NCBI GenBank assembly: GCA_027214385.1
Contig: JAPVXR010000001.1
Coordinates: 248,001-312,000 of the forward strand
Source: Cryomorphaceae bacterium 1068
GTDB taxonomy: Bacteria > Bacteroidota > Bacteroidia > Flavobacteriales_D > Cryomorphaceae
Length of the DNA: 64,000 nucleotides
Reading direction: 5' to 3'
Shown here: in pieces, positions 1 through 64,000 of the stretch
How positions within the stretch are numbered: the stretch's first letter is position 1
How the letters are laid out: every line of letters starts with the position of its first letter
The notes under the pieces: generated by a model
Told to the model about the DNA's origin: nothing
What the model saw: only the letters and a program-made list of their open reading frames with translations
The model's database searches: none
Translations under genes and position numbers: made by a program

Positions 1-115
1 TGCCACCAAAATGAAGGGGCGCATTGTCGGTACCACCGAGGATGGCAGGCTATTGGTAAAAACCAATGGTGTAGAAAAAGCTTATCTGCCAAAAAGTATC
101 AAGCTTCTTTATTGA
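1..115 (+). CDS. birA: Biotin--protein ligase, C-terminal end (partial)
   Basis: The last 37 codons of a rightward gene run off the left edge and stop with TGA at 113-115. The visible residues (KGRIVGTTEDGRLLV, then a hydrophobic end IKLLY) resemble the small C-terminal SH3-like domain of biotin-protein ligases, where a glycine turn and 'dGrLlv' strand precede the end. The enzyme makes biotinyl-AMP and biotinylates acetyl-CoA carboxylase. The final 17 nt overlap the convergent SRPBCC gene. The catalytic domain lies outside the window, so the call depends on a short tail and on the recollection that birA often sits next to pyrE in Flavobacteria. Confidence 0.6.
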   Translation, partial: ATKMKGRIVGTTEDGRLLVKTNGVEKAYLPKSIKLLY

Positions 116-506
116 ATTTTTCCTGAAGCCTGTCGGCAATGAAGTCGAAAAGGTTGGTCAATGGTTTCTGAACCATCATCTTCAAGAAAGGGTTCACTTC
201 AGCAGTTACCTCCTGATATACCTCAGTTACAGCGTCGGCTTCATCAAAGAAAATGTCCATATTGATTGGGAAAGGAGCTTTTTCACCGCTCTTTAATTGG
301 ATAAATGAAGGTGAATCTGCCTTTTCCAAATGGAGGTCTATCGTTGCCGTACCTTGAATCTTAAAGCTGCAATAGTCTTCTCGGCCTTCCCAATCTGAGA
401 TTTTATCCATTGGAAGTAAGTCCTTGAAATTATCCAGATGGGAAACGTAGTTGAAAACCTCTTCACGAGGTGCATTGATGTTGACTTTTTTACTCTCGAT
501 TTTCAT
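99..506 (-). CDS. SRPBCC (START/Bet v1-like) family protein
   Basis: A protein of 135 residues beginning MKIESKKVNINAPREEVFNY. The pattern of a first beta strand, 'apreeVfnyvs.ldn...' helix, a central beta sheet and a long amphipathic C-terminal helix (PLTNLFDFIADRLQEKFNK) is typical of the SRPBCC ligand-binding fold. The ligand is unknown. A longer frame reaches back to 542, but ATG at 504-506 lies 2 nt after the pyrE stop, has GGAG upstream inside pyrE, and begins exactly at the domain edge, so it was chosen. It is probably translated from the pyrE mRNA. The 3' end overlaps birA on the other strand. No catalytic residues are recognisable. Confidence 0.7.
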   Translation of the reverse strand: MKIESKKVNINAPREEVFNYVSHLDNFKDLLPMDKISDWEGREDYCSFKIQGTATIDLHLEKADSPSFIQLKSGEKAPFPINMDIFFDEADAVTEVYQEVTAEVNPFLKMMVQKPLTNLFDFIADRLQEKFNKEA

Positions 507-508
507 GC

Positions 509-1150
509 TTATGCACTCCAGTTTTGAGGATTGCTCCTCCATTCTTTCAGTGATTGAAGGCTTTCCTCATCCACGTAATTTAATTCTTTGGCCTCTTCAA
601 TCAGGGCGGAATAGTTGCTTAGTGTGATCAAGTCACAGTTTGCTTTTGCAAAATTTTCTTTTGCAATTTCGAAGCCGTATGTGAATATCGCAGCCATGCC
701 TATCACATCAACACCTGCTGCCTTGAGTGCTTCAACAGCGTCCAAGCTGCTTTTTCCTGTAGAAACAAGGTCCTCTATTACCATCACCTTTTGACCTTTT
801 TCAAAGTAGCCTTCCACCTTGTTTTGTAATCCATGACCTTTGGATGAGGAGCGGACATAGATGAACGGAAGGCCGAGCGACTCCGCCACCAAGGCTCCGT
901 GAGCGATTCCTCCGGTAGCTACTCCGGCTATTACCTCGGTATTACCAAATTTTTCACGAATATTGCGAACGAATTCATCTCTTATCAAAAGCCTGACTTC
1001 GGGGAAAGAGAGGGTTTGGCGGTTATCGCAATAGATTGGCGATTTCCAGCCGCTGGCCCAAGTGAAAGGATCGCTGGGACTGAGTTTGACGGCTTTTATT
1101 TTAAGGAGGGATTCAGCAATTTTTTGCTCTGCTGTTTGAGTGTTTTGCAT
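509..1150 (-). CDS. pyrE: Orotate phosphoribosyltransferase
   Basis: 213 residues, the usual size. PyrE joins orotate to PRPP to make OMP in pyrimidine synthesis, in the cytosol as a dimer. The N-terminal stretch FTWASGWKSPIYCDNR (residues 29-44) is the orotate-binding signature, and VMVIEDLVSTGKSS (122-135) is the PRPP-binding loop with the two acidic residues. The flexible loop SSSKGHGLQNKVEG carries the catalytic lysine and histidine. The start ATG is only 8 nt from the divergent Nudix start, so each promoter must lie inside the opposing gene or the mRNAs are nearly leaderless. The SRPBCC gene follows 2 nt downstream. Confidence 0.95.
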   Translation of the reverse strand: MQNTQTAEQKIAESLLKIKAVKLSPSDPFTWASGWKSPIYCDNRQTLSFPEVRLLIRDEFVRNIREKFGNTEVIAGVATGGIAHGALVAESLGLPFIYVRSSSKGHGLQNKVEGYFEKGQKVMVIEDLVSTGKSSLDAVEALKAAGVDVIGMAAIFTYGFEIAKENFAKANCDLITLSNYSALIEEAKELNYVDEESLQSLKEWRSNPQNWSA

Positions 1151-1158
1151 GACTTCAA

Positions 1159-1773
1159 ATGTATAAAGTTTTCATAAACAATAAGTCAATTGTCCTTACG
1201 GACCGAAGGATTCCCGACGCAATCGGTGATAACCAGGTATATCTGACATATGACGATTTTGAAGAGCTATCCTACACCATCAATTTGTTGGAAAATTCGC
1301 ATCATTTAGAAGGTGTCATTTTTTATTACCACGACTTAGAAATGCTTTGGGCAGATTTCCGGGCTCACTTTAAGGAAATAGAAGCAGCGGGTGGATTGGT
1401 GCACAATGAAAACAACGAGTATCTGTTGATTTTCCGAAAGGGAAAATGGGATTTGCCGAAAGGCAAAATAGACGAAGGCGAAACACCTGAACAAGCTGCG
1501 CTAAGAGAGGTTGAAGAAGAATGTGGAGTTAGTGATCTGAAAATTGGTGAAGCGCTGGCACCTAGTTATCATACCTATGAGCAGGACGGTGTAAGAATTT
1601 TAAAGAAGACATATTGGTATGATATGACTAGTGCCCAACAGGAATTTACTCCACAAGCGGAGGAAGATATTGAAAAGGTTCAATGGCAGGATCTCGGAGC
1701 TAATATCGTAGAAGGTTTAGACACTTATCCAAATATTCGCGTGATCCTCGGAGGTGTTATTGCCCCACTTTAA
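1159..1773 (+). CDS. Nudix hydrolase
   Basis: 204 residues. A complete Nudix box spans residues 102-124: glycine 102, GETPEQAALREVEEECGV with the REVEEE metal-binding helix. It follows KWDLPKGK, the usual entry strand. These enzymes hydrolyse nucleoside diphosphates linked to another moiety; the substrate cannot be read here. An N-terminal region of about 75 residues precedes the domain and is typical of a Bacteroidota subgroup starting MYKVFIN. The gene is divergent from pyrE with 8 nt between start codons and overlaps the following convergent secreted-protein gene by 17 nt. Confidence 0.85.
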   Translation: MYKVFINNKSIVLTDRRIPDAIGDNQVYLTYDDFEELSYTINLLENSHHLEGVIFYYHDLEMLWADFRAHFKEIEAAGGLVHNENNEYLLIFRKGKWDLPKGKIDEGETPEQAALREVEEECGVSDLKIGEALAPSYHTYEQDGVRILKKTYWYDMTSAQQEFTPQAEEDIEKVQWQDLGANIVEGLDTYPNIRVILGGVIAPL

Positions 1774-3106
1774 TTTTCTGAGCTTCTTTTGCTTTTGCTC
1801 GAATGGAGTAGAGCCGCTCCTCTAATCCTTCGCTGGGTTTATTAATATTTTTTGTGAGTGTTCCTGCCGAGTCCATCCAGCCATACCAAGGGAGCTGGTA
1901 TATATCCAGGTCGTTCAAAAAAGCCTCAGGTGAAGTTAAAGAAACGGTAGCCCAATTCTTTTCGGTTTGATCATCCATTCCCATGGTTATCTCTACTACT
2001 TGAAAGTATTCGCCATACTCTTCCAATAGCATATTGATCAAGCTTGACTCTCGCTTCCATTCGTTGCTGTTATTTTCAGAAACTACTACTAATGTCTCTT
2101 TTGGCAGGAGCTCTAGCTCTTTAATAGGCGGGAAGAGTTCTTGTAAGTTCGCCGATGTCGAACGCTCATAGTCTGACCTGATTTTTTGTGCGGCTGTGCC
2201 AATTGATTTGGTTTGAGCATTGGATTCAATAGCGAGTAAAATTTCAGCTAATTTTTTCCCGGAGTAAGTCTTCAAGTAGATAGTTTCTTTGATCGATTTG
2301 AGTATCACCCATTGTCTGATATCAGCACGTTGAAGGAAATCATCTCTCAAAAAGAGGCTGTCTAAACCTTCATAAGTCAATCCTCCTGCAAATTGATTCG
2401 AGATGCTCATTCCGCCAAAAGTTACATCGTATCGATTAAAATAATCGCTGTAGAAGACATTGAAAAAAGAAAAAAACGATGGATTTGATAGCTTCAAATC
2501 CTCATCTTTTAAATAGCTTGAGTACAGCTCATTCTTTGGAAATCCTACGGTTTGTTTCATTTCCGCCAATGAATACTGAATGTAATCTGCTAAAAAATCT
2601 TTTTCGGGAAAAGTATGTTTGGATTCAAAATCCTTCACCTCTTTGCGCAAAGCGGGATTCCCGATAAGTCGGGCATTCTGAGTGAAAAAGTCAAAATAGG
2701 ATTGATCGAATTCTATGATCTCAGCGTTTATATCTGATGAATCGAGATTAGTGAAAATATACTCGAAACTTCCTGGTCTCCAGCTTGGTATCAAAACAAA
2801 TTCCCTCGAAGGAGAGATTCCCAATTCATATGTTTTTTTAGGCTCGACAAAAAGGGGAGCCGTAAATCGATTGACGCTCAACCAGACTTGATTGATTTCG
2901 CTAACATCAAAAGAAAGACTGAATTTTCCATTGGCATCGACCGTATCTCGAGCCAAGAAGATCTTTTCACCTGAAATGAGATTTTGATAACGGCTAATTT
3001 CCACAATATACCCCGACCATTCCAGCGAAGTGCCATTGATTGAGGTGGTTTGAGCTGCCAGAGAAAATGGTAGCAATAAGAAAAGGCAGATCTTAAAAAT
3101 CCTCAT
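1757..3106 (-). CDS. Secreted protein of unknown function, thioredoxin-fold-like C-terminus
   Basis: 449 residues with a type I signal peptide (MRIFKICLFLLLPFSLAAQ, cleavage expected after AAQ). Residues 20-110 look like a beta-rich domain of the kind that precedes thioredoxin domains in Bacteroidota envelope proteins. The last about 110 residues (LVVVSENNS...YQLPWYGWMDSAG) resemble a thioredoxin fold with a proline before a strand, but no CxxC motif is present, so redox chemistry is unlikely. It overlaps coaD upstream by 14 nt and is probably the last gene of the leftward operon. Compare the CxxC-bearing secreted protein at 14371-15492. Confidence 0.5.
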   Translation of the reverse strand: MRIFKICLFLLLPFSLAAQTTSINGTSLEWSGYIVEISRYQNLISGEKIFLARDTVDANGKFSLSFDVSEINQVWLSVNRFTAPLFVEPKKTYELGISPSREFVLIPSWRPGSFEYIFTNLDSSDINAEIIEFDQSYFDFFTQNARLIGNPALRKEVKDFESKHTFPEKDFLADYIQYSLAEMKQTVGFPKNELYSSYLKDEDLKLSNPSFFSFFNVFYSDYFNRYDVTFGGMSISNQFAGGLTYEGLDSLFLRDDFLQRADIRQWVILKSIKETIYLKTYSGKKLAEILLAIESNAQTKSIGTAAQKIRSDYERSTSANLQELFPPIKELELLPKETLVVVSENNSNEWKRESSLINMLLEEYGEYFQVVEITMGMDDQTEKNWATVSLTSPEAFLNDLDIYQLPWYGWMDSAGTLTKNINKPSEGLEERLYSIRAKAKEAQKIKVGQ

Positions 3107-3563
3107 TCAGTTGGATCGAATTCGGTATAAATTTGGTGACATCACCGCCGTTTCTCAGTATATCGCGCACAATGGTTGAGCTGTAGGCTGAAAGCTCGGG
3201 GCTAGTCACAAAAAAGATGGTGTCGACTTCAGGAGCAAGCTCCTTGTTCATTTGTGATATAGAAGATTCGAATTGAAAATCCTCCGCATTCCGAACGCCT
3301 CGGATGATATGGGATGCACTTACCTTTCGGCAATAATTGACGGTGAGTCCTTCGTAATGATCCACCACAATGCGGTCCTCGAAGTTGAACGTTTGTCTAA
3401 TCCATTGCATTCTCTCTTCTAACGAAAACATATACTTCTTATTGGAGTTGACTCCAATGGCGACAATCACTTTATCAAAAAGAGGTAGCGCACGCTTGAT
3501 GATGTCTTCGTGTCCTTTGGTAATCGGATCAAATGATCCCGGGAAGATGGCAATCTTGTCCAT
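3093..3563 (-). CDS. coaD: Phosphopantetheine adenylyltransferase
   Basis: 156 residues, full length for CoaD. It transfers AMP from ATP to 4'-phosphopantetheine, the penultimate step of CoA synthesis. The nucleotidyltransferase motif GSFDPITKGH (residues 9-18; T/HxGH) binds ATP, and YSSTIVRDIL near residue 127 matches the second ATP-binding motif (S-S-T). It lies 3 nt after kdsA and overlaps the next gene by 14 nt, so it belongs to the same transcript. Confidence 0.95.
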   Translation of the reverse strand: MDKIAIFPGSFDPITKGHEDIIKRALPLFDKVIVAIGVNSNKKYMFSLEERMQWIRQTFNFEDRIVVDHYEGLTVNYCRKVSASHIIRGVRNAEDFQFESSISQMNKELAPEVDTIFFVTSPELSAYSSTIVRDILRNGGDVTKFIPNSIQLNEDF

Positions 3564-3566
3564 GGT

Positions 3567-4346
3567 TTATGAATTAAGTGCTTTTCTAACCTTCATGCAT
3601 TTTTCCAAAATCGGCCTGAGCTTCTTCAGCTCCAGCATGGTAAAAGGGTCGCTTTGAGCAGTATGAGGCTCGGGGTGAACTTCCATAAAGAATCCATCAG
3701 CTCCGGTGGCCATCGCCGAAAGGGCTATGGCCTCGATGAGTTCGGGATCGCCTCCCGTTACACCAGACGTTTGATTCGGCTTTTGCACGCTGTGAGTGCA
3801 ATCCATGACCACTGGTTGACCGATTTTTTTCATCCGACTGATCGATGTAGCGTCAACTACCAAGTCGTGATAGCCAAATGTGGTTCCGCGTTCACAGACC
3901 CAAACTTTGTCATTGCCGGTGGCTTTGACCTTTTCCACGGCAAATTTCATCGCTTCAGGACTCAAAAACTGACCTTTCTTAATGTTCACCGTGCATCCCG
4001 ATTCACCGGCAGCTTTGAGCAATTTACTTTGCCGGCAGAGAAATGCGGGAATTTGCAAGTGCGTGACAAACGGGGCTACTTCAGCAGGCTCGTTGCTTTC
4101 GTGTACATCGGTGATATTTTCGATTTTGAATTTATCTCGGATGGCTTTGTGAATGTGCAGGGCCTCGTTTTTATCAATACCTGTAAAGCTGTCTAATTTA
4201 CTTCGGTTCGCTTTTTCATAGCTACCCTTGAAAATATAGCGGATGTCCAGATCATCGCATATTTTCTTCACCTCTTCGGCGATGTGAAAAGCCATGGCTT
4301 CATCTTCAATGGCGCATGGCCCCGCTATCAGGAAAAATTGGTTCAT
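3567..4346 (-). CDS. kdsA: 3-deoxy-8-phosphooctulonate synthase
   Basis: 259 residues from ATG at 4346. KdsA condenses phosphoenolpyruvate with arabinose-5-phosphate to make Kdo-8-phosphate for lipopolysaccharide. The protein begins MNQFFLIAGPCAIED, the family start; IAGPCAIE, FKGSYEKANRSK and DCTHSVQKPN are substrate-binding signatures. The frame stays open upstream to 4502, but that extension only runs through kdsD in another frame. The start codon overlaps the kdsD stop as ATGA, so the enzyme that makes arabinose-5-phosphate and the one that uses it are translationally coupled. Confidence 0.95.
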   Translation of the reverse strand: MNQFFLIAGPCAIEDEAMAFHIAEEVKKICDDLDIRYIFKGSYEKANRSKLDSFTGIDKNEALHIHKAIRDKFKIENITDVHESNEPAEVAPFVTHLQIPAFLCRQSKLLKAAGESGCTVNIKKGQFLSPEAMKFAVEKVKATGNDKVWVCERGTTFGYHDLVVDATSISRMKKIGQPVVMDCTHSVQKPNQTSGVTGGDPELIEAIALSAMATGADGFFMEVHPEPHTAQSDPFTMLELKKLRPILEKCMKVRKALNS

Positions 4347-4939
4347 TCTTCTTTTGCTTTTTGTCCGAGGTAACCGCTGTGGTGCCTCTTCGCGTATTCT
4401 TGTTTTGTAAATTGGATTTTCTCCATGAGCAATACTACCAATATATCTCCGGCTACGGTCATTACCGTGGTAGAGGTGGTAGGTGTAAGGCCCAATGGAC
4501 AAATCTCTTCAGGTCCACCGGTCCACAATACCACATCAGCTTTCTCAGCTAGGTCGCTATCTTTTTTTCCGGTAAGGACAATGAATTTAATATCAGGATG
4601 CAATCGATGAGCCAAAAAATCGAGCTCAATCAATTCTCTCGTCTTACCACTGTTTGAGATGGCTATTACGATGTCATTCTTTTGGATGATACCCAGATCT
4701 CCGTGTTGCGCTTCGGCGGGGTGCAAAAAGAACGCAGGCGTTCCCGTTGAGCTTAGCGTAGTGGCAATGTTTACACCTATCTGCCCGGCTTTTCCCATTC
4801 CGCTCACGATTACTTTGCCATCCTTTTGATGAACCTGTTCGTAAATGAGTTCTACGGCTTTTTCTACCGCACCTTCGATTGGGATATTTCGAATGGCTTC
4901 GATTTCTTTTTCAATAAGAGCTGTGATCTTGTCTTGCAT
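4343..4939 (-). CDS. kdsD: Arabinose-5-phosphate isomerase, SIS domain only
   Basis: 198 residues. It interconverts ribulose-5-phosphate and arabinose-5-phosphate to feed KdsA. The SIS domain carries GKVIVSGMGKAGQIG (sugar-phosphate loop), the HPAEAQHGDLG segment with catalytic histidines and ISNSGKTREL. The E. coli-type enzyme of about 320 residues has two C-terminal CBS domains; this one ends soon after the SIS domain, with GPEEICPLGLTPTTST intact, so it is a natural short form rather than a broken gene. Coupling to kdsA (ATGA overlap) supports the call over other SIS proteins. Confidence 0.88.
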   Translation of the reverse strand: MQDKITALIEKEIEAIRNIPIEGAVEKAVELIYEQVHQKDGKVIVSGMGKAGQIGVNIATTLSSTGTPAFFLHPAEAQHGDLGIIQKNDIVIAISNSGKTRELIELDFLAHRLHPDIKFIVLTGKKDSDLAEKADVVLWTGGPEEICPLGLTPTTSTTVMTVAGDILVVLLMEKIQFTKQEYAKRHHSGYLGQKAKEE

Positions 4940-4986
4940 GCTTTTGTTCTAATGACAAGCAAAAGTAATTCTAATCCTCCAACCCT

Positions 4987-5517
4987 CTATCTGAAGAAAC
5001 TGAAATGGACATTTCCCATTTGGTGGTGTTCCGTGAATCGGGGGTGATCGCTCAAATCGGTCTCTTTGCCATGTTCGAGAATGAAGATACCACCCGTTGA
5101 AAGCCAACCCGTATTCCAAACCAAATCGGGCAATTCGGGAATTCTTTTTTCCGCATATGGCGGATCGGCAAATACAATATCAAATTTTCCTTTGGGACTT
5201 TTGAAGAGATTGAAAACATCGGCCTGCACCACCCTGAGGTTATTGATCCCCCAATCCTTGGTTATTTTTAAAAGGTGCCTTTTCGATATGGGACTGACAT
5301 CTACCGCTGTCACGTTGGTCGCTCCGCGGCTCACAAATTCCAAACTCATACCGCCGATCCCAAAGAATAGGTCAAGAACCGTAGCATCCATCAACAAATC
5401 ATGGTGGTTGAGCACATTAAATATGGCCTCCTTGGCCATATCGGTAGTGGGGCGAGCCTTGATATGCTTGGGTGCCTCAAACCTCCGCGCTTTAAATTTT
5501 CCTCCGACTACGCGCAT
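4987..5517 (-). CDS. rsmD: 16S rRNA (guanine(966)-N2)-methyltransferase
   Basis: 176 residues. RsmD methylates the exocyclic amine of G966 in 16S rRNA. MRVVGGKFKARRFEAP is the family N-terminus; TVLDLFFGIGGMSLE (residues 46-60) is the SAM-binding motif I, and ADPPY (117-121) is the N-methyltransferase catalytic motif. Motif I reads FFGIGG where FAGSGA is usual, a modest change. The start overlaps the 3' end of the DUF3822 gene by 10 nt. Confidence 0.92.
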   Translation of the reverse strand: MRVVGGKFKARRFEAPKHIKARPTTDMAKEAIFNVLNHHDLLMDATVLDLFFGIGGMSLEFVSRGATNVTAVDVSPISKRHLLKITKDWGINNLRVVQADVFNLFKSPKGKFDIVFADPPYAEKRIPELPDLVWNTGWLSTGGIFILEHGKETDLSDHPRFTEHHQMGNVHFSFFR

Positions 5518-6254
5518 TGCGCAATGATTACTGCTAGTTGATCACTAACTGAGTCCTTCCCGGAGTCATTCAAATTAGTCAGGAATTTAGCTGCTTGCTT
5601 TTTCACGGAAGAAAAAATAGTTCCTGATCCACTGATCTCTGTCCGAATTTCGGTTGAGATGTCTAGCTTTTTAAGGGTATAGAAGGTATAATAAATCAAA
5701 TCTTCGGATTTGTTTATTTCAATGCAGTTGGCCAGAAGTAGTGAGCCTTGTCTAAAGATTGTCACTAAAGCCAGTTGATCGAGTACTTGTATTTGCAATA
5801 GATCGCCCTTGCTTTCGCTCACTTTTCTTCGTCCATGCTCGAGTAGGGTACCTGCCAAATGTTTGACCTCTAACGCCGGCTGAATTTGACTTAGCAATTT
5901 TTCGGCTTCCGTATCTCGTTCATAAATGAGTACAGACTCCAATCCCTCGAGAGTTGAATGAGAAAAAAGACTTTTTCCTTCGAAGCCCGTGGTCAATTCA
6001 AGGTAGCCTCTGGCATCTTCTTCTCGAAATACGGCCGTTGGCACTATAGTCCAGTGCGGCTGTGAGCTTAATGCGAAAAGGTGATTTTTAGATTTCAATT
6101 CGCTGAAGTCATACTGACCGTTGCGTTTGCAAGAAATGGTTTTTACAAAAACATCTCCCTCTAGGTCTGAATAGCAATAGATCTGAAAAAAATTGGGCTC
6201 AAAAAGGAGCCCAATCGTTTCAAAATGTTCTTCGCCTAAGGTGATTTTTTCCAT
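5508..6254 (-). CDS. DUF3822 family protein
   Basis: 248 residues with no signal peptide or membrane segment. The order of strands and the LLQIQVLDQLALVTIFRQGSLL region suggest an actin/ASKHA-like fold, as proposed for DUF3822, but no clear ATP-binding loop is visible. Its overlap with rsmD and nearness to coaD is a recurring arrangement in Bacteroidota and is the main support for the family call. Function unknown; the location hints at ribosome or envelope housekeeping. Confidence 0.65.
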   Translation of the reverse strand: MEKITLGEEHFETIGLLFEPNFFQIYCYSDLEGDVFVKTISCKRNGQYDFSELKSKNHLFALSSQPHWTIVPTAVFREEDARGYLELTTGFEGKSLFSHSTLEGLESVLIYERDTEAEKLLSQIQPALEVKHLAGTLLEHGRRKVSESKGDLLQIQVLDQLALVTIFRQGSLLLANCIEINKSEDLIYYTFYTLKKLDISTEIRTEISGSGTIFSSVKKQAAKFLTNLNDSGKDSVSDQLAVIIAQCA

Positions 6255-6267
6255 GGCGGATCTTTTT

Positions 6268-7071
6268 TTACTCTGTCCAGTTACCGCTGGTGCTGGCTTC
6301 TGTTAATGAACCAACCTTGTATTGATCAGCAAATGGTTTTGGATCTACCACTCGAAAAACAGCAGTTGGAGCACCACTAATGTCAACTATGTCAGACTCC
6401 ATCTTGAAACGGTGATCACCATATGGTACGTAGGGCAATGAGTCAACGTAGAACTTGGCCTTACGCTTCTCTCTATCGTCGTCATTAAAAACGTATCCCA
6501 ATACACCTACCTCGATGGTATCTCTTACGATCAAACCTTGAGCAATTACGTCCTCATCAGTCATACCTTCCGGCATACCTTGTATAATTCCCGCTTCCAT
6601 GGCCATTTCTTCCGTAGGCAATGAATCGGGCAAAGAACCCAAACGCTTGATAAGTGAAATCTCATCGTTTTTCAAAAAGTAAATTAGTGAATCGAAGGAG
6701 TTGGCATACTTACCATACTGCTTGTTGTAGGCGATTTGCGCTTTTCTGATATCCTTTAATCGCTGAACGACGGCTACTTTCACTTTCTCTTTCTTGCGGT
6801 GAGCTGCCAATTCATCTTGGATTACGGCGTAATCCATGTAGGCAAAGTAAACCGCACCAACGGCAACAATGATGGTTACAATCATCTGAATTTGGCGACT
6901 GACAACACCTTTCACATAAAGTGCTCCCAAAATTCCAACGATCAGAATACCTAAACCCGCAATCTTAAAAAGGCTTGTTTGTCCAGCAGACACTATGAGA
7001 AGTAGCAGCCCAAAAACAATAAGCAATGCCGGGAACAAATAAGCACCGAGTAAACGTCCTATACTTTGCAT
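6268..7071 (-). CDS. Membrane protein with pilin-like soluble region, function unknown
   Basis: 267 residues. Three hydrophobic helices (about 8-29, 34-54 and 61-81) are followed by a charged helix (QDELAAHRKKEKVKVAVVQRLKDIR) and a soluble domain of about 170 residues. The segment VVQRLKDIRKAQIAYNKQYGKYANSFDSLIYFL resembles the start of type II/IV pseudopilin-like domains (helix, then 'aq.ay...yg.Y..sfd.L'), but there is no prepilin peptidase site. It is first in the leftward operon, 13 nt before the DUF3822 gene. I do not recognise a named family. Confidence 0.5.
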   Translation of the reverse strand: MQSIGRLLGAYLFPALLIVFGLLLLIVSAGQTSLFKIAGLGILIVGILGALYVKGVVSRQIQMIVTIIVAVGAVYFAYMDYAVIQDELAAHRKKEKVKVAVVQRLKDIRKAQIAYNKQYGKYANSFDSLIYFLKNDEISLIKRLGSLPDSLPTEEMAMEAGIIQGMPEGMTDEDVIAQGLIVRDTIEVGVLGYVFNDDDREKRKAKFYVDSLPYVPYGDHRFKMESDIVDISGAPTAVFRVVDPKPFADQYKVGSLTEASTSGNWTE

Positions 7072-7156
7072 CTATTTTTCTTTAGTAACGGCAACAAAAC
7101 TACAATTTTTTTGAAACGACCGAGTTTGTTACGACCTAATTCATCAACGGCTAAAA

Positions 7157-8623
7157 TTGGCTTATTTTCGGCTTGTGAATGTGAATTCAGATAAAGGAGA
7201 TTCAATAGCGCGGAGGGTTGAAAAATCGCTCCATGAAAACTTTTATTTTAACCCGACTCCCTCTCAGGAAAAATTGCTCTATGCTTTAGGGAGATTTGTC
7301 GCCAGTGATAAAGTCAATTGCCTTTTGGTGGTAAAAGGATACGCTGGTACGGGTAAGACAACCACTGTAAATGCACTGATAAAAACGCTGCCCTACTTTG
7401 ACTACAAATATGTGATGCTCGCACCGACGGGGCGAGCAGCTAAAGTAATGTCGGCATATACGCGAAGGCCCGCATTTACTATTCACAAGAAGATCTATTT
7501 CAAGCAAAAGACACCCGCAGGAGGTGTGTTTTTCGTTCCAGGGGCCAATCTCCATACAAATACGGTATTCATCGTCGATGAAGCATCCATGATTGGAAGT
7601 GAAAACTACTCCGTTTCCGGGGGAGGGGATCTCTTGACTGACTTATTTGAATATGTGTTTAATGGAAAAAACTGTCGACTAATTTTAATCGGAGACGGGG
7701 CACAGCTTCCGCCCGTTGGGAGTGATTACAGCCCTGCACTGGATTTGAAGTACCTCAAGACTTCTTTTCATGTCACGGCAGCGCTCTCAGAACTCATTGA
7801 TGTCACTCGGCAAAAAGAGGATTCAGGTATTCTTGATTTGGCAACGCGGATTAGAAAGGCTTTGGAAAAAGCAGATATGAGTGTTTTTCCGATGGCTCTC
7901 CCCAATTCACCTGATGTGGAAAGTCTTACGGGATATGAATTACAAGAATCATTGGAAGACGAATTCTCAAAAAGGGGTGTCGAGGGAGCTATTTTGGTTA
8001 CTCGCTCTAACAAGCGAGCAAATCAATACAACAAGGAGATCCGTGCGCGAGTGTTCTTTCGAGAAGAGGAAATATCAGGAGGTGACTTTGTCATGGCCGT
8101 TCGAAATAACTACCATTGGGCGGATGAGAAATCGGGAGCGGGCTTTATAGCCAATGGTGACGTAATGGAAATTACCAGACTCGGAAAGTTTTATGAGAGG
8201 TATGGGTTTAAATTTCAGGAAGCCAGCGTTCGACTGATCGACTACTCGGGTGAGCCTGAAACGGAAGTCTTGCTCTGGCTGGACGCTTTGGATATTGATT
8301 CGGCTTCAATGCCAAAGGCCGCGACCGATGAGGTTTACCGCAGAACATTAATGGAGTACGAGCACCTCAAAACGAAGAAGGAGAGAATGGAGGCATTGAA
8401 AAACGATCCGTTTTACAATGCCTTACAAGTCAAGTTTGCCTATGCGGTTACCTGTCACAAATCGCAAGGTGGACAGTGGCCTGCTGTATTTGTTGATCAA
8501 GGCTACCTCACGGAAGAAATGCTGGACACAGAGTACTTGCGATGGCTGTACACCGCAATTACTCGAGCCTCTGAAAAATTGTACATGCTGAATTTTAGTA
8601 ATCAGCTTTTTTTAAGCGACTAA
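7157..8623 (+). CDS. ATP-dependent DNA helicase, RecD/Pif1-like (superfamily 1B)
   Basis: 488 residues if TTG at 7157 is the start; GTG at 7175 is an alternative and no ATG lies before the domain. GYAGTGKTTT (residues 61-70) is Walker A, VDEASM (140-145) is Walker B, GDGAQLPPVG is motif III, and the C-terminus holds a UvrD_C_2-like region with YAVTCHKSQGGQW and YTAITRASEKLY (motifs V and VI). Such short AAA_30/RecD-like helicases are common in Bacteroidota as stand-alone genes; the role is presumably repair or replication. The last 4 nt overlap the convergent secreted-protein gene. Confidence 0.85.
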   Translation: MAYFRLVNVNSDKGDSIARRVEKSLHENFYFNPTPSQEKLLYALGRFVASDKVNCLLVVKGYAGTGKTTTVNALIKTLPYFDYKYVMLAPTGRAAKVMSAYTRRPAFTIHKKIYFKQKTPAGGVFFVPGANLHTNTVFIVDEASMIGSENYSVSGGGDLLTDLFEYVFNGKNCRLILIGDGAQLPPVGSDYSPALDLKYLKTSFHVTAALSELIDVTRQKEDSGILDLATRIRKALEKADMSVFPMALPNSPDVESLTGYELQESLEDEFSKRGVEGAILVTRSNKRANQYNKEIRARVFFREEEISGGDFVMAVRNNYHWADEKSGAGFIANGDVMEITRLGKFYERYGFKFQEASVRLIDYSGEPETEVLLWLDALDIDSASMPKAATDEVYRRTLMEYEHLKTKKERMEALKNDPFYNALQVKFAYAVTCHKSQGGQWPAVFVDQGYLTEEMLDTEYLRWLYTAITRASEKLYMLNFSNQLFLSD

Positions 8624-9069
8624 ATCGTTCGCTTAAAAATGTATCTGGTAATGAATATACCCTGACCATCACCTTTTCCAGCGTCAGATTCTACCCCGCT
8701 TACAACAAAGGCCAATTCCCAGCCTTGCGCGACCATCTTATTAATTTTATCAGTAATAAGGGCATCATTTGAGGCAATATTTTGAAAATTGATTCCGGCG
8801 ATGCTAAAGAAGTTCAAGAGTTTAGTCTCTTCGAATTTGGCAATCTTCGCATCGCCACGGCTCACATCTCCCTGTTTTGACTTCTTTCCGTCGGTTCGTT
8901 CGGTAGTAAAGTCTTCGTAGTTCAGTTCATCTTCTTCGCTGATAATACGCGATCTACCTATTCCCGCGGGAATGATTGATTCAATACTGGTTACCACTTT
9001 GTATTCTACTTGTTGTGCTTCCGCCACGATCGCTGCGAAAACAAATGCGAGAAGGAATAATTTTTTCAT
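8620..9069 (-). CDS. Small secreted protein of unknown function
   Basis: 149 residues beginning MKKLFLLAFVFAAIVAEAQQ, a clear signal peptide with cleavage near AEA-Q. The longer frame to 9144 would put 25 charged residues before the signal and run through the terminator at 9108-9139, so ATG 9069 is preferred. Two features stand out in the mature part: a lysine/glutamate-rich middle (ERTDGKKSKQGDVSRGD) and a C-terminal MVAQGWELAFVVSG...FITRYIFKR, which resembles DUF4177-like 'GWEl..v' segments. No catalytic motif. It ends inside the convergent helicase gene. Confidence 0.55.
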   Translation of the reverse strand: MKKLFLLAFVFAAIVAEAQQVEYKVVTSIESIIPAGIGRSRIISEEDELNYEDFTTERTDGKKSKQGDVSRGDAKIAKFEETKLLNFFSIAGINFQNIASNDALITDKINKMVAQGWELAFVVSGVESDAGKGDGQGIFITRYIFKRTI

Positions 9070-9107
9070 TGGTTTTGTTTTGAATGCACAAAGAAAGTGG
9101 TACGAAC

Positions 9108-9139
9108 AAAAAAAGCGGAGCCATGGCTCCGCTTTTTTT
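9108..9139 (-). terminator. Rho-independent terminator for the DUF3078 gene
   Basis: A perfect inverted repeat: seven A, then GCGGAGCC, AT, GGCTCCGC and seven T. It lies just downstream of the leftward outer-membrane gene ending at 9160. The stem has eight strong pairs and U-rich tails on either strand, so it can work in both directions. Confidence 0.9.
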
Positions 9140-9159
9140 AACATCTTGCAATTGAGTAA

Positions 9160-10131
9160 TTAGATTTTGAAAGAAAGTCCAAGTGCAAAGACCTCTCTGA
9201 ATTGAGTTCTTGGTCCGCCAAAAACCGCAGGAGTAATGATGGTCTCCCCATCATCACCTAGTACAGCATCTTCAGCTCCAATAGTGATGTTGTCATCATA
9301 TATAAGTTGCGTAGTGAGCGTGGCAGATAGCCAGCTGTTCACTTTCATGGTAATTAGGGTCTCCCAGTTCACATCGACATTCTGAGGATCCTCTACGTAA
9401 TTTGAGAACAGATCAATTTTTGTAAGCAGGTTAACATTTTCAAAAATATCATCTTGGTAACTAACCTTCACAAAAGCACCAATTTCAAATCGCGCATTAT
9501 CTCCTTCATCCAGACCAAAATCTGTCGCCAATCTATCGACAGTAACAATCGTGATCTTAGTTGTTGCGGGCGAAAGGAATGCCGAAAACTTTTCGTTTGG
9601 TCTGTAGTCCGCACCGAGGGCGAAAATGGAGAATGCAGGGGCTAGGAAGTCTGAAATCGGATCTCCGATTTCTACTCCTTCTTCGATTGTAAAACCCTCA
9701 GCAAATTGAGTTCTGAAATTGAATAAACCAGTGTAGTACCACTGTTCTTTTTTGGACTGATAGCCATATTTGGATGTAAAATCAATGCGATCGTCCGTTT
9801 TAATCGCCTTCTGATTGTCCTGTGCGATTATACCGTATGCGAGATCCAATGTATTGGTCCACAAATGCTTTCCTTTTTTGTAATTGGCAAACAGGCTCGT
9901 TAAGGCAGTGGTTGAAATACTATTTTGACCCCCTGCAGCCCAATTACTGAAATAAGATTGGTTGAAGTTCAAGCCAAATGTTCCACCTAAATGCCAAAGC
10001 GAGTCATGTTCTAACTCGATTGCTGCTTCAAGCTTGTCTCTGTCAGCCGCAGACAAATCTCCTTCCTCTTGAGCGCTCATCGTACCGAAGCATATTGCCA
10101 AGATCAAACCTAATAAGTACTTTAATTTCAT
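9160..10131 (-). CDS. DUF3078 outer-membrane beta-barrel protein
   Basis: 323 residues from ATG 10131 (MKLKYLLGLILAICFGTMSAQ, signal peptide). The mature protein has WHLGGTFGLNFNQSYFSNWAAGGQNS, the hallmark of the DUF3078 family, followed by alternating amphipathic strands with aromatic ends (LWTNTLDLAYG, QWYYTGLFNFRTQF, FSAFLSPATTK) and a final REVFALGLSFKI, a typical barrel end with a terminal hydrophobic residue. The cargo or role is unknown. The upstream extension to 10215 adds an untypical N-terminus before the signal peptide. The gene stands alone, followed by a strong terminator. Confidence 0.8.
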   Translation of the reverse strand: MKLKYLLGLILAICFGTMSAQEEGDLSAADRDKLEAAIELEHDSLWHLGGTFGLNFNQSYFSNWAAGGQNSISTTALTSLFANYKKGKHLWTNTLDLAYGIIAQDNQKAIKTDDRIDFTSKYGYQSKKEQWYYTGLFNFRTQFAEGFTIEEGVEIGDPISDFLAPAFSIFALGADYRPNEKFSAFLSPATTKITIVTVDRLATDFGLDEGDNARFEIGAFVKVSYQDDIFENVNLLTKIDLFSNYVEDPQNVDVNWETLITMKVNSWLSATLTTQLIYDDNITIGAEDAVLGDDGETIITPAVFGGPRTQFREVFALGLSFKI

Positions 10132-10224
10132 GGTTAAATAATTTATTAACTGGTTGTTTGAGGACTTATCCCTCAGATTTTTAAGGGTGCAAAGAAATAA
10201 AAAATCTTCATGCAATAACTGCTC

Positions 10225-11409
10225 TTAGATGTAGTTTCTCGCTCTTCTTTTTCTTAGTAATAAATAGCCGAAGCCGATCAATGCCAGAACCGCTCCTGAT
10301 CCAAAAGCAATTGGAAAACCTGAAGAGTCGTTTGAATAGAGCTCTGCAGAAATCAGGGCACCTGACAATATCCCAACCTCCAAGGCGATAAACATGGTGG
10401 CAATGGCCTTTCCTCTTTTTTCGGGATTGGCAAGGTCTACTGTCCAGGCGAAAAGGGTAGGGGAGTTGATTCCCGTAGAAATACCAAAGAAGACGGCACC
10501 GACGAAGAAAACGAATTGATTTGTCGTTAAAGCAAGTATCGTCATGGTTGTGGTGAGCGCTGCAGTTCCTGCAAGAAGTAATTTCACTCTACCGTATCGA
10601 TCGGAGGCTTTACCGGCAAAAAGTCGGGTGATGACCGAGGAAACGAGCATGACCGTGAAGAAAAGTCCTCGATTCTTTACCTGTAGGAAATCACTGAAAT
10701 CAGGAATGATAGTTAATGCCAAGCCAAATGAATAGGTAGTCATCAACATTACAAATGAAGATGGGAACACGTCCTTGTCGATGACCTCGTCACTGCGAAT
10801 GATGAGCATTTTGGCACTGAACTTTTTTGTGGATACCACGCTTTCCTTCATTACGACTACGCAAGCGGCACTTAAAAATCCCACAATGGATGATACTATA
10901 AACATCGCCTCGAGCCCAAAATTCAGCGCGATAGCGCTACCAATTGCAGGGCCCGCAGCCATGCCCACACTTCCTGACATACCGAGCATTCCCAGTGCCT
11001 CTCCTCGGTTTTTGTCTCCCACTATATCGGCTAAGTATGCTGTTGTCCCCGTTGGCTTAAAGCCCGTGCTCAAGCCATGAATCAGTCTAAGAATAAAAAA
11101 AGCAAATAGCCCTGAAATCAACGGGTAAATGGCTGAGCTGATGGCGGCTGCCAATGCGCCAAAAATCATTACGGGCCTCCTGCCTACCAAGTCGGCGAGC
11201 TTCCCACTGAATGGTCTACTCACCGCAGCAGTGAAGGCAAATAAGGATATGATCAATCCTTTGTATTCTGCACCACCCATCTGGGTAATATAATTGGGTA
11301 ACTCGGGAATGATCATATTGAAACTCCCCATAAATAGTACAGAACTCAGGCATAATAGCCCGAACTCAACTGTGCGCAGATCACGCGAGATAATGGATTC
11401 TAATTTCAA
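10225..11409 (-). CDS. MFS transporter
   Basis: 394 residues with about 12 hydrophobic helices. The cytoplasmic loop 2-3 motif reads GKLADLVGRRPVM (residues 69-81), and the pseudo-repeat loop 8-9 reads GKASDRYGRVKLLL, both standard for drug/sugar-type MFS carriers. Substrate cannot be inferred; GSVGMAAGPAIGSAIA in helix 5 resembles the antiporter motif C (gxxxGPxxGG), which favours drug/proton export. Transcribed alone; nothing recognisable in the following 170 nt. Confidence 0.85.
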   Translation of the reverse strand: MKLESIISRDLRTVEFGLLCLSSVLFMGSFNMIIPELPNYITQMGGAEYKGLIISLFAFTAAVSRPFSGKLADLVGRRPVMIFGALAAAISSAIYPLISGLFAFFILRLIHGLSTGFKPTGTTAYLADIVGDKNRGEALGMLGMSGSVGMAAGPAIGSAIALNFGLEAMFIVSSIVGFLSAACVVVMKESVVSTKKFSAKMLIIRSDEVIDKDVFPSSFVMLMTTYSFGLALTIIPDFSDFLQVKNRGLFFTVMLVSSVITRLFAGKASDRYGRVKLLLAGTAALTTTMTILALTTNQFVFFVGAVFFGISTGINSPTLFAWTVDLANPEKRGKAIATMFIALEVGILSGALISAELYSNDSSGFPIAFGSGAVLALIGFGYLLLRKRRARNYI

Positions 11410-11580
11410 GCCGCAAATGTCAACTTTAATATCGGATTTAGAATAATTGTGAATTGAGCTATATCATCCTTAGATGTTTTTTCTTTTATTGACTGTCGGT
11501 AGAATAAACCCATGGGCGGTATTTTTTGACTCCTTCGATCTTCTATCTTTACCAATTGTTCATTTTAACAAAAACCACGA

Positions 11581-12969
11581 ATGAAAATCCAAAAAATTAG
11601 AATTGCAGCCATTTTGTTGTTTGGTGCAGGTTTACTCTCGCTTTCGAAAGTTTCCGCCCAAAACGAGATGCCCGAAAACTTTTATTTCGATACACTGGAT
11701 AATGGTCTTGAATTACTTGTGATTGAAGATCCGAGTGTACCTCTTGTCACTATTGAAATAGCCGTTCACAATGGAGCCTACACTGAAAGCCCTGAATACG
11801 ATGGACTCTCCCACTTGTACGAGCACATGTTTTTTAAAGCGAACAAGAATATTCCCTCACAGGAGAAGTTCTTGGAGCGCGTGAATGAGTTAGGGATTTC
11901 CTTCAACGGAACCACGAGTGATGAGCGAGTGAATTACTACTGTACACTTAGCAGCACTAAGCTGGAAGAAGGTCTAGAGTTTATGAATAACGCCATACGC
12001 TATCCGCTGTTTTTGGAAGAGGAGATGAAAAATGAGAATCCCGTTGTAGACGGAGAATTCCAAAGAGCTGAATCGAATCCTGTATTTTTCTTAATGAATG
12101 ATGTGAACCGTGCTATGTGGGGAGAGAACTACAGCCGAAAAAACACCATTGGGGATCACGACATTATCTTGACGGCCACGCCTGAAAAAATGCGCACCAT
12201 TCAACAGAAATACTACTATCCGAACAATACGTTGCTGGTAGTAGCAGGTGCAGTGGATCGAGACCGCGTATCGAAAATGGTCATGAAACAATTTGGAGAC
12301 TGGAAGCCTAGTGACTTTGAGATCTTTGAGAAGTATCCAATTCCCGAATTTGAGCCATTGACCGAATCAAAAACGGTGGTTACCGTAAACGAAAATGCAC
12401 AGGTTCCGATTATGATGATTCAGCAATTCGGACCAAAATCGATGGAAGACATAGAAGCAACCTATGCTGCCGATGTATTCCATACTATACTTTCACTTCC
12501 TTCTAGCAGGTTCCAAAAAAATCTGGTTGAATCAGGTTTGGCATACCAGGCCGGTAGCTCATACCAAACCTTGAAGCACGTCGGGCCGATCACGACCTTT
12601 TTCGTTCCGAATCCACAGCAAATCACTGAAGCTATAGCAGCTCTCGAAGCCGAAGTTGCTGCATGGGATTCTGACGATTATTTCACCGATGAGCAAATAG
12701 CAGCGGCAAAGAACCAATTATTGATACAAGATGTATACGGTCGCGAAAGCACTTCTAACTTCGTTCACTCCATTACATTTTGGTGGGCATCTGCTACAAT
12801 TGATTACTACTTGGGTTACATTGACAATTTGCAGAAAGTAACGCGAGATGATATGAAAGTGTACGTTAAGAAGTACATCCACGGAAACCCGAACATAACG
12901 GGTATTCTGGTATCACCGGCTATGAAAGAGTCGATGGATATCAGCAGTATCAAACCCATTTCAATGTAA
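11581..12969 (+). CDS. Secreted M16 zinc peptidase, catalytic subunit
   Basis: 462 residues with a signal peptide ending SKVSAQ. The inverted zinc motif HLYEH (H78, E81, H82) and the distal glutamate E159 (VVDGEFQ) are both present, so this is an active pitrilysin/processing-peptidase type half. It probably degrades or processes peptides in the periplasm. A single two-domain M16 half of this length works with a partner; the next gene, 5 nt away, encodes the non-catalytic half. A -7-like element TATCTTTA lies at 11544-11551. Confidence 0.88.
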   Translation: MKIQKIRIAAILLFGAGLLSLSKVSAQNEMPENFYFDTLDNGLELLVIEDPSVPLVTIEIAVHNGAYTESPEYDGLSHLYEHMFFKANKNIPSQEKFLERVNELGISFNGTTSDERVNYYCTLSSTKLEEGLEFMNNAIRYPLFLEEEMKNENPVVDGEFQRAESNPVFFLMNDVNRAMWGENYSRKNTIGDHDIILTATPEKMRTIQQKYYYPNNTLLVVAGAVDRDRVSKMVMKQFGDWKPSDFEIFEKYPIPEFEPLTESKTVVTVNENAQVPIMMIQQFGPKSMEDIEATYAADVFHTILSLPSSRFQKNLVESGLAYQAGSSYQTLKHVGPITTFFVPNPQQITEAIAALEAEVAAWDSDDYFTDEQIAAAKNQLLIQDVYGRESTSNFVHSITFWWASATIDYYLGYIDNLQKVTRDDMKVYVKKYIHGNPNITGILVSPAMKESMDISSIKPISM

Positions 12970-12974
12970 CAACC

Positions 12975-14318
12975 ATGTTAAAGACGAATAGAATGTTTAC
13001 AAGAACCTTATTTATTGTGTTGGCCATGGCAGTTTCGTGGACGACAAATGGACAAACCGCACCTGAAACAACTCAGCTGGAGGCGTCAGGAATTAAAATA
13101 ATTGCCCGCGAATCAGTTAAGGGTACAGTTAGTATGCGCACTTTTATAAGAGGAGGCGTCAACAATTATGATGCGGAAAAACAAGGTGTTGAGGAGCTAA
13201 TGTTATCCATGATTGCTGAGGGAGGACCTGCGTCTACTTCAAAAATGGAGTACCAGCAACAACTGGAATCAATTGGAGCCCGAATTTCTGCCAGCACAGG
13301 CTACGATTATGGAAATATTTCACTTAGCTGTATCAAGGAGTACTTTTATGATGCTGCTGATATCTACCTAGAGGCCATATCGAACCCTGCATTTCGACAG
13401 GAAGATTTTGACCTGATTAAGAATAGAATGATCACGAATGCCAAACAGGCCAAGACAAATCCTGATGCGCATTTAATGGATTTAGCCATGGCAAGCACGT
13501 GGGAAGGAACTGATTACGCTAAGAAACCTTCGGGAACGTTGGAATCTCTCGAATCGCTCAGTTTAGTTCTTGTCAAGAAATACTATGCTTCAGTCTTTTG
13601 TAAGCAAAATGTTTTCATGGTACTTGTAGGAGATGTTCCTCACGGAAAAGTGAGTTCAATGATAGAAAATAGCGCAGTATCTAAATTGGCTGAAGGCAAA
13701 AAAGCCAATTGGTTTGTAGCAGAAGATGGTGTTAAATCAGGACTGACTGTAGAAGACCGCAATATAGAAACGAACTATATCACCGGCGTATTTAGCGCTC
13801 CGAAGAAAGGAACGGAGGAATCGATACACAATTCCTTGGCCATGCGAATTTTAGGAATGCGATTCTTTGAAGAGCTTCGCACCAAGAGAAGCCTATCTTA
13901 CGCGCCGTCGGCCAGATCTACGGGGTATATAGCAAGGCCGATGAATCAAGTCTACATTTCTACTACAGACCCCGAACAAAGCTTGGAGGTAATGATTGAC
14001 TTGGTTAATTCTGTTCGGACTGAAGGTTATGAGGAAAAGGAATTGGAAGGTACGAAACAGTCGTTTTTGACCAATTACTATATGGGGCAAGAAACGAATT
14101 CATCCATTAGTATGTCTTTGGGTGTAAATGAGATTCAAGGTAGCTGGAAAAATATGGATAGGTTCACAGACCGAGTGTTAAACACTTCTCTTGAAGATAT
14201 CAACACGGTGATAAGCACCTATGGGGAAGAAATAAACTGGACATATCTCGGTAAAGAAGAAATGGTGAAGCCCAAATACTTTAAGCAGCCGGTCAAGCCA
14301 AAGAAGGTTAAGAAATAA
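12975..14318 (+). CDS. Secreted M16 peptidase-like protein, non-catalytic subunit
   Basis: 447 residues with a signal peptide (WTTNGQ). It has the M16 fold, including FIRGGVNNYDAEKQGVEELMLSM, where HxxEH should stand, but the histidines and glutamate are replaced (GVEEL), so it cannot bind zinc. The C-terminal half carries ELRTKRSLSYAPSA, the R/Y substrate-clamping motif typical of the second subunit. Together with the preceding gene it fits the heterodimer plan of mitochondrial processing peptidase and bacterial M16B pairs. ATG 12993 is an alternative start. A terminator follows. Confidence 0.85.
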   Translation: MLKTNRMFTRTLFIVLAMAVSWTTNGQTAPETTQLEASGIKIIARESVKGTVSMRTFIRGGVNNYDAEKQGVEELMLSMIAEGGPASTSKMEYQQQLESIGARISASTGYDYGNISLSCIKEYFYDAADIYLEAISNPAFRQEDFDLIKNRMITNAKQAKTNPDAHLMDLAMASTWEGTDYAKKPSGTLESLESLSLVLVKKYYASVFCKQNVFMVLVGDVPHGKVSSMIENSAVSKLAEGKKANWFVAEDGVKSGLTVEDRNIETNYITGVFSAPKKGTEESIHNSLAMRILGMRFFEELRTKRSLSYAPSARSTGYIARPMNQVYISTTDPEQSLEVMIDLVNSVRTEGYEEKELEGTKQSFLTNYYMGQETNSSISMSLGVNEIQGSWKNMDRFTDRVLNTSLEDINTVISTYGEEINWTYLGKEEMVKPKYFKQPVKPKKVKK

Positions 14319-14344
14319 AACCTTGGAACTAAGCTCAAATTTGA

Positions 14345-14372
14345 ACGCCCTCTATCCCGAGGGCGTTTTTTT
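14345..14372 (+). terminator. Rho-independent terminator after the M16 pair
   Basis: ACGCCCTC (14345-14352), a six-base loop and GAGGGCGT (14359-14366), followed by a run of seven T (14366-14372). It lies 26 nt after the second M16 gene and its T tract overlaps the stop codon of the convergent gene. Confidence 0.92.
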
Positions 14373-15492
14373 ATTTCTGACCAGTCATTATGGAATTCGA
14401 GTAAGGAAACTTTACTTCTGAATAATTTGGCAGAGCTTTTATTTTCAATGCCAATTCTTTCGCTTCAGTTTTCTCTCCTCCTCTCCAAAGAAGAATTACT
14501 TTGAGATCGGCATTTTCCAAATTTGAATCGGTGAGCTCCTCAGAAAACCACCCTGATGCTTCTCCCAGAATACCTTCTTCATTCGAATAATTTAAAAGTA
14601 TCTGAGCCATTTCAGTCAGAGTTTGCTGAGGAAGTAGTCCGTTTGCATTAATTTCATTTCCCAGTTTCAAGTAGGCATTCCAGTTGCCTGTGAGTTGATA
14701 GAAATAGGATTTGTATTTAAAGGTGTACTCAAATTCATCTTGTCCAAATGCGAGTTCTGCTTTTGCAATCATAGACTCGAATTGACTTTCCACTCCCGAT
14801 CGCACTGAAGCTTTCATTTGGTCGAAAAAGAACTTGTCTAGTTTATCGTAGACCTCCTCTTTCCCAAAAAGCCCAATTAACGTGTCTCGCTCCAAAATGA
14901 TTTGGTTTATCATCTCATCCTTCAAATGGAAACGCAGAGCAACTGCCCAAACCATTTCGTCTTGAAGTTTTGGATTCGATTGAAAAAACAGACTCAATAC
15001 CTCATCATAGGGTTGACTTTGAGCAGAGCGATGAAATGACTGTTCAAAGAACTTGGGATAGTCGAGGTCGAAAGTGAGTGGCGATTTACCTCTCGGAAGA
15101 GTATCAAAAGGGAGTTGAAGTTCCCGCATTTCTTCTACTTCAATTGGCAATTCGTAGATTCTTCGGAGCAGTTGCCCGGAGTTATCTAAGACCAGTATTG
15201 CCGGAAGCTTGTTGATTCGGTGTTTCATTGAGATCACTTTTCCAAAATCACTTCCGGAGTCTACCATGCCTATTGGATAAAGAAATATCGAGTTAAGCTT
15301 TTCAAGGTAGTTCACATTTTCTGCCAAAAGGCACTTTCCGCATCTGCCATCACTCAAAATAATTAGGACTACTTCATCTTTTGGAATTGACGACAAAAAA
15401 TGAACAAATTCGGGAATAGAGTCAATCCGTTCTTGTGCTTTTGAAGAAAAGGACAGCAATAGCAGTGTCGTGCACACAAAAACTTTTTGCAT
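14371..15492 (-). CDS. Secreted thioredoxin-fold protein with CxxC
   Basis: 373 residues from ATG 15492 (MQKVFVCTTLLLLSFSSKAQ, signal peptide). ILSDGRCGKCLLAENVNYL gives a CGKC active site at the start of a helix, followed by INKLPAILVLDNSGQLL, the cis-proline strand of a thioredoxin fold. The remaining about 230 residues are helical and look like a TPR-like repeat region. Probably a periplasmic disulfide-handling protein or a receiver of electrons; the partner is unknown. It diverges from the Crp/Fnr regulator. Confidence 0.55.
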   Translation of the reverse strand: MQKVFVCTTLLLLSFSSKAQERIDSIPEFVHFLSSIPKDEVVLIILSDGRCGKCLLAENVNYLEKLNSIFLYPIGMVDSGSDFGKVISMKHRINKLPAILVLDNSGQLLRRIYELPIEVEEMRELQLPFDTLPRGKSPLTFDLDYPKFFEQSFHRSAQSQPYDEVLSLFFQSNPKLQDEMVWAVALRFHLKDEMINQIILERDTLIGLFGKEEVYDKLDKFFFDQMKASVRSGVESQFESMIAKAELAFGQDEFEYTFKYKSYFYQLTGNWNAYLKLGNEINANGLLPQQTLTEMAQILLNYSNEEGILGEASGWFSEELTDSNLENADLKVILLWRGGEKTEAKELALKIKALPNYSEVKFPYSNSIMTGQK

Positions 15493-15544
15493 CAGACTTG
15501 ATTGAATAAATCGAAGAAACTGCCAAACGTACACGGTCAAAGCC

Positions 15545-15552
15545 TATTTTTG
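15545..15552 (+). promoter_or_regulatory. -7 promoter element of the Crp/Fnr gene
   Basis: TATTTTTG matches the Bacteroidota -7 consensus TAnnTTTG at every defined base. It lies 72 nt before the chosen start of the regulator gene. No clear -33 TTG is present at the usual distance. Confidence 0.55.
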
Positions 15553-15623
15553 TTTAAAAATTTCTGTAATATTATCCTCATAGAAATTCATTGCGGGAAG
15601 AACGAAGAAGAACAGTTAAATAT

Positions 15624-16343
15624 ATGGCAAGTTCCAGAACATCCACCCATACATCATTGGCATGTGAGTTTTGCCAATCGCATCATAGATCACTATTTGG
15701 TTCACTCACTGAGAGTGAATTGAAAAATGTTGACGCCGGAAAAACCTGTACAAAATACAAAAAGGGTCAAGTACTGTTTCATGAAGGTACCAGACCACTT
15801 GGGGTTTTTTGTGTGAGCAGAGGGAGAATCAAAGTGTACCGGTTGGGAATTGACGGAAAGGAGCAGATTATTAAAATCTCAGCTTCAGGAGATTTATTGG
15901 GATATAAGGCCCTCCTTTCTGACCAGCACTATAACCTATCTGCCGAAGCACTAGACGATTGCGTGGTTTGCTTTGTTCCCAAAGAGGACTTCCTGGAGCT
16001 GTTAAAGCCTGGAGGGAAATTTTACACTGACATCTTAAAAGCCGTTTGCGAAGAAAATGGAGTAATGGCTTCAAAAATGACGGAAATGGCCCAGAGAAGC
16101 GTACGTCAAAGAGCTGCGCTGAGTCTTTTAATGCTGAAGGATACTTACGGTATCGAGCACGAACTAGAAGGTGAAATCGAAATTAACCTTACGCGAGAGG
16201 ACCTTGCCAACATTGTTGGAACCGCCACTGAGTCGCTTATTCGATTGCTCAATGAATTCAAGAAAGAAAATCTTATTGAGACTCAAGGTCGAAAAATTCG
16301 GATACTGGATCCAAAAGGTCTCTTGCTCGCATCCAAACGTTGA
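15624..16343 (+). CDS. Crp/Fnr family transcriptional regulator
   Basis: 239 residues from ATG 15624; a TTG 33 nt upstream is less likely. A cyclic-nucleotide-binding-type beta barrel (about 28-140) is followed by a C-terminal winged helix, with NLTREDLANIVGTATESLIRLL as the DNA-recognition helices. The N-terminus carries C14-x2-C17 (CEFCQSHH), and C42, C63, C113 and C116 are further candidates, so an oxygen-sensing iron-sulfur cluster is possible but not proven. The residues ESLIRLL in the recognition helix fit TGA half-sites. Four TGAY-N4-RTCA boxes lie in the two promoters just downstream, which makes this the likely activator of the cbb3 oxidase block. Confidence 0.88.
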   Translation: MASSRTSTHTSLACEFCQSHHRSLFGSLTESELKNVDAGKTCTKYKKGQVLFHEGTRPLGVFCVSRGRIKVYRLGIDGKEQIIKISASGDLLGYKALLSDQHYNLSAEALDDCVVCFVPKEDFLELLKPGGKFYTDILKAVCEENGVMASKMTEMAQRSVRQRAALSLLMLKDTYGIEHELEGEIEINLTREDLANIVGTATESLIRLLNEFKKENLIETQGRKIRILDPKGLLLASKR

Positions 16344-16350
16344 GCAATCC

Positions 16351-16384
16351 TGATATTTATCATGTTTTGAACTGACTCAGGTCA
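16351..16384. promoter_or_regulatory. Tandem pair of FNR-type boxes upstream of the UspA-like/ccoI unit
   Basis: Two 12-bp dyads: TGATATTTATCA (16351-16362) and TGACTCAGGTCA (16373-16384), separated by 10 nt, 22 bp centre to centre. The core matches the FNR half-site pair TGAT-N4-ATCA. A -7-like GACTTTCG starts 24 nt after the second box (16408-16415), placing that box near -41.5, a class II activation position. The same layout recurs at 19611-19644. Confidence 0.7.
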
Positions 16385-16439
16385 TAATACGGGCTATACA
16401 GAATGGCGACTTTCGTTATTGGTAAGTAATAGCCTGCTC

Positions 16440-17180
16440 ATGACTGACAAAAAAATTCTATTAGCCTTATCCTCAAAATCTACCGGGAAGGGAATTATTC
16501 GCTTTGTGAATGGTTTCGTTGCAGGAGATAATGTGAGTATCCGGTTATGTATTCTTGATGATGAACCCGGAGAATTAATGGCTCACGAGGAGATTTTGGA
16601 TGATATCAGCTCCATTTGTTTTTCAAAATCAATCCCATTGAGAATTGACCATTTGATTAACGGCAATCAAGATCGTTTATTCAGTATGGCGGCCTTCTCC
16701 GATCTTTTAGTAGTAGAGAAATCAGTTCTTCAATTTCTGGCTATCGGCCATGATTTCCCTGCTAATTCTTGTGCGTCCATTGCAGTTCCGGAAGAGTTTA
16801 ACAGCATCTCAAACATTCTACTTATCACAGATGGGTCTCGACAGTCTATCCAAGGGGTGAAACAATTTTTTCAGATTTTCCCAAAACTTACCGGTAATCC
16901 TGATGTCAATTGGCTCGCGATCGAAAGTGGAGAGAAAAATCTCAGTTCTGAAGAAGAAAGACTCTTGTTGGATTATCTGACTCAATACAGTAAAAATGTG
17001 GGTGTGCTAAAAGTAGAAGAACCGATTACAGGCAAGCTTCTTAAGCCGATACGGTATGACGACCATACAATTGTCGTAAGCAATATCAATTATCTTCTTT
17101 CGAAATACGGTGAGGATGAGGCTTTCAAACCATTTTTCGATAACCAAAGCACACTGTTTTTCCCCGCAATGACTGCCTGA
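16440..17180 (+). CDS. UspA-like protein of the cbb3 oxidase block
   Basis: 246 residues from ATG 16440 (MTDKKILLALSSKSTGKG); the earlier TTG at 16419 lies over the predicted transcription start. The order of strands and helices matches two degenerate universal-stress-protein halves: ILLALSS... then SDLLVVEKSV in the first, and ISNILLITDGSRQSIQGVKQ... then DDHTIVVSNI in the second. The nucleotide loop Gx2Gx9G(S/T) is missing. It sits between the regulator and ccoI, its stop overlapping the ccoI start by 1 nt (TGATG). Such a gene beside fixI/ccoI suggests a role in oxidase assembly or copper stress, but that is inference. Confidence 0.6.
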   Translation: MTDKKILLALSSKSTGKGIIRFVNGFVAGDNVSIRLCILDDEPGELMAHEEILDDISSICFSKSIPLRIDHLINGNQDRLFSMAAFSDLLVVEKSVLQFLAIGHDFPANSCASIAVPEEFNSISNILLITDGSRQSIQGVKQFFQIFPKLTGNPDVNWLAIESGEKNLSSEEERLLLDYLTQYSKNVGVLKVEEPITGKLLKPIRYDDHTIVVSNINYLLSKYGEDEAFKPFFDNQSTLFFPAMTA

Positions 17181-19606
17181 TGAAGCGTAGAGAAGTAAGA
17201 GAAAAGGTTGCCTGTTTTCACTGTGGTGACCCCTGTGAGTCAGATCATGTTCGATTTCAAGAAAAGGATTTTTGCTGCCATGGCTGCAAAAGCGTTTATG
17301 AGCTGCTGCAATCCTGCGATTTAGAAGGGTATTATGACTACGCTGATAATCCCGGAATTAAGACCCTAAAAGCTCCTGCCTCTGAGAAGTTTGCCTATCT
17401 GAATGACGAAAGTATTCAGATGAAAATTCTATCCTTCAAAAGTGAAAAACTTGCTAAAGTTTCATTGAAATTACCCGCCATGCATTGTGCAAGCTGTATC
17501 TGGCTGATCGAAAACTTTCGCAAGCTAGTGCCCGGAGTCATCGAGTCGCGTGTGAATTTCGTCAAGCGCGAAGCCGCTTTCACTTACGATCCTCAAATCG
17601 TTTCACTGCGCAGGCTGGTTGAGCAACTCGCCGCCATTGGGTATGAGCCTGAGCTAAATTTAGAAACTACCTCTGAGAAAAAGACAAATCGTGGCAATTT
17701 TAAGCTCATCACACAAATCGGCGTGGCCGGTTTTTGCTTCGGAAATATCATGCTGCTCAGCTTCCCCGAGTATCTCGCGATTGGCGAAGAGCTGGCCATT
17801 CAGTACCGATCGTTTTTTGGGTACTTGAATTTTGCGTTAGCTCTTCCGGTGCTGTTTTACTCGGCCAGCGATTATCTGCTCTCAGCTTGGAGAGCTGTGG
17901 TAAGGAAGGTTATCAATATGGATGTTCCCATTTCCATGGGTATTCTGGCGATTTTCTTGAGAAGTACCTATGAAATCTTCTTAGAAGGAGGGGGTGGCTA
18001 CATGGACAGTCTTTCGGCTTTGGTCTTTTTTCTCCTTGTCGGGAAATGGTTCCAACAAAAGACGTACGATAGTCTCTCCTTTGAGCGAGACTTCAAATCC
18101 TATTTTCCAATTTCAGTTCAGTTGGTTGACGCCGATGGAGAGAGGTCAATCGGAATTGAACACATTAAGCAAGGAGATCAGTTTCGTGTGAGAAGCGGAG
18201 AACTCATTCCGGTAGATTCTATTCTCGTTGAGGGAGATGCCCATCTCGACTACAGTTTTGTGAGTGGCGAAAGCGAAGCCGTAGAGGTTCAAAGTGGAGA
18301 GGCCCTATATGCAGGAGGTCGGCAGACGGGAGCTTCCATCGTGCTTAAAGCAACCAAATCGGTTGATCAGAGCTACTTAACAGGTTTATGGAATTCTGAT
18401 GGAAATCAAAAAAAAGAACACGAGCTGGAGAGTTTTGCCGATCGGGTGGGGAAGGTCTTTACCTATGTAATCGTGTTCATCGCTCTTTCAGCTGGTTTAT
18501 TTTGGATGGTTTTCGACCCGAGTTTGGTTTTGAATGCCGTTAGTGCCGTCTTAATCGTAGCCTGTCCTTGTGCATTGGCATTAAGTTTTCCATTTGCCTA
18601 TGGCAATGCCATACGACTGGCAGGTCGAAAAGGCCTCTATCTTAAGAATGCAGCCGCCTTGGGTCGTATGGCCGAAGTTAGTCACATCGTCTTTGACAAG
18701 ACGGGAACTTTAACCCGTGGCTCTGATTCAAAAGTTGAAATCGAGGCATCGGAGTTCACCCTACTCGACAAGGCGATAGCAGCAGCCATGGCTGCTCAGT
18801 CCGGCCACCCCTTGAGCCGGATGATTGCCCAATCTTTAAAAGCTTCAGATCAAACTCTTCCGAAGATTTTAAACTTCACGGAAGTGAAGGGAAAAGGTCT
18901 TCAAGCCGAATTTGCCGGAGATCATTACCGGTTGGGTTCTGCTGACTTTACAGGGTATAATGTCTCTGATAGAAAGGCCATGAATGCTAGTGCGGTCTAT
19001 TTCAGCCGAAACGGCAAAACCGTAGCCAACTTCTCTATTCAGAAAGAGTATCGATCCAATTTGAATCGCCTGATCAAAAACTTAAAAAAGTTCTATTCAC
19101 TTTATTTACTCAGTGGCGACAATGACTCGGAAAAGGAGCGGATGCAAGAAATTTTTAATCAGAAAAACGGCCTGCTTTTTAATCAACTTCCCCATCAGAA
19201 GCGAGAGTTTGTTGCGAAGCTTCGCCGACAAGGCGCTGTAACTGCCATGATCGGCGATGGACTCAATGATGCAGCAGCTCTAAAAGAAAGCGATCTGGGC
19301 ATTTCCGTAGCAGATGATGTATTCCGCTTTGCACCAGCTTCAGATGCTATTCTCTCCTCTGCGGGATTTCATCACCTACCGGAATTCTTTGACTATTCAA
19401 AAGAGGTATTAAAGACGGTTCGACTCAGCTTTGCTTTGTCTTTCCTTTACAATGGTATCGGCTTGTTCTTTGCCGTTCAGGGAGTTCTGACTCCTGTGAT
19501 CGCCGCGATATTGATGCCGATCAGTTCAATTACCGTAGTGGGTTTTGTCACTTTAAGAACCACTTTATTGTATCGAAAAAAATTCACTCAAAAATTCACT
19601 GAGTAA
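17180..19606 (+). CDS. ccoI: Copper-exporting P-type ATPase for cbb3 oxidase (CcoI/FixI)
   Basis: 808 residues. It pumps copper out of the cytoplasm to supply the Cu-B site of the cbb3 oxidase. Domains in order: an N-terminal cysteine-rich metal-binding region (C12, C15, C19, C32, C33, C36), a heavy-metal-associated domain with MHCASC (C103, C106), an eight-helix membrane part with the CPC motif (ACPCALALS, about residue 455), the phosphorylation motif DKTGT, an HP motif (SGHPLS) and GDGLNDAAAL. The cysteine-rich head distinguishes the FixI type from CopA. It overlaps the UspA-like gene; the second FNR-box pair begins 5 nt after its stop. Confidence 0.93.
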   Translation: MKRREVREKVACFHCGDPCESDHVRFQEKDFCCHGCKSVYELLQSCDLEGYYDYADNPGIKTLKAPASEKFAYLNDESIQMKILSFKSEKLAKVSLKLPAMHCASCIWLIENFRKLVPGVIESRVNFVKREAAFTYDPQIVSLRRLVEQLAAIGYEPELNLETTSEKKTNRGNFKLITQIGVAGFCFGNIMLLSFPEYLAIGEELAIQYRSFFGYLNFALALPVLFYSASDYLLSAWRAVVRKVINMDVPISMGILAIFLRSTYEIFLEGGGGYMDSLSALVFFLLVGKWFQQKTYDSLSFERDFKSYFPISVQLVDADGERSIGIEHIKQGDQFRVRSGELIPVDSILVEGDAHLDYSFVSGESEAVEVQSGEALYAGGRQTGASIVLKATKSVDQSYLTGLWNSDGNQKKEHELESFADRVGKVFTYVIVFIALSAGLFWMVFDPSLVLNAVSAVLIVACPCALALSFPFAYGNAIRLAGRKGLYLKNAAALGRMAEVSHIVFDKTGTLTRGSDSKVEIEASEFTLLDKAIAAAMAAQSGHPLSRMIAQSLKASDQTLPKILNFTEVKGKGLQAEFAGDHYRLGSADFTGYNVSDRKAMNASAVYFSRNGKTVANFSIQKEYRSNLNRLIKNLKKFYSLYLLSGDNDSEKERMQEIFNQKNGLLFNQLPHQKREFVAKLRRQGAVTAMIGDGLNDAAALKESDLGISVADDVFRFAPASDAILSSAGFHHLPEFFDYSKEVLKTVRLSFALSFLYNGIGLFFAVQGVLTPVIAAILMPISSITVVGFVTLRTTLLYRKKFTQKFTE

Positions 19607-19610
19607 AAAC

Positions 19611-19644
19611 TGATAAAAGTCAGTTTAAGTTATGACGCACATCA
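19611..19644. promoter_or_regulatory. Tandem pair of FNR-type boxes upstream of ccoS
   Basis: TGATAAAAGTCA (19611-19622) and TGACGCACATCA (19633-19644), again 10 nt apart and 22 bp centre to centre. The second box sits inside an 18-bp dyad TTATGA-N6-TCATAA (19630-19647). A -7-like TTCATTTG (one mismatch to TAnnTTTG) lies at 19668-19675, exactly 24 nt after the box, as in the upstream pair. Predicted start about 19680, 17 nt before ccoS. Confidence 0.75.
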
Positions 19645-19696
19645 TAAAAATCAGAAGCCACATGCGCTTCATTTGTATCGCCCAAAAATAAATTCA

Positions 19697-19870
19697 ATGG
19701 AAGCACTTTTTTTACTCATCGGAATCAGCTTGGTAGTGGCGATCGTTTTCTTAGTCTCCTTTCTCTGGGCAGTGAAGTCCAAGCAATACGATGATGACTT
19801 TACCCCTTCGGTAAGGATGCTCTTCGACTCAGAAACAAAATCAGGTTCAAACGATAATACTTCAAATTAA
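19697..19870 (+). CDS. ccoS: cbb3 oxidase assembly protein CcoS
   Basis: 57 residues: MEALFLLIGISLVVAIVFLVSFLWAV is one membrane helix, followed by KSKQYDDDFTPSVRMLFD, the conserved CcoS tail (W-x2-K-x-GQyDD). CcoS is needed for cofactor insertion into the cbb3 oxidase in other bacteria. The frame begins upstream at TTG 19673, but that start would lie before the predicted transcription start, so ATG 19697 is chosen. It is the first gene behind the second FNR-box pair and sits 8 nt before ccoNO. Confidence 0.93.
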   Translation: MEALFLLIGISLVVAIVFLVSFLWAVKSKQYDDDFTPSVRMLFDSETKSGSNDNTSN

Positions 19871-19878
19871 GACGAGAT

Positions 19879-22014
19879 ATGAAGCTTGAAAAGTTTTACT
19901 ACGATAATCAAATCGTTAAGCTCTTTGCCTACGCTACCATACTTTGGGCAGTCGTAGGAATGTTGGTCGGCTTATATGCCGCTTTTTCTTTGGTTTACCC
20001 GGGGCTCTCAATGGGAATCGAGTACACCACTTTTGGTAGGATAAGACCTCTCCATACCAATGCCATCATTTTTGCATTCGTGGGTAATGGAATTTTTACC
20101 GGGGTTTACTATTCCCTCCAGCGCTTGCTCAAAGCGAGAATGTGGAGCGATAAGCTTTCCAAGATCAACTTCTGGGGTTGGCAGCTTATTATCGTTGCCG
20201 CGGCCATCAGTCTGCCCCTTGGTCTTACCACCTCAAAAGAATATGCCGAACTAGAATGGCCAATTGACATCGCCATTGCCTTGATCTGGGTTGTTTTCGG
20301 TTGGAACATGATGATGACCATCATCAAGCGTCGCGAAAGACACCTCTACGTGGCCATCTGGTTCTATATCGCCACATTCGTTACGGTAGCGGTTTTGCAT
20401 ATTGTTAACTCTTTTGAACTTCCAATTTCTTTCATGAAATCCTACTCTTGGTACGCAGGAGTTCAGGATGCCTTGGTGCAATGGTGGTACGGTCACAATG
20501 CCGTAGCTTTCTTCTTAACTACTCCGTATCTGGGACTGATGTATTACTTCATTCCCAAAGCTGCAAATCGACCTGTCTACTCTTACCGACTGTCCATCAT
20601 TCACTTCTGGGCCTTAATTTTCCTATACATCTGGGCGGGTCCTCACCACTTGCTCTATACTTCGCTTCCCGATTGGGCGCAAAGTTTAGGTACGGTATTT
20701 TCTATCATGCTTATCGCACCGAGTTGGGGTGGTATGCTCAACGGTCTTCTCACCTTGAGAGGTGCTTGGGATAAAGTGCGAGAAAATCCGGTATTGAAAT
20801 TTATGGTGGTGGCCGTTACTGCTTATGGTATGTCCACTTTCGAAGGTCCGATGCTCTCTATCAAGAGTATCAATGCCATCAGTCACTTTACCGACTGGAC
20901 CATTGCTCACGTTCATATCGGTGGCCTGGGATGGAATGGATTCCTCACTTTCGGTATGCTATACTGGCTGATACCAAAAATGTGGCAAACGAAACTTCAC
21001 TCTATCAAGTTGGCCAACGTGCACTTCTGGTTGGGAACACTTGGTATTGTGTTCTACGCACTACCACTCTATTGGGCAGGATTTACTCAATGGGCTATGT
21101 GGCAAGAATTCAGCAAAGATGGATTCTTGGTTTATGGTAACTTCCTTGAAACGGTAACGCAGATCTTGCCCATGTACTTCATGAGAGCAATCGGTGGAAC
21201 CCTATACTTGACTGGTACAATCGTAATGATTTATAACCTCAGAGTTACGATCAAACAAGGTAGCTTCCAGAAAGAAGAAGCGGCAGAAGCTCCTGCACTT
21301 GAAGGCGAGTACACAGGTCCTAAAGAACACTGGCATCGTCCGATTGAGCGCAAGCCTGTTCAGCTTTTAATTCTTTCTCTTGTCGTTATTTTGATTGGTG
21401 GTGCAATAGAAATGGTTCCGACTTTCTTGGTGAAATCCAATATCCCTACTATTTCTTCTGTGAAACCCTACACTCCGCTCGAATTGCACGGTAGAGATGT
21501 ATACATCCAAGAAGGATGTAACAACTGCCACTCGCAGATGGTCCGTCCGTTCAGGTACGAAACCGAGCGCTATGGAGAGTATTCCAAAGCAGGAGAATTC
21601 GTTTACGATCACCCGTTCCTATGGGGCTCGAAACGAACAGGTCCCGACCTTCATCGAGTGGGAGGAAAGTATCCTGACTCTTGGCATTACAATCACATGA
21701 TTGAGCCGGATAGAATGTCGCCAAACTCGATTATGCCTGTCTATGGTTTCTTAATAGACCATAATGTTGATACGTCTACCACGGTGGCCAAGATTAATGC
21801 CATGCGAACATTGGGAGTTCCTTATCCTGAAGGTTACGAGCTTATCGCCAACGATGACGTTAAGGCGCAGCAAATGCAAATTGTGGAAAGCTTGCGAGGT
21901 GATGAAATAGAAGCTGATCCGAATACGGAATTGGTTGCCCTTATTGCTTACCTGCAAAGGCTGGGTACGGATATCGCGATGGCAGACGAATCAAAAACCG
22001 CTGAAAAACAATAA
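19879..22014 (+). CDS. ccoNO: cbb3 cytochrome c oxidase, fused subunits I and II (CcoN-CcoO)
   Basis: 711 residues. Residues 1 to about 470 are the twelve-helix haem-copper subunit: RPLHTNAIIFAFVGNG carries a low-spin haem histidine, WYGHNAVAFFLT the first Cu-B histidine and catalytic-site neighbours, and IAHVHIGGLGWNG the haem ligands. After a charged linker and one membrane helix (LLILSLVVILIGGAIE), residues about 535-700 are the CcoO cytochrome c, with GCNNCHSQMVRPFR (haem c CxxCH) and a methionine ligand region SPNSIMPVY. The subunits are separate genes in Proteobacteria; this in-frame fusion is a Bacteroidota feature. It reduces O2 to water at low oxygen and pumps protons. Confidence 0.97.
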   Translation: MKLEKFYYDNQIVKLFAYATILWAVVGMLVGLYAAFSLVYPGLSMGIEYTTFGRIRPLHTNAIIFAFVGNGIFTGVYYSLQRLLKARMWSDKLSKINFWGWQLIIVAAAISLPLGLTTSKEYAELEWPIDIAIALIWVVFGWNMMMTIIKRRERHLYVAIWFYIATFVTVAVLHIVNSFELPISFMKSYSWYAGVQDALVQWWYGHNAVAFFLTTPYLGLMYYFIPKAANRPVYSYRLSIIHFWALIFLYIWAGPHHLLYTSLPDWAQSLGTVFSIMLIAPSWGGMLNGLLTLRGAWDKVRENPVLKFMVVAVTAYGMSTFEGPMLSIKSINAISHFTDWTIAHVHIGGLGWNGFLTFGMLYWLIPKMWQTKLHSIKLANVHFWLGTLGIVFYALPLYWAGFTQWAMWQEFSKDGFLVYGNFLETVTQILPMYFMRAIGGTLYLTGTIVMIYNLRVTIKQGSFQKEEAAEAPALEGEYTGPKEHWHRPIERKPVQLLILSLVVILIGGAIEMVPTFLVKSNIPTISSVKPYTPLELHGRDVYIQEGCNNCHSQMVRPFRYETERYGEYSKAGEFVYDHPFLWGSKRTGPDLHRVGGKYPDSWHYNHMIEPDRMSPNSIMPVYGFLIDHNVDTSTTVAKINAMRTLGVPYPEGYELIANDDVKAQQMQIVESLRGDEIEADPNTELVALIAYLQRLGTDIAMADESKTAEKQ

Positions 22015-22016
22015 TC

Positions 22017-22223
22017 ATGTTGAAATTCATAAAACACACCATGGATACGATAGTGGGAATAGAGATTTTCCCCATCATTTCCTTCTTGATTTTCTTCAGC
22101 TTCTTCATCGGTCTATTGATTTACGTGAAGCGCCTGAGTAAATCTCATGTAGAGACAATGGGAGCGCTTCCTTTCGAATCCGAAGAAAACAGTTCAACAT
22201 CAAAACCGAATTCCAATGACTAA
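22017..22223 (+). CDS. ccoQ: cbb3 oxidase small subunit CcoQ-like
   Basis: 68 residues with one hydrophobic helix (FPIISFLIFFSFFIGLLIYVKRL) and a short acidic cytoplasmic tail (LPFESEEN). The position between ccoNO and ccoP, 2 nt after the former and overlapping the latter by 8 nt, supports the CcoQ role of stabilising the complex. Sequence similarity in this small subunit is weak across phyla, so context carries the call. Confidence 0.82.
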   Translation: MLKFIKHTMDTIVGIEIFPIISFLIFFSFFIGLLIYVKRLSKSHVETMGALPFESEENSSTSKPNSND

Positions 22224-23403
22224 GAAAAAAAATGTATTGATGGCTGCAGCGGTACTTTTGACTTCATTGCCCGTGGCTGCCGCAGAACCCGAATCAGGTT
22301 TTTCAAGTCTAATGGAAGGACCCAATATGGCTCTCGCGATCATAGCAGTTATTCAATTGATTGCAATCATAAGTGTAGGAGGTATTATCAAACGCTTGAC
22401 GCGAAACACGGATTACTTCGTAAAGCTCAAGCAGCTTAAAGAGAATACAGGAGCGAAAGCAGTCATCTTATTGATGGGCTTTATGGGATTGGCTTCGATA
22501 GTCAATGCACAGGAAGAAGCCGTTCGCGCCGAGCCGCCCACTTTCCCTGAGTTTTTTCAAGATGCAAATACCTTGCTTCTGCTCATTGTCAATATTGTGT
22601 TGCTATTGGCATTTCTCTACATGACCAAGCTGTTGAAAAACACAGTAGCCATGTTAATGCCCGATTTGGAAAAAGCGCCTGAAGAGGAGACTGTTGTTGA
22701 ACCAAGCAAAGTGATGCATGTCCTTACTGATGCTGTGCCTGTTGAGAGAGAGCATGAAGTAATGATGGACCATGAATACGATGGTATTCGCGAGTTGGAC
22801 AACAACCTTCCACCATGGTGGGTATGGATGTTCTATGCCACCATCGCATTTGGGTTTGTATACTTGGTTTATTACCACGTTTTGCCTTACGGACTTACCC
22901 AAGAGGAAGAATACTTGGCAGAGGTGCAGCAGGCTGAAGAAGCCCATGAGGCCTATTTGGCTGCCGCCAAAAACTTGGTAGACGAAAACAATGTGGAGTT
23001 TCTTGCCGATGCCTCTGATTTGAAAGCGGGCAAAGGAATCTTTACCGAAAAGTGCCAGCAATGCCATGCCGCTGATGGTGGTGGAGGAGTAGGTCCAAAC
23101 CTTACCGATCCATACTGGATTCACGGAGGTTCGATACAAGATATCTTCAAGACGGTTAAGTACGGAGTTCCTACCAAAGGGATGATTTCTTGGGAGTCTC
23201 AACTCAGACCGATTGAAATGGCTCAAGTAGCCAGCTACATCAAAACACTTGAAGGAACGACTCCCGCAGCTCCGAAGGATCCGCAAGGAGAATTATGGAC
23301 CGCACCCGGTGAAAATGCCGCCCCTGCAGATTCTACCGATCAAGCCAGCCCGGAAGTTGAAGAAGAAACTAGTGAAGAAGAGGCCCAAACGGCCGCACTT
23401 TAA
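22216..23403 (+). CDS. ccoP: cbb3 oxidase subunit III (CcoP), mono-haem
   Basis: 395 residues. An N-terminal hydrophobic segment and two further helices (about 35-55 and 75-95) and another near 115 are followed by the CcoP-type segment DNNLPPWWVWMFYATIAFGFVYLVYYH and a single cytochrome c domain with CQQCHAADGGGGVGPNLTD and MISW. Proteobacterial CcoP has two haem c groups; only one CxxCH is seen here. The extra N-terminal membrane region is typical of the Bacteroidota form. The C-terminal 45 residues are acidic and alanine-rich. The stop overlaps the ccoG start (TAATG). Confidence 0.93.
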   Translation: MTKKKNVLMAAAVLLTSLPVAAAEPESGFSSLMEGPNMALAIIAVIQLIAIISVGGIIKRLTRNTDYFVKLKQLKENTGAKAVILLMGFMGLASIVNAQEEAVRAEPPTFPEFFQDANTLLLLIVNIVLLLAFLYMTKLLKNTVAMLMPDLEKAPEEETVVEPSKVMHVLTDAVPVEREHEVMMDHEYDGIRELDNNLPPWWVWMFYATIAFGFVYLVYYHVLPYGLTQEEEYLAEVQQAEEAHEAYLAAAKNLVDENNVEFLADASDLKAGKGIFTEKCQQCHAADGGGGVGPNLTDPYWIHGGSIQDIFKTVKYGVPTKGMISWESQLRPIEMAQVASYIKTLEGTTPAAPKDPQGELWTAPGENAAPADSTDQASPEVEEETSEEEAQTAAL

Positions 23404-24812
23404 TGGAAGTAGAAAAAGTATATCAAGAGAAGAGTTTCCGAGATAGCATCGGAACCATCGATGAAGAGGGAAAGAGAAAATGGCTCTTTCCCAAAAAACC
23501 TGCGGGATATTTTACCAAATGGAGAACATGGGTCAGCTACGTTTTGCTGGCCTTTTTGTTCCTCGCACCCTTTGTCAGAATTAGCGGTCAGCCGCTGCTT
23601 CAGTTCAATTTATTAGAGCGAAAGTTTATCATCTTTGGTCAGATATTCTGGCCGCAAGATTTTCACCTGTTTGTTTTGGCCATGATCACCCTGGTCATAT
23701 TCATCACCCTTTTCACGGTCGTTTACGGACGATTGTTTTGTGGTTGGGTTTGCCCCCAAACGATTTTTATGGAACACGTTTTCCGTAAAATTGAGTACGC
23801 CATCGATGGAACGTGGAAGGAGCAAATGCGTCTCAAGAAGTCGGGATGGACAAAAGAGAAAATATGGAAGCGCACGTTGAAACACGTCATCTTCTTTGCC
23901 ATATCCTTTTTGATTGCCAATACATTCTTGGCCTATATCATCGGGAGTGATGCCTTGATCGATATCATCACCGAACCCGTTACCGCTCACGTTGGCGGAC
24001 TGGCGGCTATCACTGTTTTTTCAGGAGTCTTTTACGGTGTTTTCGCCTTTTTCAGAGAGCAAGTTTGCATTGCAGTTTGTCCTTATGGAAGGCTTCAAGG
24101 AGCAATGCTCGATCGTCAATCCGTTGTGGTAGCATACGATTATGGAAGAGGAGAAACGCGCGGTAAGATTCGAAAGAATGAAGAGCGAAGCGAAGTGGGC
24201 AAAGGCGACTGTATCGATTGCGGCCACTGTGTGCATGTTTGTCCTACAGGAATTGATATCAGAAACGGAACACAACTGGAGTGCATCAACTGTACTGCTT
24301 GTATTGATGCCTGCGACGAAATGATGGAGGCGGTAAATTTGCCGAAAGGCTTAATCCGCTACACCAGCGAAGAGCAAATCGCCACAGGGAAACCATTTAA
24401 GTTTTCTACTCGAGCCAAAGCTTACACCGCCTTGCTCGCAGTATTGGTAGCGGTGGTGGTCACTCTTCTGGCCACGCGCACCGAGGTTGAAGCGATCATT
24501 CTCAGAACACCGGGGATGCTCTACCAAACCAACGATGATGGAACGATCAGCAACCTTTACAGCTACAAGATTATCAATAAAACCAACTTCGATCTTGAAT
24601 TGAAAATCGAGCCATTGGAAGAGGGATTCAACATCAGCATGATTGGCGATGCGCCCAGCGTAGCGATGCAAGAAGTTGCTGAGGGCGCCTTTTTTCTGAG
24701 TGCCGACCCTGATATGTTTGATAAAGGAAAGGTAGAGACGAAGGTGGCAATCTACGACCAAAACGGCGAATTGCTCGAGAAGATTAAAATGAGAATAATG
24801 GGACCACTTTAA
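23403..24812 (+). CDS. ccoG: cbb3 oxidase accessory protein CcoG (polyferredoxin)
   Basis: 469 residues. Membrane helices (about 38-58, 90-110, 160-180, 195-215 and 338-356) surround cysteine motifs CGWVCPQT and CIAVCPYGRLQ, and two 4Fe-4S clusters CIDCGHCVHVCPTGID and CINCTACIDACDE. The C-terminal periplasmic domain is an Ig-like FixG domain. CcoG is a copper(II) reductase linked to delivery of Cu(I) to the oxidase in Rhodobacter. It starts within the ccoP stop codon. Confidence 0.93.
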   Translation: MEVEKVYQEKSFRDSIGTIDEEGKRKWLFPKKPAGYFTKWRTWVSYVLLAFLFLAPFVRISGQPLLQFNLLERKFIIFGQIFWPQDFHLFVLAMITLVIFITLFTVVYGRLFCGWVCPQTIFMEHVFRKIEYAIDGTWKEQMRLKKSGWTKEKIWKRTLKHVIFFAISFLIANTFLAYIIGSDALIDIITEPVTAHVGGLAAITVFSGVFYGVFAFFREQVCIAVCPYGRLQGAMLDRQSVVVAYDYGRGETRGKIRKNEERSEVGKGDCIDCGHCVHVCPTGIDIRNGTQLECINCTACIDACDEMMEAVNLPKGLIRYTSEEQIATGKPFKFSTRAKAYTALLAVLVAVVVTLLATRTEVEAIILRTPGMLYQTNDDGTISNLYSYKIINKTNFDLELKIEPLEEGFNISMIGDAPSVAMQEVAEGAFFLSADPDMFDKGKVETKVAIYDQNGELLEKIKMRIMGPL

Positions 24813-24822
24813 ATAAAGAACT

Positions 24823-25257
24823 ATGAATTGGGGACATAAAATTGCCATTGTTTATGGGCTGTTTGTAGCCTTCATGATCGGGATGCTCATCATGAGCATG
24901 AACTACGACAATGATTTAGTGACTGAAGATTACTACGCCAAAGAGCTGGCTTATCAAGATAAGATTGACGCCGGGCAGAACTTGGCCCAAGCTGATTTTG
25001 ATGTGGAGGTCAAAATGGTCGATGGGAAGTTAAAACTGCTTTTCGACCGTTTGCCCGCAGTTCACACTGTATCGGGAGAAGTGAAGTTTTACAAGCCCGA
25101 TAACGAAAAAATGGATGAGACCCATCCGATTATTATGGAAGCCAATTCCAACGAGATGGAAATTTCATCTAAGGGAAAACAAGGCCGATATAAGGTTCAG
25201 GTGACCTTTGAATTGGAAGGAAAGAGCTTTTATAAAGAACAAGAATTGGTGCTATGA
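24823..25257 (+). CDS. ccoH: FixH/CcoH family protein
   Basis: 144 residues: one N-terminal membrane helix (IAIVYGLFVAFMIGMLIMSM) then NYDNDLVTEDYYAKELAYQDKID, the conserved CcoH/FixH motif, and a small beta-rich periplasmic domain. It is needed to assemble the cbb3 complex. The gene starts 10 nt after ccoG and overlaps the next gene as ATGA. Confidence 0.92.
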   Translation: MNWGHKIAIVYGLFVAFMIGMLIMSMNYDNDLVTEDYYAKELAYQDKIDAGQNLAQADFDVEVKMVDGKLKLLFDRLPAVHTVSGEVKFYKPDNEKMDETHPIIMEANSNEMEISSKGKQGRYKVQVTFELEGKSFYKEQELVL

Positions 25258-25946
25258 TATTTCTACCGGCATTGGGATTGGGCTTCGCGGGAAGTTTGCA
25301 CTGCGTTGGCATGTGCGGACCCATTGCTATGGCTATTCCTGTCGGTAATGGCTCTCCGGCCTCTCAATTCGGTAATTATTTCCTTTATCACTTTGGTAGG
25401 ATCTCTTCCTACGCCCTGCTCGGATTTCTTTTCGGAACCATGGGATACGGCCTCAATCTCGCGGGAATCCAACAAGGATTGTCTCTTGCGGTAGGACTAT
25501 TCATGGTGGCGTTTATTTGGTTGCCCAAACTTTTCTATGGAATGGGTAGCGGAGTGACCCGACTGCAGTCAAAGGTGACGGGGTTCATGGCCAAACGACT
25601 AAAGACCAATCGCCCCGGAGCACTGCTTGGTTTGGGGTTCTTCAACGGACTTTTGCCTTGTGGCTTTGTCTATCTCGCTTTAGCAGGAGCCTTGGTAAGT
25701 TACAATCCCATTGAGGGAGCAGTCTTTATGGCGCTCTTCGGATTGGGAACCACGCCTGCCTTGCTTGCGGTTGCTTTTTCGGGTCGAAAATTTGGTAGCT
25801 TATTCAAAGCGAGATTTCGAAAGTTAGCCCCCGTTCTGGCTACCGTTGTGGCTTTACTTTTCATTTTGCGTGGACTAGGCCTCGGAATTCCTTACGTGAG
25901 TCCTGAATTAGGAACGACCGTTCAAACAACTAACGCTTGTCAATAA
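25254..25946 (+). CDS. SafE/UreH-like membrane protein of the cco block
   Basis: 230 residues with six predicted helices. It opens FLPALGLGFAGSLHCVGMCGPIAMA, the SLHC-x2-MCGP motif of the DsbD_2/TauE-SafE-like family whose members in cbb3 clusters (CcoA or heavy-metal transport candidates) carry cysteines in the first helix, and repeats the pattern at FFNGLLPCGFVYLALAGAL. A copper or thiol transport role in oxidase maturation is likely by position. Its stop overlaps the hemN start (TAATG). Confidence 0.8.
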   Translation: MIFLPALGLGFAGSLHCVGMCGPIAMAIPVGNGSPASQFGNYFLYHFGRISSYALLGFLFGTMGYGLNLAGIQQGLSLAVGLFMVAFIWLPKLFYGMGSGVTRLQSKVTGFMAKRLKTNRPGALLGLGFFNGLLPCGFVYLALAGALVSYNPIEGAVFMALFGLGTTPALLAVAFSGRKFGSLFKARFRKLAPVLATVVALLFILRGLGLGIPYVSPELGTTVQTTNACQ

Positions 25947-27301
25947 TGGAGCGATTAATTGAAAAATACAACGTTGCGGTTCCGAGATATACGAGTTACC
26001 CGACAGTACCCAATTGGAATACAGAATCCTTTAGCAAGAAGGCTTACCTCGATTTGATCCAAACAGATTTCGCGAAAGCCAATCAAGCCGGATTGTCGCT
26101 GTATATTCATTTGCCTTATTGCGAAAGCCTCTGTACCTATTGCGGATGCAATACGCGAATAACAGTTAATCATGCTGTGGAGGCGCCGTATATCGATGCC
26201 CTCATTGCTGAATGGACCCAGTATCTAGAGATTTTTGGAAACAAACCAAAAATCCGAGAGATCCACCTTGGAGGTGGAACACCTACCTTTTTTGCTCCTT
26301 CTGAATTGAAGCGACTAATAAAAGCCATTTTTGCGAAAGCCGAAATATCAGAAGATGCCTCCTTCAGCTTTGAAGCTCATCCATCAAACACCACCGAAGA
26401 GCATCTATCCGTTCTTGCTTCAATCGGGTTTGATCGTTTGAGCTTAGGCGTTCAGGATTTTGACCCGAAAGTTCAAGAAGCCATTAATCGCCGCCAAACT
26501 CCCGAAGATGTTGAGCGTGTGACTGATCAAGCCAGAAAGCTGGGCTACCGCTCCGTGAATTTCGACTTGGTTTATGGATTGCCTTTTCAAACTGAAGTAG
26601 GAGTAATGAATGCGGTGGATGAGGTTATTCGTCTTAGGCCCGATCGTATCGCTTTTTACAGCTACGCTCACGTTCCTTGGAAACGACCCGGTCAGCGCGC
26701 ATACGATGAAAACGATTTGCCGCAAGGTGAAGAAAAGCTCAACCTTTTTGTGAAGGGGCGGGAGCGATTGATGGAAGCGGGATATGTCCCTATTGGATTT
26801 GACCACTTTGCTTTACCACAAGATTCATTGTACCGTGCCTACGAGAACGGCACAATGCACCGAAACTTTATGGGTTACACCGATTTGAGAACAGATTTTC
26901 TCATCGGTCTTGGCGTAAGCTCTATTAGTGATGTCGGGACAGCTTTTGCTCAAAATGCAAAGTCTGTAGAGGGATACATTGAACAGGTCCAAAGCGGAGA
27001 ACTTCCCATTGTCAAAGGCCATCTGCTTGAAGAGATGGAGTCAATAATCAGAGGCCATATCTTAAATCTAACTTGCAAGCATAAGACTTCTTGGGCATCT
27101 GCACCACAATTAGAGCAATCGTATATGAGAAACTGCTTGCGCAAGCTCGATGAAGCAGAAGTGGATGGCTTAGTGGAAAGAACCTTTGATCAAATTAAAA
27201 TGACCGAACTAGGAAAACTTTTTGTTCGGAACATCTGTGCAGCATTTGATAAAGACTATCAGGGTGACACAGTATTGAAAAAGTATTCGATGGGAGTGTA
27301 A
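25946..27301 (+). CDS. hemN: Oxygen-independent coproporphyrinogen III oxidase
   Basis: 451 residues from ATG 25946. It is a radical SAM enzyme that decarboxylates coproporphyrinogen III without O2, keeping haem synthesis going when oxygen is scarce. VPRYTSYPT near the N-terminus is the HemN (not HemW) signature; C59-x3-C63-x2-C66 binds the 4Fe-4S cluster with C68 alongside, and GGGTPTF binds SAM. It ends the cco block, and its product haem is required by the oxidase, so co-regulation with the FNR-type promoter is sensible. A short upstream TTG start (25937) lies within the previous gene. Confidence 0.95.
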   Translation: MERLIEKYNVAVPRYTSYPTVPNWNTESFSKKAYLDLIQTDFAKANQAGLSLYIHLPYCESLCTYCGCNTRITVNHAVEAPYIDALIAEWTQYLEIFGNKPKIREIHLGGGTPTFFAPSELKRLIKAIFAKAEISEDASFSFEAHPSNTTEEHLSVLASIGFDRLSLGVQDFDPKVQEAINRRQTPEDVERVTDQARKLGYRSVNFDLVYGLPFQTEVGVMNAVDEVIRLRPDRIAFYSYAHVPWKRPGQRAYDENDLPQGEEKLNLFVKGRERLMEAGYVPIGFDHFALPQDSLYRAYENGTMHRNFMGYTDLRTDFLIGLGVSSISDVGTAFAQNAKSVEGYIEQVQSGELPIVKGHLLEEMESIIRGHILNLTCKHKTSWASAPQLEQSYMRNCLRKLDEAEVDGLVERTFDQIKMTELGKLFVRNICAAFDKDYQGDTVLKKYSMGV

Positions 27302-27351
27302 GTTTTATCTCTTGCCTCTTCCTCAGGCAACAGCTTAAAACTTTTTTCGTC

Positions 27352-27371
27352 TAATGAGTGACCACTCATTA
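27352..27371. promoter_or_regulatory. 20-bp palindrome before the type IX-secreted protein gene
   Basis: TAATGAGTG, AC, CACTCATTA: nine base pairs of perfect inverted repeat with a 2-nt centre. It ends 11 nt before the start codon. Length and symmetry suggest a repressor operator (TetR-type operators often have TGAGTGA-like arms) rather than a terminator, because no T run follows. Confidence 0.5.
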
Positions 27372-27382
27372 AACCCCAGTAG

Positions 27383-30300
27383 ATGAAATTCTCATTTCCC
27401 CTTGCCAAAGTATTAGCCTTCTTTGCTTTTTTTGCAATAGCGATTCAAGCCTTTTCCGATCATCATCCCACTCCATTCGTATTAAATGCAGGTCAGTGGG
27501 ACGCACCTTTTAACTACAAAGCCGAGTTTAATAACTTGAGTGTTTTCGCAGAACCTGAAGGATTCACCTTTTTGGCAAAAGAGAGCATCGAGCACCATGA
27601 TCATGGCGATCTTGATCACGAGCATCATATCCCTGATATGATCAATGTCCATGCATTCAGTCTGAAATTTGAAGGGGCTGAGCAAATCGTTTTTGAAGGA
27701 GAAGGCCGTCTGGATTCGTACTACAACTATTTCTTGGGTAAAAACAAAGAAAATTGGAAAGGTCACGTGCCTTTATTCAATTCGCTAAGCACAAATGACA
27801 TCTATGATGGGATCAGGCTTAAAGTGATTTCTGAAGGAGGGAACTTCAAATATGACTACATAGTAGATGCCGGATCCTCCCCGTCGCAGATTGTCTTTAG
27901 CTATATAGGTCAGAATTCTTTAGAACTTGTGGACGGGAAGCTCAAATTGATCACCTCTGTAGGCGATTTTGTTGAGTCCATTCCTATAAGCTATCAGATA
28001 ATAGATGGTGAAAGAAGGACCGTGAGGTGCAACTATATAGAAACTTCATCGGGAAGCTTCGCATTTGAATTTCCCGAAGGTTATGATGAGGGACACGAGC
28101 TTATTATTGACCCGGTATTAGTAGCAGCTACCCTTTCAGGTACAGGTGGTTCATCCAGTAATTTTGGGCATGGTGCTGCTTTTGATTTGGCTGGAAATAT
28201 TTATACTCACGCTATCTCATTTAATTCTGATTACCCCGTCACTATGGGTGCTTTTCAGGAGGTTTATGGAGGCGGAGGAACGGATGTGGTAATAAGTAAG
28301 TTGACACCGGATGGGACGGATCTGATCTTTGCAACTTTTGTAGGTGGTTCGGGGAGCGACTCGCCTTTTTCCACCATCGTTAATGCCAATCAAGAGATAT
28401 ATATCTATGGTCGGACAGACTCAGAAAACTTCCCAACTAGTCCGGGTGCAATTCAAGAAGCCTATGGTGGTTCAGGAGACATTTTTGTCACAGGATTAAG
28501 CTTGGATGGATCTGAGTTAGTTGGCTCAACTTATTTGGGAGGAAATGCCGCAGATGGAAGTAACGTTATTTTTGGTGCAGGATATGATGCATTGCGAGGC
28601 GAGATTAATCTCAACTTTAACGGAGAAGTGTTCATTTCGAGTTCCAGTTCTTCAGCTAATTTCCCTACAACTGACGGGTCGTTACAGCCTATAAAAAAGG
28701 AAGGACAAGATGCTGTAGTGGTAAAGATGAGTGCTGGGTTAGATGAGCTTGTTTGGTCGACTTTCGTCGGGTCTGATGGGAATGACATGGCTTATGGAGT
28801 CCGCATGAGAGATGACCAAACGGTGTATATCGCAGGTGCTGTTTCAGGTTCTAATGATGAGGCCAATGAGTTGGAAACTACTGCCGGAGCATATCAAGAA
28901 GAATATGCAGGGGGCGATAGTGATGGTTTTGTGGCTCGCCTGTCTGCCGATGGCTCAGAGATGGTGGAATGTACTTTTTTGGGGTTAGCCAATAATGACA
29001 TTCTTTACTTCTTGGACCTGGATAGTAATAACGATGTTTGGGTTTATACCTATTCAACTAGTACATGGGAAACAACCGATGGTGTGTGGGGAACTTCACA
29101 ATCAACTTTGCTGGTGAACAAGCTCAGCTCCGACCTCAGTGAACTTGAGATAACCAGTTATGTAACCAACCAAGGTAGTGCCTCAGGAAACCCTGTTGCT
29201 TTCATGGTTGATTTATGCAACGGTGTTTACATAAGTGCGTTTGGAGTTACGAATGATTTTATCGCTTCCGAGGATGCTTTATTTAGTACGGGAGGTTTTT
29301 ATGTCGGTGTTTTTGAGCCTGACATGGAAGGCCTTATTTATGGAACCTACTATACGGGCACGCATGTCGATGGCGGTACAAGTAGGTTTGATACCCAAGG
29401 CATCGTTTATCAAGGAGTTTGCAGTGGAGGTGGCTTCAACACCACGGATGATGCATGGGCTACCGGACAAAGTACAGGATGGGATATTGGGGTCTTTAAA
29501 ATAGATTTTGAAATTGAAACGGTGAATGCGGTCGCCAGTGCGGCGGGTCAACTAACCGGCTGCGCTCCACACACCGTTACCTTTGATAATTTTAGTGAGG
29601 GTGAGAGTTATTTGTGGGATTTTGGAAATGGAGATCAAAGCGAAGATTACGAGCCGGTTTACGTTTATGAAGAAGAGGGAGAGTATCTCGTAACTCTGGT
29701 TGTTATTGATTCGGCCACATGCAATATTTCGGATACTTTGTTCATACCATTTCAAGTATTTGAACCTGTAGAGTTCTTTGCTGATTTTGATTATTCCATC
29801 GATTGCTTAACGGGTATTATCGAAATTACCGATGCTTCTCAAGGTCCTGCAGATCTGGAGTATACTTGGGATATGGGTGATGGAACATCTTATACGGAAG
29901 TGAACCCCACTCACACCTATGACGAACCAGGGGAGTACACTCTGACGCTTACACTTGAAAGCGACGCATGTAATCAAGAAATAATCGAAGAGGTGATTGT
30001 CGTCTACTCTCCATTCGTGACTGCTGATTTTAACGTACAAGTCATTGAGTTTTGTGACGAATTTCTAATTGGAATAGCAGATAACTCATCCAATGCCGAG
30101 GACTATATTTGGGATATGGGTGATGGTACGACACTTTCAAATCCCGGCAGCTTTGAATACAATTATGAAGAGTCCGGTACTTATGACATTCAACTCATCG
30201 TATCAAACGAGACGACCTGCGATGGAATAGATAGTGTAACATTTTCTATTGAGGTTCCCGAGCCTCCTGTTCTGGATCCGCAAGTTACCCTGACTCAACA

Positions 30301-31234
30301 AGGGTTATGCGAAGATCTCAATGTCTTTGGAGTCCTGGAGCCAAACGGTCCTTTAGGAACTGTAAGTTGGACAATCAATGATGAAGAAATCGGTACAGAG
30401 CCCGTTTTGGAATGGCAAGCTCCTTCTGCGGGTTCTTATAATTTCGTAATCACGCTAACCGATGCCGTCTGTGATGATGTTTACATAGTGGAAGAGCCAT
30501 TCGATATTTTTGAAAACCTTGGGTATACACTGCCGCCGTCCTCGTTTTTGTGCTATTATGAAGATGATCTGATTCTAGATGCCACCGTGCCTTATCCCGA
30601 TGCTGAGTATATTTGGAACGGGGGCGAATCCTTGGAACCTACTTTTACCGTTACCGACGAAGGAGAGTTCACAGTCCAAGTATTTTTTAATGGATGTGAA
30701 GATCAGCAAACTGCAGAAGTGAGCATTGGCCAAGAAGTTCCCTTAAACTTTGAAGCGAGTATATGCGAGGATCAATCCAATATTGTCACCATGCCTGAGA
30801 ATCAATACTTGGATCAGATTTTATGGGATGATGGTCAAACAGGGTTTGCCGTAGAAGTTTTTAATTCGGGCTATTATGCCTTCACGGCAATTGATATAGT
30901 GGGTTGTGATCAAGTTGATAGCCTCTTTGCTATTCCTTTGGATGATGATCCAAACCTTCAAATACCAAATATTTTTACGCCTAATGGTGATGGGTTCAAT
31001 GATACTTGGCAAATCACAGGTGATCCTTTGGTCTATTTTGATCTCTCAATTTTCAATAGATGGGGACGAGAGGTTTTTAAAACAAACGAAATTTACGCCC
31101 CATGGGAAGGTCAAAATGACGAAGGCTCAGGCAACGACCACAACGATGATACCTTCATCTACATTTTGAAATACCGCGACCAATGCGATTTGGAGAATTT
31201 AGTTGAAACGGGAGACCTGAAACTATTACGCTAG
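27383..31234 (+). CDS. Large secreted PKD-repeat protein with type IX (type B) sorting domain
   Basis: 1283 residues. Signal peptide about 1-24. Residues 30-245 resemble the beta-rich DUF7948-like N-terminal domain (LNAGQWDAPFNYKAEF, FLGKNKENW, LIIDPVLVAATL). Residues 250-700 hold about seven blade-like repeats of the SBBP kind (GGSGSDSPF, YIYGRTDSENFPTSPGAIQ, STYLGG). Three PKD domains follow with YLWDFGNGD, YTWDMGDGT and YIWDMGDGT. The end, LQIPNIFTPNGDGFNDTW...FNRWGREVF, is the gliding-associated C-terminal (CHU_C) sorting domain, so it should be exported by the type IX system. Ligand unknown; adhesion is plausible. It starts 81 nt after hemN behind a palindrome. Confidence 0.88.
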   Translation: MKFSFPLAKVLAFFAFFAIAIQAFSDHHPTPFVLNAGQWDAPFNYKAEFNNLSVFAEPEGFTFLAKESIEHHDHGDLDHEHHIPDMINVHAFSLKFEGAEQIVFEGEGRLDSYYNYFLGKNKENWKGHVPLFNSLSTNDIYDGIRLKVISEGGNFKYDYIVDAGSSPSQIVFSYIGQNSLELVDGKLKLITSVGDFVESIPISYQIIDGERRTVRCNYIETSSGSFAFEFPEGYDEGHELIIDPVLVAATLSGTGGSSSNFGHGAAFDLAGNIYTHAISFNSDYPVTMGAFQEVYGGGGTDVVISKLTPDGTDLIFATFVGGSGSDSPFSTIVNANQEIYIYGRTDSENFPTSPGAIQEAYGGSGDIFVTGLSLDGSELVGSTYLGGNAADGSNVIFGAGYDALRGEINLNFNGEVFISSSSSSANFPTTDGSLQPIKKEGQDAVVVKMSAGLDELVWSTFVGSDGNDMAYGVRMRDDQTVYIAGAVSGSNDEANELETTAGAYQEEYAGGDSDGFVARLSADGSEMVECTFLGLANNDILYFLDLDSNNDVWVYTYSTSTWETTDGVWGTSQSTLLVNKLSSDLSELEITSYVTNQGSASGNPVAFMVDLCNGVYISAFGVTNDFIASEDALFSTGGFYVGVFEPDMEGLIYGTYYTGTHVDGGTSRFDTQGIVYQGVCSGGGFNTTDDAWATGQSTGWDIGVFKIDFEIETVNAVASAAGQLTGCAPHTVTFDNFSEGESYLWDFGNGDQSEDYEPVYVYEEEGEYLVTLVVIDSATCNISDTLFIPFQVFEPVEFFADFDYSIDCLTGIIEITDASQGPADLEYTWDMGDGTSYTEVNPTHTYDEPGEYTLTLTLESDACNQEIIEEVIVVYSPFVTADFNVQVIEFCDEFLIGIADNSSNAEDYIWDMGDGTTLSNPGSFEYNYEESGTYDIQLIVSNETTCDGIDSVTFSIEVPEPPVLDPQVTLTQQGLCEDLNVFGVLEPNGPLGTVSWTINDEEIGTEPVLEWQAPSAGSYNFVITLTDAVCDDVYIVEEPFDIFENLGYTLPPSSFLCYYEDDLILDATVPYPDAEYIWNGGESLEPTFTVTDEGEFTVQVFFNGCEDQQTAEVSIGQEVPLNFEASICEDQSNIVTMPENQYLDQILWDDGQTGFAVEVFNSGYYAFTAIDIVGCDQVDSLFAIPLDDDPNLQIPNIFTPNGDGFNDTWQITGDPLVYFDLSIFNRWGREVFKTNEIYAPWEGQNDEGSGNDHNDDTFIYILKYRDQCDLENLVETGDLKLLR

Positions 31235-31252
31235 AAATTAATTGTTAAACAG

Positions 31253-31285
31253 AAAAAAGGCTGTCCCATAAGGACAGCCTTTTTT
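31253..31285. terminator. Bidirectional terminator between the PKD-repeat gene and lpdA
   Basis: AAAAAAGGCTGTCC (31253-31266), loop CATAA, then GGACAGCCTTTTTT. The two convergent genes end at 31234 and 31305. The A/T tails on both sides give a U tract in either direction. Confidence 0.92.
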
Positions 31286-31304
31286 GATTTGATTTAAAGA
31301 GTTC

Positions 31305-32693
31305 TTACAAGTGAATAACCTCGTCGTAAGCCGCCGCAGCTGCTTCCATAATTGCTTCACTCATGGTAGGGTGAGGGTGAACTGTCTTGATGATCTCGTG
31401 ACCGGTCGTCTCTAATTTTCTAATTGAAACGAGCTCGGCTACCATTTCCGTTACATTGTTCCCGATCATGTGTCCACCAAGTAGTTCCCCGTATTTCGCG
31501 TCGAAAATCAATTTTACAAAACCGTCGCTTTGACCTCCTGCTTTTGCTTTTCCTGAAGCTGAAAATGGAAACTTACCTACTTTGATTTCGTGACCGGCCT
31601 CTTTAGCCGCAGCCTCAGTCATACCCACGCTAGCCACTTCCGGAGAGCAGTATGTACAGCCGGGAATATTGTTGTAGTCGATTGGCTGAACATTTTCACC
31701 TTTGATTTTTTCTACACAAAGAATTCCTTCGGCACTGGCCACGTGTGCCAGAGCAGGACCGGGGACGCAATCTCCAATGGCGTAATAGCCGGGGATGTTT
31801 GTCTTGTAGAATTCATCCACTTGAATGAAGCCGCGGTCTGTAGCGATACCGACATCTTCCAAACCGATGTTTTCGGTATTTGGCGTAACACCCACAGCGC
31901 TGAGCACAACATCGCATTCGATGATCTCTTCACCTTTTTTGGTTTTCACCTTAACCTTGCAGCCTGCTCCTTTGGTATCAACGGATTCAACCGCTGCTCC
32001 CGTCATAATTTTGATACCGTTTTTCTTAAAAGTACGAGCCAATTGCTTGGACACTTCTTCATCTTCACGAGGAACGATGTTGTCCAAGTATTCAACGATG
32101 GTTACTTCTGTACCAATCGCATTGTAGAAATAAGCGAATTCGCAGCCGATGGCTCCACTGCCCATCACAACCATTTTCTTCGGTTGCTTTTCCATGCTCA
32201 TCGCCTTGCGGTACTCAATGATTTTTTTGCCGTCAACTTTTACATTGGGTAATTCCTTGGCTCGAGCTCCTGTCGAGATGATGATGTGATCAGCCTCGTA
32301 AGTAGTCGTTTTACCGTCTTTATCGGTAACATCCAGCTTCTTTCCTGTTTTTACTTTTCCCTCGCCCATGATCACATCGATCTTGTTCTTCTTCATAAGG
32401 AAAGTTACTCCTTTGCTCATTCCATCAGCTACTCCGCGGCTTCGGCTGATCATACCGGGGAAGTCAACTTTTGGCTCATTGACCGTGATTCCATAGTCTG
32501 AGGCATGGGTCATGTATTCAAAAACATTGGCGCTTTTCAAAAGTGCTTTTGTAGGGATGCATCCCCAGTTCAGGCAGATTCCACCAAGCGATTCACGTTC
32601 TACTACCGCTGTTTTGAATCCGAGTTGGCTCGCACGAATGGCTGCTACATATCCACCGGGGCCACTACCTAATACTATGATATCGTATTTCAT
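31305..32693 (-). CDS. lpdA: Dihydrolipoyl dehydrogenase
   Basis: 462 residues. It re-oxidises dihydrolipoamide of the pyruvate/2-oxoglutarate dehydrogenase complexes and passes electrons to NAD+. GSGPGGYVAAIRA (residues 9-21) binds FAD, GGICLNWGCIPTKALL holds the redox pair C40/C45, VMGSGAIGCEFAYF is the NAD Rossmann motif and HPHPTMSEA gives the catalytic His-Glu end. WGCIPTK in place of VGCIPSK is a common variant. It is a single gene, with the complex's E1/E2 genes outside the window. Confidence 0.96.
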   Translation of the reverse strand: MKYDIIVLGSGPGGYVAAIRASQLGFKTAVVERESLGGICLNWGCIPTKALLKSANVFEYMTHASDYGITVNEPKVDFPGMISRSRGVADGMSKGVTFLMKKNKIDVIMGEGKVKTGKKLDVTDKDGKTTTYEADHIIISTGARAKELPNVKVDGKKIIEYRKAMSMEKQPKKMVVMGSGAIGCEFAYFYNAIGTEVTIVEYLDNIVPREDEEVSKQLARTFKKNGIKIMTGAAVESVDTKGAGCKVKVKTKKGEEIIECDVVLSAVGVTPNTENIGLEDVGIATDRGFIQVDEFYKTNIPGYYAIGDCVPGPALAHVASAEGILCVEKIKGENVQPIDYNNIPGCTYCSPEVASVGMTEAAAKEAGHEIKVGKFPFSASGKAKAGGQSDGFVKLIFDAKYGELLGGHMIGNNVTEMVAELVSIRKLETTGHEIIKTVHPHPTMSEAIMEAAAAAYDEVIHL

Positions 32694-32814
32694 AATGAGA
32701 AATTTTCGCTGTCAAATTGAGGGGCAAAAATAGAAAACAAAATGGTCAATGCCCCGATGCACGAATGGAACTTCAATGATGAAAATTTCATCAATCAATT
32801 ACCTTTATCCGAAT

Positions 32815-34521
32815 ATGATCCGGTATAGCATAAGTAGCATCGACCAATTGCCTTATCACCTGCAGGTGAAAGTGGTATTTCAAGCCAAAGAAAACCTGGT
32901 TAAAGCCGTCATTCCCTTCTGGCGACCGGGGAGATATGAGCGGGGAATTTTCCCCAAAAACTTCATTGGCCTCAAGGCTGAAGCCAAAGGGGCAGAGCTG
33001 CAAACCGAAAAGATTCAGGGAAACCTCATGAATGTTCATGCAGAGGCAGGAGATACTGTTACTATTTCCTATTTGCTGTATTCCCGTGAGCTCACTGCGG
33101 GAAATACCTATGTAGATGATGAATTGCTGCTTATAAATCCTGTCAATGCTTGCCTCTACATCGAAGGGCTGGAAAACGAACCGTGTGAATTAAAACTGAC
33201 GATTCCCGAAAAGTGGGCAGTATCGACTGCTCTCGAAAGGCTGAGTGATTCGACTTATCGCGCTCGTGATATGCAGCATCTTATGGACACGCCGATTATG
33301 GCTGCCGCTAATGTTGATGTTTTGCAATACGAGGTGGAAGGGGTTCCCTACTTTATTCATCTCATCGGTGGATACGTTGGTTCAGATCACCAGCTTGTAG
33401 AAGACTTTAAAGCATTTACCAGGCGGCAGATCAAAGTATTCGGAAGTATTCCCGTGAAGGAATACCACTTTTTAATTATCCTGATGCCTCACCGTGCATA
33501 TCATGGCGTAGAACACGAGAATAGCACCGTAATCATTCTTGGGCCTTCGGGAAATCTTGGTGAGCGCTCTCTCTATAAAGAATTGCTCGGTGTTTCTTCT
33601 CACGAGCTCTACCATACTTGGAACATCAAGTACATCCGTCCGGCAGATTGGACTCCATATGATTTCACCCAACCCGATTATTCTCGAATGGGTTACGTCG
33701 CCGAAGGGGTGACTACCTATATGGGCGATGTGATGCTTTGGCAATCAGGCTTTTTTTCTGACGAAGAATACATGAATGAATTGGCTCTTTTACTGAAAAG
33801 GCACAATGACAACGACGGACGTTTCAATCTTTCTTTGGCCGATTCTTCCATCGATACGTGGGTAGATGGGTATGGTCGCGGAACACCGAGGCGACGTGTG
33901 AGTATCTACGTCGAAGGAGCCTTGTTGGCTTTCGTATGCGATGCGTGGCTGCTCGAAGCCACAAACGGCGAAATGTCATTATCTACAGCTATGCAGCGGC
34001 TTTACAAAAAAGTTGATCCTGCAAAGGGATACAGCGAAGAAGAATACTGGTCGATCCTCTCCGAGATGGCTGATTGCAATTGGGAAGCTTTGCGCAATGA
34101 CGTGGTCGATGGAAAGGGCCACTTGGAAAAATATGCCAAAGAAGCCATAGCGAAGTTGGGGCTCAACTTGGAGCAGAAATCTTCTGCCGATAAGTTGGAG
34201 CAGAAATTTGGTGTGAAGCTCCAAAAGGTCGGGTCTAAGCAAATGATATGGAATGTCTCGCCAAACTCTCCTGCTGAAACCGGCAGACTCTACTTTGACG
34301 ATGAGGTGAAATTCATTAACGGTATAGAACCCGAAAAATTCCTTTCGGAAAACGAAAGACTGCCCGAAAAACTGCACCTGAACGTCGAATCCGGTTTTAG
34401 GAAAAAAACCATTGAGCTTGAAACTGATGGCGGTAAATACGGGTTTCAATTCACCATTGGGAAAGGTGACTCGTCACTTTTTGAAGCTTGGAAAGGAGTT
34501 CAGACAGCGAAAGAAGTATAG
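32815..34521 (+). CDS. M61 (glycyl aminopeptidase-like) metallopeptidase with PDZ domain
   Basis: 568 residues from ATG 32815. The frame opens earlier (ATG at 32749, 32776 and 32779), but relatives start at a sequence like MIRYSI, so the shorter form is preferred. No signal peptide is evident, so it is probably cytosolic. The zinc motif HELYH is at residues 263-267, with WNIKYIRP after it, and YVAEGVTTYMGD holds the third ligand glutamate, all typical of M61. The N-terminal beta domain (PFWRPGRYERG) is the M61 fold marker. A C-terminal PDZ (about 460-545) completes it. No promoter element was clear. Confidence 0.85.
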   Translation: MIRYSISSIDQLPYHLQVKVVFQAKENLVKAVIPFWRPGRYERGIFPKNFIGLKAEAKGAELQTEKIQGNLMNVHAEAGDTVTISYLLYSRELTAGNTYVDDELLLINPVNACLYIEGLENEPCELKLTIPEKWAVSTALERLSDSTYRARDMQHLMDTPIMAAANVDVLQYEVEGVPYFIHLIGGYVGSDHQLVEDFKAFTRRQIKVFGSIPVKEYHFLIILMPHRAYHGVEHENSTVIILGPSGNLGERSLYKELLGVSSHELYHTWNIKYIRPADWTPYDFTQPDYSRMGYVAEGVTTYMGDVMLWQSGFFSDEEYMNELALLLKRHNDNDGRFNLSLADSSIDTWVDGYGRGTPRRRVSIYVEGALLAFVCDAWLLEATNGEMSLSTAMQRLYKKVDPAKGYSEEEYWSILSEMADCNWEALRNDVVDGKGHLEKYAKEAIAKLGLNLEQKSSADKLEQKFGVKLQKVGSKQMIWNVSPNSPAETGRLYFDDEVKFINGIEPEKFLSENERLPEKLHLNVESGFRKKTIELETDGGKYGFQFTIGKGDSSLFEAWKGVQTAKEV

Positions 34522-34569
34522 CAGATATCCACTTTTTTTGCATCTTCGCCTTAATCAAACCTCTATACC

Positions 34570-35088
34570 ATGACAGACGAAACCATTGATCAATACGAAA
34601 CTAACGTTGAAGCCCGACCGACATTCTTAACTGTTCTGTGCGTACTAACTTGGATAGTGTCGGGATACACTGTCTTAACCGTACCTTTCAATTACTTCTT
34701 CTCATCTGATGTCACTGCCTCCACTTTGCAGACCACCATCAATGACGCGATGTCTCAAATGGCTGAGGATACTCCTGAAGCTGCAGAAATGATGCAGGGG
34801 TTTATGATGGCTGCCAGTGATACTATTTCCAGCGCCATTGATAATGCGGGATTGATTGCTACCACGGATTTATTAGTTGCTATTCTCTCAGCTTTCGGAG
34901 CTTTCTTGATGTTTAAACTCCGTAAATCGGGCTTCTGGATTTACGTTTTGGCCAAAGTCTTAGGTTTGGCATCTATCTTAGTTCTTCTGGGAGTCAATAT
35001 TCTTACCATGGGAGTGGTGTCAATCGCTGGATTCGTTGGTTTGATCATGGTTATCCTTTATGGCATCAACCGCAAACACATGAGTTGA
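34570..35088 (+). CDS. Small membrane protein of unknown function
   Basis: 172 residues with four hydrophobic segments (about 20-45, 95-118, 124-142 and 146-166). After the first helix, a loop of about 45 residues rich in acidic and methionine residues (MSQMAEDTPEAAEMMQGFMMAA) faces one side of the membrane. No family name recognised; the pattern is common in Bacteroidota small membrane proteins. It lies 48 nt after the M61 gene and may be co-transcribed. Confidence 0.5.
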   Translation: MTDETIDQYETNVEARPTFLTVLCVLTWIVSGYTVLTVPFNYFFSSDVTASTLQTTINDAMSQMAEDTPEAAEMMQGFMMAASDTISSAIDNAGLIATTDLLVAILSAFGAFLMFKLRKSGFWIYVLAKVLGLASILVLLGVNILTMGVVSIAGFVGLIMVILYGINRKHMS

Positions 35089-35174
35089 GCTTCTTCTCGG
35101 AGGAATTCTCATTTTGAGTACTACTCATTTCTAGCCAAAGCCATTGGACCGACACAGCTAAAAGCTAACGGCTA

Positions 35175-35549
35175 TTATCTAGCCGCTATCGCTGAAATTT
35201 CAACGCGTGCGCCCGCAGGGAGCTTACTTACTTCCACCGTTTCACGGGCAGGGTGGTGGCTCTTGAAGAAACTTGAGTAAACCTCATTGATCGCTTCGAA
35301 TTCGTTCATATCCAAGATAAAGATCGAGCATTTGATGATGTGATCGTAATCGGAACCGGCAGCTTCTAGCACCGCCCCGAGGTTTCTCATCACTCGATGC
35401 GTTTCTTCGGCTATATTGTCATTGTCTATTTTTCCCGATTCGGGATCGAGAGCGACCTGTCCTGAAATATATATCGTGTTATCATGCACCACTGCCTGAT
35501 TGTAGGGCCCTATCGGAGCAGGTGCCTTGTTGGTTTCGATGATTTCCAT
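35175..35549 (-). CDS. ridA: RidA family reactive-imine deaminase
   Basis: 124 residues, the full trimer-forming size. RidA hydrolyses 2-aminoacrylate and other reactive enamines released by PLP enzymes. APAPIGPYNQAV is the family N-terminus, and PARETVEVSKLPAGARVEISAIA near the C-terminus holds the key arginine that binds the carboxylate and the trailing EISAIA. The gene is divergent from the metallohydrolase. Confidence 0.93.
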   Translation of the reverse strand: MEIIETNKAPAPIGPYNQAVVHDNTIYISGQVALDPESGKIDNDNIAEETHRVMRNLGAVLEAAGSDYDHIIKCSIFILDMNEFEAINEVYSSFFKSHHPARETVEVSKLPAGARVEISAIAAR

Positions 35550-35604
35550 ACTTTTTTTCCGAAGGTCGTAATTCCTTTAATTATCTTTAAGAAAACTCTA
35601 CTTT

Positions 35605-37002
35605 TTGAAGATACATTTTAAGGGTGCAGCAGGCACCGTAACTGGCTCCAAGCATCTTTTGGAAACTGACAAAGGACTTAAAATTCTGCTTGACTGCGGT
35701 CTCTATCAAGGCAAAGAATCGGGCTCAGGCAAGGAAAACAGGCATTTTGGCTTCGACCCTCAGGCCATTGATATGGTCTTTTTGTCGCATGCCCACATCG
35801 ATCATTCCGGTTTGCTGCCGCGATTGGTAAAAGAAGGATTCAAGGGCAAGATCTATTGTACCGAACCCACGCGCGCTTTGTGCGAAATCATGCTGGCCGA
35901 TTCGGCGCATATTCAATTGGCTGACTTCCGTTATGAGTCAAAGAGATCCATTTCAAGGGAAGACGATGAGCCGCTCTATACCATTGAAGATGTGGTGAAA
36001 ACCATGAACCTTTTCAAGCCGCTAGCCTACGATGAATGGCTGACGATTCACGAAGATGTTACCGTTATGTTCACCTATATCGGGCATATCTTGGGCAGCG
36101 CCTGTGTAAACCTGAGAGTGCGAGAAGGGAAGAAAACTCACCGTATTGCCTACACAGGCGATATCGGAAGAACAGATCAACAAATCATTAGAGGCCGCGA
36201 ACCTTTTCCTCAGGCTGAGGTCATTCTCTGCGAAAGCACCTATGGCAATCGTCTGCATGACGATCAGCAGATTAGTGAGCAACGGCTGTTGGAAATTGTA
36301 AATGAGACCTGTGTTCAAAAAAGGGGTAAGCTCATTATTCCAGCCTTCAGTTTGGGGAGAACACAAGAGATCGTACATAGCTTGGATAGATTGGAGACCG
36401 CAGGTAAACTGCCTGCCATCAAAGTGTTTGTGGATAGTCCGCTGAGTACGAACGCTACCGAAATTGTTCGATCCTTTCCTGAGCAGTTCAATGACCGACT
36501 TTTAAAATACATGGAAAAGGATGCCAATCCCTTTGGTTTTTCAAGGCTTTATTACGTTCGGGATGTGAAGTACTCCAAGCAAATCAACACCTTAAAAGAA
36601 CCCTGTATCATCATCTCTGCCTCCGGGATGGCAGAGGCAGGAAGAATTTTACATCATTTAGCCAATAATATTGAAGATAAAAACAACACGGTTCTCTTCG
36701 TTGGTTATTGTGAGCCGAACACACTAGGTGGAAGACTGCGCGCCGGTGCAGAAAAAGTGTGCATTTACGGAGTGGAGCATCAGGTGAAGGCCAAAATAGA
36801 AATCATGGATTCGTACAGCGCGCATGGTGACTACAAAGAAATGATTGAGTACTTGAGTTGCCAGCAGGCGCATCTGATCAAGCATCTTTTCTTGGTTCAC
36901 GGTCGAGATGAGGTTCAACAAGAGTTTAAAGGCCACCTCGAACAAGCGGGTTTTCACCACATCTCCATTCCGAAAAAAGGTGATGTGGTGGAGTTGAGTT
37001 GA
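35605..37002 (+). CDS. Beta-CASP metallo-beta-lactamase-fold RNA hydrolase-like protein
   Basis: 465 residues from a TTG codon; no ATG exists before the family start MKIHFKGAAGTVTGSK. SHAHIDHSG (HxHxDH motif), YTGDIGRTD (metal aspartate), IISASGMAEAGR (beta-CASP motif B/C region) and SYSAHGDY (last histidine) define the CPSF-like group. Members act on RNA, but bacterial versions of this YciC/'exonuclease' subgroup are mostly uncharacterised. It stands just upstream of ccmB, 145 nt away. Confidence 0.85.
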   Translation: MKIHFKGAAGTVTGSKHLLETDKGLKILLDCGLYQGKESGSGKENRHFGFDPQAIDMVFLSHAHIDHSGLLPRLVKEGFKGKIYCTEPTRALCEIMLADSAHIQLADFRYESKRSISREDDEPLYTIEDVVKTMNLFKPLAYDEWLTIHEDVTVMFTYIGHILGSACVNLRVREGKKTHRIAYTGDIGRTDQQIIRGREPFPQAEVILCESTYGNRLHDDQQISEQRLLEIVNETCVQKRGKLIIPAFSLGRTQEIVHSLDRLETAGKLPAIKVFVDSPLSTNATEIVRSFPEQFNDRLLKYMEKDANPFGFSRLYYVRDVKYSKQINTLKEPCIIISASGMAEAGRILHHLANNIEDKNNTVLFVGYCEPNTLGGRLRAGAEKVCIYGVEHQVKAKIEIMDSYSAHGDYKEMIEYLSCQQAHLIKHLFLVHGRDEVQQEFKGHLEQAGFHHISIPKKGDVVELS

Positions 37003-37147
37003 TGATGAAATGTCGGAATATTCAATACCCGCTATTTCTGTCTTAGTTCTTCGTCTATGAAAGACGGTAGTTTCGGCTTCGCTCAACCACCTTGAATTTT
37101 CTCTGAATTCCCAATACCCTATACCATTCCCTATCTTAGCCCCCGAA

Positions 37148-37813
37148 ATGTGGAGCGAAGCAAAAGCGATCCTTGCTAAAGACCTGAGAATGGAGTGGCG
37201 ACAGCGCCATGCCATAGGTAGTGTGTTTCTGTACATAATCGCCTCGGTATTTGTAGCTTACCTTGGCTTTCGCCAAATAGCGAGTGTACCTGTTTGGAAT
37301 GCGCTGTTTTGGATCATTGCTCTTTTTGCGGCATTCAATGCTGCCTCGAGGAGTTTTGCTTCCGAGAATGAGGGTCGACGACTTTACCTGTATTCTCTTG
37401 CCAGTGCCGAAGCGGTGGTGATCGGCAAAATGGTCTACAACGCCATCTTACTCTTGGTGATGGTCTTCGTGGGTTTTGCGATATACGCTCTCATGTTAGG
37501 AACTTCTCCTTTGGCGGAAGCCAATTGGGGTGCCTTGATTTTGGCCCTTGCTTTGGGAGCTGTCGGGCTTGCATTTACGCTTACTCTGGTTTCAGCTTTG
37601 GCTTCCCAAACGGATAATAACCTCGGGATGATGGCCATATTGGGCTTGCCGGTGATCCTCCCGCTTTTGCTCATTCTCATTCGTTTTTCAAAGAATGCCA
37701 TCGACGGAATTGCCTGGTCGGTAAATGCCATCTATGCTTTGCAATTATTGGCGGTTCTTCTCCTTTCGGTTGGACTCTCCTATATACTTTTTCCGTACCT
37801 TTGGCGCGAATAA
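37148..37813 (+). CDS. ccmB: Haem exporter permease CcmB
   Basis: 221 residues with six helices; MEWRQRHAIGSVFLY resembles the N-terminal amphipathic helix of CcmB (R-x3-e/l). CcmB is the membrane part of the CcmABC(D) module that loads haem onto CcmE for cytochrome c maturation. The ATP-binding partner CcmA is not in this window. A -7-like TATCTTAG lies at 37132-37139, so the mRNA may have a very short leader. Confidence 0.88.
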   Translation: MWSEAKAILAKDLRMEWRQRHAIGSVFLYIIASVFVAYLGFRQIASVPVWNALFWIIALFAAFNAASRSFASENEGRRLYLYSLASAEAVVIGKMVYNAILLLVMVFVGFAIYALMLGTSPLAEANWGALILALALGAVGLAFTLTLVSALASQTDNNLGMMAILGLPVILPLLLILIRFSKNAIDGIAWSVNAIYALQLLAVLLLSVGLSYILFPYLWRE

Positions 37814-37828
37814 TCGGCAGGAAGATTT

Positions 37829-38869
37829 ATGTCAATTGCTTGGTGGAAGTGGCTCTCAGCACTTACCGTACTCACAACACTTATAGTCGGACTTAAAGCA
37901 CCTTTATCTCCAGGGATTCCCGCGGTCAGTCCTGACAAGCTTGATTATGGTGCTACCTCTGTTACCATTACGGGGTACAACACGCATTTCGAAGAAGCTT
38001 CATCATCGCTGCAAGTTTGGCTGAAAAACGGTGATGCCATTTTTTGTCCCTACGAAATGGCTGTTGTGGATGAAAACACCATGCGGGCCAGCTTTAGCGT
38101 AACGGAAGTTATCGACGGTGCATTCTTCGATCTTTACGTCAATAACGATGTAGATGGAACACTTCACTTGCCTATGGCTCTGCTGCAGAGCGGAATGGAA
38201 GTGGGACTCAATCCTGACAAGACCGAAGATTGCCTAAAGGAAATTACCGTTACAGAAGCCGCAGCTTACGATTTTCCCAATCAGCCCATACTGAATGAAA
38301 CGATCAGAAACCTCCTTGTTCACGTACCGAGTTGGTTTGCCATGATTTTCGTGATGTTGCTTTCGCTGATTTACAGCATTCGCTTTTTGAATTCCTCCAA
38401 AATGGACTTTGATAACAAGGCTGAAACAGCTGCTCACGTGGGGTTGCTCTTTGCCTTTATCGGATTGGCAACGGGAAGTATCTGGGCGCGATTTACATGG
38501 GGAGCTTGGTGGGTGAGCGATCCGCGACTAAACGGGGCGGCTCTCGGTGTGCTGGTTTACCTGGCCTACTTTGTACTCAAGTCGTCGATCAACGACAAAG
38601 AAAAATCGGCTCGACTCGGAGCGGTTTACAATATTTTTGCCTTTACAATGATGATCCTTTTCGTCATGGTGCTTCCGCGAATGACCGATTCACTCCATCC
38701 CGGCGTAGGAGGAAATCCGGCTTTCAGCCAATACGATCTTGATGACAATCTCCGCTTGGTTTTCTATCCGGCCGTGATCGGATGGATCGGGATGGCTGTT
38801 TGGATTTTCGATGTGAGGTACCGAATGACGAAATTGCGGTTTCGTGAATTATTAGGAAATGAAGAGTAA
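37829..38869 (+). CDS. ccmC: Haem transfer protein CcmC with inserted periplasmic domain
   Basis: 346 residues. CcmC binds haem at the outer face and hands it to CcmE. WGAWWVSDPRL (about residues 229-239) is the tryptophan-rich WWD motif, flanked by histidines (LLVHVPSWFAM; SLHPGVGG). Proteobacterial CcmC has about 245 residues; here a segment of about 110 residues (30-140; SVTITGYNTHFEEASSSLQVWL, later FDLYVNNDVDG) sits between helix 1 and helix 2, resembling an IPT/Ig-type beta sandwich. The rest aligns with the family. It overlaps the next gene by 11 nt. Confidence 0.88.
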   Translation: MSIAWWKWLSALTVLTTLIVGLKAPLSPGIPAVSPDKLDYGATSVTITGYNTHFEEASSSLQVWLKNGDAIFCPYEMAVVDENTMRASFSVTEVIDGAFFDLYVNNDVDGTLHLPMALLQSGMEVGLNPDKTEDCLKEITVTEAAAYDFPNQPILNETIRNLLVHVPSWFAMIFVMLLSLIYSIRFLNSSKMDFDNKAETAAHVGLLFAFIGLATGSIWARFTWGAWWVSDPRLNGAALGVLVYLAYFVLKSSINDKEKSARLGAVYNIFAFTMMILFVMVLPRMTDSLHPGVGGNPAFSQYDLDDNLRLVFYPAVIGWIGMAVWIFDVRYRMTKLRFRELLGNEE

Positions 38870-39092
38870 ACATATATCCCTTTTTCTTGTCTTATTGACA
38901 GGTTTATTTTCCGCAACTGCGATAGCCCAGACGGGCACTGACTGGTTGGAAAATACAATGTTTTCAAGTGGAAAAATAAACGTGGTAGTAGCAGTGGTGA
39001 GTGTCGTATTTATACTCATCGTAGTCTACCTTATTTCGATAGATAGGAAGTTGAAGAAGTTGGAGAAGAGTGATAAAAACAAATTGAAATGA
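38859..39092 (+). CDS. ccmD: CcmD-like small membrane protein
   Basis: 77 residues: signal-peptide-like segment (MKSKHISLFLVLLTGLFSATAIAQ), a short periplasmic stretch, one membrane helix (INVVVAVVSVVFILIVVYLISI) and a basic cytoplasmic tail. CcmD helps release holo-CcmE. The position between ccmC and ccmE, overlapping ccmC by 11 nt and ccmE by 4 nt, is the reason for the call, since this small protein has little sequence signature. Confidence 0.75.
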   Translation: MKSKHISLFLVLLTGLFSATAIAQTGTDWLENTMFSSGKINVVVAVVSVVFILIVVYLISIDRKLKKLEKSDKNKLK

Positions 39093-39496
39093 AAAAGACA
39101 CACATCATAGCGATCGTCTTTATCGCAGTAGCCATTGCTTTTATGATTGGCTCGGTGAATGATTCGAGTTCTTACGCTGATTTTAGCGAAGCCTTTGAGA
39201 ATCCTCAAAAGGAGTATCACGTGGTAGGTGAATTGGATCGTTCGGCTGAGATTGCTTACAACCCGGAGGTCAATCCCAATATCACCAAATTCACGATGGT
39301 GGATAAGCAAGGTGAGCGAAGAAAAGTAGTTTTGAATAAATCAAAGCCCCAGGATTTTGAGCGCTCAGAGAGTGTAGTGCTCATTGGTAAGGCCAATGGT
39401 GATGAATTTCACGCTACGGAAATGCTCATGAAATGCCCTTCGAAGTACAAAGAAGAAGGAAAATTCGAATTGGAGGAAACCGCTTCCAAAGACTAA
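39089..39496 (+). CDS. ccmE: Haem chaperone CcmE, cysteine-type
   Basis: 135 residues: one N-terminal helix (IIAIVFIAVAIAFMIGS) and an OB-fold periplasmic domain. In E. coli CcmE haem is bound covalently by H130 in HDENY; here the matching position reads C116-P-S-K-Y120 (MLMKCPSKYKEEG), i.e. the CxxxY variant seen in some deltaproteobacteria and archaea. Haem would thus be attached to a cysteine. It overlaps ccmD by 4 nt (ATGA) and sits 7 nt before ccmF. Confidence 0.88.
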   Translation: MKKTHIIAIVFIAVAIAFMIGSVNDSSSYADFSEAFENPQKEYHVVGELDRSAEIAYNPEVNPNITKFTMVDKQGERRKVVLNKSKPQDFERSESVVLIGKANGDEFHATEMLMKCPSKYKEEGKFELEETASKD

Positions 39497-39503
39497 ATAG
39501 ACG

Positions 39504-42308
39504 ATGATAGAATACCTGGGAGAGCACACCTTAATCGGAAGGCTCGGAGAAGTATTTGTGTCCACTTCATTTGCGGCAGCATTTCTTGCGGCCATCTCTT
39601 ATTTCATTGCCAGTCGTTCGGAAAATGACGCTTATCGTCGAATGGGAAGGGCTGCATTCAGGCTGCATTCGGTGGCATTGATTGCTACGGCTGTCACGCT
39701 GTTTATCATGCTCTTCAATAAGTACTTTGAGTACGATTACGTATGGAAACACGCCAATCGCGACATGCCGTTGCGGTATATATTCTCTGGTTTTTGGGAA
39801 GGACAAGAAGGTAGCTTTATTCTGTGGAGCTTCTGGAATGTGGTGCTGGGAAACATCTTGTTGCTGACTGCCAAAAAATTTGAAAATCTGACCATGATGA
39901 TGGTCTCTATTTTTCAGATGCTCATCGGTAGCATGATTCTGGGTGTCTATGTCCTTGACTTTAAATTGGGAAACAGTCCATTTGACCTCATTCGCGAATT
40001 GCCCGAGAATGTAGGCCTGCCTTGGACACAAATGTCCAACTACCTCGAGCGTATCCCCAGCTTCAGTGATGGACGCGGGATGAACCCGCTTTTGCAGAAT
40101 TACTGGATGACCATCCATCCACCTACACTTTTCTTGGGTTATGCATCTACTTTGTTTCCTTTCGCCTTCGCCATTGCCGGATTGGCTTCGGGCAAGTTGA
40201 AGGAATGGATTAGACCAGCTATTCCATGGGCCTTTTTCAGTGTGTCCGTTTTGGGAATCGGAATTCTCATGGGTGGAGCTTGGGCATACGAAGCATTGAG
40301 CTTTGGTGGATTCTGGGCCTGGGATCCTGTTGAAAATGCCTCCTTAATTCCTTGGCTTACCTTGGTTGGAGCTGCTCACGTAATGGTGGTCAACCAAAGA
40401 AAGAATCGTTCGCAATACACCGCGCTTTTTCTCACATTGATCACTGCCATTTTGGTGATGTACGCCTCCTTTTTGGTGCATTCAGGAGTTCTTGGAGATA
40501 CGTCTGTACACTCTTTTACCGACGATGGATTGATGAAACAGCACTTATTTATTCTACTGTTTCTGGTTGCATTGTCTGCAACGCTTATGTTATTTGAGAC
40601 TCGTCTACGACTTGTCTACCTCGCGGGAATAGTCGTTCTCATCATTGCTGGTTGGGCCTTGGAATTGAAAGTTGCGGCCATCGTTGCTTTCTTGATCATG
40701 TCGGTAATCATGCCCATTCTCGCCTACAAAAAGTTCTTTGTCAAACCGGAAAAAGAAGAGCCACTATGGAGTCGGGAATTTTGGATTTTCATCGGATCGA
40801 TGGTGCTTTTGCTTTCGGCAGCACAGATTGCTTTGGAAACGTCGAAGCCAATTTGGAATATTCTCGCCGAGCCTTTTGCAGGGCCGCTCATGGATATTTA
40901 CTCTGTTACGAAAATCGAAGGACTGAAATCGCTCGCCGAAGGGAAACTAGCTCCTAATAGTGATCGAATCAATCACTTCAATAAGTGGCAGATTCCATTT
41001 GCTTTTGTGGTCACATTCCTCATTGCATTCACTCAATTTTTACGATACGGAAAGAGCAATTTCAAGCAGTTTGGCAAGAAGATTCTTCTCAGTCTTTCCG
41101 TATCGCTGCTGATCACATTGGCGGCAGCCACTCAGTTGAGTTACGATGGCGATGAGTTCATTCTATTGATTCTTTTCTTTACCACTGTTTTTGCCGTCTT
41201 AGCGAATTTGGATTACGCCATTCGAATCCTTAAAGGCAAATTCAACGCGTCAGGAGCAAGTGTTGCGCATATTGGTTTTGGATTGGTCCTTTTGGGAGCT
41301 TTGATTTCCACCTCGCGCAGTGAAAAGATTTCGGAAAATGCCTCGCGTTTTGATATAGAGCAGCTCAGCAATGACTTTAATAACAATGAGGATGTATTGC
41401 TATTTAAGCAAGACACGATCATGATGGGCGGCTATTTTGTGAGTTACAAAGAGCGGGATAAGCAGGGGCTTAACGTTTACTACAAAGTGGAGTATTTCGA
41501 TGCCAAGCCCATTACCTACAAGGAAGGCGATCATGTGATAGCTCGCGGAGTGGTAATGCGAGCTAAGGATAATCACGTTCCCGGGCCTGACTTCATTCTC
41601 GACCAAAAAGATCATTGGGAAGTGGTAAAAGATCCGCGAGGAATGATGCTGGATTCCATTCCACGATGGACGCAGTATCGCCCTGGCAAAAAGCTATTCG
41701 ATTTGAATCCCAGAATTCAGTTGAACCCCGAATTTGGAAACGTAGCTGAGCCTTCAACGAAGCGGTACTGGAATAAAGATATATACACACATATACGCTG
41801 GGCCGAACTGGAAGTAGACACGGATGCCACAGGGTTCCGCGCAGCCACCGAGCTGAAATTGGGTGTAGGCGATACAGCTTTGGTCGGATCCAACTCCGTA
41901 CGGCTCAATCAGCTGTCGGTTGTAAAAGACGAGGAGAGAGAAAAGTACCGTATCGCTCCGAATGACTTGGCTGTGAAAGCGCGAATCGGAATAAAAACTG
42001 CGGATGGAGAAGTATTTGAAGTGGAGCCTCTTTACATCTTGCGCGATTCCATCTTGCCCGTTCCTGATCCGGTCATTCAGGACGAGTCAGGTGTTCGAGT
42101 GAATTTTGATAAGATTGATCCCGTCACGGGAAAACACACCTTCTTCGTGGCCGAACGTTTTGCAAACAGGAAGGAATTTATCGTGATGCAGGCTATCCAA
42201 TTCCCGATGATCAATATCCTGTGGATTGGCTGTATCATTATGTTTTTAGGAACAGTAATGGCGATTCGTCACCGCATTAGGCTTTCGAAAAAAGGTAAAA
42301 AAGCATGA
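39504..42308 (+). CDS. ccmF: Cytochrome c haem lyase subunit CcmF
   Basis: 934 residues, well above the about 650 of proteobacterial CcmF. The haem-handling WWD region appears as GGFWAWDPVENASLIPWL (from about W273), preceded by HPPTLFLGY and followed by HSGVLGDTSVHSF, the conserved histidine pair. After the membrane core (about 13 helices), residues about 600-905 form a large soluble periplasmic domain rich in beta strands, and one final helix closes the protein. CcmF attaches haem to apocytochrome c with CcmH, which is not in this window. The stop overlaps the next gene by 4 nt. Confidence 0.92.
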   Translation: MIEYLGEHTLIGRLGEVFVSTSFAAAFLAAISYFIASRSENDAYRRMGRAAFRLHSVALIATAVTLFIMLFNKYFEYDYVWKHANRDMPLRYIFSGFWEGQEGSFILWSFWNVVLGNILLLTAKKFENLTMMMVSIFQMLIGSMILGVYVLDFKLGNSPFDLIRELPENVGLPWTQMSNYLERIPSFSDGRGMNPLLQNYWMTIHPPTLFLGYASTLFPFAFAIAGLASGKLKEWIRPAIPWAFFSVSVLGIGILMGGAWAYEALSFGGFWAWDPVENASLIPWLTLVGAAHVMVVNQRKNRSQYTALFLTLITAILVMYASFLVHSGVLGDTSVHSFTDDGLMKQHLFILLFLVALSATLMLFETRLRLVYLAGIVVLIIAGWALELKVAAIVAFLIMSVIMPILAYKKFFVKPEKEEPLWSREFWIFIGSMVLLLSAAQIALETSKPIWNILAEPFAGPLMDIYSVTKIEGLKSLAEGKLAPNSDRINHFNKWQIPFAFVVTFLIAFTQFLRYGKSNFKQFGKKILLSLSVSLLITLAAATQLSYDGDEFILLILFFTTVFAVLANLDYAIRILKGKFNASGASVAHIGFGLVLLGALISTSRSEKISENASRFDIEQLSNDFNNNEDVLLFKQDTIMMGGYFVSYKERDKQGLNVYYKVEYFDAKPITYKEGDHVIARGVVMRAKDNHVPGPDFILDQKDHWEVVKDPRGMMLDSIPRWTQYRPGKKLFDLNPRIQLNPEFGNVAEPSTKRYWNKDIYTHIRWAELEVDTDATGFRAATELKLGVGDTALVGSNSVRLNQLSVVKDEEREKYRIAPNDLAVKARIGIKTADGEVFEVEPLYILRDSILPVPDPVIQDESGVRVNFDKIDPVTGKHTFFVAERFANRKEFIVMQAIQFPMINILWIGCIIMFLGTVMAIRHRIRLSKKGKKA

Positions 42309-43090
42309 GTCAGTTTGAGTCCATCGCATTAATCGGAAACGGAAGAGTGGCCCATCAGCTTGGTGCCGCTTTGAATGACCAGGGTGTGAACATAGAAGGT
42401 GTTTACGGCAGAAATTCAGCTGGAGCTGAGAAACTGGCAGAAAAACTAGATTCAAGAATCATAGACAATTTGTCTGATCTCATTCAAGCTGATTTAATTT
42501 TGCTGACCGTTTCTGATGATGCTGTCTCTGAAGTGGCAAGTCAACTGAACCCTAGAAACAAAGGACTTGTAGCCCACACTTCGGGAGCGGTGCCACTCTC
42601 TGCTTTGGAAGGTGTGAAGAGAAAGGCCGTTTTCTATCCCCTGCAAAGTTTCTCACTCGATAAGAATATTGTTTGGGAGAATGTTCCCTTTTGCCTTGAG
42701 GCGGAAAACGATGAGGACCTGAACGGATTAGGAGAACTAGCTGAGTTGCTTTCACAGCGCATTCACGTTTTGTCTAGCGATCAGCGCAAGAGCCTTCACT
42801 TAGCTGCTGTTTTTGCAAATAACTTCGCCAACCTGATGTTTGAGCTTTCGGAAGATCTTTTGGCGAAAGCCGAAATAGACCGCAGCATATTGCATCCGCT
42901 TATTTTGGAAACAGCCAACAAGGTACTGATGCAATCGGCAAAAGTTTCTCAAACGGGCCCTGCAGCCAGAGGAGATAAACAGACAATTAAAATGCATCGA
43001 GCCCTTCTGGGGGAAGGCAATTCCTACCGTAATATTTACGATCGTCTGACCAACGAAATTTACAATCGCACCCATGAGCAAGAGCTATAA
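42305..43090 (+). CDS. DUF2520 / Rossmann-fold oxidoreductase-like protein
   Basis: 261 residues. SIALIGNGRVAHQLG (residues 6-20) is an NAD(P)-binding motif, and DLILLTVSDDAVSEVA the following Rossmann strand. The C-terminal helical part (LHLAAVFANNFANLM...GPAARGDKQTI) matches DUF2520, a 6-phosphogluconate dehydrogenase-like C-terminal dimer domain. Substrate unknown. It follows ccmF with an ATGA overlap and overlaps the kdsC-like gene by 17 nt, a recurring order in Flavobacteriales. Confidence 0.78.
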   Translation: MSQFESIALIGNGRVAHQLGAALNDQGVNIEGVYGRNSAGAEKLAEKLDSRIIDNLSDLIQADLILLTVSDDAVSEVASQLNPRNKGLVAHTSGAVPLSALEGVKRKAVFYPLQSFSLDKNIVWENVPFCLEAENDEDLNGLGELAELLSQRIHVLSSDQRKSLHLAAVFANNFANLMFELSEDLLAKAEIDRSILHPLILETANKVLMQSAKVSQTGPAARGDKQTIKMHRALLGEGNSYRNIYDRLTNEIYNRTHEQEL

Positions 43091-43598
43091 GCAGCGTCTT
43101 CACGAGATTACCACACTAATTTTTGATGTAGACGGTGTTTTTACTGATGGAATGGTACTGGTAATGCCCGATGGGCAATTCGTAAGGAGGATGAATTCCA
43201 AGGACAGCTATGCCATTCAATTTGCAGTTAAAAAGGGGTTGCGCATTGCCATCATTACCGGTGGAAATTCCTTGGCAGTCAGGGATGGGCTGCATAGCTT
43301 GGGAGTAAAACACATTTTTCTTCAAAGCCGAAATAAAGAGGAAGTCTTTGATACCTTTGTCGAAAAGCAGGGCATCACTGCGGAGGAAGTACTTTATATG
43401 GGAGATGATATTCCTGATTATCGAGTAATGGAGAAGGCTGGTTTGGCCATCTGTCCGGCAGACGCATCGGAAGAAATTAAGAGCATCAGCGATTATGTTT
43501 CGGTGAAGAAAGGCGGACACGGTTGTGTGAGAGATATCATCGAGCAAACCTTGAAGATTCAGGGAAAATGGTTTGATGAAGATGCCCTTGAATGGTAA
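43074..43598 (+). CDS. KdsC-like HAD phosphatase (3-deoxy-octulosonate-8-phosphatase family)
   Basis: 174 residues. LIFDVDGVFTDG (D18, D20) is HAD motif I, IITGGN motif II and MGDDIPD motif IV; the absence of a cap domain and the GKW end fit the KdsC family, which removes phosphate from Kdo-8-phosphate. That complements kdsD and kdsA at the left end of the window, but capless C-type HADs in Bacteroidota also act on other acyl sugars, so the substrate is not certain. Confidence 0.82.
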   Translation: MSKSYKQRLHEITTLIFDVDGVFTDGMVLVMPDGQFVRRMNSKDSYAIQFAVKKGLRIAIITGGNSLAVRDGLHSLGVKHIFLQSRNKEEVFDTFVEKQGITAEEVLYMGDDIPDYRVMEKAGLAICPADASEEIKSISDYVSVKKGGHGCVRDIIEQTLKIQGKWFDEDALEW

Positions 43599-43601
43599 GT
43601 C

Positions 43602-44597
43602 ATGCAAGCATTTCTGCAATTTTTGCGCCTCACGCGTCCGCTGAACCTTTTCATTATCGCACTCACCATGGTGCTGATGAGGTATTTCGTCCTTCGGCCT
43701 CTCGTCGAAGTTAATGGCTTCGAACTACAGCTTTCTTTCTGGCAGTTTCTCACTTTGGTGGTGAGCACAGTGCTAATTGCCGCTGCAGGAAACATCATTA
43801 ACGATTATTTTGATCAGCGCACGGACAGGGTAAATAAACCCAATGACATTATTGTAGGAGTCCATGTGAAGCGCAGGGTTGCCATGTTCGTACATCAGTT
43901 TTTCAATTTGATTGGCCTGGCAATGGCGGTTTATCTCGCTTACTCCATTGGCATGTGGAAGCTTAGTATTGTAAGCTTTTTCGCTGCAGCGACATTGTGG
44001 TTCTATAGCGTTCAATTTAAGCGTGACTTGATCATCGGAAACCTGCTGATCGCCCTCCTGGCGGGATTGGTACCCATTCTAGTGGGGATTTATGAAATCC
44101 CGCTTCTTATAGAAACCTACGGTGAAGAAGTGGTACAGTATTTCAGAATTCAGCGACCTAGCGAAGACCCTTCATTGTACTTCAAGCTCTTGTTCTATTT
44201 CATTTTAGGCTACGCGGCTTTTGCCTTTGCGCTCAATCTCATTCGCGAATTGCAAAAGGATATGGCTGATGTAAAAGGAGATGCTAGAATAGGGGCCAGA
44301 ACGGTGCCTTTGGTTTACGGAATTAAGAACGCCAAGAAGGTGACCGCTGTTTTGATAGTAGCTACTATCATTGCTCTGGTGGTTCTCCAGCAAAAAGTCG
44401 TTGACGATCCTTATTCTTTGATTTACATGATGGCTGCAGTTATTCTTCCATTGCTGGCAGGCCTTTGGGTAAATCATCGAGCGGTAAGGCGACCGCAATT
44501 CGTGCGAGCGGGAAATTTCATGAAATTGGCTATGCTTGGCGGATTGCTCTACAGCATAGTTCATTACTACATTTACTACGCCAGTGAATTATCTTGA
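43602..44597 (+). CDS. UbiA-family prenyltransferase
   Basis: 331 residues with eight to nine helices. The first aspartate-rich motif reads NDYFDQRTD (N67-D75) and a second, IRELQKDMADVKGD, lies near residue 215; both bind the Mg-prenyl diphosphate. UbiA proteins prenylate quinone, haem or glycerol phosphate heads. The Bacteroidota members in this gene order are often annotated as geranylgeranylglycerol-phosphate transferases, but the acceptor is unverified. It overlaps maf by 14 nt. Confidence 0.8.
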   Translation: MQAFLQFLRLTRPLNLFIIALTMVLMRYFVLRPLVEVNGFELQLSFWQFLTLVVSTVLIAAAGNIINDYFDQRTDRVNKPNDIIVGVHVKRRVAMFVHQFFNLIGLAMAVYLAYSIGMWKLSIVSFFAAATLWFYSVQFKRDLIIGNLLIALLAGLVPILVGIYEIPLLIETYGEEVVQYFRIQRPSEDPSLYFKLLFYFILGYAAFAFALNLIRELQKDMADVKGDARIGARTVPLVYGIKNAKKVTAVLIVATIIALVVLQQKVVDDPYSLIYMMAAVILPLLAGLWVNHRAVRRPQFVRAGNFMKLAMLGGLLYSIVHYYIYYASELS

Positions 44598-45174
44598 TTT
44601 AAAAGAAAATAGAATCATCTTGGCTTCAAAATCACCCCGTCGACACGAGTTGATGAAAGGTATGGGGATTCCCTTTGAAGTGAGAACCAAAGAGGTGAAT
44701 GAAGATTTTGACCCTGCCCTTCAAGGCGCTGAAATTCCTCTTTTCCTCGCGGAGAAAAAAGCAAATGCCTTTAAATCTGATTTAGCGAAAGACGAAATTC
44801 TGGTAACCTCCGACACGGTAGTTTGGCTGGGCAATCACGTTTTTAATAAGCCCGAAAATGTGGAAGAAGCGGTAGCTATGATTACCGAACTTTCAGGACG
44901 AACGCACGAAGTCATTACGGCGGTTTGTCTTACTACGTCAGAAAAACAAGTTGTGGTGAGTGAAACTACCAAGGTGCATTTCGGCCTGGTGGAGCATGAA
45001 GCCATTGAGTGGTATGTGAGTGAATTCAAACCTTTCGATAAAGCGGGTGCTTATGGCATCCAAGAATGGATCGGATACGTGGGGATTGAAAAAATCGAAG
45101 GTTCGTTTTACAATGTCATGGGCTTTCCCACGAGATTATTCTACAACGAGTTAAAGAAATTCATTGAGTCATGA
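44584..45174 (+). CDS. maf: Maf-like nucleotide pyrophosphatase
   Basis: 196 residues from GTG 44584. Maf proteins hydrolyse non-canonical or standard nucleoside triphosphates to monophosphates. ILASKSPRRHELMKGMGI (from residue 12) is the signature loop, VTSDTVVWLG carries the catalytic aspartate, and AGAYGIQEWIG is the second conserved motif. The start is inside the ubiA gene and the stop overlaps bshB1 by 4 nt. Confidence 0.9.
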   Translation: MNYLDLKENRIILASKSPRRHELMKGMGIPFEVRTKEVNEDFDPALQGAEIPLFLAEKKANAFKSDLAKDEILVTSDTVVWLGNHVFNKPENVEEAVAMITELSGRTHEVITAVCLTTSEKQVVVSETTKVHFGLVEHEAIEWYVSEFKPFDKAGAYGIQEWIGYVGIEKIEGSFYNVMGFPTRLFYNELKKFIES

Positions 45175-45893
45175 AACTGGACATTCTAGCCATCGCGGCT
45201 CACCCGGATGATGTGGAGTTGAGTGCTTCGGGCACTATCATCAGGTCTATCAAACAAGGAAAAAAGGTTGGTATCCTTGATCTCACCAAAGGAGAGCTGG
45301 GCACGCGTGGAACTGCTGAGTTAAGAGCTAAGGAGGCAGAAGCAGCTTCGGAAGTTATGGGGATTTCCATTCGCGAGAACGTTGGACTGCCTGATGGATT
45401 TCTGAACAATGTCAAGGAGCAGCAACTCGCTATCATTCCATTTATCAGGAAATACCGTCCCGACATTGTTTTGGCAAATGCCTTGGCCGACCGCCATCCA
45501 GACCATGGAATGGGTGCTGCATTGGCAGCCAAGTCGTGCTTCTTAAGCGGATTGAAAGCGATACCGACTCTTGATGAAAATGGAAATACCCAAGAAGCTT
45601 GGCGTCCAAGAGCGGTTTACCATTACATCCAAGATCGCTACATGCATCCCGATTTTGTAGTGGATATCTCTGCTGAGTGGGAGAAAAAGGTAGAGTCGAT
45701 TCGGGCCTTTTCCAGTCAATTCTACGTTGGGAAAGAAGACAATGAACCTGTAACCCCCATTTCGACTCCGGATTTTATGAAGTTCTTGGAGTCCCGAGCC
45801 CGTGATTTCGGTCGCTCTATCGGAGTTCAGTTTGGAGAAGGCTTTGTGGCCGATCGCACAATTGGGATATCTGATCTTTCCGACCTTCTTTAG
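45171..45893 (+). CDS. bshB1: Bacillithiol biosynthesis deacetylase BshB1
   Basis: 240 residues. It deacetylates N-acetylglucosaminyl-malate, the second step of bacillithiol, the low-molecular-weight thiol of Bacteroidota and Firmicutes. AAHPDDVELSASG (H11, D13, D14) is the LmbE/PIG-L zinc motif, DRHPDHGMGAALA carries the third ligand, and DLTKGELGTRGT is the BshB1-specific loop. Last gene of the ccm-led operon. Its final 4 nt overlap the convergent copper ATPase gene. Confidence 0.93.
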   Translation: MKLDILAIAAHPDDVELSASGTIIRSIKQGKKVGILDLTKGELGTRGTAELRAKEAEAASEVMGISIRENVGLPDGFLNNVKEQQLAIIPFIRKYRPDIVLANALADRHPDHGMGAALAAKSCFLSGLKAIPTLDENGNTQEAWRPRAVYHYIQDRYMHPDFVVDISAEWEKKVESIRAFSSQFYVGKEDNEPVTPISTPDFMKFLESRARDFGRSIGVQFGEGFVADRTIGISDLSDLL

Positions 45894-47986
45894 TCGATTT
45901 TCTTCACTTTCAATCTCAAGGAATTTCCGATGACTATGACATCCGAGAAGGCCATGGATAGTGCAGCAACCATCGGATTGAGGAGCCCTACTGCCGCAAT
46001 GGGTATGGCCAATACGTTGTAAAAGAAGGCCCAGAAGAGATTTTGCTTAATCGTTTTGTAGGTATGCTGAGAAATCTTGTAGGCATCTACCAGAGCTTTC
46101 ATCTCATCTTTACGCATGAGTACTACTCTAGCCGAATCAATGGCAAGCGATGTGGCACCTTCCGGAGAAATACCCACTTGCGCTCTTGAAAGTGCAGGGC
46201 CGTCGTTGATACCGTCACCTACCATCACCACTATTTTTTTCTCAGAAAGAGCTTCTATGTACTTCAGTTTTTCATCTGGTTTCATAGCCGCTTGATATTC
46301 GTCAATACCCAGTTTTTTTGCAACTTGGGATACCTTTTTATCTCGATCTCCTGAAAGAATTTTTGTTTCAAGACCTGCTTGTTTGAAGACTGCTACCATT
46401 TCTTTAGCACCTTCTTTAATGCTGTCTTCGATATCTAAGCGGCAAACGGTTTTTCCGTTCAACTGCAAAACGAGATCGCTTTTGGCTTCCTCATCTTTTC
46501 CGAAGAACACTTTCTCACCTTGAGCTGTCTTTCCTACCATTCCAAATCCTTTGATTTCACGAATGTCATTAATTGACTCAGATTCGACGTCGTCCATTTG
46601 ACTTACTAAGGAGCGTGCTATGGGGTGGGACGAATGGCTTTCCAATGACTTGATCAGCCCTTTGGCTCTTTCGCCAATCTCGTTATTCTTTAAGTCTACT
46701 GAGAATTCTCCTGTCGTAAGCGTTCCTGTTTTGTCGAATAGGATCACATCGGCTTTCGCAAATCGTTCCAGAGTATTTCCTCCTTTGAGGAGAACACCCA
46801 TTTTAGCTGCACGACCTATTCCGGCCACCACCGCAGTGGGAGTGGCTAGCCCCATGGCGCAAGGACATGATATAACCAGCACAGCAATGGAGTTCATGAT
46901 CGATTGAGTTAAGCCAATTTCAAAAGCGAAATAGGCGAGTAGGAAAGTCAAAGAGGCTATTCCCAGAACGGCTGGAACGAATATAGCACTGACTTTATCT
47001 CCAAGAATTTGGATGTCGGGCTGTTCGCGTCGAGCTCGTTTCACGAGTGAAATGATCTTTTCCAAAGTCGAATCCTTAGCAGTAGCCGTAGCTTCTATTC
47101 GACAATTGCCTTCTAAAATAGTAGTACCCGAAAAGAGTGAATCTCCTTTTTGCTTGATGATAACATCGCTTTCACCGGTAATTGCTGATTCATCTACTTC
47201 GATCTTACCCGAAAGGATAGTTCCATCTACGGGAACGTGATCTCCATGATTTATTTGCAACTCATCACCGATTTTTACAGCTTTCGGCTCTGTCTCGAAG
47301 AGTTTTTCTTTTCCATTAATTCGCATTACGATGCGCGCTACGGCTGATTGTAGCTTGGTTAGCTCACCTATTTGCTCAGAGGTCTTTTTGACGGCTCGAT
47401 GCTCAATGACATTACCCAAAAGGACCAGCGTAATAATCATCGCGGCTGTCTCGAAAAACATATATTGGTGAATTTCAGGCGTACCCCAATTGATAATTGT
47501 TCCAACCAGACTGTAGCAATATGCAGCACTTGATCCAATAAAGATCAGGACGTCCATATTGGCCATACCGCCCTTGATACTGCCCCAGGCAGATTTGCCG
47601 AAATGGACTATACCCAAAACAAAAACAGGTGTAGAAAGGGCAATTTGAACGATAGGATTATTAATCCACCAGTCTTGAGGCGCAAACATGTGTAAAAAGA
47701 GCGGTAAGGAAAAAGCAAGTGAAAAAATGAATTTCTTTTCGATGCTGCTCAAGCCTTTGCTCATTTTACTCTCATCGTCGCTAGCTACTGAATATCCGAG
47801 GCTTTCAATTTTCTTTATCGCCTCGATTCTGGGATGCTCATTGACTAAAGTGAAAGACACTTCTCCATCGCTAAAACTAGCGTGTGCATCTTCGAAGCCT
47901 GCTTTCTTCAAGGTCTTGGAAATTCCTGCTGCACAGTTTGAGCATGTCATTCCTTCAACTTTCAATACCACTTCCTCATTTACCAT
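45890..47986 (-). CDS. copA: Copper-translocating P-type ATPase (CopA-like)
   Basis: 698 residues from ATG 47986; a further ATG at 48007 is less likely. One heavy-metal-associated domain with GMTCSNC (C15, C18), eight helices, the CPC motif (ISCPCAMGLATPT), DKTGTLT, SHPIA and GDGINDGPAL identify a PIB-1 Cu(I) exporter. It is distinct from CcoI, which has an extra cysteine head, and probably handles cytoplasmic copper excess. A TACTTTTG (-7 type, complement of 47991-47998) lies only 5 nt upstream of the start codon, so the transcript may be leaderless. It is divergent from the tetR gene. Confidence 0.92.
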   Translation of the reverse strand: MVNEEVVLKVEGMTCSNCAAGISKTLKKAGFEDAHASFSDGEVSFTLVNEHPRIEAIKKIESLGYSVASDDESKMSKGLSSIEKKFIFSLAFSLPLFLHMFAPQDWWINNPIVQIALSTPVFVLGIVHFGKSAWGSIKGGMANMDVLIFIGSSAAYCYSLVGTIINWGTPEIHQYMFFETAAMIITLVLLGNVIEHRAVKKTSEQIGELTKLQSAVARIVMRINGKEKLFETEPKAVKIGDELQINHGDHVPVDGTILSGKIEVDESAITGESDVIIKQKGDSLFSGTTILEGNCRIEATATAKDSTLEKIISLVKRARREQPDIQILGDKVSAIFVPAVLGIASLTFLLAYFAFEIGLTQSIMNSIAVLVISCPCAMGLATPTAVVAGIGRAAKMGVLLKGGNTLERFAKADVILFDKTGTLTTGEFSVDLKNNEIGERAKGLIKSLESHSSHPIARSLVSQMDDVESESINDIREIKGFGMVGKTAQGEKVFFGKDEEAKSDLVLQLNGKTVCRLDIEDSIKEGAKEMVAVFKQAGLETKILSGDRDKKVSQVAKKLGIDEYQAAMKPDEKLKYIEALSEKKIVVMVGDGINDGPALSRAQVGISPEGATSLAIDSARVVLMRKDEMKALVDAYKISQHTYKTIKQNLFWAFFYNVLAIPIAAVGLLNPMVAALSMAFSDVIVIGNSLRLKVKKID

Positions 47987-47990
47987 ACAA

Positions 47991-47998
47991 CAAAAGTA
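47991..47998 (-). promoter_or_regulatory. -7 promoter element of the copA gene
   Basis: Read leftward the sequence is TACTTTTG, a full match to TAnnTTTG. It lies 5 nt before the copA ATG. If used, transcription would begin at or next to the start codon. No -33 TTG is present at 17-23 nt. Confidence 0.45.
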
Positions 47999-48076
47999 CG
48001 GCTTCAAACCATTCTTCTATAAAATGGCGACGAGTCAAAAATGTGTGTGATTTGAACAAAATGAAAGTTATGGTAT

Positions 48077-48101
48077 TATATTTGCGTGTAATATTCGCAA
48101 A
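48077..48101 (+). promoter_or_regulatory. tetR promoter with overlapping inverted-repeat operator
   Basis: TATATTTG (48077-48084) is a perfect -7 element, with a TTG 22 nt upstream as -33. Overlapping it, TTTGCG (48081-48086), 9 nt, CGCAAA (48096-48101) forms a perfect 6+6 inverted repeat across the expected transcription start. An operator for autorepression by the TetR protein of the next gene is the simplest reading. Confidence 0.6.
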
Positions 48102-48115
48102 AAGAACTAAACACT

Positions 48116-48799
48116 ATGCCTTCTTTTTTGACAAACGTCCGAATAGACGTCAGCGACAAGATCTTCTTGAAGGATCCTAATTCATCTGATTTGGGCAAAG
48201 ATATCCTTGAAAAGGGCCTGATTATGATTGATGATTTGGGTTTGGAGAAATTCACTTTTAAGAAGTTAGCCAGTGAAATAGGTACCACAGAGAGTGCCGT
48301 TTATCGTTATTTTGAGAACAAGCATAAGCTTCTTCATTATTATGTTTCGTGGTATTGGGGCTGGCTTGAGTACAACTTGGCCTTTGGAACGGCTAACATC
48401 GACTCGGGAAAAAAGCGACTTGAAACGGCGATAAAGATCGTTACCAGAGATTTGAATGAAGTTAAAACTGCTCCATTTGACTTGAATTGTCTTCAAAGAG
48501 TTATCATTGCTGAAGGCGCCAAGTCTTACCTTACCAAGTCAGTTGATGACGAAAACAAAGAGGGGCTGTTTATTCAATTTAAGAATCTATGCGAAAGAAT
48601 ATCTCAGATGATTTTGCAACTGGCGCCGAAATACCCATTTGCTCATTCTCTGGCTTCACTGTTCATCGAATCGCATTTGGATCAGCTTTATTTTTCAGAG
48701 CACTTACCTTCCATATGTGATTTGAATGGTAATGATAATACTCGATTTAAGTTTTACAATAATCTCATCTTTAGCTCTATAGAAAAATGGCGGGTGTAG
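48116..48799 (+). CDS. TetR/AcrR family transcriptional regulator
   Basis: 227 residues. The N-terminal helix-turn-helix is clear: GLEKFTFKKLASEIGTTESAVYRYFENKHKLLHYYV (about 42-77), with the Y-R-Y-F recognition helix end typical of TetR. The helical C-terminus would bind a ligand. Its last 13 nt overlap the ABC transporter gene, so the regulator is co-transcribed with the efflux system it presumably controls, and an inverted repeat lies over its own promoter. Confidence 0.88.
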   Translation: MPSFLTNVRIDVSDKIFLKDPNSSDLGKDILEKGLIMIDDLGLEKFTFKKLASEIGTTESAVYRYFENKHKLLHYYVSWYWGWLEYNLAFGTANIDSGKKRLETAIKIVTRDLNEVKTAPFDLNCLQRVIIAEGAKSYLTKSVDDENKEGLFIQFKNLCERISQMILQLAPKYPFAHSLASLFIESHLDQLYFSEHLPSICDLNGNDNTRFKFYNNLIFSSIEKWRV

Positions 48800-50511
48800 A
48801 ATACAGTTATAGTAAACCGGTAAAGCGGTTGGGGAGGCTTTTACGCAGTGAGCGTAAGATCATTTATTTGATCCTTTTTTATGCCCTTGTCAATGGTATC
48901 ATTGTACTGACTTTACCTTTAGGTATTCAGGCAATTCTGAATTTTATCATGGGTGGTCGAGTGACTTCCTCTTGGGTTATCCTTATAGTCATTGTGGTCT
49001 TGGGTCTTACGATTTCAGGATTGATACAGATCGCACAAATGACTTTGACTGAGCGGCTTCAACAAAGGATTTTCACCAAATCTTCTTTTGAGCTGGCAGT
49101 GCGAATTCCTAAAATTAAGGTGGAGTCATTTCAGAATAGATATGCACCTGAAATGATGAATCAATTCTTTGATACGATAAATCTTCAAAAGGGATTGGCC
49201 AAGTTGTTGGTTGATTTTCCGACTGCAACCCTTCAGGTAATATTTGGTTTAATTCTGATCTCAGTCTATCACCCTTTTTTCCTTTTCTTTTCGTTAATCA
49301 TTGTTTTTCTGCTCTGGCTACTTTTCCGTTACACAGGCCCTCAAGGTGTGATCACCTCTTTGAAAGAGTCATCACATAAGTATGAAGTGGCACACTGGCT
49401 CGAAGAAGTGGCCAGAACTATGGGCACCTTTAAGTTGGCGGGGATAACGGATTTACCCTTACTAAAAGTGGATAAGCTAATTATGGGTTATCTATACTTT
49501 CGAAGAAAGCACTTTGGCATCTTAATAACTCAGTACAAAACGATGATCGCCTTTAAGGTGATTACCACTGGTGCACTCTTAATTATGGGAAGTATACTTC
49601 TCATAGATAACCAAATCAGCCTTGGTCAGTTTGTAGCAGCAGAGATCATTATCATTTTGATTATGAACTCGATCGAGAAGCTTATCGTTGGCCTAGAGTC
49701 TGTTTATGACGTATTGACTTCCGTCGAAAAACTAGGTGCACTTACTGATATGCCGTTGGAAGAAGACAAAGTGAAGAACCCCTCTAACTTGACAAATTGT
49801 GAGGCTTTTGCGGTAAATGTGGAGAGTCTTCAATTTCATTATCCCGGAACCGAACGCTCAGTTATTGATAAAGTCTCGTTTGAAATTAAACAAGGAGAAA
49901 AGTTGGTGTTGGCTGGGAAAGCCGGCTCAGGGAAGACCACACTACTTCAGCTACTCACGGGTATCTATGAAGATTACCAAGGACGAATTACATATAATGG
50001 TGTTCCTCTCTCTGCTTTATGTCACGATGATTTGAGGTTGCAAATAGGTGATAATATTTGGCAAGAAACCATTTTCAAAGGATCAGTACGTGAGAACATA
50101 ACGCTTGGTAAATCAGGCGTTTCAGATGACATGGTGATGGAAGCACTCGAAGCTGTCAGTGCGATCGATAGCCTCAATATGTTGGAGGAAGGTCTCAATA
50201 CACTGCTCTTTCCTGAGGGTGTTAAAATTCCGAGGTCTCTGAGTAAAAAGATCATTTTAGCCAGAAGTATGGTATCGCAGCCCAAGCTTTTGCTGATGGA
50301 AATGGAAACAGACTTTATGACAAATGCGGAACGTAAAAAATTCTATGACTATTTGCTATCAAAGCCGTGGACTCTTTTCGCGGTGAGCGACGAAAGTGAG
50401 TTTATTCAAAAAGCAGATCGGATGATGTTTTTGGATAAAGGAGCAATTAGCTTCGAAGGAAAATTTGATGAATTTAAAAACTCTGGCTATGCTGAATTTA
50501 TCAGAGAATAG
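48787..50511 (+). CDS. ABC exporter-type membrane-ATPase fusion with degenerate ATPase
   Basis: 574 residues. Six-helix exporter domain (about 25-310), then an ATP-binding domain (345-574). Walker A is intact (GKAGSGKTT, residues 377-385) and the Q-loop region reads NIWQETIFKGSVRENI. The LSGGQ signature is replaced by VKIPRSLSKK (479-488), Walker B D-E is replaced by E505-M506 (LLLMEMETD), and the H-loop histidine by D535 (FAVSDESE). The frame is open throughout, so this is not decay by frameshift. It resembles the HlyB family without a peptidase domain and lies in a tetR-ABC-hlyD-tolC operon, which argues for a tripartite export system for an unknown substrate. Confidence 0.8.
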   Translation: MAGVEYSYSKPVKRLGRLLRSERKIIYLILFYALVNGIIVLTLPLGIQAILNFIMGGRVTSSWVILIVIVVLGLTISGLIQIAQMTLTERLQQRIFTKSSFELAVRIPKIKVESFQNRYAPEMMNQFFDTINLQKGLAKLLVDFPTATLQVIFGLILISVYHPFFLFFSLIIVFLLWLLFRYTGPQGVITSLKESSHKYEVAHWLEEVARTMGTFKLAGITDLPLLKVDKLIMGYLYFRRKHFGILITQYKTMIAFKVITTGALLIMGSILLIDNQISLGQFVAAEIIIILIMNSIEKLIVGLESVYDVLTSVEKLGALTDMPLEEDKVKNPSNLTNCEAFAVNVESLQFHYPGTERSVIDKVSFEIKQGEKLVLAGKAGSGKTTLLQLLTGIYEDYQGRITYNGVPLSALCHDDLRLQIGDNIWQETIFKGSVRENITLGKSGVSDDMVMEALEAVSAIDSLNMLEEGLNTLLFPEGVKIPRSLSKKIILARSMVSQPKLLLMEMETDFMTNAERKKFYDYLLSKPWTLFAVSDESEFIQKADRMMFLDKGAISFEGKFDEFKNSGYAEFIRE

Positions 50512-51862
50512 AATTGACGAGTCAAAATATAGAGATGGTTTCTCAAGCTTGATGGCTGTTGCTGACAGGGATAAGCCGATAAAAAAGCTGAGGATATTTC
50601 TCTATGTCACCTTGGGTCTAATCGTTTTTCTCTTTCTGCCTTGGACACAGAACGTTCGAGCTCCCGGAAGTCTGACTACGTTATATCCTGAGCAACGACC
50701 TCAAACGGTTCAAAACGTAATACCCGGAAGAATCGAAAAATGGTACGTGCGAGAAGGGACCTTCGTGAACCCCGGCGATACCATCGTTCGTATTTCTGAG
50801 GTAAAGGATAGCTATTTCGATCCTCGCCTCCTTGAGCGAACAGAAACTCAAATTAGCAGCAAGCAAAGTGCCGCTGTCAACTATGCTGAAAAAGCGGAAG
50901 CCCTTTCTGATCAAATTAGTGCACTAACGAAAGCTAGAGTCAATAAGCTTGCACAAGCCAGAAATAAGTTGATTCAGGCCGATTTAAAGGTGACTTCGGA
51001 TAGTATTGATTATCAGGCAGCTCAACTCGATTATAAAATTGCCAAGCAACGACTTGATCGGATGGAGGAGCTGTTTGAGCAGGGGTTGAAGTCTTTAACT
51101 GATTTGGAGAGCCGGCGCCTGAAGGTACAGGAAGCCCAAGCCAAAAATATCAGTGCAGAGAATAAACTGCTCTCCTCCAGGAATGAGCTGATCAATGCGG
51201 AGATTGAAGTAGATGCGATTGATAATGATTATGCCGAAAAGCTAAGCAAAGCGAAGTCAGATCGAAATTCGGCTCTATCTACCTTTTATGATACACAAGC
51301 GGAGGTGGCAAAAATGGAAAACCAGCTTTCCAATTATGAGGTAAGGCAGAGCAACTACTTTATTACTGCCCCGCAGTCGGGTTATGTAACCAAGACCATT
51401 TCACAAGGGATAGGAGAGACCATTAAAGAAGGAGCAGAAATAGTGAGCATTATGCCCGCTACTTATGATTTTGCCGTGGCGATGTACATCGATCCGGTTG
51501 ACTTTCCGCTTTTACATATAGGAAATGATGTGAGATTGATGTTTGACGGATGGCCCGCCATTGTTTTTTCAGGATGGCCTCAGCTTAGCAACGGAACTTT
51601 CGGGGGTGAAATTCTTGCCATTGACAACTTTATATCACCCAATGGTAAGTACCGAATTCTAGTAACTCCCGATGAGGAAGAAGTTCCTTGGCCTGAGGAT
51701 TTGCGTGTTGGAACAGGTGCAGATGGTATATTACTTTTTAAAGATGTTCCACTTTGGTACGAACTATGGCGACAACTCAACGGTTTCCCTCCTGACTATT
51801 ACATGAACATGAATGGGGAGGATCCGAAAGCAAAAGCAAAAAAAGAGCAATGGGGAGAGTAG
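50468..51862 (+). CDS. HlyD-family membrane fusion (adaptor) protein
   Basis: 464 residues from ATG 50468, which has GAAGGA 7-12 nt upstream within the ABC gene; ATG 50489 is an alternative. One helix (IFLYVTLGLIVFLFLPWTQNV) anchors it; RAPGSLTTLYP...IPGRIEKWYVREGTFVNPGDTIVRI is the first half of a biotinyl-lipoyl domain, residues 115-290 form a long coiled-coil hairpin (many K/A/L/E heptads), and FITAPQSGYVTKTISQGIGE completes the lipoyl domain. It would bridge the ABC exporter to TolC across the periplasm. It overlaps both neighbours. Confidence 0.9.
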   Translation: MNLKTLAMLNLSENRIDESKYRDGFSSLMAVADRDKPIKKLRIFLYVTLGLIVFLFLPWTQNVRAPGSLTTLYPEQRPQTVQNVIPGRIEKWYVREGTFVNPGDTIVRISEVKDSYFDPRLLERTETQISSKQSAAVNYAEKAEALSDQISALTKARVNKLAQARNKLIQADLKVTSDSIDYQAAQLDYKIAKQRLDRMEELFEQGLKSLTDLESRRLKVQEAQAKNISAENKLLSSRNELINAEIEVDAIDNDYAEKLSKAKSDRNSALSTFYDTQAEVAKMENQLSNYEVRQSNYFITAPQSGYVTKTISQGIGETIKEGAEIVSIMPATYDFAVAMYIDPVDFPLLHIGNDVRLMFDGWPAIVFSGWPQLSNGTFGGEILAIDNFISPNGKYRILVTPDEEEVPWPEDLRVGTGADGILLFKDVPLWYELWRQLNGFPPDYYMNMNGEDPKAKAKKEQWGE

Positions 51863-53328
51863 TTTTCTTTTTCTTATTGTTTTGTGGACTTATGGCTCGC
51901 AGCCAGAATCCTGTACCCGATAGTTTGATGGTCCAGATGGACGACTACGAGTACGTTCAGCCGCCTGATACAATGCTGGCTATGCTTACAGACTCTATTC
52001 TCGATTACGAGGAGTTCATCTATTGGGTGCGAATAAATCACCCCGTGGCAGAGATCGCCGATCTAGAAGTGGAATTGGCGCGCGGGGAGTTGCGCATGTC
52101 CAGAGGAGGATTTGATCCATTGCTTTACGGAAATTACCGTACCAAAGACTTCAAGGACACCGAATATTACGATGCCCTCCAAGCTGGAATCGAAATTCCC
52201 ACTTGGATGGGTATATCATTACAGGCAGGGTATGAAGATAATCAAGGTGCATTCTTGAATCCTGAAGCCACTGTGCCACAAAGTGGTTTGATCAATGCGG
52301 GAATCTCGGCTCAATTGGGTGCGGGTTTGTTGATGGATGACAGGAGAGCCGCCTTGCGTCAAGCGCAAATAGGCCTGGAGGCAGGAGAAAACCAAAGGCA
52401 GATTATATCCAATCAGCTTTATTTTGAGGCCACCTCTGCTTATTTTAACTGGTCGTTTGCGAGTCGATCGCTAACGGTTGCTGAAGAGGCCCTTGAACTG
52501 GCAAACGTCAGATACCTTGGCGTGAAGGAGAGCTACTTCTTGGGAGATGTGCCTGCTATAGATACTGTCGAAGCTTACACTCAAGTATTGACTCGATTGT
52601 TCAATTTACGAGAGTCACAGAATTATTACATTGAATCCATCAACTTGGCTTCAGCATATATTTGGAGCGATGATGGAAATCCTGTTTCGTTACCCCCGTT
52701 TGTAAGGCCTATTTGGGCCGGAGATTTATCCTCTGACGGAATTTTTGTCCCTATTTCAATTGATATCACTCACCCCGAGTTACTTAAACTTTTGTTTAAA
52801 GGACAAACGCTGGATATAGACCGAAGGCTCGCTTCTCAATACATCCTTCCCAAGATCGAATTAAAGTATAATTTCCTAACGGAGAATGTACTTCCAGCGC
52901 CACCAAATGAGTTTTTTCAGAACAATGCGTTCTTTCAAGAGAATTACAATTTTGGTGCTAAAGTATCATTCCCCATTTTCGTAAGAGAAGCAAGGGGAAA
53001 GTTGGGAATGACCAAAGTGAAAATTGATATGGTTGAGCGTGAAGTAGAGAACAAGCGTGCTCAACTCGATGCCAAACTGGCCTCCACCTTGGTGAAACTT
53101 GAAAACTTGCGTGAACAGATAAATATCTTCGAGCAGAATGTTGAGTTGTTTCAAGTTCTCTTGAATGGAGAGCGAGAGCTTTTCCGAATAGGGGAGAGTA
53201 GCCTGTTTTTGATCAATGCGCGGGAAACGAAGTTGATTGAATCAAGGGTTAAGTACTACGAACTCATGGCTAAGGAGAAAATACTTCTTTCTGAGGTTAG
53301 AACTATCGGAGGGTTGGGATTTCCTTAG
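51850..53328 (+). CDS. TolC-family outer-membrane channel
   Basis: 492 residues with a signal peptide (FFFLLFCGLMARSQ). The long alpha-helical hairpins expected of TolC are visible (RAALRQAQIGLEAGENQRQIISNQLYFEATSAYFNW and KVKIDMVEREVENKRAQLDAKLASTLVKLENLREQINIFEQNV), with beta-strand segments such as LYGNYRTKDF between. It forms the outer-membrane exit duct for the exporter encoded just upstream. It overlaps the adaptor gene by 13 nt and is the last gene before tRNA-His. Confidence 0.9.
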   Translation: MGRVVFFFLLFCGLMARSQNPVPDSLMVQMDDYEYVQPPDTMLAMLTDSILDYEEFIYWVRINHPVAEIADLEVELARGELRMSRGGFDPLLYGNYRTKDFKDTEYYDALQAGIEIPTWMGISLQAGYEDNQGAFLNPEATVPQSGLINAGISAQLGAGLLMDDRRAALRQAQIGLEAGENQRQIISNQLYFEATSAYFNWSFASRSLTVAEEALELANVRYLGVKESYFLGDVPAIDTVEAYTQVLTRLFNLRESQNYYIESINLASAYIWSDDGNPVSLPPFVRPIWAGDLSSDGIFVPISIDITHPELLKLLFKGQTLDIDRRLASQYILPKIELKYNFLTENVLPAPPNEFFQNNAFFQENYNFGAKVSFPIFVREARGKLGMTKVKIDMVEREVENKRAQLDAKLASTLVKLENLREQINIFEQNVELFQVLLNGERELFRIGESSLFLINARETKLIESRVKYYELMAKEKILLSEVRTIGGLGFP

Positions 53329-53369
53329 AATAAAATGATCTTAAGTTTTTCTCAAGAGCGGAAATTAGT

Positions 53370-53377
53370 TATTTTTG
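53370..53377 (+). promoter_or_regulatory. -7 promoter element for tRNA-His
   Basis: TATTTTTG matches TAnnTTTG fully. It ends 16 nt before the tRNA 5' end, giving an expected start about 53384. Confidence 0.6.
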
Positions 53378-53393
53378 CGCCCTATTACACACG

Positions 53394-53467
53394 GTGGTTG
53401 TAGTTCAGTTGGTTAGAACGCCTGATTGTGGTTCAGGAGGTCGTGGGTTCAAATCCCATCTTCCACC
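53394..53467 (+). tRNA. tRNA-His (anticodon GTG)
   Basis: Cloverleaf: acceptor GTGGTTG / CTTCCAC, D arm GTTC...GAAC, anticodon stem CCTGA / TCAGG around TTGTGGT (anticodon GTG), T arm GTGGG-TTCAAAT-CCCAT. A G precedes position 1 (53393), the G-1 that marks histidine tRNAs, opposite C73. Two T-T mismatches sit in the acceptor stem. A full CCA end is not encoded. Confidence 0.93.
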
Positions 53468-53476
53468 CAAAAATTA

Positions 53477-53504
53477 AAAAAGCCGCACGAGAGTGCGGCT
53501 TTTT
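53477..53504 (+). terminator. Terminator after tRNA-His
   Basis: Five A, GCCGCAC, GAGA loop, GTGCGGC, five T: a compact hairpin 10 nt past the tRNA end. It isolates the tRNA transcript from the next stretch. Confidence 0.9.
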
Positions 53505-53626
53505 CATACCCGAAACTTTTTCAACCTCAGATACTTCAGCATCCTAGAAGTCTTGCGGGAGGTGTCGCAATCTTTTTTGTGGTCACAGCTTTTCCTTTTC
53601 AGGACTCCTGTTTTTGTCCAATAATG

Positions 53627-53792
53627 TGACCAATATCACTTTACCTTTAGGTTGAATTTGAGTATTATTGTAATTGAATTTTGAATCACCTCTGTTGCGA
53701 AAAGCGCGGGTCAAAATTCAAAAGCCTAAATGTTTAGTTTGTTTAATGTTTAACCGAAGAAAGGAGCCCAGCCAGGCTCCTTTCTTTATTTT
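53627..53792 (+). ncRNA. Candidate FNR-controlled small RNA between tRNA-His and the UspA gene
   Basis: No gene fits this 311-nt gap (53505-53815), but it has the parts of a transcription unit: an FNR-type box TGACCAATATCA (53627-53638), a -7-like TATTATTG (53663-53670, one mismatch), and a rightward terminator (GAAAGGAGCC / GGCTCCTTTC at 53759-53784, then TTTATTTT). The tRNA terminator lies upstream, so this second rightward terminator needs its own transcript. The predicted RNA starts about 53677. TTTTGAAT (53679-53686) pairs with ATTCAAAA (53716-53723), placing CACCTC in the loop. No open reading frame longer than a few codons. Single-site evidence; the box alone could occur by chance. Confidence 0.35.
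53759..53792 (+). terminator. Rho-independent terminator, rightward
   Basis: GAAAGGAGCC, loop CAGCCA, GGCTCCTTTC, followed by TTTATTTT. The T tract favours the + strand; in the other direction the tail is TTCGG, so it serves the leftward uspA gene poorly. Confidence 0.8.
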
Positions 53793-53815
53793 GGTCAATA
53801 TGTGTTTCCGAGTTT

Positions 53816-54631
53816 TTAGTCGTTTAGAACCAGAATGGGTAGAGAAGCATTATTGATGATATGCCTGCTTACCGAACTGTGCCAAATGCTTTGAAAGAAA
53901 CCGTAATCATGACGAACAACGACCAATAAAGAAGGATCCTCTTTTTTTATCGTCTCTTCAATTCCCGCCTCTATATTTTCATTGTAAACGAAAGAAAAAG
54001 TCGGATTGACATCGTCAAAATATGCTTCCACTTGCTTTTTATACCCTTCTTCGTCAACTTGCTCTTCAGCCTTTCTGACGTGAAGGAACTTCACTTCAGA
54101 TTTGGTCATCTTAGCAAGTTTCGCAACAAATTCCATGCACCCTGCATCCTCCATTACCTTCATATCGGTTGAAAAAAGAATTCGCTCCATTTCCTTATAA
54201 GGTCGTTCGGCAGGGATGGCGAGGAGGGGCACATTGACATTTCTTGCTGCTGCTGCAGTATTGCTTCCCAGCCACTTTTCCGTGATACCGCTAGCGCCCT
54301 GCGTTCCCATCAAAACTACACTTACATTGTCTTCGCTAGCTCTTCGATTAATCACATCTACTACTGATCCATAAGCCGTGTCGAAGTTGATTTCAACATT
54401 TTTGGCGATTTCCAAGTCCTCAACTCGTTTCTGTAAAATCTCCATTTCTTCTTCAGCGTTCTTTTTCAGAACATCGGTGATATCCACCATTACATTTGAT
54501 CCTGTAGCAGGCATACTATATGCGTGAATGATCTCCAGAGAATTATTTAATATGTCGGCGGCGTGAATCGCGTGAATCAGCGCGTTAAATGCTCCTTCGG
54601 AAAAGTCTGTTGGTACGAGTATCTTTTTCAT
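53816..54631 (-). CDS. Tandem universal stress protein (UspA family)
   Basis: 271 residues from ATG 54631 (MKKILVPTDFSEGAFNAL); the frame upstream to 54712 is not needed. The first half has GTQGASGITEKWLGSNTAA, the Gx2Gx9G(S/T) ATP-binding loop. The second half (RILFSTDMKVM...LLVVVRHDYGFFQSIWHSSVSRHI) lacks the glycines, so one half binds nucleotide and the other is a partner. Promoter: TTG, 20 nt, TATATTTG (54658-54688). Confidence 0.85.
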   Translation of the reverse strand: MKKILVPTDFSEGAFNALIHAIHAADILNNSLEIIHAYSMPATGSNVMVDITDVLKKNAEEEMEILQKRVEDLEIAKNVEINFDTAYGSVVDVINRRASEDNVSVVLMGTQGASGITEKWLGSNTAAAARNVNVPLLAIPAERPYKEMERILFSTDMKVMEDAGCMEFVAKLAKMTKSEVKFLHVRKAEEQVDEEGYKKQVEAYFDDVNPTFSFVYNENIEAGIEETIKKEDPSLLVVVRHDYGFFQSIWHSSVSRHIINNASLPILVLND

Positions 54632-54657
54632 GTTGACTAGTATTGCTAGGTGTTCCT

Positions 54658-54688
54658 CAAATATACTTTGACCTCGCCGATTGGACAA
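54658..54688 (-). promoter_or_regulatory. Promoter of the uspA-like gene
   Basis: Leftward TTG (54688-54686), 20-nt spacer, TATATTTG (54665-54658): full match to both Bacteroidota elements, with the same spacing as the promoter at 62230-62260. Expected leader about 20 nt. Confidence 0.75.
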
Positions 54689-54704
54689 CAAAACCACAAA
54701 AAGA

Positions 54705-54730
54705 AAAACCACTGATTTCTCAGTGGTTTT
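54705..54730 (-). terminator. Terminator of gltA
   Basis: AAAACCACTGA, loop TTTC, TCAGTGGTTTT: an 11-bp perfect stem 22 nt past the gltA stop. On the leftward strand it is followed by TCTTTTT. Confidence 0.9.
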
Positions 54731-54751
54731 ATAATCCGTTGTTTTACTATT

Positions 54752-56038
54752 TTATCTTTTATCGATTGGAACGTAGTCTCTTTTTGTAGCGCCTACATAA
54801 ACTTGTCTCGGTCTTCCGATAGGTTCTTTATTCTCTACCATTTCTCTCCATTGCGCGATCCAACCGGGAAGACGTCCAATAGCGAATAAAACGGTAAACA
54901 TATCAGTAGGAATTCCAATCGCTCTGTAAATAATCCCTGAGTAAAAATCTACATTAGGATACAGACCTCTTTTCACGAAATATTCGTCTTTTAGGGCTAC
55001 TTCTTCCAAATGCTTAGCTATTTCAAGGGCTTTATCGTTAACGCCTAGCTTCGCTAATACATCGTCAGCGGCTTTTTTGATAATCTTAGCCCTCGGGTCA
55101 AAGTTTTTGTAGACACGATGCCCGAAACCCATCAATCTGAAGTCGTCGTCTTTGTCTTTGGCTCTATTGATCCATTTAGTAACGTCTCCTCCGTCTTTCA
55201 TGATCATCTCCAGCATTTCAATAACTGCTTGGTTAGCACCGCCGTGAAGTGGCCCCCATAGCGCAGAAACACCCGCTGAAATAGATGAGTATAAACTAGC
55301 TTGAGAAGAACCAACAATTCTCACGGTACTGGCGCTGCAGTTCTGCTCGTGATCAGCATGTAAGATCAAAAGTTTATTCATAGCATCTACTACTACGGGA
55401 TCCATCTCATATTTTTCCGATGGAACGGCGAACATCATGTGGAGGAAGTTCTGAGTGTAGTCTAAACTATTGTCGGGATAGATGTATGGTAGATTCATGT
55501 TCGACTTATAAGCCAATGCCGCTAGTGTAGGTAGCTTGGCTATCAGTCGAATAATGGTCAAATCAATATCCTCTTTAGAGCGATTCGGGTTCTGAGAATC
55601 AGGATAGAAGGTGCTTAGTGAAGAGACCATAGAAGACAATATTCCCATCGGATGAGAATGGCTGGGAAATGCTTCATAGAAATGCTTCATGTCCTCAGGT
55701 ATGAGGGTGTGATGCGTTACTTCTTCAATGAACTCGTTTTTTTGCTCGGCTGTCGGCAGTTCGCCGCGCAATAGCAAATAAGCTACTTCGAGAAAATCAG
55801 AGTTTTCGGCAAGCTGTTCTATAGGATATCCGCGGTAACGTAATTCTCCTTTTTCTCCATCCAAATAGGTGATCGCAGATTGTGTCGACCCTGTATTTTT
55901 AAATCCCGGATCTATGGTAATGATCCCTGATTGTGCTCGGAGTTTGGAAATATCAATTGCTACCTCATTTTCAGTTCCTCGAACCAGAGGTAGTTCATAC
56001 GTTTTACCATCAACGATGATTTTCGCGGTATCACTCAT
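54752..56038 (-). CDS. gltA: Citrate synthase
   Basis: 428 residues. It condenses acetyl-CoA and oxaloacetate at the entry of the TCA cycle. LHGGANQAVIEML carries the first catalytic histidine, LMGFGHRVYKNFDPRAK the second histidine and arginine, and VDFYSGIIYRAIGIP the catalytic aspartate. The N-terminal beta-hairpin domain (about 1-50) marks the type II hexameric form found in Gram-negatives. Single gene with its own promoter and terminator. Confidence 0.97.
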   Translation of the reverse strand: MSDTAKIIVDGKTYELPLVRGTENEVAIDISKLRAQSGIITIDPGFKNTGSTQSAITYLDGEKGELRYRGYPIEQLAENSDFLEVAYLLLRGELPTAEQKNEFIEEVTHHTLIPEDMKHFYEAFPSHSHPMGILSSMVSSLSTFYPDSQNPNRSKEDIDLTIIRLIAKLPTLAALAYKSNMNLPYIYPDNSLDYTQNFLHMMFAVPSEKYEMDPVVVDAMNKLLILHADHEQNCSASTVRIVGSSQASLYSSISAGVSALWGPLHGGANQAVIEMLEMIMKDGGDVTKWINRAKDKDDDFRLMGFGHRVYKNFDPRAKIIKKAADDVLAKLGVNDKALEIAKHLEEVALKDEYFVKRGLYPNVDFYSGIIYRAIGIPTDMFTVLFAIGRLPGWIAQWREMVENKEPIGRPRQVYVGATKRDYVPIDKR

Positions 56039-56074
56039 TTTATAGATGTCTTTTATAGTTTAGGAAATGGTTCT

Positions 56075-56082
56075 CAAATATA
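56075..56082 (-). promoter_or_regulatory. -7 promoter element of gltA
   Basis: Leftward TATATTTG, a full match to TAnnTTTG, 36 nt before the gltA start. No clear -33 TTG; TTCG lies 17 nt upstream. Confidence 0.55.
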
Positions 56083-56168
56083 CGTGAAAACAGCGGTAAC
56101 GAAGCTATTGTTCTCACAGTTACACTTATTCGTTTAAAAATTCAAACAAGTCTAGCCCGGGCCTTATC

Positions 56169-56705
56169 TTAATTTGAGGAAGTGTATTCTTGAAAGGTTT
56201 GAGTTTTGTAAGCCTCTTCTACTATGAACGAAAGAATAGGCATAATTTGAGGAGTTTTTTGAAAACCCTGAACAGGAGTTACGATTTGGAAATCCTCATT
56301 CATATAAACGATTGTTGGGTAGGCAATTCTTCCGTTGACAGGAGCAATAGCACGAGTAAGATCATGGGTGCTGTTTCTACCTGTTTTGTTGGGGTCGTAC
56401 CCCTCGTTTTTAAAAACTGAACCTTTGAATTCTACTGTTTCAGGGCCTTCGGCATCAAATTTTATAGCGTAGTAATTTTTATTGATGTATTCAACTACAA
56501 TAGGATCTTGAAAAGTAGTTTTATTCATCATTTTACAAGGGCCACACCATTTGGTGTAAACGTCAACCAATACCTTTCTGGGCTCATCAGCCATGCGTTT
56601 TTCGGCTTCCTGCCAAGTGATCCAATCTATCTGGGGTTTGTCTTCTTGCGCAACTAACCAAGAGGTAGCAAGCGTCAGGAATGCGAAGAGCAATAATTTT
56701 CTCAT
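56169..56705 (-). CDS. Periplasmic thioredoxin-family protein
   Basis: 178 residues with a signal peptide (LLLFAFLTLATSWLVAQ). VDVYTKWCGPCKMMNKTTF holds the WCGPC active site, and AYPTIVYM the cis-proline. The length and the DPIVVEYINKNYYAIKFDAEG segment match the thioredoxin_7/DUF255-like secreted group, probably reducing or isomerising envelope disulfides. The promoter TATATTTG (complement of 56741-56748) lies in the gap to the upstream gene. Confidence 0.85.
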   Translation of the reverse strand: MRKLLLFAFLTLATSWLVAQEDKPQIDWITWQEAEKRMADEPRKVLVDVYTKWCGPCKMMNKTTFQDPIVVEYINKNYYAIKFDAEGPETVEFKGSVFKNEGYDPNKTGRNSTHDLTRAIAPVNGRIAYPTIVYMNEDFQIVTPVQGFQKTPQIMPILSFIVEEAYKTQTFQEYTSSN

Positions 56706-56740
56706 TGATAATTTCTTTAAAGAATTGATGCATGGAGCAT

Positions 56741-56748
56741 CAAATATA
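56741..56748 (-). promoter_or_regulatory. -7 promoter element of the thioredoxin gene
   Basis: Leftward TATATTTG, full match to TAnnTTTG, 35 nt before the start codon and 5 nt past the stop of the upstream POT gene. No TTG at the -33 position. Confidence 0.5.
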
Positions 56749-56753
56749 ATGCC

Positions 56754-58358
56754 TTAATGAATTCCGTGCATCCATGTGCGCAGTTTAGGAACGAGAAGCA
56801 ATAGGATCAGAGCCGCTCCCAGGACCACATAGACCCCCCAATTTAAATAAGTGGAGAGGTATATGGCAAGAGTATCGGTAGCTGAAGCGTCTGCAGGAAT
56901 ATCTTCGCTTGCCGTTAATTTACCAATTTCACCAGCAACTTTGTTAGCCAAAGCAATCGATAAAAACCAAGCGCCCATTACGAATCCTACGATTTTTCCC
57001 GGAGACAATTTGGTAATCATAGAAAGTCCAACAGGTGAGAGACTTAATTCTCCTGTTGTGTGTAGTAGGTACATGAAGAAAATGAAGACTACCGGAATCA
57101 TTCCATTGGTTCCAAAGAACATCGCTCCCAATACGACTATTCCAAAACCAAGGCCCAACTGAGTTAAGCCCAGCACGAACTTCATCGGAGTACTGGGCTC
57201 TCTGTCCTTTTTATTTAGTTTAAGCCACATCCATGAAAACACGGGGGCCAGCAACATGATGTATAGCGGATTCAAACTTTGAAAGATCGAAGCCGGTATC
57301 TCATTTCCGAAAATAACCCGATCTACGTTACGGTCAGTAAATAGAGTTAGCGAGCCACCCGCTTGTTCAAACAGCGCCCAAAAGACTGCGTGAAAGACGA
57401 AAAGCACGGCAACTACCCAAATTCGTTGACCTTCTTTCTTGCCTTCATCACCACCGTTTACTTTATCTTTGGCTATAGCCTGAAATCCATACCAAACCAA
57501 ATAAGCCAATATACCCAGAGAGATCACAATCAGAGCTGTAGCCATAATGTTTCCGTAGTTGAGTAACAAAGCACAGACGGGTACAAATACTACCGAGGCG
57601 ATGTAGACAAAAGGAATGGCAGGCAGGCTGGCGATTTTCTTGATGACTCCTTCAGCATCAGGTTTGAGGCCCTTGCCACCAAAAAGCTTTGGTCCTAAGA
57701 TCATGAATGTGATCAAACCAATTCCCATCCCGATACCTGCAAGACCGAAGCCATAGTGCCAATTGATTTGCTCACCAACATAGCCACAAGTAAGGGTAGA
57801 AAGAAAGGCACCAATGTTTACACCCATGTAGAATATGGTGAAAGCTCCGTCTTTACGAGGGTCATCCTTGGTGTAAAATTCTCCGAGGAAACTCGATATG
57901 TTTGGCTTGAAATAAGCGTTACCCACTATGATCAGGGATAAGGCTAAGAAGAATACTGCTAAGCTACCCGGAAGGATGCTGTCTTCTAACGCAAGAGTGA
58001 AGTGTCCAAGCATCATCAGGAGCCCACCAAAAAGAATCGTTTTTCGAAAACCGAAAATTCTGTCGGCCACCAAACCTCCTATAACGGGAAAAAGGTAAAC
58101 CATGGAGGTGTATGATCCATAAATCGCTAATGCTTTTGCATCGGCTAGCTGCTGCCCCATATCAATGAACAAGACCTTTGCCATGTAAAGTGTCAGAAGC
58201 GCTCGCATACCATAATAGGAGAAGCGCTCCCACATTTCTGCACCGAATAAAACGAAGAGAGCGGCAGGGTGAGTTTTCCTATTGGTAAGAATAATGAATG
58301 GCACCCAAAGGAGCACAAATACCCATCCTACAATCAGTATTTTCAGCGTTAAGTCCAT
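56754..58358 (-). CDS. Proton-dependent oligopeptide transporter (POT family), long form
   Basis: 534 residues with about 14 helices. FGAEMWERFSYYGMRALLTLYM holds the ExxER-type motif in helix 1, FTIFYMGVNIGAFLSTLTCG is the PTR2 signature in helix 5, and GELSLSPVGLSMITKLSP is the helix 10 motif. It imports di- and tripeptides with protons. It lies 12 nt after the second POT gene and shares a transcript with the dipeptidyl peptidase upstream. Confidence 0.92.
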   Translation of the reverse strand: MDLTLKILIVGWVFVLLWVPFIILTNRKTHPAALFVLFGAEMWERFSYYGMRALLTLYMAKVLFIDMGQQLADAKALAIYGSYTSMVYLFPVIGGLVADRIFGFRKTILFGGLLMMLGHFTLALEDSILPGSLAVFFLALSLIIVGNAYFKPNISSFLGEFYTKDDPRKDGAFTIFYMGVNIGAFLSTLTCGYVGEQINWHYGFGLAGIGMGIGLITFMILGPKLFGGKGLKPDAEGVIKKIASLPAIPFVYIASVVFVPVCALLLNYGNIMATALIVISLGILAYLVWYGFQAIAKDKVNGGDEGKKEGQRIWVVAVLFVFHAVFWALFEQAGGSLTLFTDRNVDRVIFGNEIPASIFQSLNPLYIMLLAPVFSWMWLKLNKKDREPSTPMKFVLGLTQLGLGFGIVVLGAMFFGTNGMIPVVFIFFMYLLHTTGELSLSPVGLSMITKLSPGKIVGFVMGAWFLSIALANKVAGEIGKLTASEDIPADASATDTLAIYLSTYLNWGVYVVLGAALILLLLVPKLRTWMHGIH

Positions 58359-58370
58359 GGTAGGTTGATT

Positions 58371-59765
58371 TTAGTTTATTCTTTCGTCAGCTAGCTCGAA
58401 GGGTTCTTGTTCCAGGGGATCATGTGCTTTACCTTTTTCTGCTCCATGCGTCAGTCGTTTTAAAGGTTTTAGCAAAGCGATTACTAATAATCCGATTATG
58501 GTGCAGAAAATGGCGATTCCGGTGAATATCTCAAGCTCTCCTGCAGATTGAGACCACTCTCCGAGCATTCCGGCCACCTTATTTCCTAATCCGGTTGCTG
58601 CAAAGTAAGCACCCATCATAAAGGAGGCATATTTTAGTGGAGCCAGCTTTGTAATAAATGATAGCGCTACAGGAGATGCACATAGTTCTCCGACTGTGTG
58701 GAATAGGTATGCTAGCACGAGCCAGTACATAGCTGAGGAACCCTCTGCTTCAAACTGCAATGATGCCGCGGACATGAATAGGAATCCCCAACCCATAATG
58801 ATTACTCCAATACCCATTTTGAATAGGGACGAAGCCTCTTTTCCTTTGTGTTGCCACCAAATCCAAAAGGAAGCAATAGGAACACCCAGTGTGATGATAA
58901 AGAAAGCATTAACTGATTGAAACCAAGATGCCGGGACCGTGAAATCAAGGAACCCGATGAAGAGATCTGTTTTTTGCTTTGTATAGATATTCATTAAGCC
59001 ACCGGCTTGCTCAAACGAACCCCAAAATACGATGATCAGCAGGAACGAGATGAACATTACCTTCATTCTATCTCTTTCAACGCTATTCAACGGTTTATTT
59101 CTGGCCTCAAGCTCTGCGGGGGATAGCGCTGTGGTGGATTCACCAACACCAGTCAGGAATTTTTGGCCCCACATAAACACTGCTTGGCCAAGGAGCATAC
59201 CGATTCCTGCCAGACCAAATCCATAGTGCCATCCGTGATTTTCACCGATATAACCAACAACTAAAGCCGATAGAAAAGCACCGATGTTAATTCCAATATA
59301 GAAAATAGTAAAGCCTTTATCTCTTCGCTCATCTCCCGGAGGGTAGAGACCACCAACCATAGTAGAGATATTTGGCTTCAAGCCACCGACTCCCAGTACA
59401 ATGAGAGCAAGTCCTGCATAGAACGCATAGATGTGATCGACGGCAAGAATTCCATGCCCCGCGCAGAGTAAGAGCCCTCCGATCAGTACGGTTTTCTTTT
59501 GTCCCCAAAAACGGTCAGCAACCCAACCACCTGGAATGGACATCACATATACCAGCATTGTATACCATCCATAAAGTACCAATGCATCGCCTTCGTCCCA
59601 TCCGTATCCGGGATTGTCACCGCTTACCGTAGAAATTAAGTAAAGCACTAAAATAGCGCGCATTCCGTAGTACGAAAAGCGTTCCCAAAGTTCAGTGAAG
59701 AAGAGAATGTAAAGTCCTTTTGGGTGTCCCCAAAGCTCTTCGCGTTTGATTACTGTGTTATCCAT
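58371..59765 (-). CDS. Proton-dependent oligopeptide transporter (POT family), short form
   Basis: 464 residues. FFTELWERFSYYGMRAILVLYL and FTIFYIGINIGAFLSALVVG are the same POT motifs as in the neighbour, and GELCASPVALSFITKLAPL the helix 10 motif, so the two arose by duplication. It is about 70 residues shorter, mainly in the loop after helix 6 and the extra helices of the long form, and still has about 12 helices. Two carriers side by side may differ in peptide range. It begins 7 nt after the peptidase gene. Confidence 0.92.
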   Translation of the reverse strand: MDNTVIKREELWGHPKGLYILFFTELWERFSYYGMRAILVLYLISTVSGDNPGYGWDEGDALVLYGWYTMLVYVMSIPGGWVADRFWGQKKTVLIGGLLLCAGHGILAVDHIYAFYAGLALIVLGVGGLKPNISTMVGGLYPPGDERRDKGFTIFYIGINIGAFLSALVVGYIGENHGWHYGFGLAGIGMLLGQAVFMWGQKFLTGVGESTTALSPAELEARNKPLNSVERDRMKVMFISFLLIIVFWGSFEQAGGLMNIYTKQKTDLFIGFLDFTVPASWFQSVNAFFIITLGVPIASFWIWWQHKGKEASSLFKMGIGVIIMGWGFLFMSAASLQFEAEGSSAMYWLVLAYLFHTVGELCASPVALSFITKLAPLKYASFMMGAYFAATGLGNKVAGMLGEWSQSAGELEIFTGIAIFCTIIGLLVIALLKPLKRLTHGAEKGKAHDPLEQEPFELADERIN

Positions 59766-59772
59766 TTGCTGC

Positions 59773-62022
59773 TTACAGGTTATCCAAAATGAAATTTGTC
59801 ATTTTGGTGTATAGGTGGTAGCGGGTATTTCCGCCGTAGATACTGTGGTTTTTATCGGGGTAAATAAATAAGTCGAATTGCTTATCGGCTTGTACCATTG
59901 CTTCAACCATTTCCATGGTATTTTGCATGTGCACGTTATCGTCAGCAGATCCGTGAATTAGCAGATAATCTCCTTCGAGCAAGTCTACGAAGTTAATCGG
60001 AGAGTTATCGTCATAGCCAGACGGATTTTCCTGTGGTGTGCGCATAAATCTTTCGGTGTAAACCGTGTCGTAAAATCGCCAGTTGGTTACAGGTGCCACT
60101 GCTATGGCCAATTTGAAATACTCGTGGCCTTTGGTTATCGCTAAAGAGCTCATATAACCTCCGTAGCTCCACCCCATCATACCAATTCGATCAGCATCTA
60201 TATAACCTTTCGAACCAAAGTGTTTCGCGGCCGATATCATATCCTCCGTCTCTAGCTTACCCAACTCCATGTAAGTGCTATGCTTGAAATCTCTACCGCG
60301 ATACATAGTGCCACGAGGATCGACTGAAATCACTACTATACCTTGTTGTGCAAGCATTTGGTGCCAAAAATAGTTGCTGCCACCCCAGGCTTTCTCAACC
60401 GTGTTTCGGCCAGGGCCACCATACACCATAAACATAACCGGATATTCTTTGGCCTCATCAAAATTTGGAGGCTTGATCATCCAATAGTTGAGTGCCTCAC
60501 CACTTTCATTTTCGAAAGTGTCAAATTCCTTTGGACTCAGTTTTCTTTCGGCCAATTTCGCTTTCAGCTCATCATTCATTTCCAAATCTCTGACGTGCTT
60601 TCCCTCGTCTGTGAAGAGAGCGATTTGATAAGGCAATTCAGCTCCTGATTCGTAATTGATAAAGTAATCGAAGCTAGTAGAAAAAGCCGCGTCGTTCATA
60701 TTGGCATTGTCTGTGAGCTCATTGAGTTGCTTTCTGTTGTCCTTTTCGGGAACTACTGCTTTATTTGATTTCTTGTACGTTTTGATCGGTTTCTTGAAGT
60801 CAGCGCTGAACACTGCTCTTTGAAGCGGCCCTTCTACAGCAGCCGAAAAGAAGATTTTTCCGTTGCGTTGGTCTACACCATAAAATTCAACTACTTCCCA
60901 TGGGCCCTTGGTCAATTGGGCAACTTCTTTTCCATCCGTGGTGTAGAGATAGATGTGGTTGTAACCATCTTTCTCGCTATTCCAAAAGAAATAATCTCCA
61001 TCCTCAGTAAAAATGAGGTTGTCATTGATTTCTACGTAGGTCTTGCTTTCCTCATGGTAAAACGACTCCGTCGGTATGAGGCTGTTTGAGTTCGCATCGG
61101 TTTTAGCGATCAAGAAATCCAATTCACTTTGATGGCGATTCATTCGCATAATGGCCAACCTATTGTCATTCTCTGTCCATTTTATTCTGGGAATGTATTG
61201 TTCAGCATTGGCATTGATGTCAATTTCTTTTAACTCTCCATCTTTAAGTGAGTATACGAAAATGCGCACCTCCGAATTTTTTTCACCCGCTTTAGGATAT
61301 TTGAATTCAAACTCTTCAGGATATAAACCTGAGTAGATCGCCATCTCGAATTCGGGAACTTCAGATTCGTCAAATCGATAGTATGCGATTTGCTCACCAT
61401 TTGGCGACCAATAAAAACCACGGTGGAAACTAAATTCTTCTTCGTAAACCCAATCTACGGCTCCGTTGATAATTTCATCTTCTTCACCATCTTCAGTGAC
61501 CTGAGTTTCTTCTCCTGATTCAAGATTGTAAATGAAGAGATTATTGTCTCGGACGAAGGCCACTTTGTTTTCAGTAGGGGAGAGGGAAGCAAGTTGCTGC
61601 TTACCTTTTTCGAAATCAGTAATGGGCTGTAGCTCTTTTGATTCGATGGTATAGATGAAGAAATTTGCCCGAGTGGAATGGCGATAGATGCGCTCCTCGT
61701 CAGTAGCCAGAAGTAATTTGCTCTCGTCATTGTTGAAACTGTATGATGAGAATTGGACAGGTTTGCCTTGGTAAAGGAGATTGGTAGATGATACCAAGGT
61801 GTCAATTGCTTCACCCGTATCATATGAATACTTTACTACTTGCCGCCCTTCATCGCTCACTAAACGGGTGTAGTGCAATCCATCGTCGGTACTTCTAAGC
61901 CCCGAAACATATCTAGGGCTGAATTCTCTTGATTTCCAAATATCCTCCAGAGTGATGGGAGCTTGTCCGAAAGCATTGAAAGTGAGGAAGAAAACAGCAA
62001 AGAGGCAGGAGATCCTATTCAT
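59773..62022 (-). CDS. Secreted dipeptidyl peptidase IV (S9B)
   Basis: 749 residues with a signal peptide (CLFAVFFLTFNAFGQ). The N-terminal beta-propeller (about 25-490) contains VDWVYEEEFSF, the double-glutamate motif that grips the peptide N-terminus in DPP-IV. The C-terminal alpha/beta hydrolase has GWSYGGY (S619), D695 (ADDNVH) and H726 (NHSIYGG), a complete triad. It removes Xaa-Pro dipeptides in the periplasm. The next two genes encode peptide carriers, so products are likely taken up directly. First gene of the operon. Confidence 0.95.
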   Translation of the reverse strand: MNRISCLFAVFFLTFNAFGQAPITLEDIWKSREFSPRYVSGLRSTDDGLHYTRLVSDEGRQVVKYSYDTGEAIDTLVSSTNLLYQGKPVQFSSYSFNNDESKLLLATDEERIYRHSTRANFFIYTIESKELQPITDFEKGKQQLASLSPTENKVAFVRDNNLFIYNLESGEETQVTEDGEEDEIINGAVDWVYEEEFSFHRGFYWSPNGEQIAYYRFDESEVPEFEMAIYSGLYPEEFEFKYPKAGEKNSEVRIFVYSLKDGELKEIDINANAEQYIPRIKWTENDNRLAIMRMNRHQSELDFLIAKTDANSNSLIPTESFYHEESKTYVEINDNLIFTEDGDYFFWNSEKDGYNHIYLYTTDGKEVAQLTKGPWEVVEFYGVDQRNGKIFFSAAVEGPLQRAVFSADFKKPIKTYKKSNKAVVPEKDNRKQLNELTDNANMNDAAFSTSFDYFINYESGAELPYQIALFTDEGKHVRDLEMNDELKAKLAERKLSPKEFDTFENESGEALNYWMIKPPNFDEAKEYPVMFMVYGGPGRNTVEKAWGGSNYFWHQMLAQQGIVVISVDPRGTMYRGRDFKHSTYMELGKLETEDMISAAKHFGSKGYIDADRIGMMGWSYGGYMSSLAITKGHEYFKLAIAVAPVTNWRFYDTVYTERFMRTPQENPSGYDDNSPINFVDLLEGDYLLIHGSADDNVHMQNTMEMVEAMVQADKQFDLFIYPDKNHSIYGGNTRYHLYTKMTNFILDNL

Positions 62023-62229
62023 TAAAAGTAACTTACAGAGTATGGGCCCCGAATATAGAAAAAAGCAACAAACCTTTTAATGTGAGAGATCGTTGCCAAT
62101 ATTGTTTTTATTGCCCAATTGAGGACATAAATTGTTCTAAGGGTGTTTTTAAGTGTTTTATAAATCAATGTAAAACAGATTGATGTGGTACCTCAATAGC
62201 TCTGTGAATTATTTTTTTCGTCGATTGAA

Positions 62230-62260
62230 TTGCAAAAGCAAAAAGAATCTGCTATATTTG
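62230..62260 (+). promoter_or_regulatory. Consensus promoter of the intergenic RNA
   Basis: TTG (62230-62232), 20-nt spacer, TATATTTG (62253-62260): full match to the Bacteroidota vegetative promoter. Expected start 62265-62267. It points rightward into a region with no gene. Confidence 0.75.
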
Positions 62261-62265
62261 AGTTA

Positions 62266-62404
62266 CTTGGAAAAGACACTTAGGGACTACCTCCTTATCA
62301 TTCTTTCATCGTCTCACTCTAAATTTAGTCTCTAAGTTTTCCAAGATAGTTTTTCTGTTTCATAGCCTCGAAAGCTCTTCAAATGTGAAGAGCTTTCGAG
62401 TTTT
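62266..62404 (+). ncRNA. Candidate small RNA with long stem and pyrimidine-rich anti-Shine-Dalgarno loop
   Basis: The stretch 62023-62431 holds no gene but a complete rightward transcription unit. The predicted RNA begins at the base of a stem: CTTGGAAAA (62266-62274) pairs with TTTTCCAAG (62337-62345), and after a GACA bulge CTTAGGGAC (62279-62287) pairs with GTCTCTAAG (62328-62336): 18 pairs in all, one of them G-U. The 40-nt loop (62288-62327) has a single G and contains ACCTCCTTA (62289-62297), the same nine bases as the 3' end of E. coli 16S rRNA. A 15-bp terminator follows. No start codon opens a usable frame. It may pair with ribosome-binding sites or bind a protein; resemblance to 6S RNA was considered, but no apical hairpin is seen. 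Confidence 0.6.
62367..62404 (+). terminator. Terminator of the intergenic RNA
   Basis: CTCGAAAGCTCTTCA, loop AATG, TGAAGAGCTTTCGAG: a perfect 15-bp stem followed by TTTT. Leftward, the hairpin is followed by GCTATG without a T run, so it acts for the rightward transcript, not for the leftward permease gene ending at 62432. Confidence 0.88.
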
Positions 62405-62431
62405 GTAATAGTTTGTAGTTGAGATGGATTG

Positions 62432-63526
62432 CTATCTTTCTTTGATTCGTTGGAGCCAGCGGAATTCTTTATTCATTTCCTTGAATACTATTCTGATAAA
62501 TGAATAGACAGGAATAGCCGCAATCATCCCTGTAACTCCGCCAAGACTTCCTGCTACCAAGATCACAATGAATATTTCAAGAGGGTTGGCGTTGATACTA
62601 TTTGAAAAGATAGCAGGCTGAAAGATATAATTGTCAATTAATTGAGTGGTTGCGAAAACGATTAACAGTCCGATAATCTTTGGTTGGATTACATCAATAA
62701 AACTTGCATCGATATTATTGGCGACCAGAATGAAAATCCCGAATGATGCGCCGATCCAAGGACCTAGGTAGGGAACAAGATTCACTATTCCCGTGAAAAC
62801 GGCAATTAGCAATGCGTTTTCAACTCCTACAATTTGTAGACCTATGAAGATGCAGGTGGAAATAGCGATTACTTGAATTAAAAGTCCTAGGAAATATCGA
62901 GATAATGTGCTTCGTGTATTGCGGAATATGCTTTCTACACTTTCTTCTTTTGATTTTGGAACAAGCTCCATAGCCAATTCGGTGAGCATATTTCGGTCTT
63001 TCAGAAAGAAGAAAGACATAAAGGCAACCGAAAAAACTGCAATAAGTAGATTTCCCAAGGCACCAACCAGAGAATTCAAGAAATTTGGTAAGGCGCTTAT
63101 TTCCAGACCATCGAAAAGATGTTGGATGATGTCGTTTTCGCTGACTTTTGCCTCCTGATTGAGATTTACGCGGTCTACCATTTGATTGAACCATTCTAAC
63201 CCAGGACTTAGAGCCGCTTTTACTTGAATCAGATCAATCTTGGTCAAAAGCTGGGCCTCAACAAAAATCATAGGTACGAAGAAGGATAAAAGCCCCCCGA
63301 GTATTCCGAATATGCCGAAAAGTGTGATTGCCGCTTTGACGGCATCCGGAAGATGTTTTCCTCTGACTTGAATCCGTTCAAGAAGCTTAAACAATGGTCT
63401 TCCGATTAGCGCTACAATCAGAGATAGTAGAATGTAAATAATCACAGTAGCGGACTCATAGATGAGCCACCCGATTAAGAACAGTAAGCCTAATACAGCG
63501 ATAAATCGTAAAATTCGCCTTTCCAT
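62432..63526 (-). CDS. AI-2E family transporter (PerM/YdiK-like permease)
   Basis: 364 residues with about eight helices; two at the start (FIAVLGLLFLIGWLIY, VIIYILLSLIVALIGRP), a soluble loop of about 90 residues (VKAALSPGLEWF...SALPNFL), then helices including VNLVPYLGPWIGASFG, the family's 'vP.iGp.iga' motif, and GGVTGMIAAIPVYSF near the end. The name comes from a proposed autoinducer-2 export role; many members instead act as Na+/H+ or unknown carriers. It starts 3 nt after the carotenoid-like gene and is likely co-transcribed. Confidence 0.85.
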   Translation of the reverse strand: MERRILRFIAVLGLLFLIGWLIYESATVIIYILLSLIVALIGRPLFKLLERIQVRGKHLPDAVKAAITLFGIFGILGGLLSFFVPMIFVEAQLLTKIDLIQVKAALSPGLEWFNQMVDRVNLNQEAKVSENDIIQHLFDGLEISALPNFLNSLVGALGNLLIAVFSVAFMSFFFLKDRNMLTELAMELVPKSKEESVESIFRNTRSTLSRYFLGLLIQVIAISTCIFIGLQIVGVENALLIAVFTGIVNLVPYLGPWIGASFGIFILVANNIDASFIDVIQPKIIGLLIVFATTQLIDNYIFQPAIFSNSINANPLEIFIVILVAGSLGGVTGMIAAIPVYSFIRIVFKEMNKEFRWLQRIKER

Positions 63527-63529
63527 TTG

Positions 63530-64000
63530 CTATCTTATTTGGCTGTAAAGCAAACCAAAGAAAAGCAATTGACAAATAAAGGCTGTCGCTCCCAAGCGCG
63601 GTTTTTGAACCAGCGGATATTTTTCAAAGATCAATCCCAACATGGCAGCCACAACAAACCACCCTAAATAATTTTCGAGTGGTGGCAATTCTGAAGTCCA
63701 ATACCAAAACTCATACTTTATGGCTACGGGTTCGATAATAAAGTCCAGTCCCACCGCTAAGATTGCAGTGAACAACCACCTGAAATTCTTTGGGATTTGG
63801 AAAGTGCGAGCAAGCGAATGCCCACCCCAAATGATAATCAACCAATTGATTCCGATAAGTGGTGGTACTTCAAAAAAGTTCCATCCCAATACTTCTGAAT
63901 ACGAATAGTCACCAAAGGGAAAGCCTGTTTTTACGCCAATAATTTCAATGAGGTATCCGAGTAACCAAATGATGAAGATGATCAAGAATGCATTCTTACC
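63530..64000 (-). CDS. Carotenoid biosynthesis-like membrane protein (CruF/DUF422), 5' end missing
   Basis: At least 156 codons, open to the right edge, so the N-terminus is outside the window. Visible helices: FLIIFIIWLLGYLIEIIG, VPPLIGINWLIIIWGGHSLA, FRWLFTAILAVGLDFIIEPVA, YLGWFVVAAMLGLIFEK and a final AFICQLLFFGLLYSQIR. GFPFGDYSYS and DFIIEPVAIKYEFWYW are typical of the CruF / carotenoid 1',2'-hydratase-like family, which hydrates the ends of gamma-carotene. Next genes to the right would tell whether a carotenoid cluster is present. Confidence 0.7.
   Translation of the reverse strand, partial: GKNAFLIIFIIWLLGYLIEIIGVKTGFPFGDYSYSEVLGWNFFEVPPLIGINWLIIIWGGHSLARTFQIPKNFRWLFTAILAVGLDFIIEPVAIKYEFWYWTSELPPLENYLGWFVVAAMLGLIFEKYPLVQKPRLGATAFICQLLFFGLLYSQIR

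Follow-up and report, generated by a model that had tools for sequence, protein, structure and literature searches.

The window, i.e. the whole stretch of 64,000 nucleotides that was analysed, holds a rightward unit in the gap between two leftward genes, and the question arises whether this unit encodes an RNA of its own and, if so, what such an RNA might do. The first-pass annotation had described an orphan with a promoter, a stem, a large loop and a terminator, and had proposed that the loop repeats the 3' end of the 16S rRNA. Direct reading of the sequence confirmed a self-standing unit with its own predicted promoter and terminator: a TTG (62230-62232) is separated by exactly 20 nt from TATATTTG (62253-62260), as had been claimed, and the perfect 15-bp hairpin followed by a T run is present as well (Table 1). 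The long hairpin is also real, although it comprises 20 bp (8 outer and 12 apical) with a 4-nt bulge confined to the 5' side rather than 18 bp, and its loop, in which the single G could be validated, spans 36 nt instead of 40 nt. The stem starts 5 nt past the -7 box. The fold energy is -46.5 kcal/mol compared to -24.8 kcal/mol in shuffles, none of which (0/200) was equally stable, and the 21-nt linker region has little structure at most, with a 4-bp helix in the minimum-energy fold. The sole AUG is located at position 62383 within the terminator loop, with none earlier in the RNA, and a coding role is therefore unlikely. Its recurrence at further loci and in related genomes places the unit far beyond chance.

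Table 1 Features of the intergenic unit and of the genes next to it, in window coordinates.
Feature	Position	Strand	Sequence or basis
Dipeptidyl peptidase IV (DPP-IV) gene, divergent neighbour	59773..62022	-	PF00930 (5.4e-102), PF00326
Promoter, Bacteroidota -33/-7 type	62230..62260	+	TTG, 20 nt, TATATTTG; read directly
Predicted small RNA transcript, ~140 nt	62266..62404	+	Promoter, fold z -6.5, recurrence in paralogue and relatives
Main hairpin, 5' strand	62266..62289	+	Minimum-energy and centroid fold
Outer arm	62266..62273	+	CTTGGAAA
Bulge	62274..62277	+	AGAC
Apical arm	62278..62289	+	ACTTAGGGACTA
Apical loop, 36 nt, single G	62290..62325	+	Holds anti-SD-like CCTCCTTA (unconserved)
Loop box	62302..62320	+	TCTTTCATCGTCTCACTCT; invariant among 10 aligned copies, 16-nt core in 13/13
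Main hairpin, 3' strand	62326..62345	+	TAGTCTCTAAGT and TTTCCAAG; arm permutation test, compensatory changes
Linker box	62346..62366	+	ATAGTTTTTCTGTTTCATAGC; invariant, at most weakly structured
Intrinsic terminator	62367..62404	+	Perfect 15-bp hairpin (62367-62400) plus TTTT
AI-2E family transporter gene, convergent neighbour	62432..63526	-	PF01594 (2.8e-40)

The genome of the window (G000) contains a second copy of the element (G000:C3:384974), which is 90% identical over 109 nt and has a different stem. When 399 genomes of the order were scanned for the 16-nt core of the loop box, matches were obtained in seven of eight genomes from the window's family, plus two strays (G383 and G396), which were rejected because the structure is missing there. 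The seven Cryomorphaceae genomes together carry 13 copies with the loop box: three in G002, two each in G000, G001, G004 and G005, and one each in G003 and G007. The eighth genome, G006, is represented by an assembly in which the match to the AI-2E gene stops at contig position 3, before the 3' end of the gene (L287); the expected RNA site is thus not part of this assembly, and a loss of the RNA in G006 cannot be read from it. All 13 copies have a TAnnTT[TCA]G box upstream of the stem, at a distance of 3-7 nt in 11 of them, and the terminator is present in the full copies. The named loci assign the RNAs to Cryomorphaceae, including Cryomorpha ignava (G005), and the viral contigs searched contained no match to them. 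That no named family fits, as the first-pass annotation had suspected, agrees with our Rfam search, which included the 6S-Flavo model (RF01685): at gathering score, Rfam 15 recognised only a tRNA in the window, and the loci L002, L053, L056 and L011 were likewise without a match. The box sequences were not found in the literature searched either. From the comparison of the copies we conclude that the predicted RNA belongs to a small-RNA family of Cryomorphaceae that has not been described before. As judged from sequence, the small RNA is genuine and independently encoded, kept across the family and often present in at least two copies; the RNA family is new, and its kind is already known.

The stem sequences are almost wholly divergent between the copies, and in an alignment (A1) generated with MAFFT and folded with RNAalifold the divergent stems were misaligned, with no pairs predicted in the main stem. 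We therefore replaced this approach by an arm-permutation test and by gap-free comparisons of three pairs of relatives. When each 5' arm was paired with each 3' arm across the 13 copies, pairing with the own arm reached a mean of -24.2 kcal/mol compared to -10.8 kcal/mol with foreign arms; the own arm was the best partner in 12/13 rows and columns, and the own-arm sum was equalled by none of 100,000 permutations. In the gap-free pairs G004a/G002a and G007/G003, three and four base pairs, respectively, were changed on both sides and are still paired, with 0-3 broken base pairs, and the window's paralogue and G001b differ by four one-sided changes that keep the pairing. The covariation between the stem arms that had been anticipated for a genuine structured RNA was thus indeed found, both as own-arm pairing and as compensatory base-pair changes. 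Several compensatory pairs were also detected in the terminator hairpin. According to the predicted folds, a hairpin with a long loop is present in all copies, mostly with an outer helix, a 5' interruption and an apical helix, and the loop box is unpaired in every copy. This covariation signal is strong enough to warrant a new Rfam entry.

The conserved parts of the element are two boxes that had been overlooked before, namely one in the loop (62302-62320) and one in the linker (62346-62366). In the ten aligned copies, neither the loop box TCTTTCATCGTCTCACTCT nor the linker stretch (A)GTTTTTCTGTTTCATAGC (62348-62366) varies, and the pre-terminator sequence TTTCTGTTTCATAGC is unchanged in 14 sequences, among them RNAs that differ in their 5' parts; TTTCAT is common to both boxes. 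The two boxes also occur separately: two loci of G002 (L031 and L036) have the loop box without the linker box, and four loci (L010, L011, L174 and L175) have the linker box without the loop box. Two of the latter (L010 in G019 and L011 in G008), which belong to another family of the order (f2), represent a separate intergenic RNA with its own promoter box TACTTTTG, a different 5' hairpin, whose loop is CCACCCCCC, and GTTTTTCTGTTTCATAGC as the shared pre-terminator box, located between FAD-oxidase-like and LolA-like genes (names assigned by eye only). In C. ignava, TTTCTGTTTCATAGC is followed by a terminator hairpin, again without a loop box, at L174 (G005:C31, minus strand, ~6502) and L175 (G005:C22, ~1745). 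Outside Cryomorphaceae, the boxes were seen only in f2; beyond these two families, the loci examined among the matches of a covariance model of linker and terminator (R1) were mostly generic terminators or unrelated repeats.

Two further sequences were observed in the course of these searches. Just past a terminator-like hairpin, CTTTCCTGTTTCATAGC is located at L135 (G000:C3:224287, minus strand) and at L174 (minus strand, ~2083), and it may be a version of the linker box that has degenerated or that is carried on an mRNA. In family f9, two congeneric genomes (G031 and G041; loci L186 and L188) share a near-identical stretch, ACGATAGTTTTTAGTTTTTCAGTTTAAGCCATTAAGTCCC, with a terminator hairpin; it has no sequence kinship to the Cryomorphaceae RNAs.

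Stems that vary and yet pair, together with two exposed stretches that are identical letter by letter, indicate that the RNA is very probably a regulator that has not yet been named. If paired stems vary freely while exposed boxes are invariant, the boxes are expected to contact something conserved, and pairing with mRNAs is the commonest use of such boxes. We consider it somewhat better than even (about 55%) that the element encodes a small RNA that acts in trans by pairing of its two boxes with other RNAs, the pairing step being inferred. An independent transcription unit is indicated by the predicted promoter and terminator, with the -7 box in all copies, and a conserved exposed seed by the two invariant boxes, which are predicted to be mostly unpaired. 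The surroundings of the window-type copies are kept as well: as recognised by eye, DPP-IV and AI-2E genes flank the RNA in G002, G003 and G005, DPP-IV is next to it in G007, and AI-2E is next to it in G001 and G004, where the sequence examined ends near the RNA on the other side. The neighbours of the AI-2E gene differ in f2. The housekeeping-type promoter would give rise to an RNA of ~140 nt ending at the intrinsic terminator. As suggested by predicted structure and conservation, the variable, covarying stem would serve as a scaffold presenting the loop box UCUUUCAUCGUCUCACUCU, and the second box, (A)GUUUUUCUGUUUCAUAGC, would be left largely single-stranded between hairpin and terminator. Most likely, the two G-poor boxes would act as seeds that pair with purine-rich mRNA stretches, resulting in post-transcriptional regulation in trans. 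The UUUCAU in both boxes is complementary to a start AUG-AAA, and ATGAAA is the commonest start of the called genes (119/668). More speculatively, the presence of the boxes on several RNAs and promoters might make the same targets reachable under different conditions.

Pairing was assessed at 1,938 gene starts, 1,309 from G000 (~1.6 Mb) and 629 from G002 (~0.8 Mb), in comparison to 40 shuffled boxes; this test is weak because starts were called as the first ATG and only these ~1.6 Mb and ~0.8 Mb were covered. At a cutoff of -9 kcal/mol the loop box showed a slight, non-decisive excess, which was reached by 2/40 shuffles in G000 and 4/40 in G002 and became weaker at stricter cutoffs. The linker box paired no better than its shuffles at the starts of both genomes, conserved pairing across 316 orthologue pairs did not exceed shuffles for either box, and no single target stood out against shuffled boxes among the 1,938 starts. 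The candidate start site in G002 with -22.3 kcal/mol was rejected as not significant, given that 10/60 shuffles reach that energy. A single target with long complementarity was rejected as well, since 17-nt complements with up to three mismatches occurred in near-control numbers and at mid-gene sites. With RNA genes excluded, complements of the boxes (up to three mismatches) were barely above the control and mostly inside genes. Near complements are found at no other site common to all genomes, which argues against ribosomal RNA as the partner. In two species of one genus (L130 in G003 and L124 in G007), a linker-box complement with two mismatches lies in the 3' region of an rpoD-like gene.

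The main rival to pairing is a protein that recognises the invariant boxes and that the RNA presents, stores or titrates, for example a chaperone, a cold-shock-type or Rho-like pyrimidine binder or another RNA-binding protein of Flavobacteriales; the linker box before the terminator would then be a landing site common to several RNAs. Pyrimidines prevail in both boxes, and 15-19 nt are kept without change, an exact invariance that exceeds a typical pairing seed and fits protein recognition equally well; moreover, the linker box is shared by RNAs with differing 5' parts and lacks a pairing excess at gene starts. However, no candidate protein can be named, and profile searches of G000, G002, G005 and G008 for two known partner families of small RNAs detected neither RRM_1 (PF00076; the Bacteroides control was positive) nor Hfq (PF17209; five controls were positive). 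With pairing tests that are not positive and the two known binder types undetected, protein recognition of the boxes stays a serious alternative, to which we assign a real but clearly smaller chance. Somewhat more doubtful still is a modular Cryomorphaceae system, in which loop and pre-terminator boxes are shuffled among RNAs and read by a partner independent of Hfq and RRM proteins; if this were true, the boxes themselves would be a new RNA recognition code.

The remaining explanations are improbable. A 6S-like RNA, whose hairpin would mimic an open promoter and bind RNA polymerase, fits the long stem with a big unpaired region and the housekeeping-type promoter, and 6S-Flavo was not found elsewhere in the genomes, though the positive controls gave no signal either. 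But the unpaired region is predicted to be an apical loop and not a bubble between two helices, no 6S or 6S-Flavo match was obtained for 62100-62520 even at E 10 with permissive filters, and the loop sequence does not vary, the copies are scattered and the boxes can occur apart, so that we regard this as quite improbable. Slightly less probable again is a cis element of the neighbours, such as a mere terminator or an antisense 3' end of the AI-2E gene. At loci of the window type the RNA is indeed convergent with this gene. Yet the second type and further copies, which have the same boxes, adjoin unrelated genes; in G000 the second-type copy precedes an Exo_endo_phos gene, and in G001 it lies next to a similar one. 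Moreover, the RNA has its own promoter, and no T run follows the hairpin on the minus strand. The anti-Shine-Dalgarno role put forward by the first-pass annotation, in which ACCTCCTTA in the loop would bind ribosome-binding sites by pairing or imitate the 3' end of the 16S rRNA, is the least credible of all. This stretch does occur at 62289-62297, and among shuffled loops ACCTCCTT appears in just 0.7% and CCTCC in 11%. However, the window copy is the only one that has it, at a site preceding the loop box; neither the same-genome paralogue nor any relative carries it, and the other AI-2E-adjacent copies have just TCTCC, CCCC, CCC or TCC at this place; the part of the loop that is kept is TCTTTCATCGTCTCACTCT, further downstream. 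Shine-Dalgarno motifs are also no commoner than chance upstream of the 1,309 called G000 starts (AGGAG 18 vs 13 shuffled, GGAGG 6 vs 7), and we rejected this role.

With a trans-acting, base-pairing small RNA as the preferred reading, the two invariant exposed boxes offer a testable handle on RNA regulation in such bacteria, in four genomes of which profile searches detected neither Hfq nor RRM proteins, and C. ignava is a named strain suited to testing the RNA family. RNA regulation has been studied in gut Bacteroides, whereas little is known of environmental Flavobacteriales. Enterobacterial Hfq-dependent small RNAs have a U-rich single-stranded stretch directly before the terminator hairpin. 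A U-rich stretch precedes the terminator of the Cryomorphaceae RNA as well, but its invariant part comprises 15-19 specific letters, and Hfq was not detected. The 6S-Flavo RNA (RF01685) is likewise a small structured RNA of Flavobacteriia; it differs in that neither the gathering score nor a search to E 10 gave a match, and in the apical loop of the RNA described here. Rfp18 of Flavobacterium psychrophilum is a structured intergenic small RNA of Flavobacteriales that is reported to be conserved in the genus Flavobacterium and to pair by its third stem-loop (PMC9723704); compared by description, the boxes of the Cryomorphaceae RNA were detected in Cryomorphaceae and f2 only. The FopS RNAs of Bacteroides thetaiotaomicron are ~65-70 nt long, occur in 14 copies and carry their seed in the 5' region; they are bound by RbpB, an RRM protein, and act as repressors at susC starts (PMC11697453). 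Compared by description, the Cryomorphaceae RNA is predicted to be ~140 nt long, has one to three copies per genome and carries its boxes in the apical loop and the linker; FopS and GibS have an RRM-1 partner of the RbpB type, while no RRM protein was found in G000, G002, G005 and G008. What it shares with FopS is the phylum Bacteroidota, several copies per genome, housekeeping-type promoters and an invariant exposed stretch in an otherwise variable RNA (PMC11697453).
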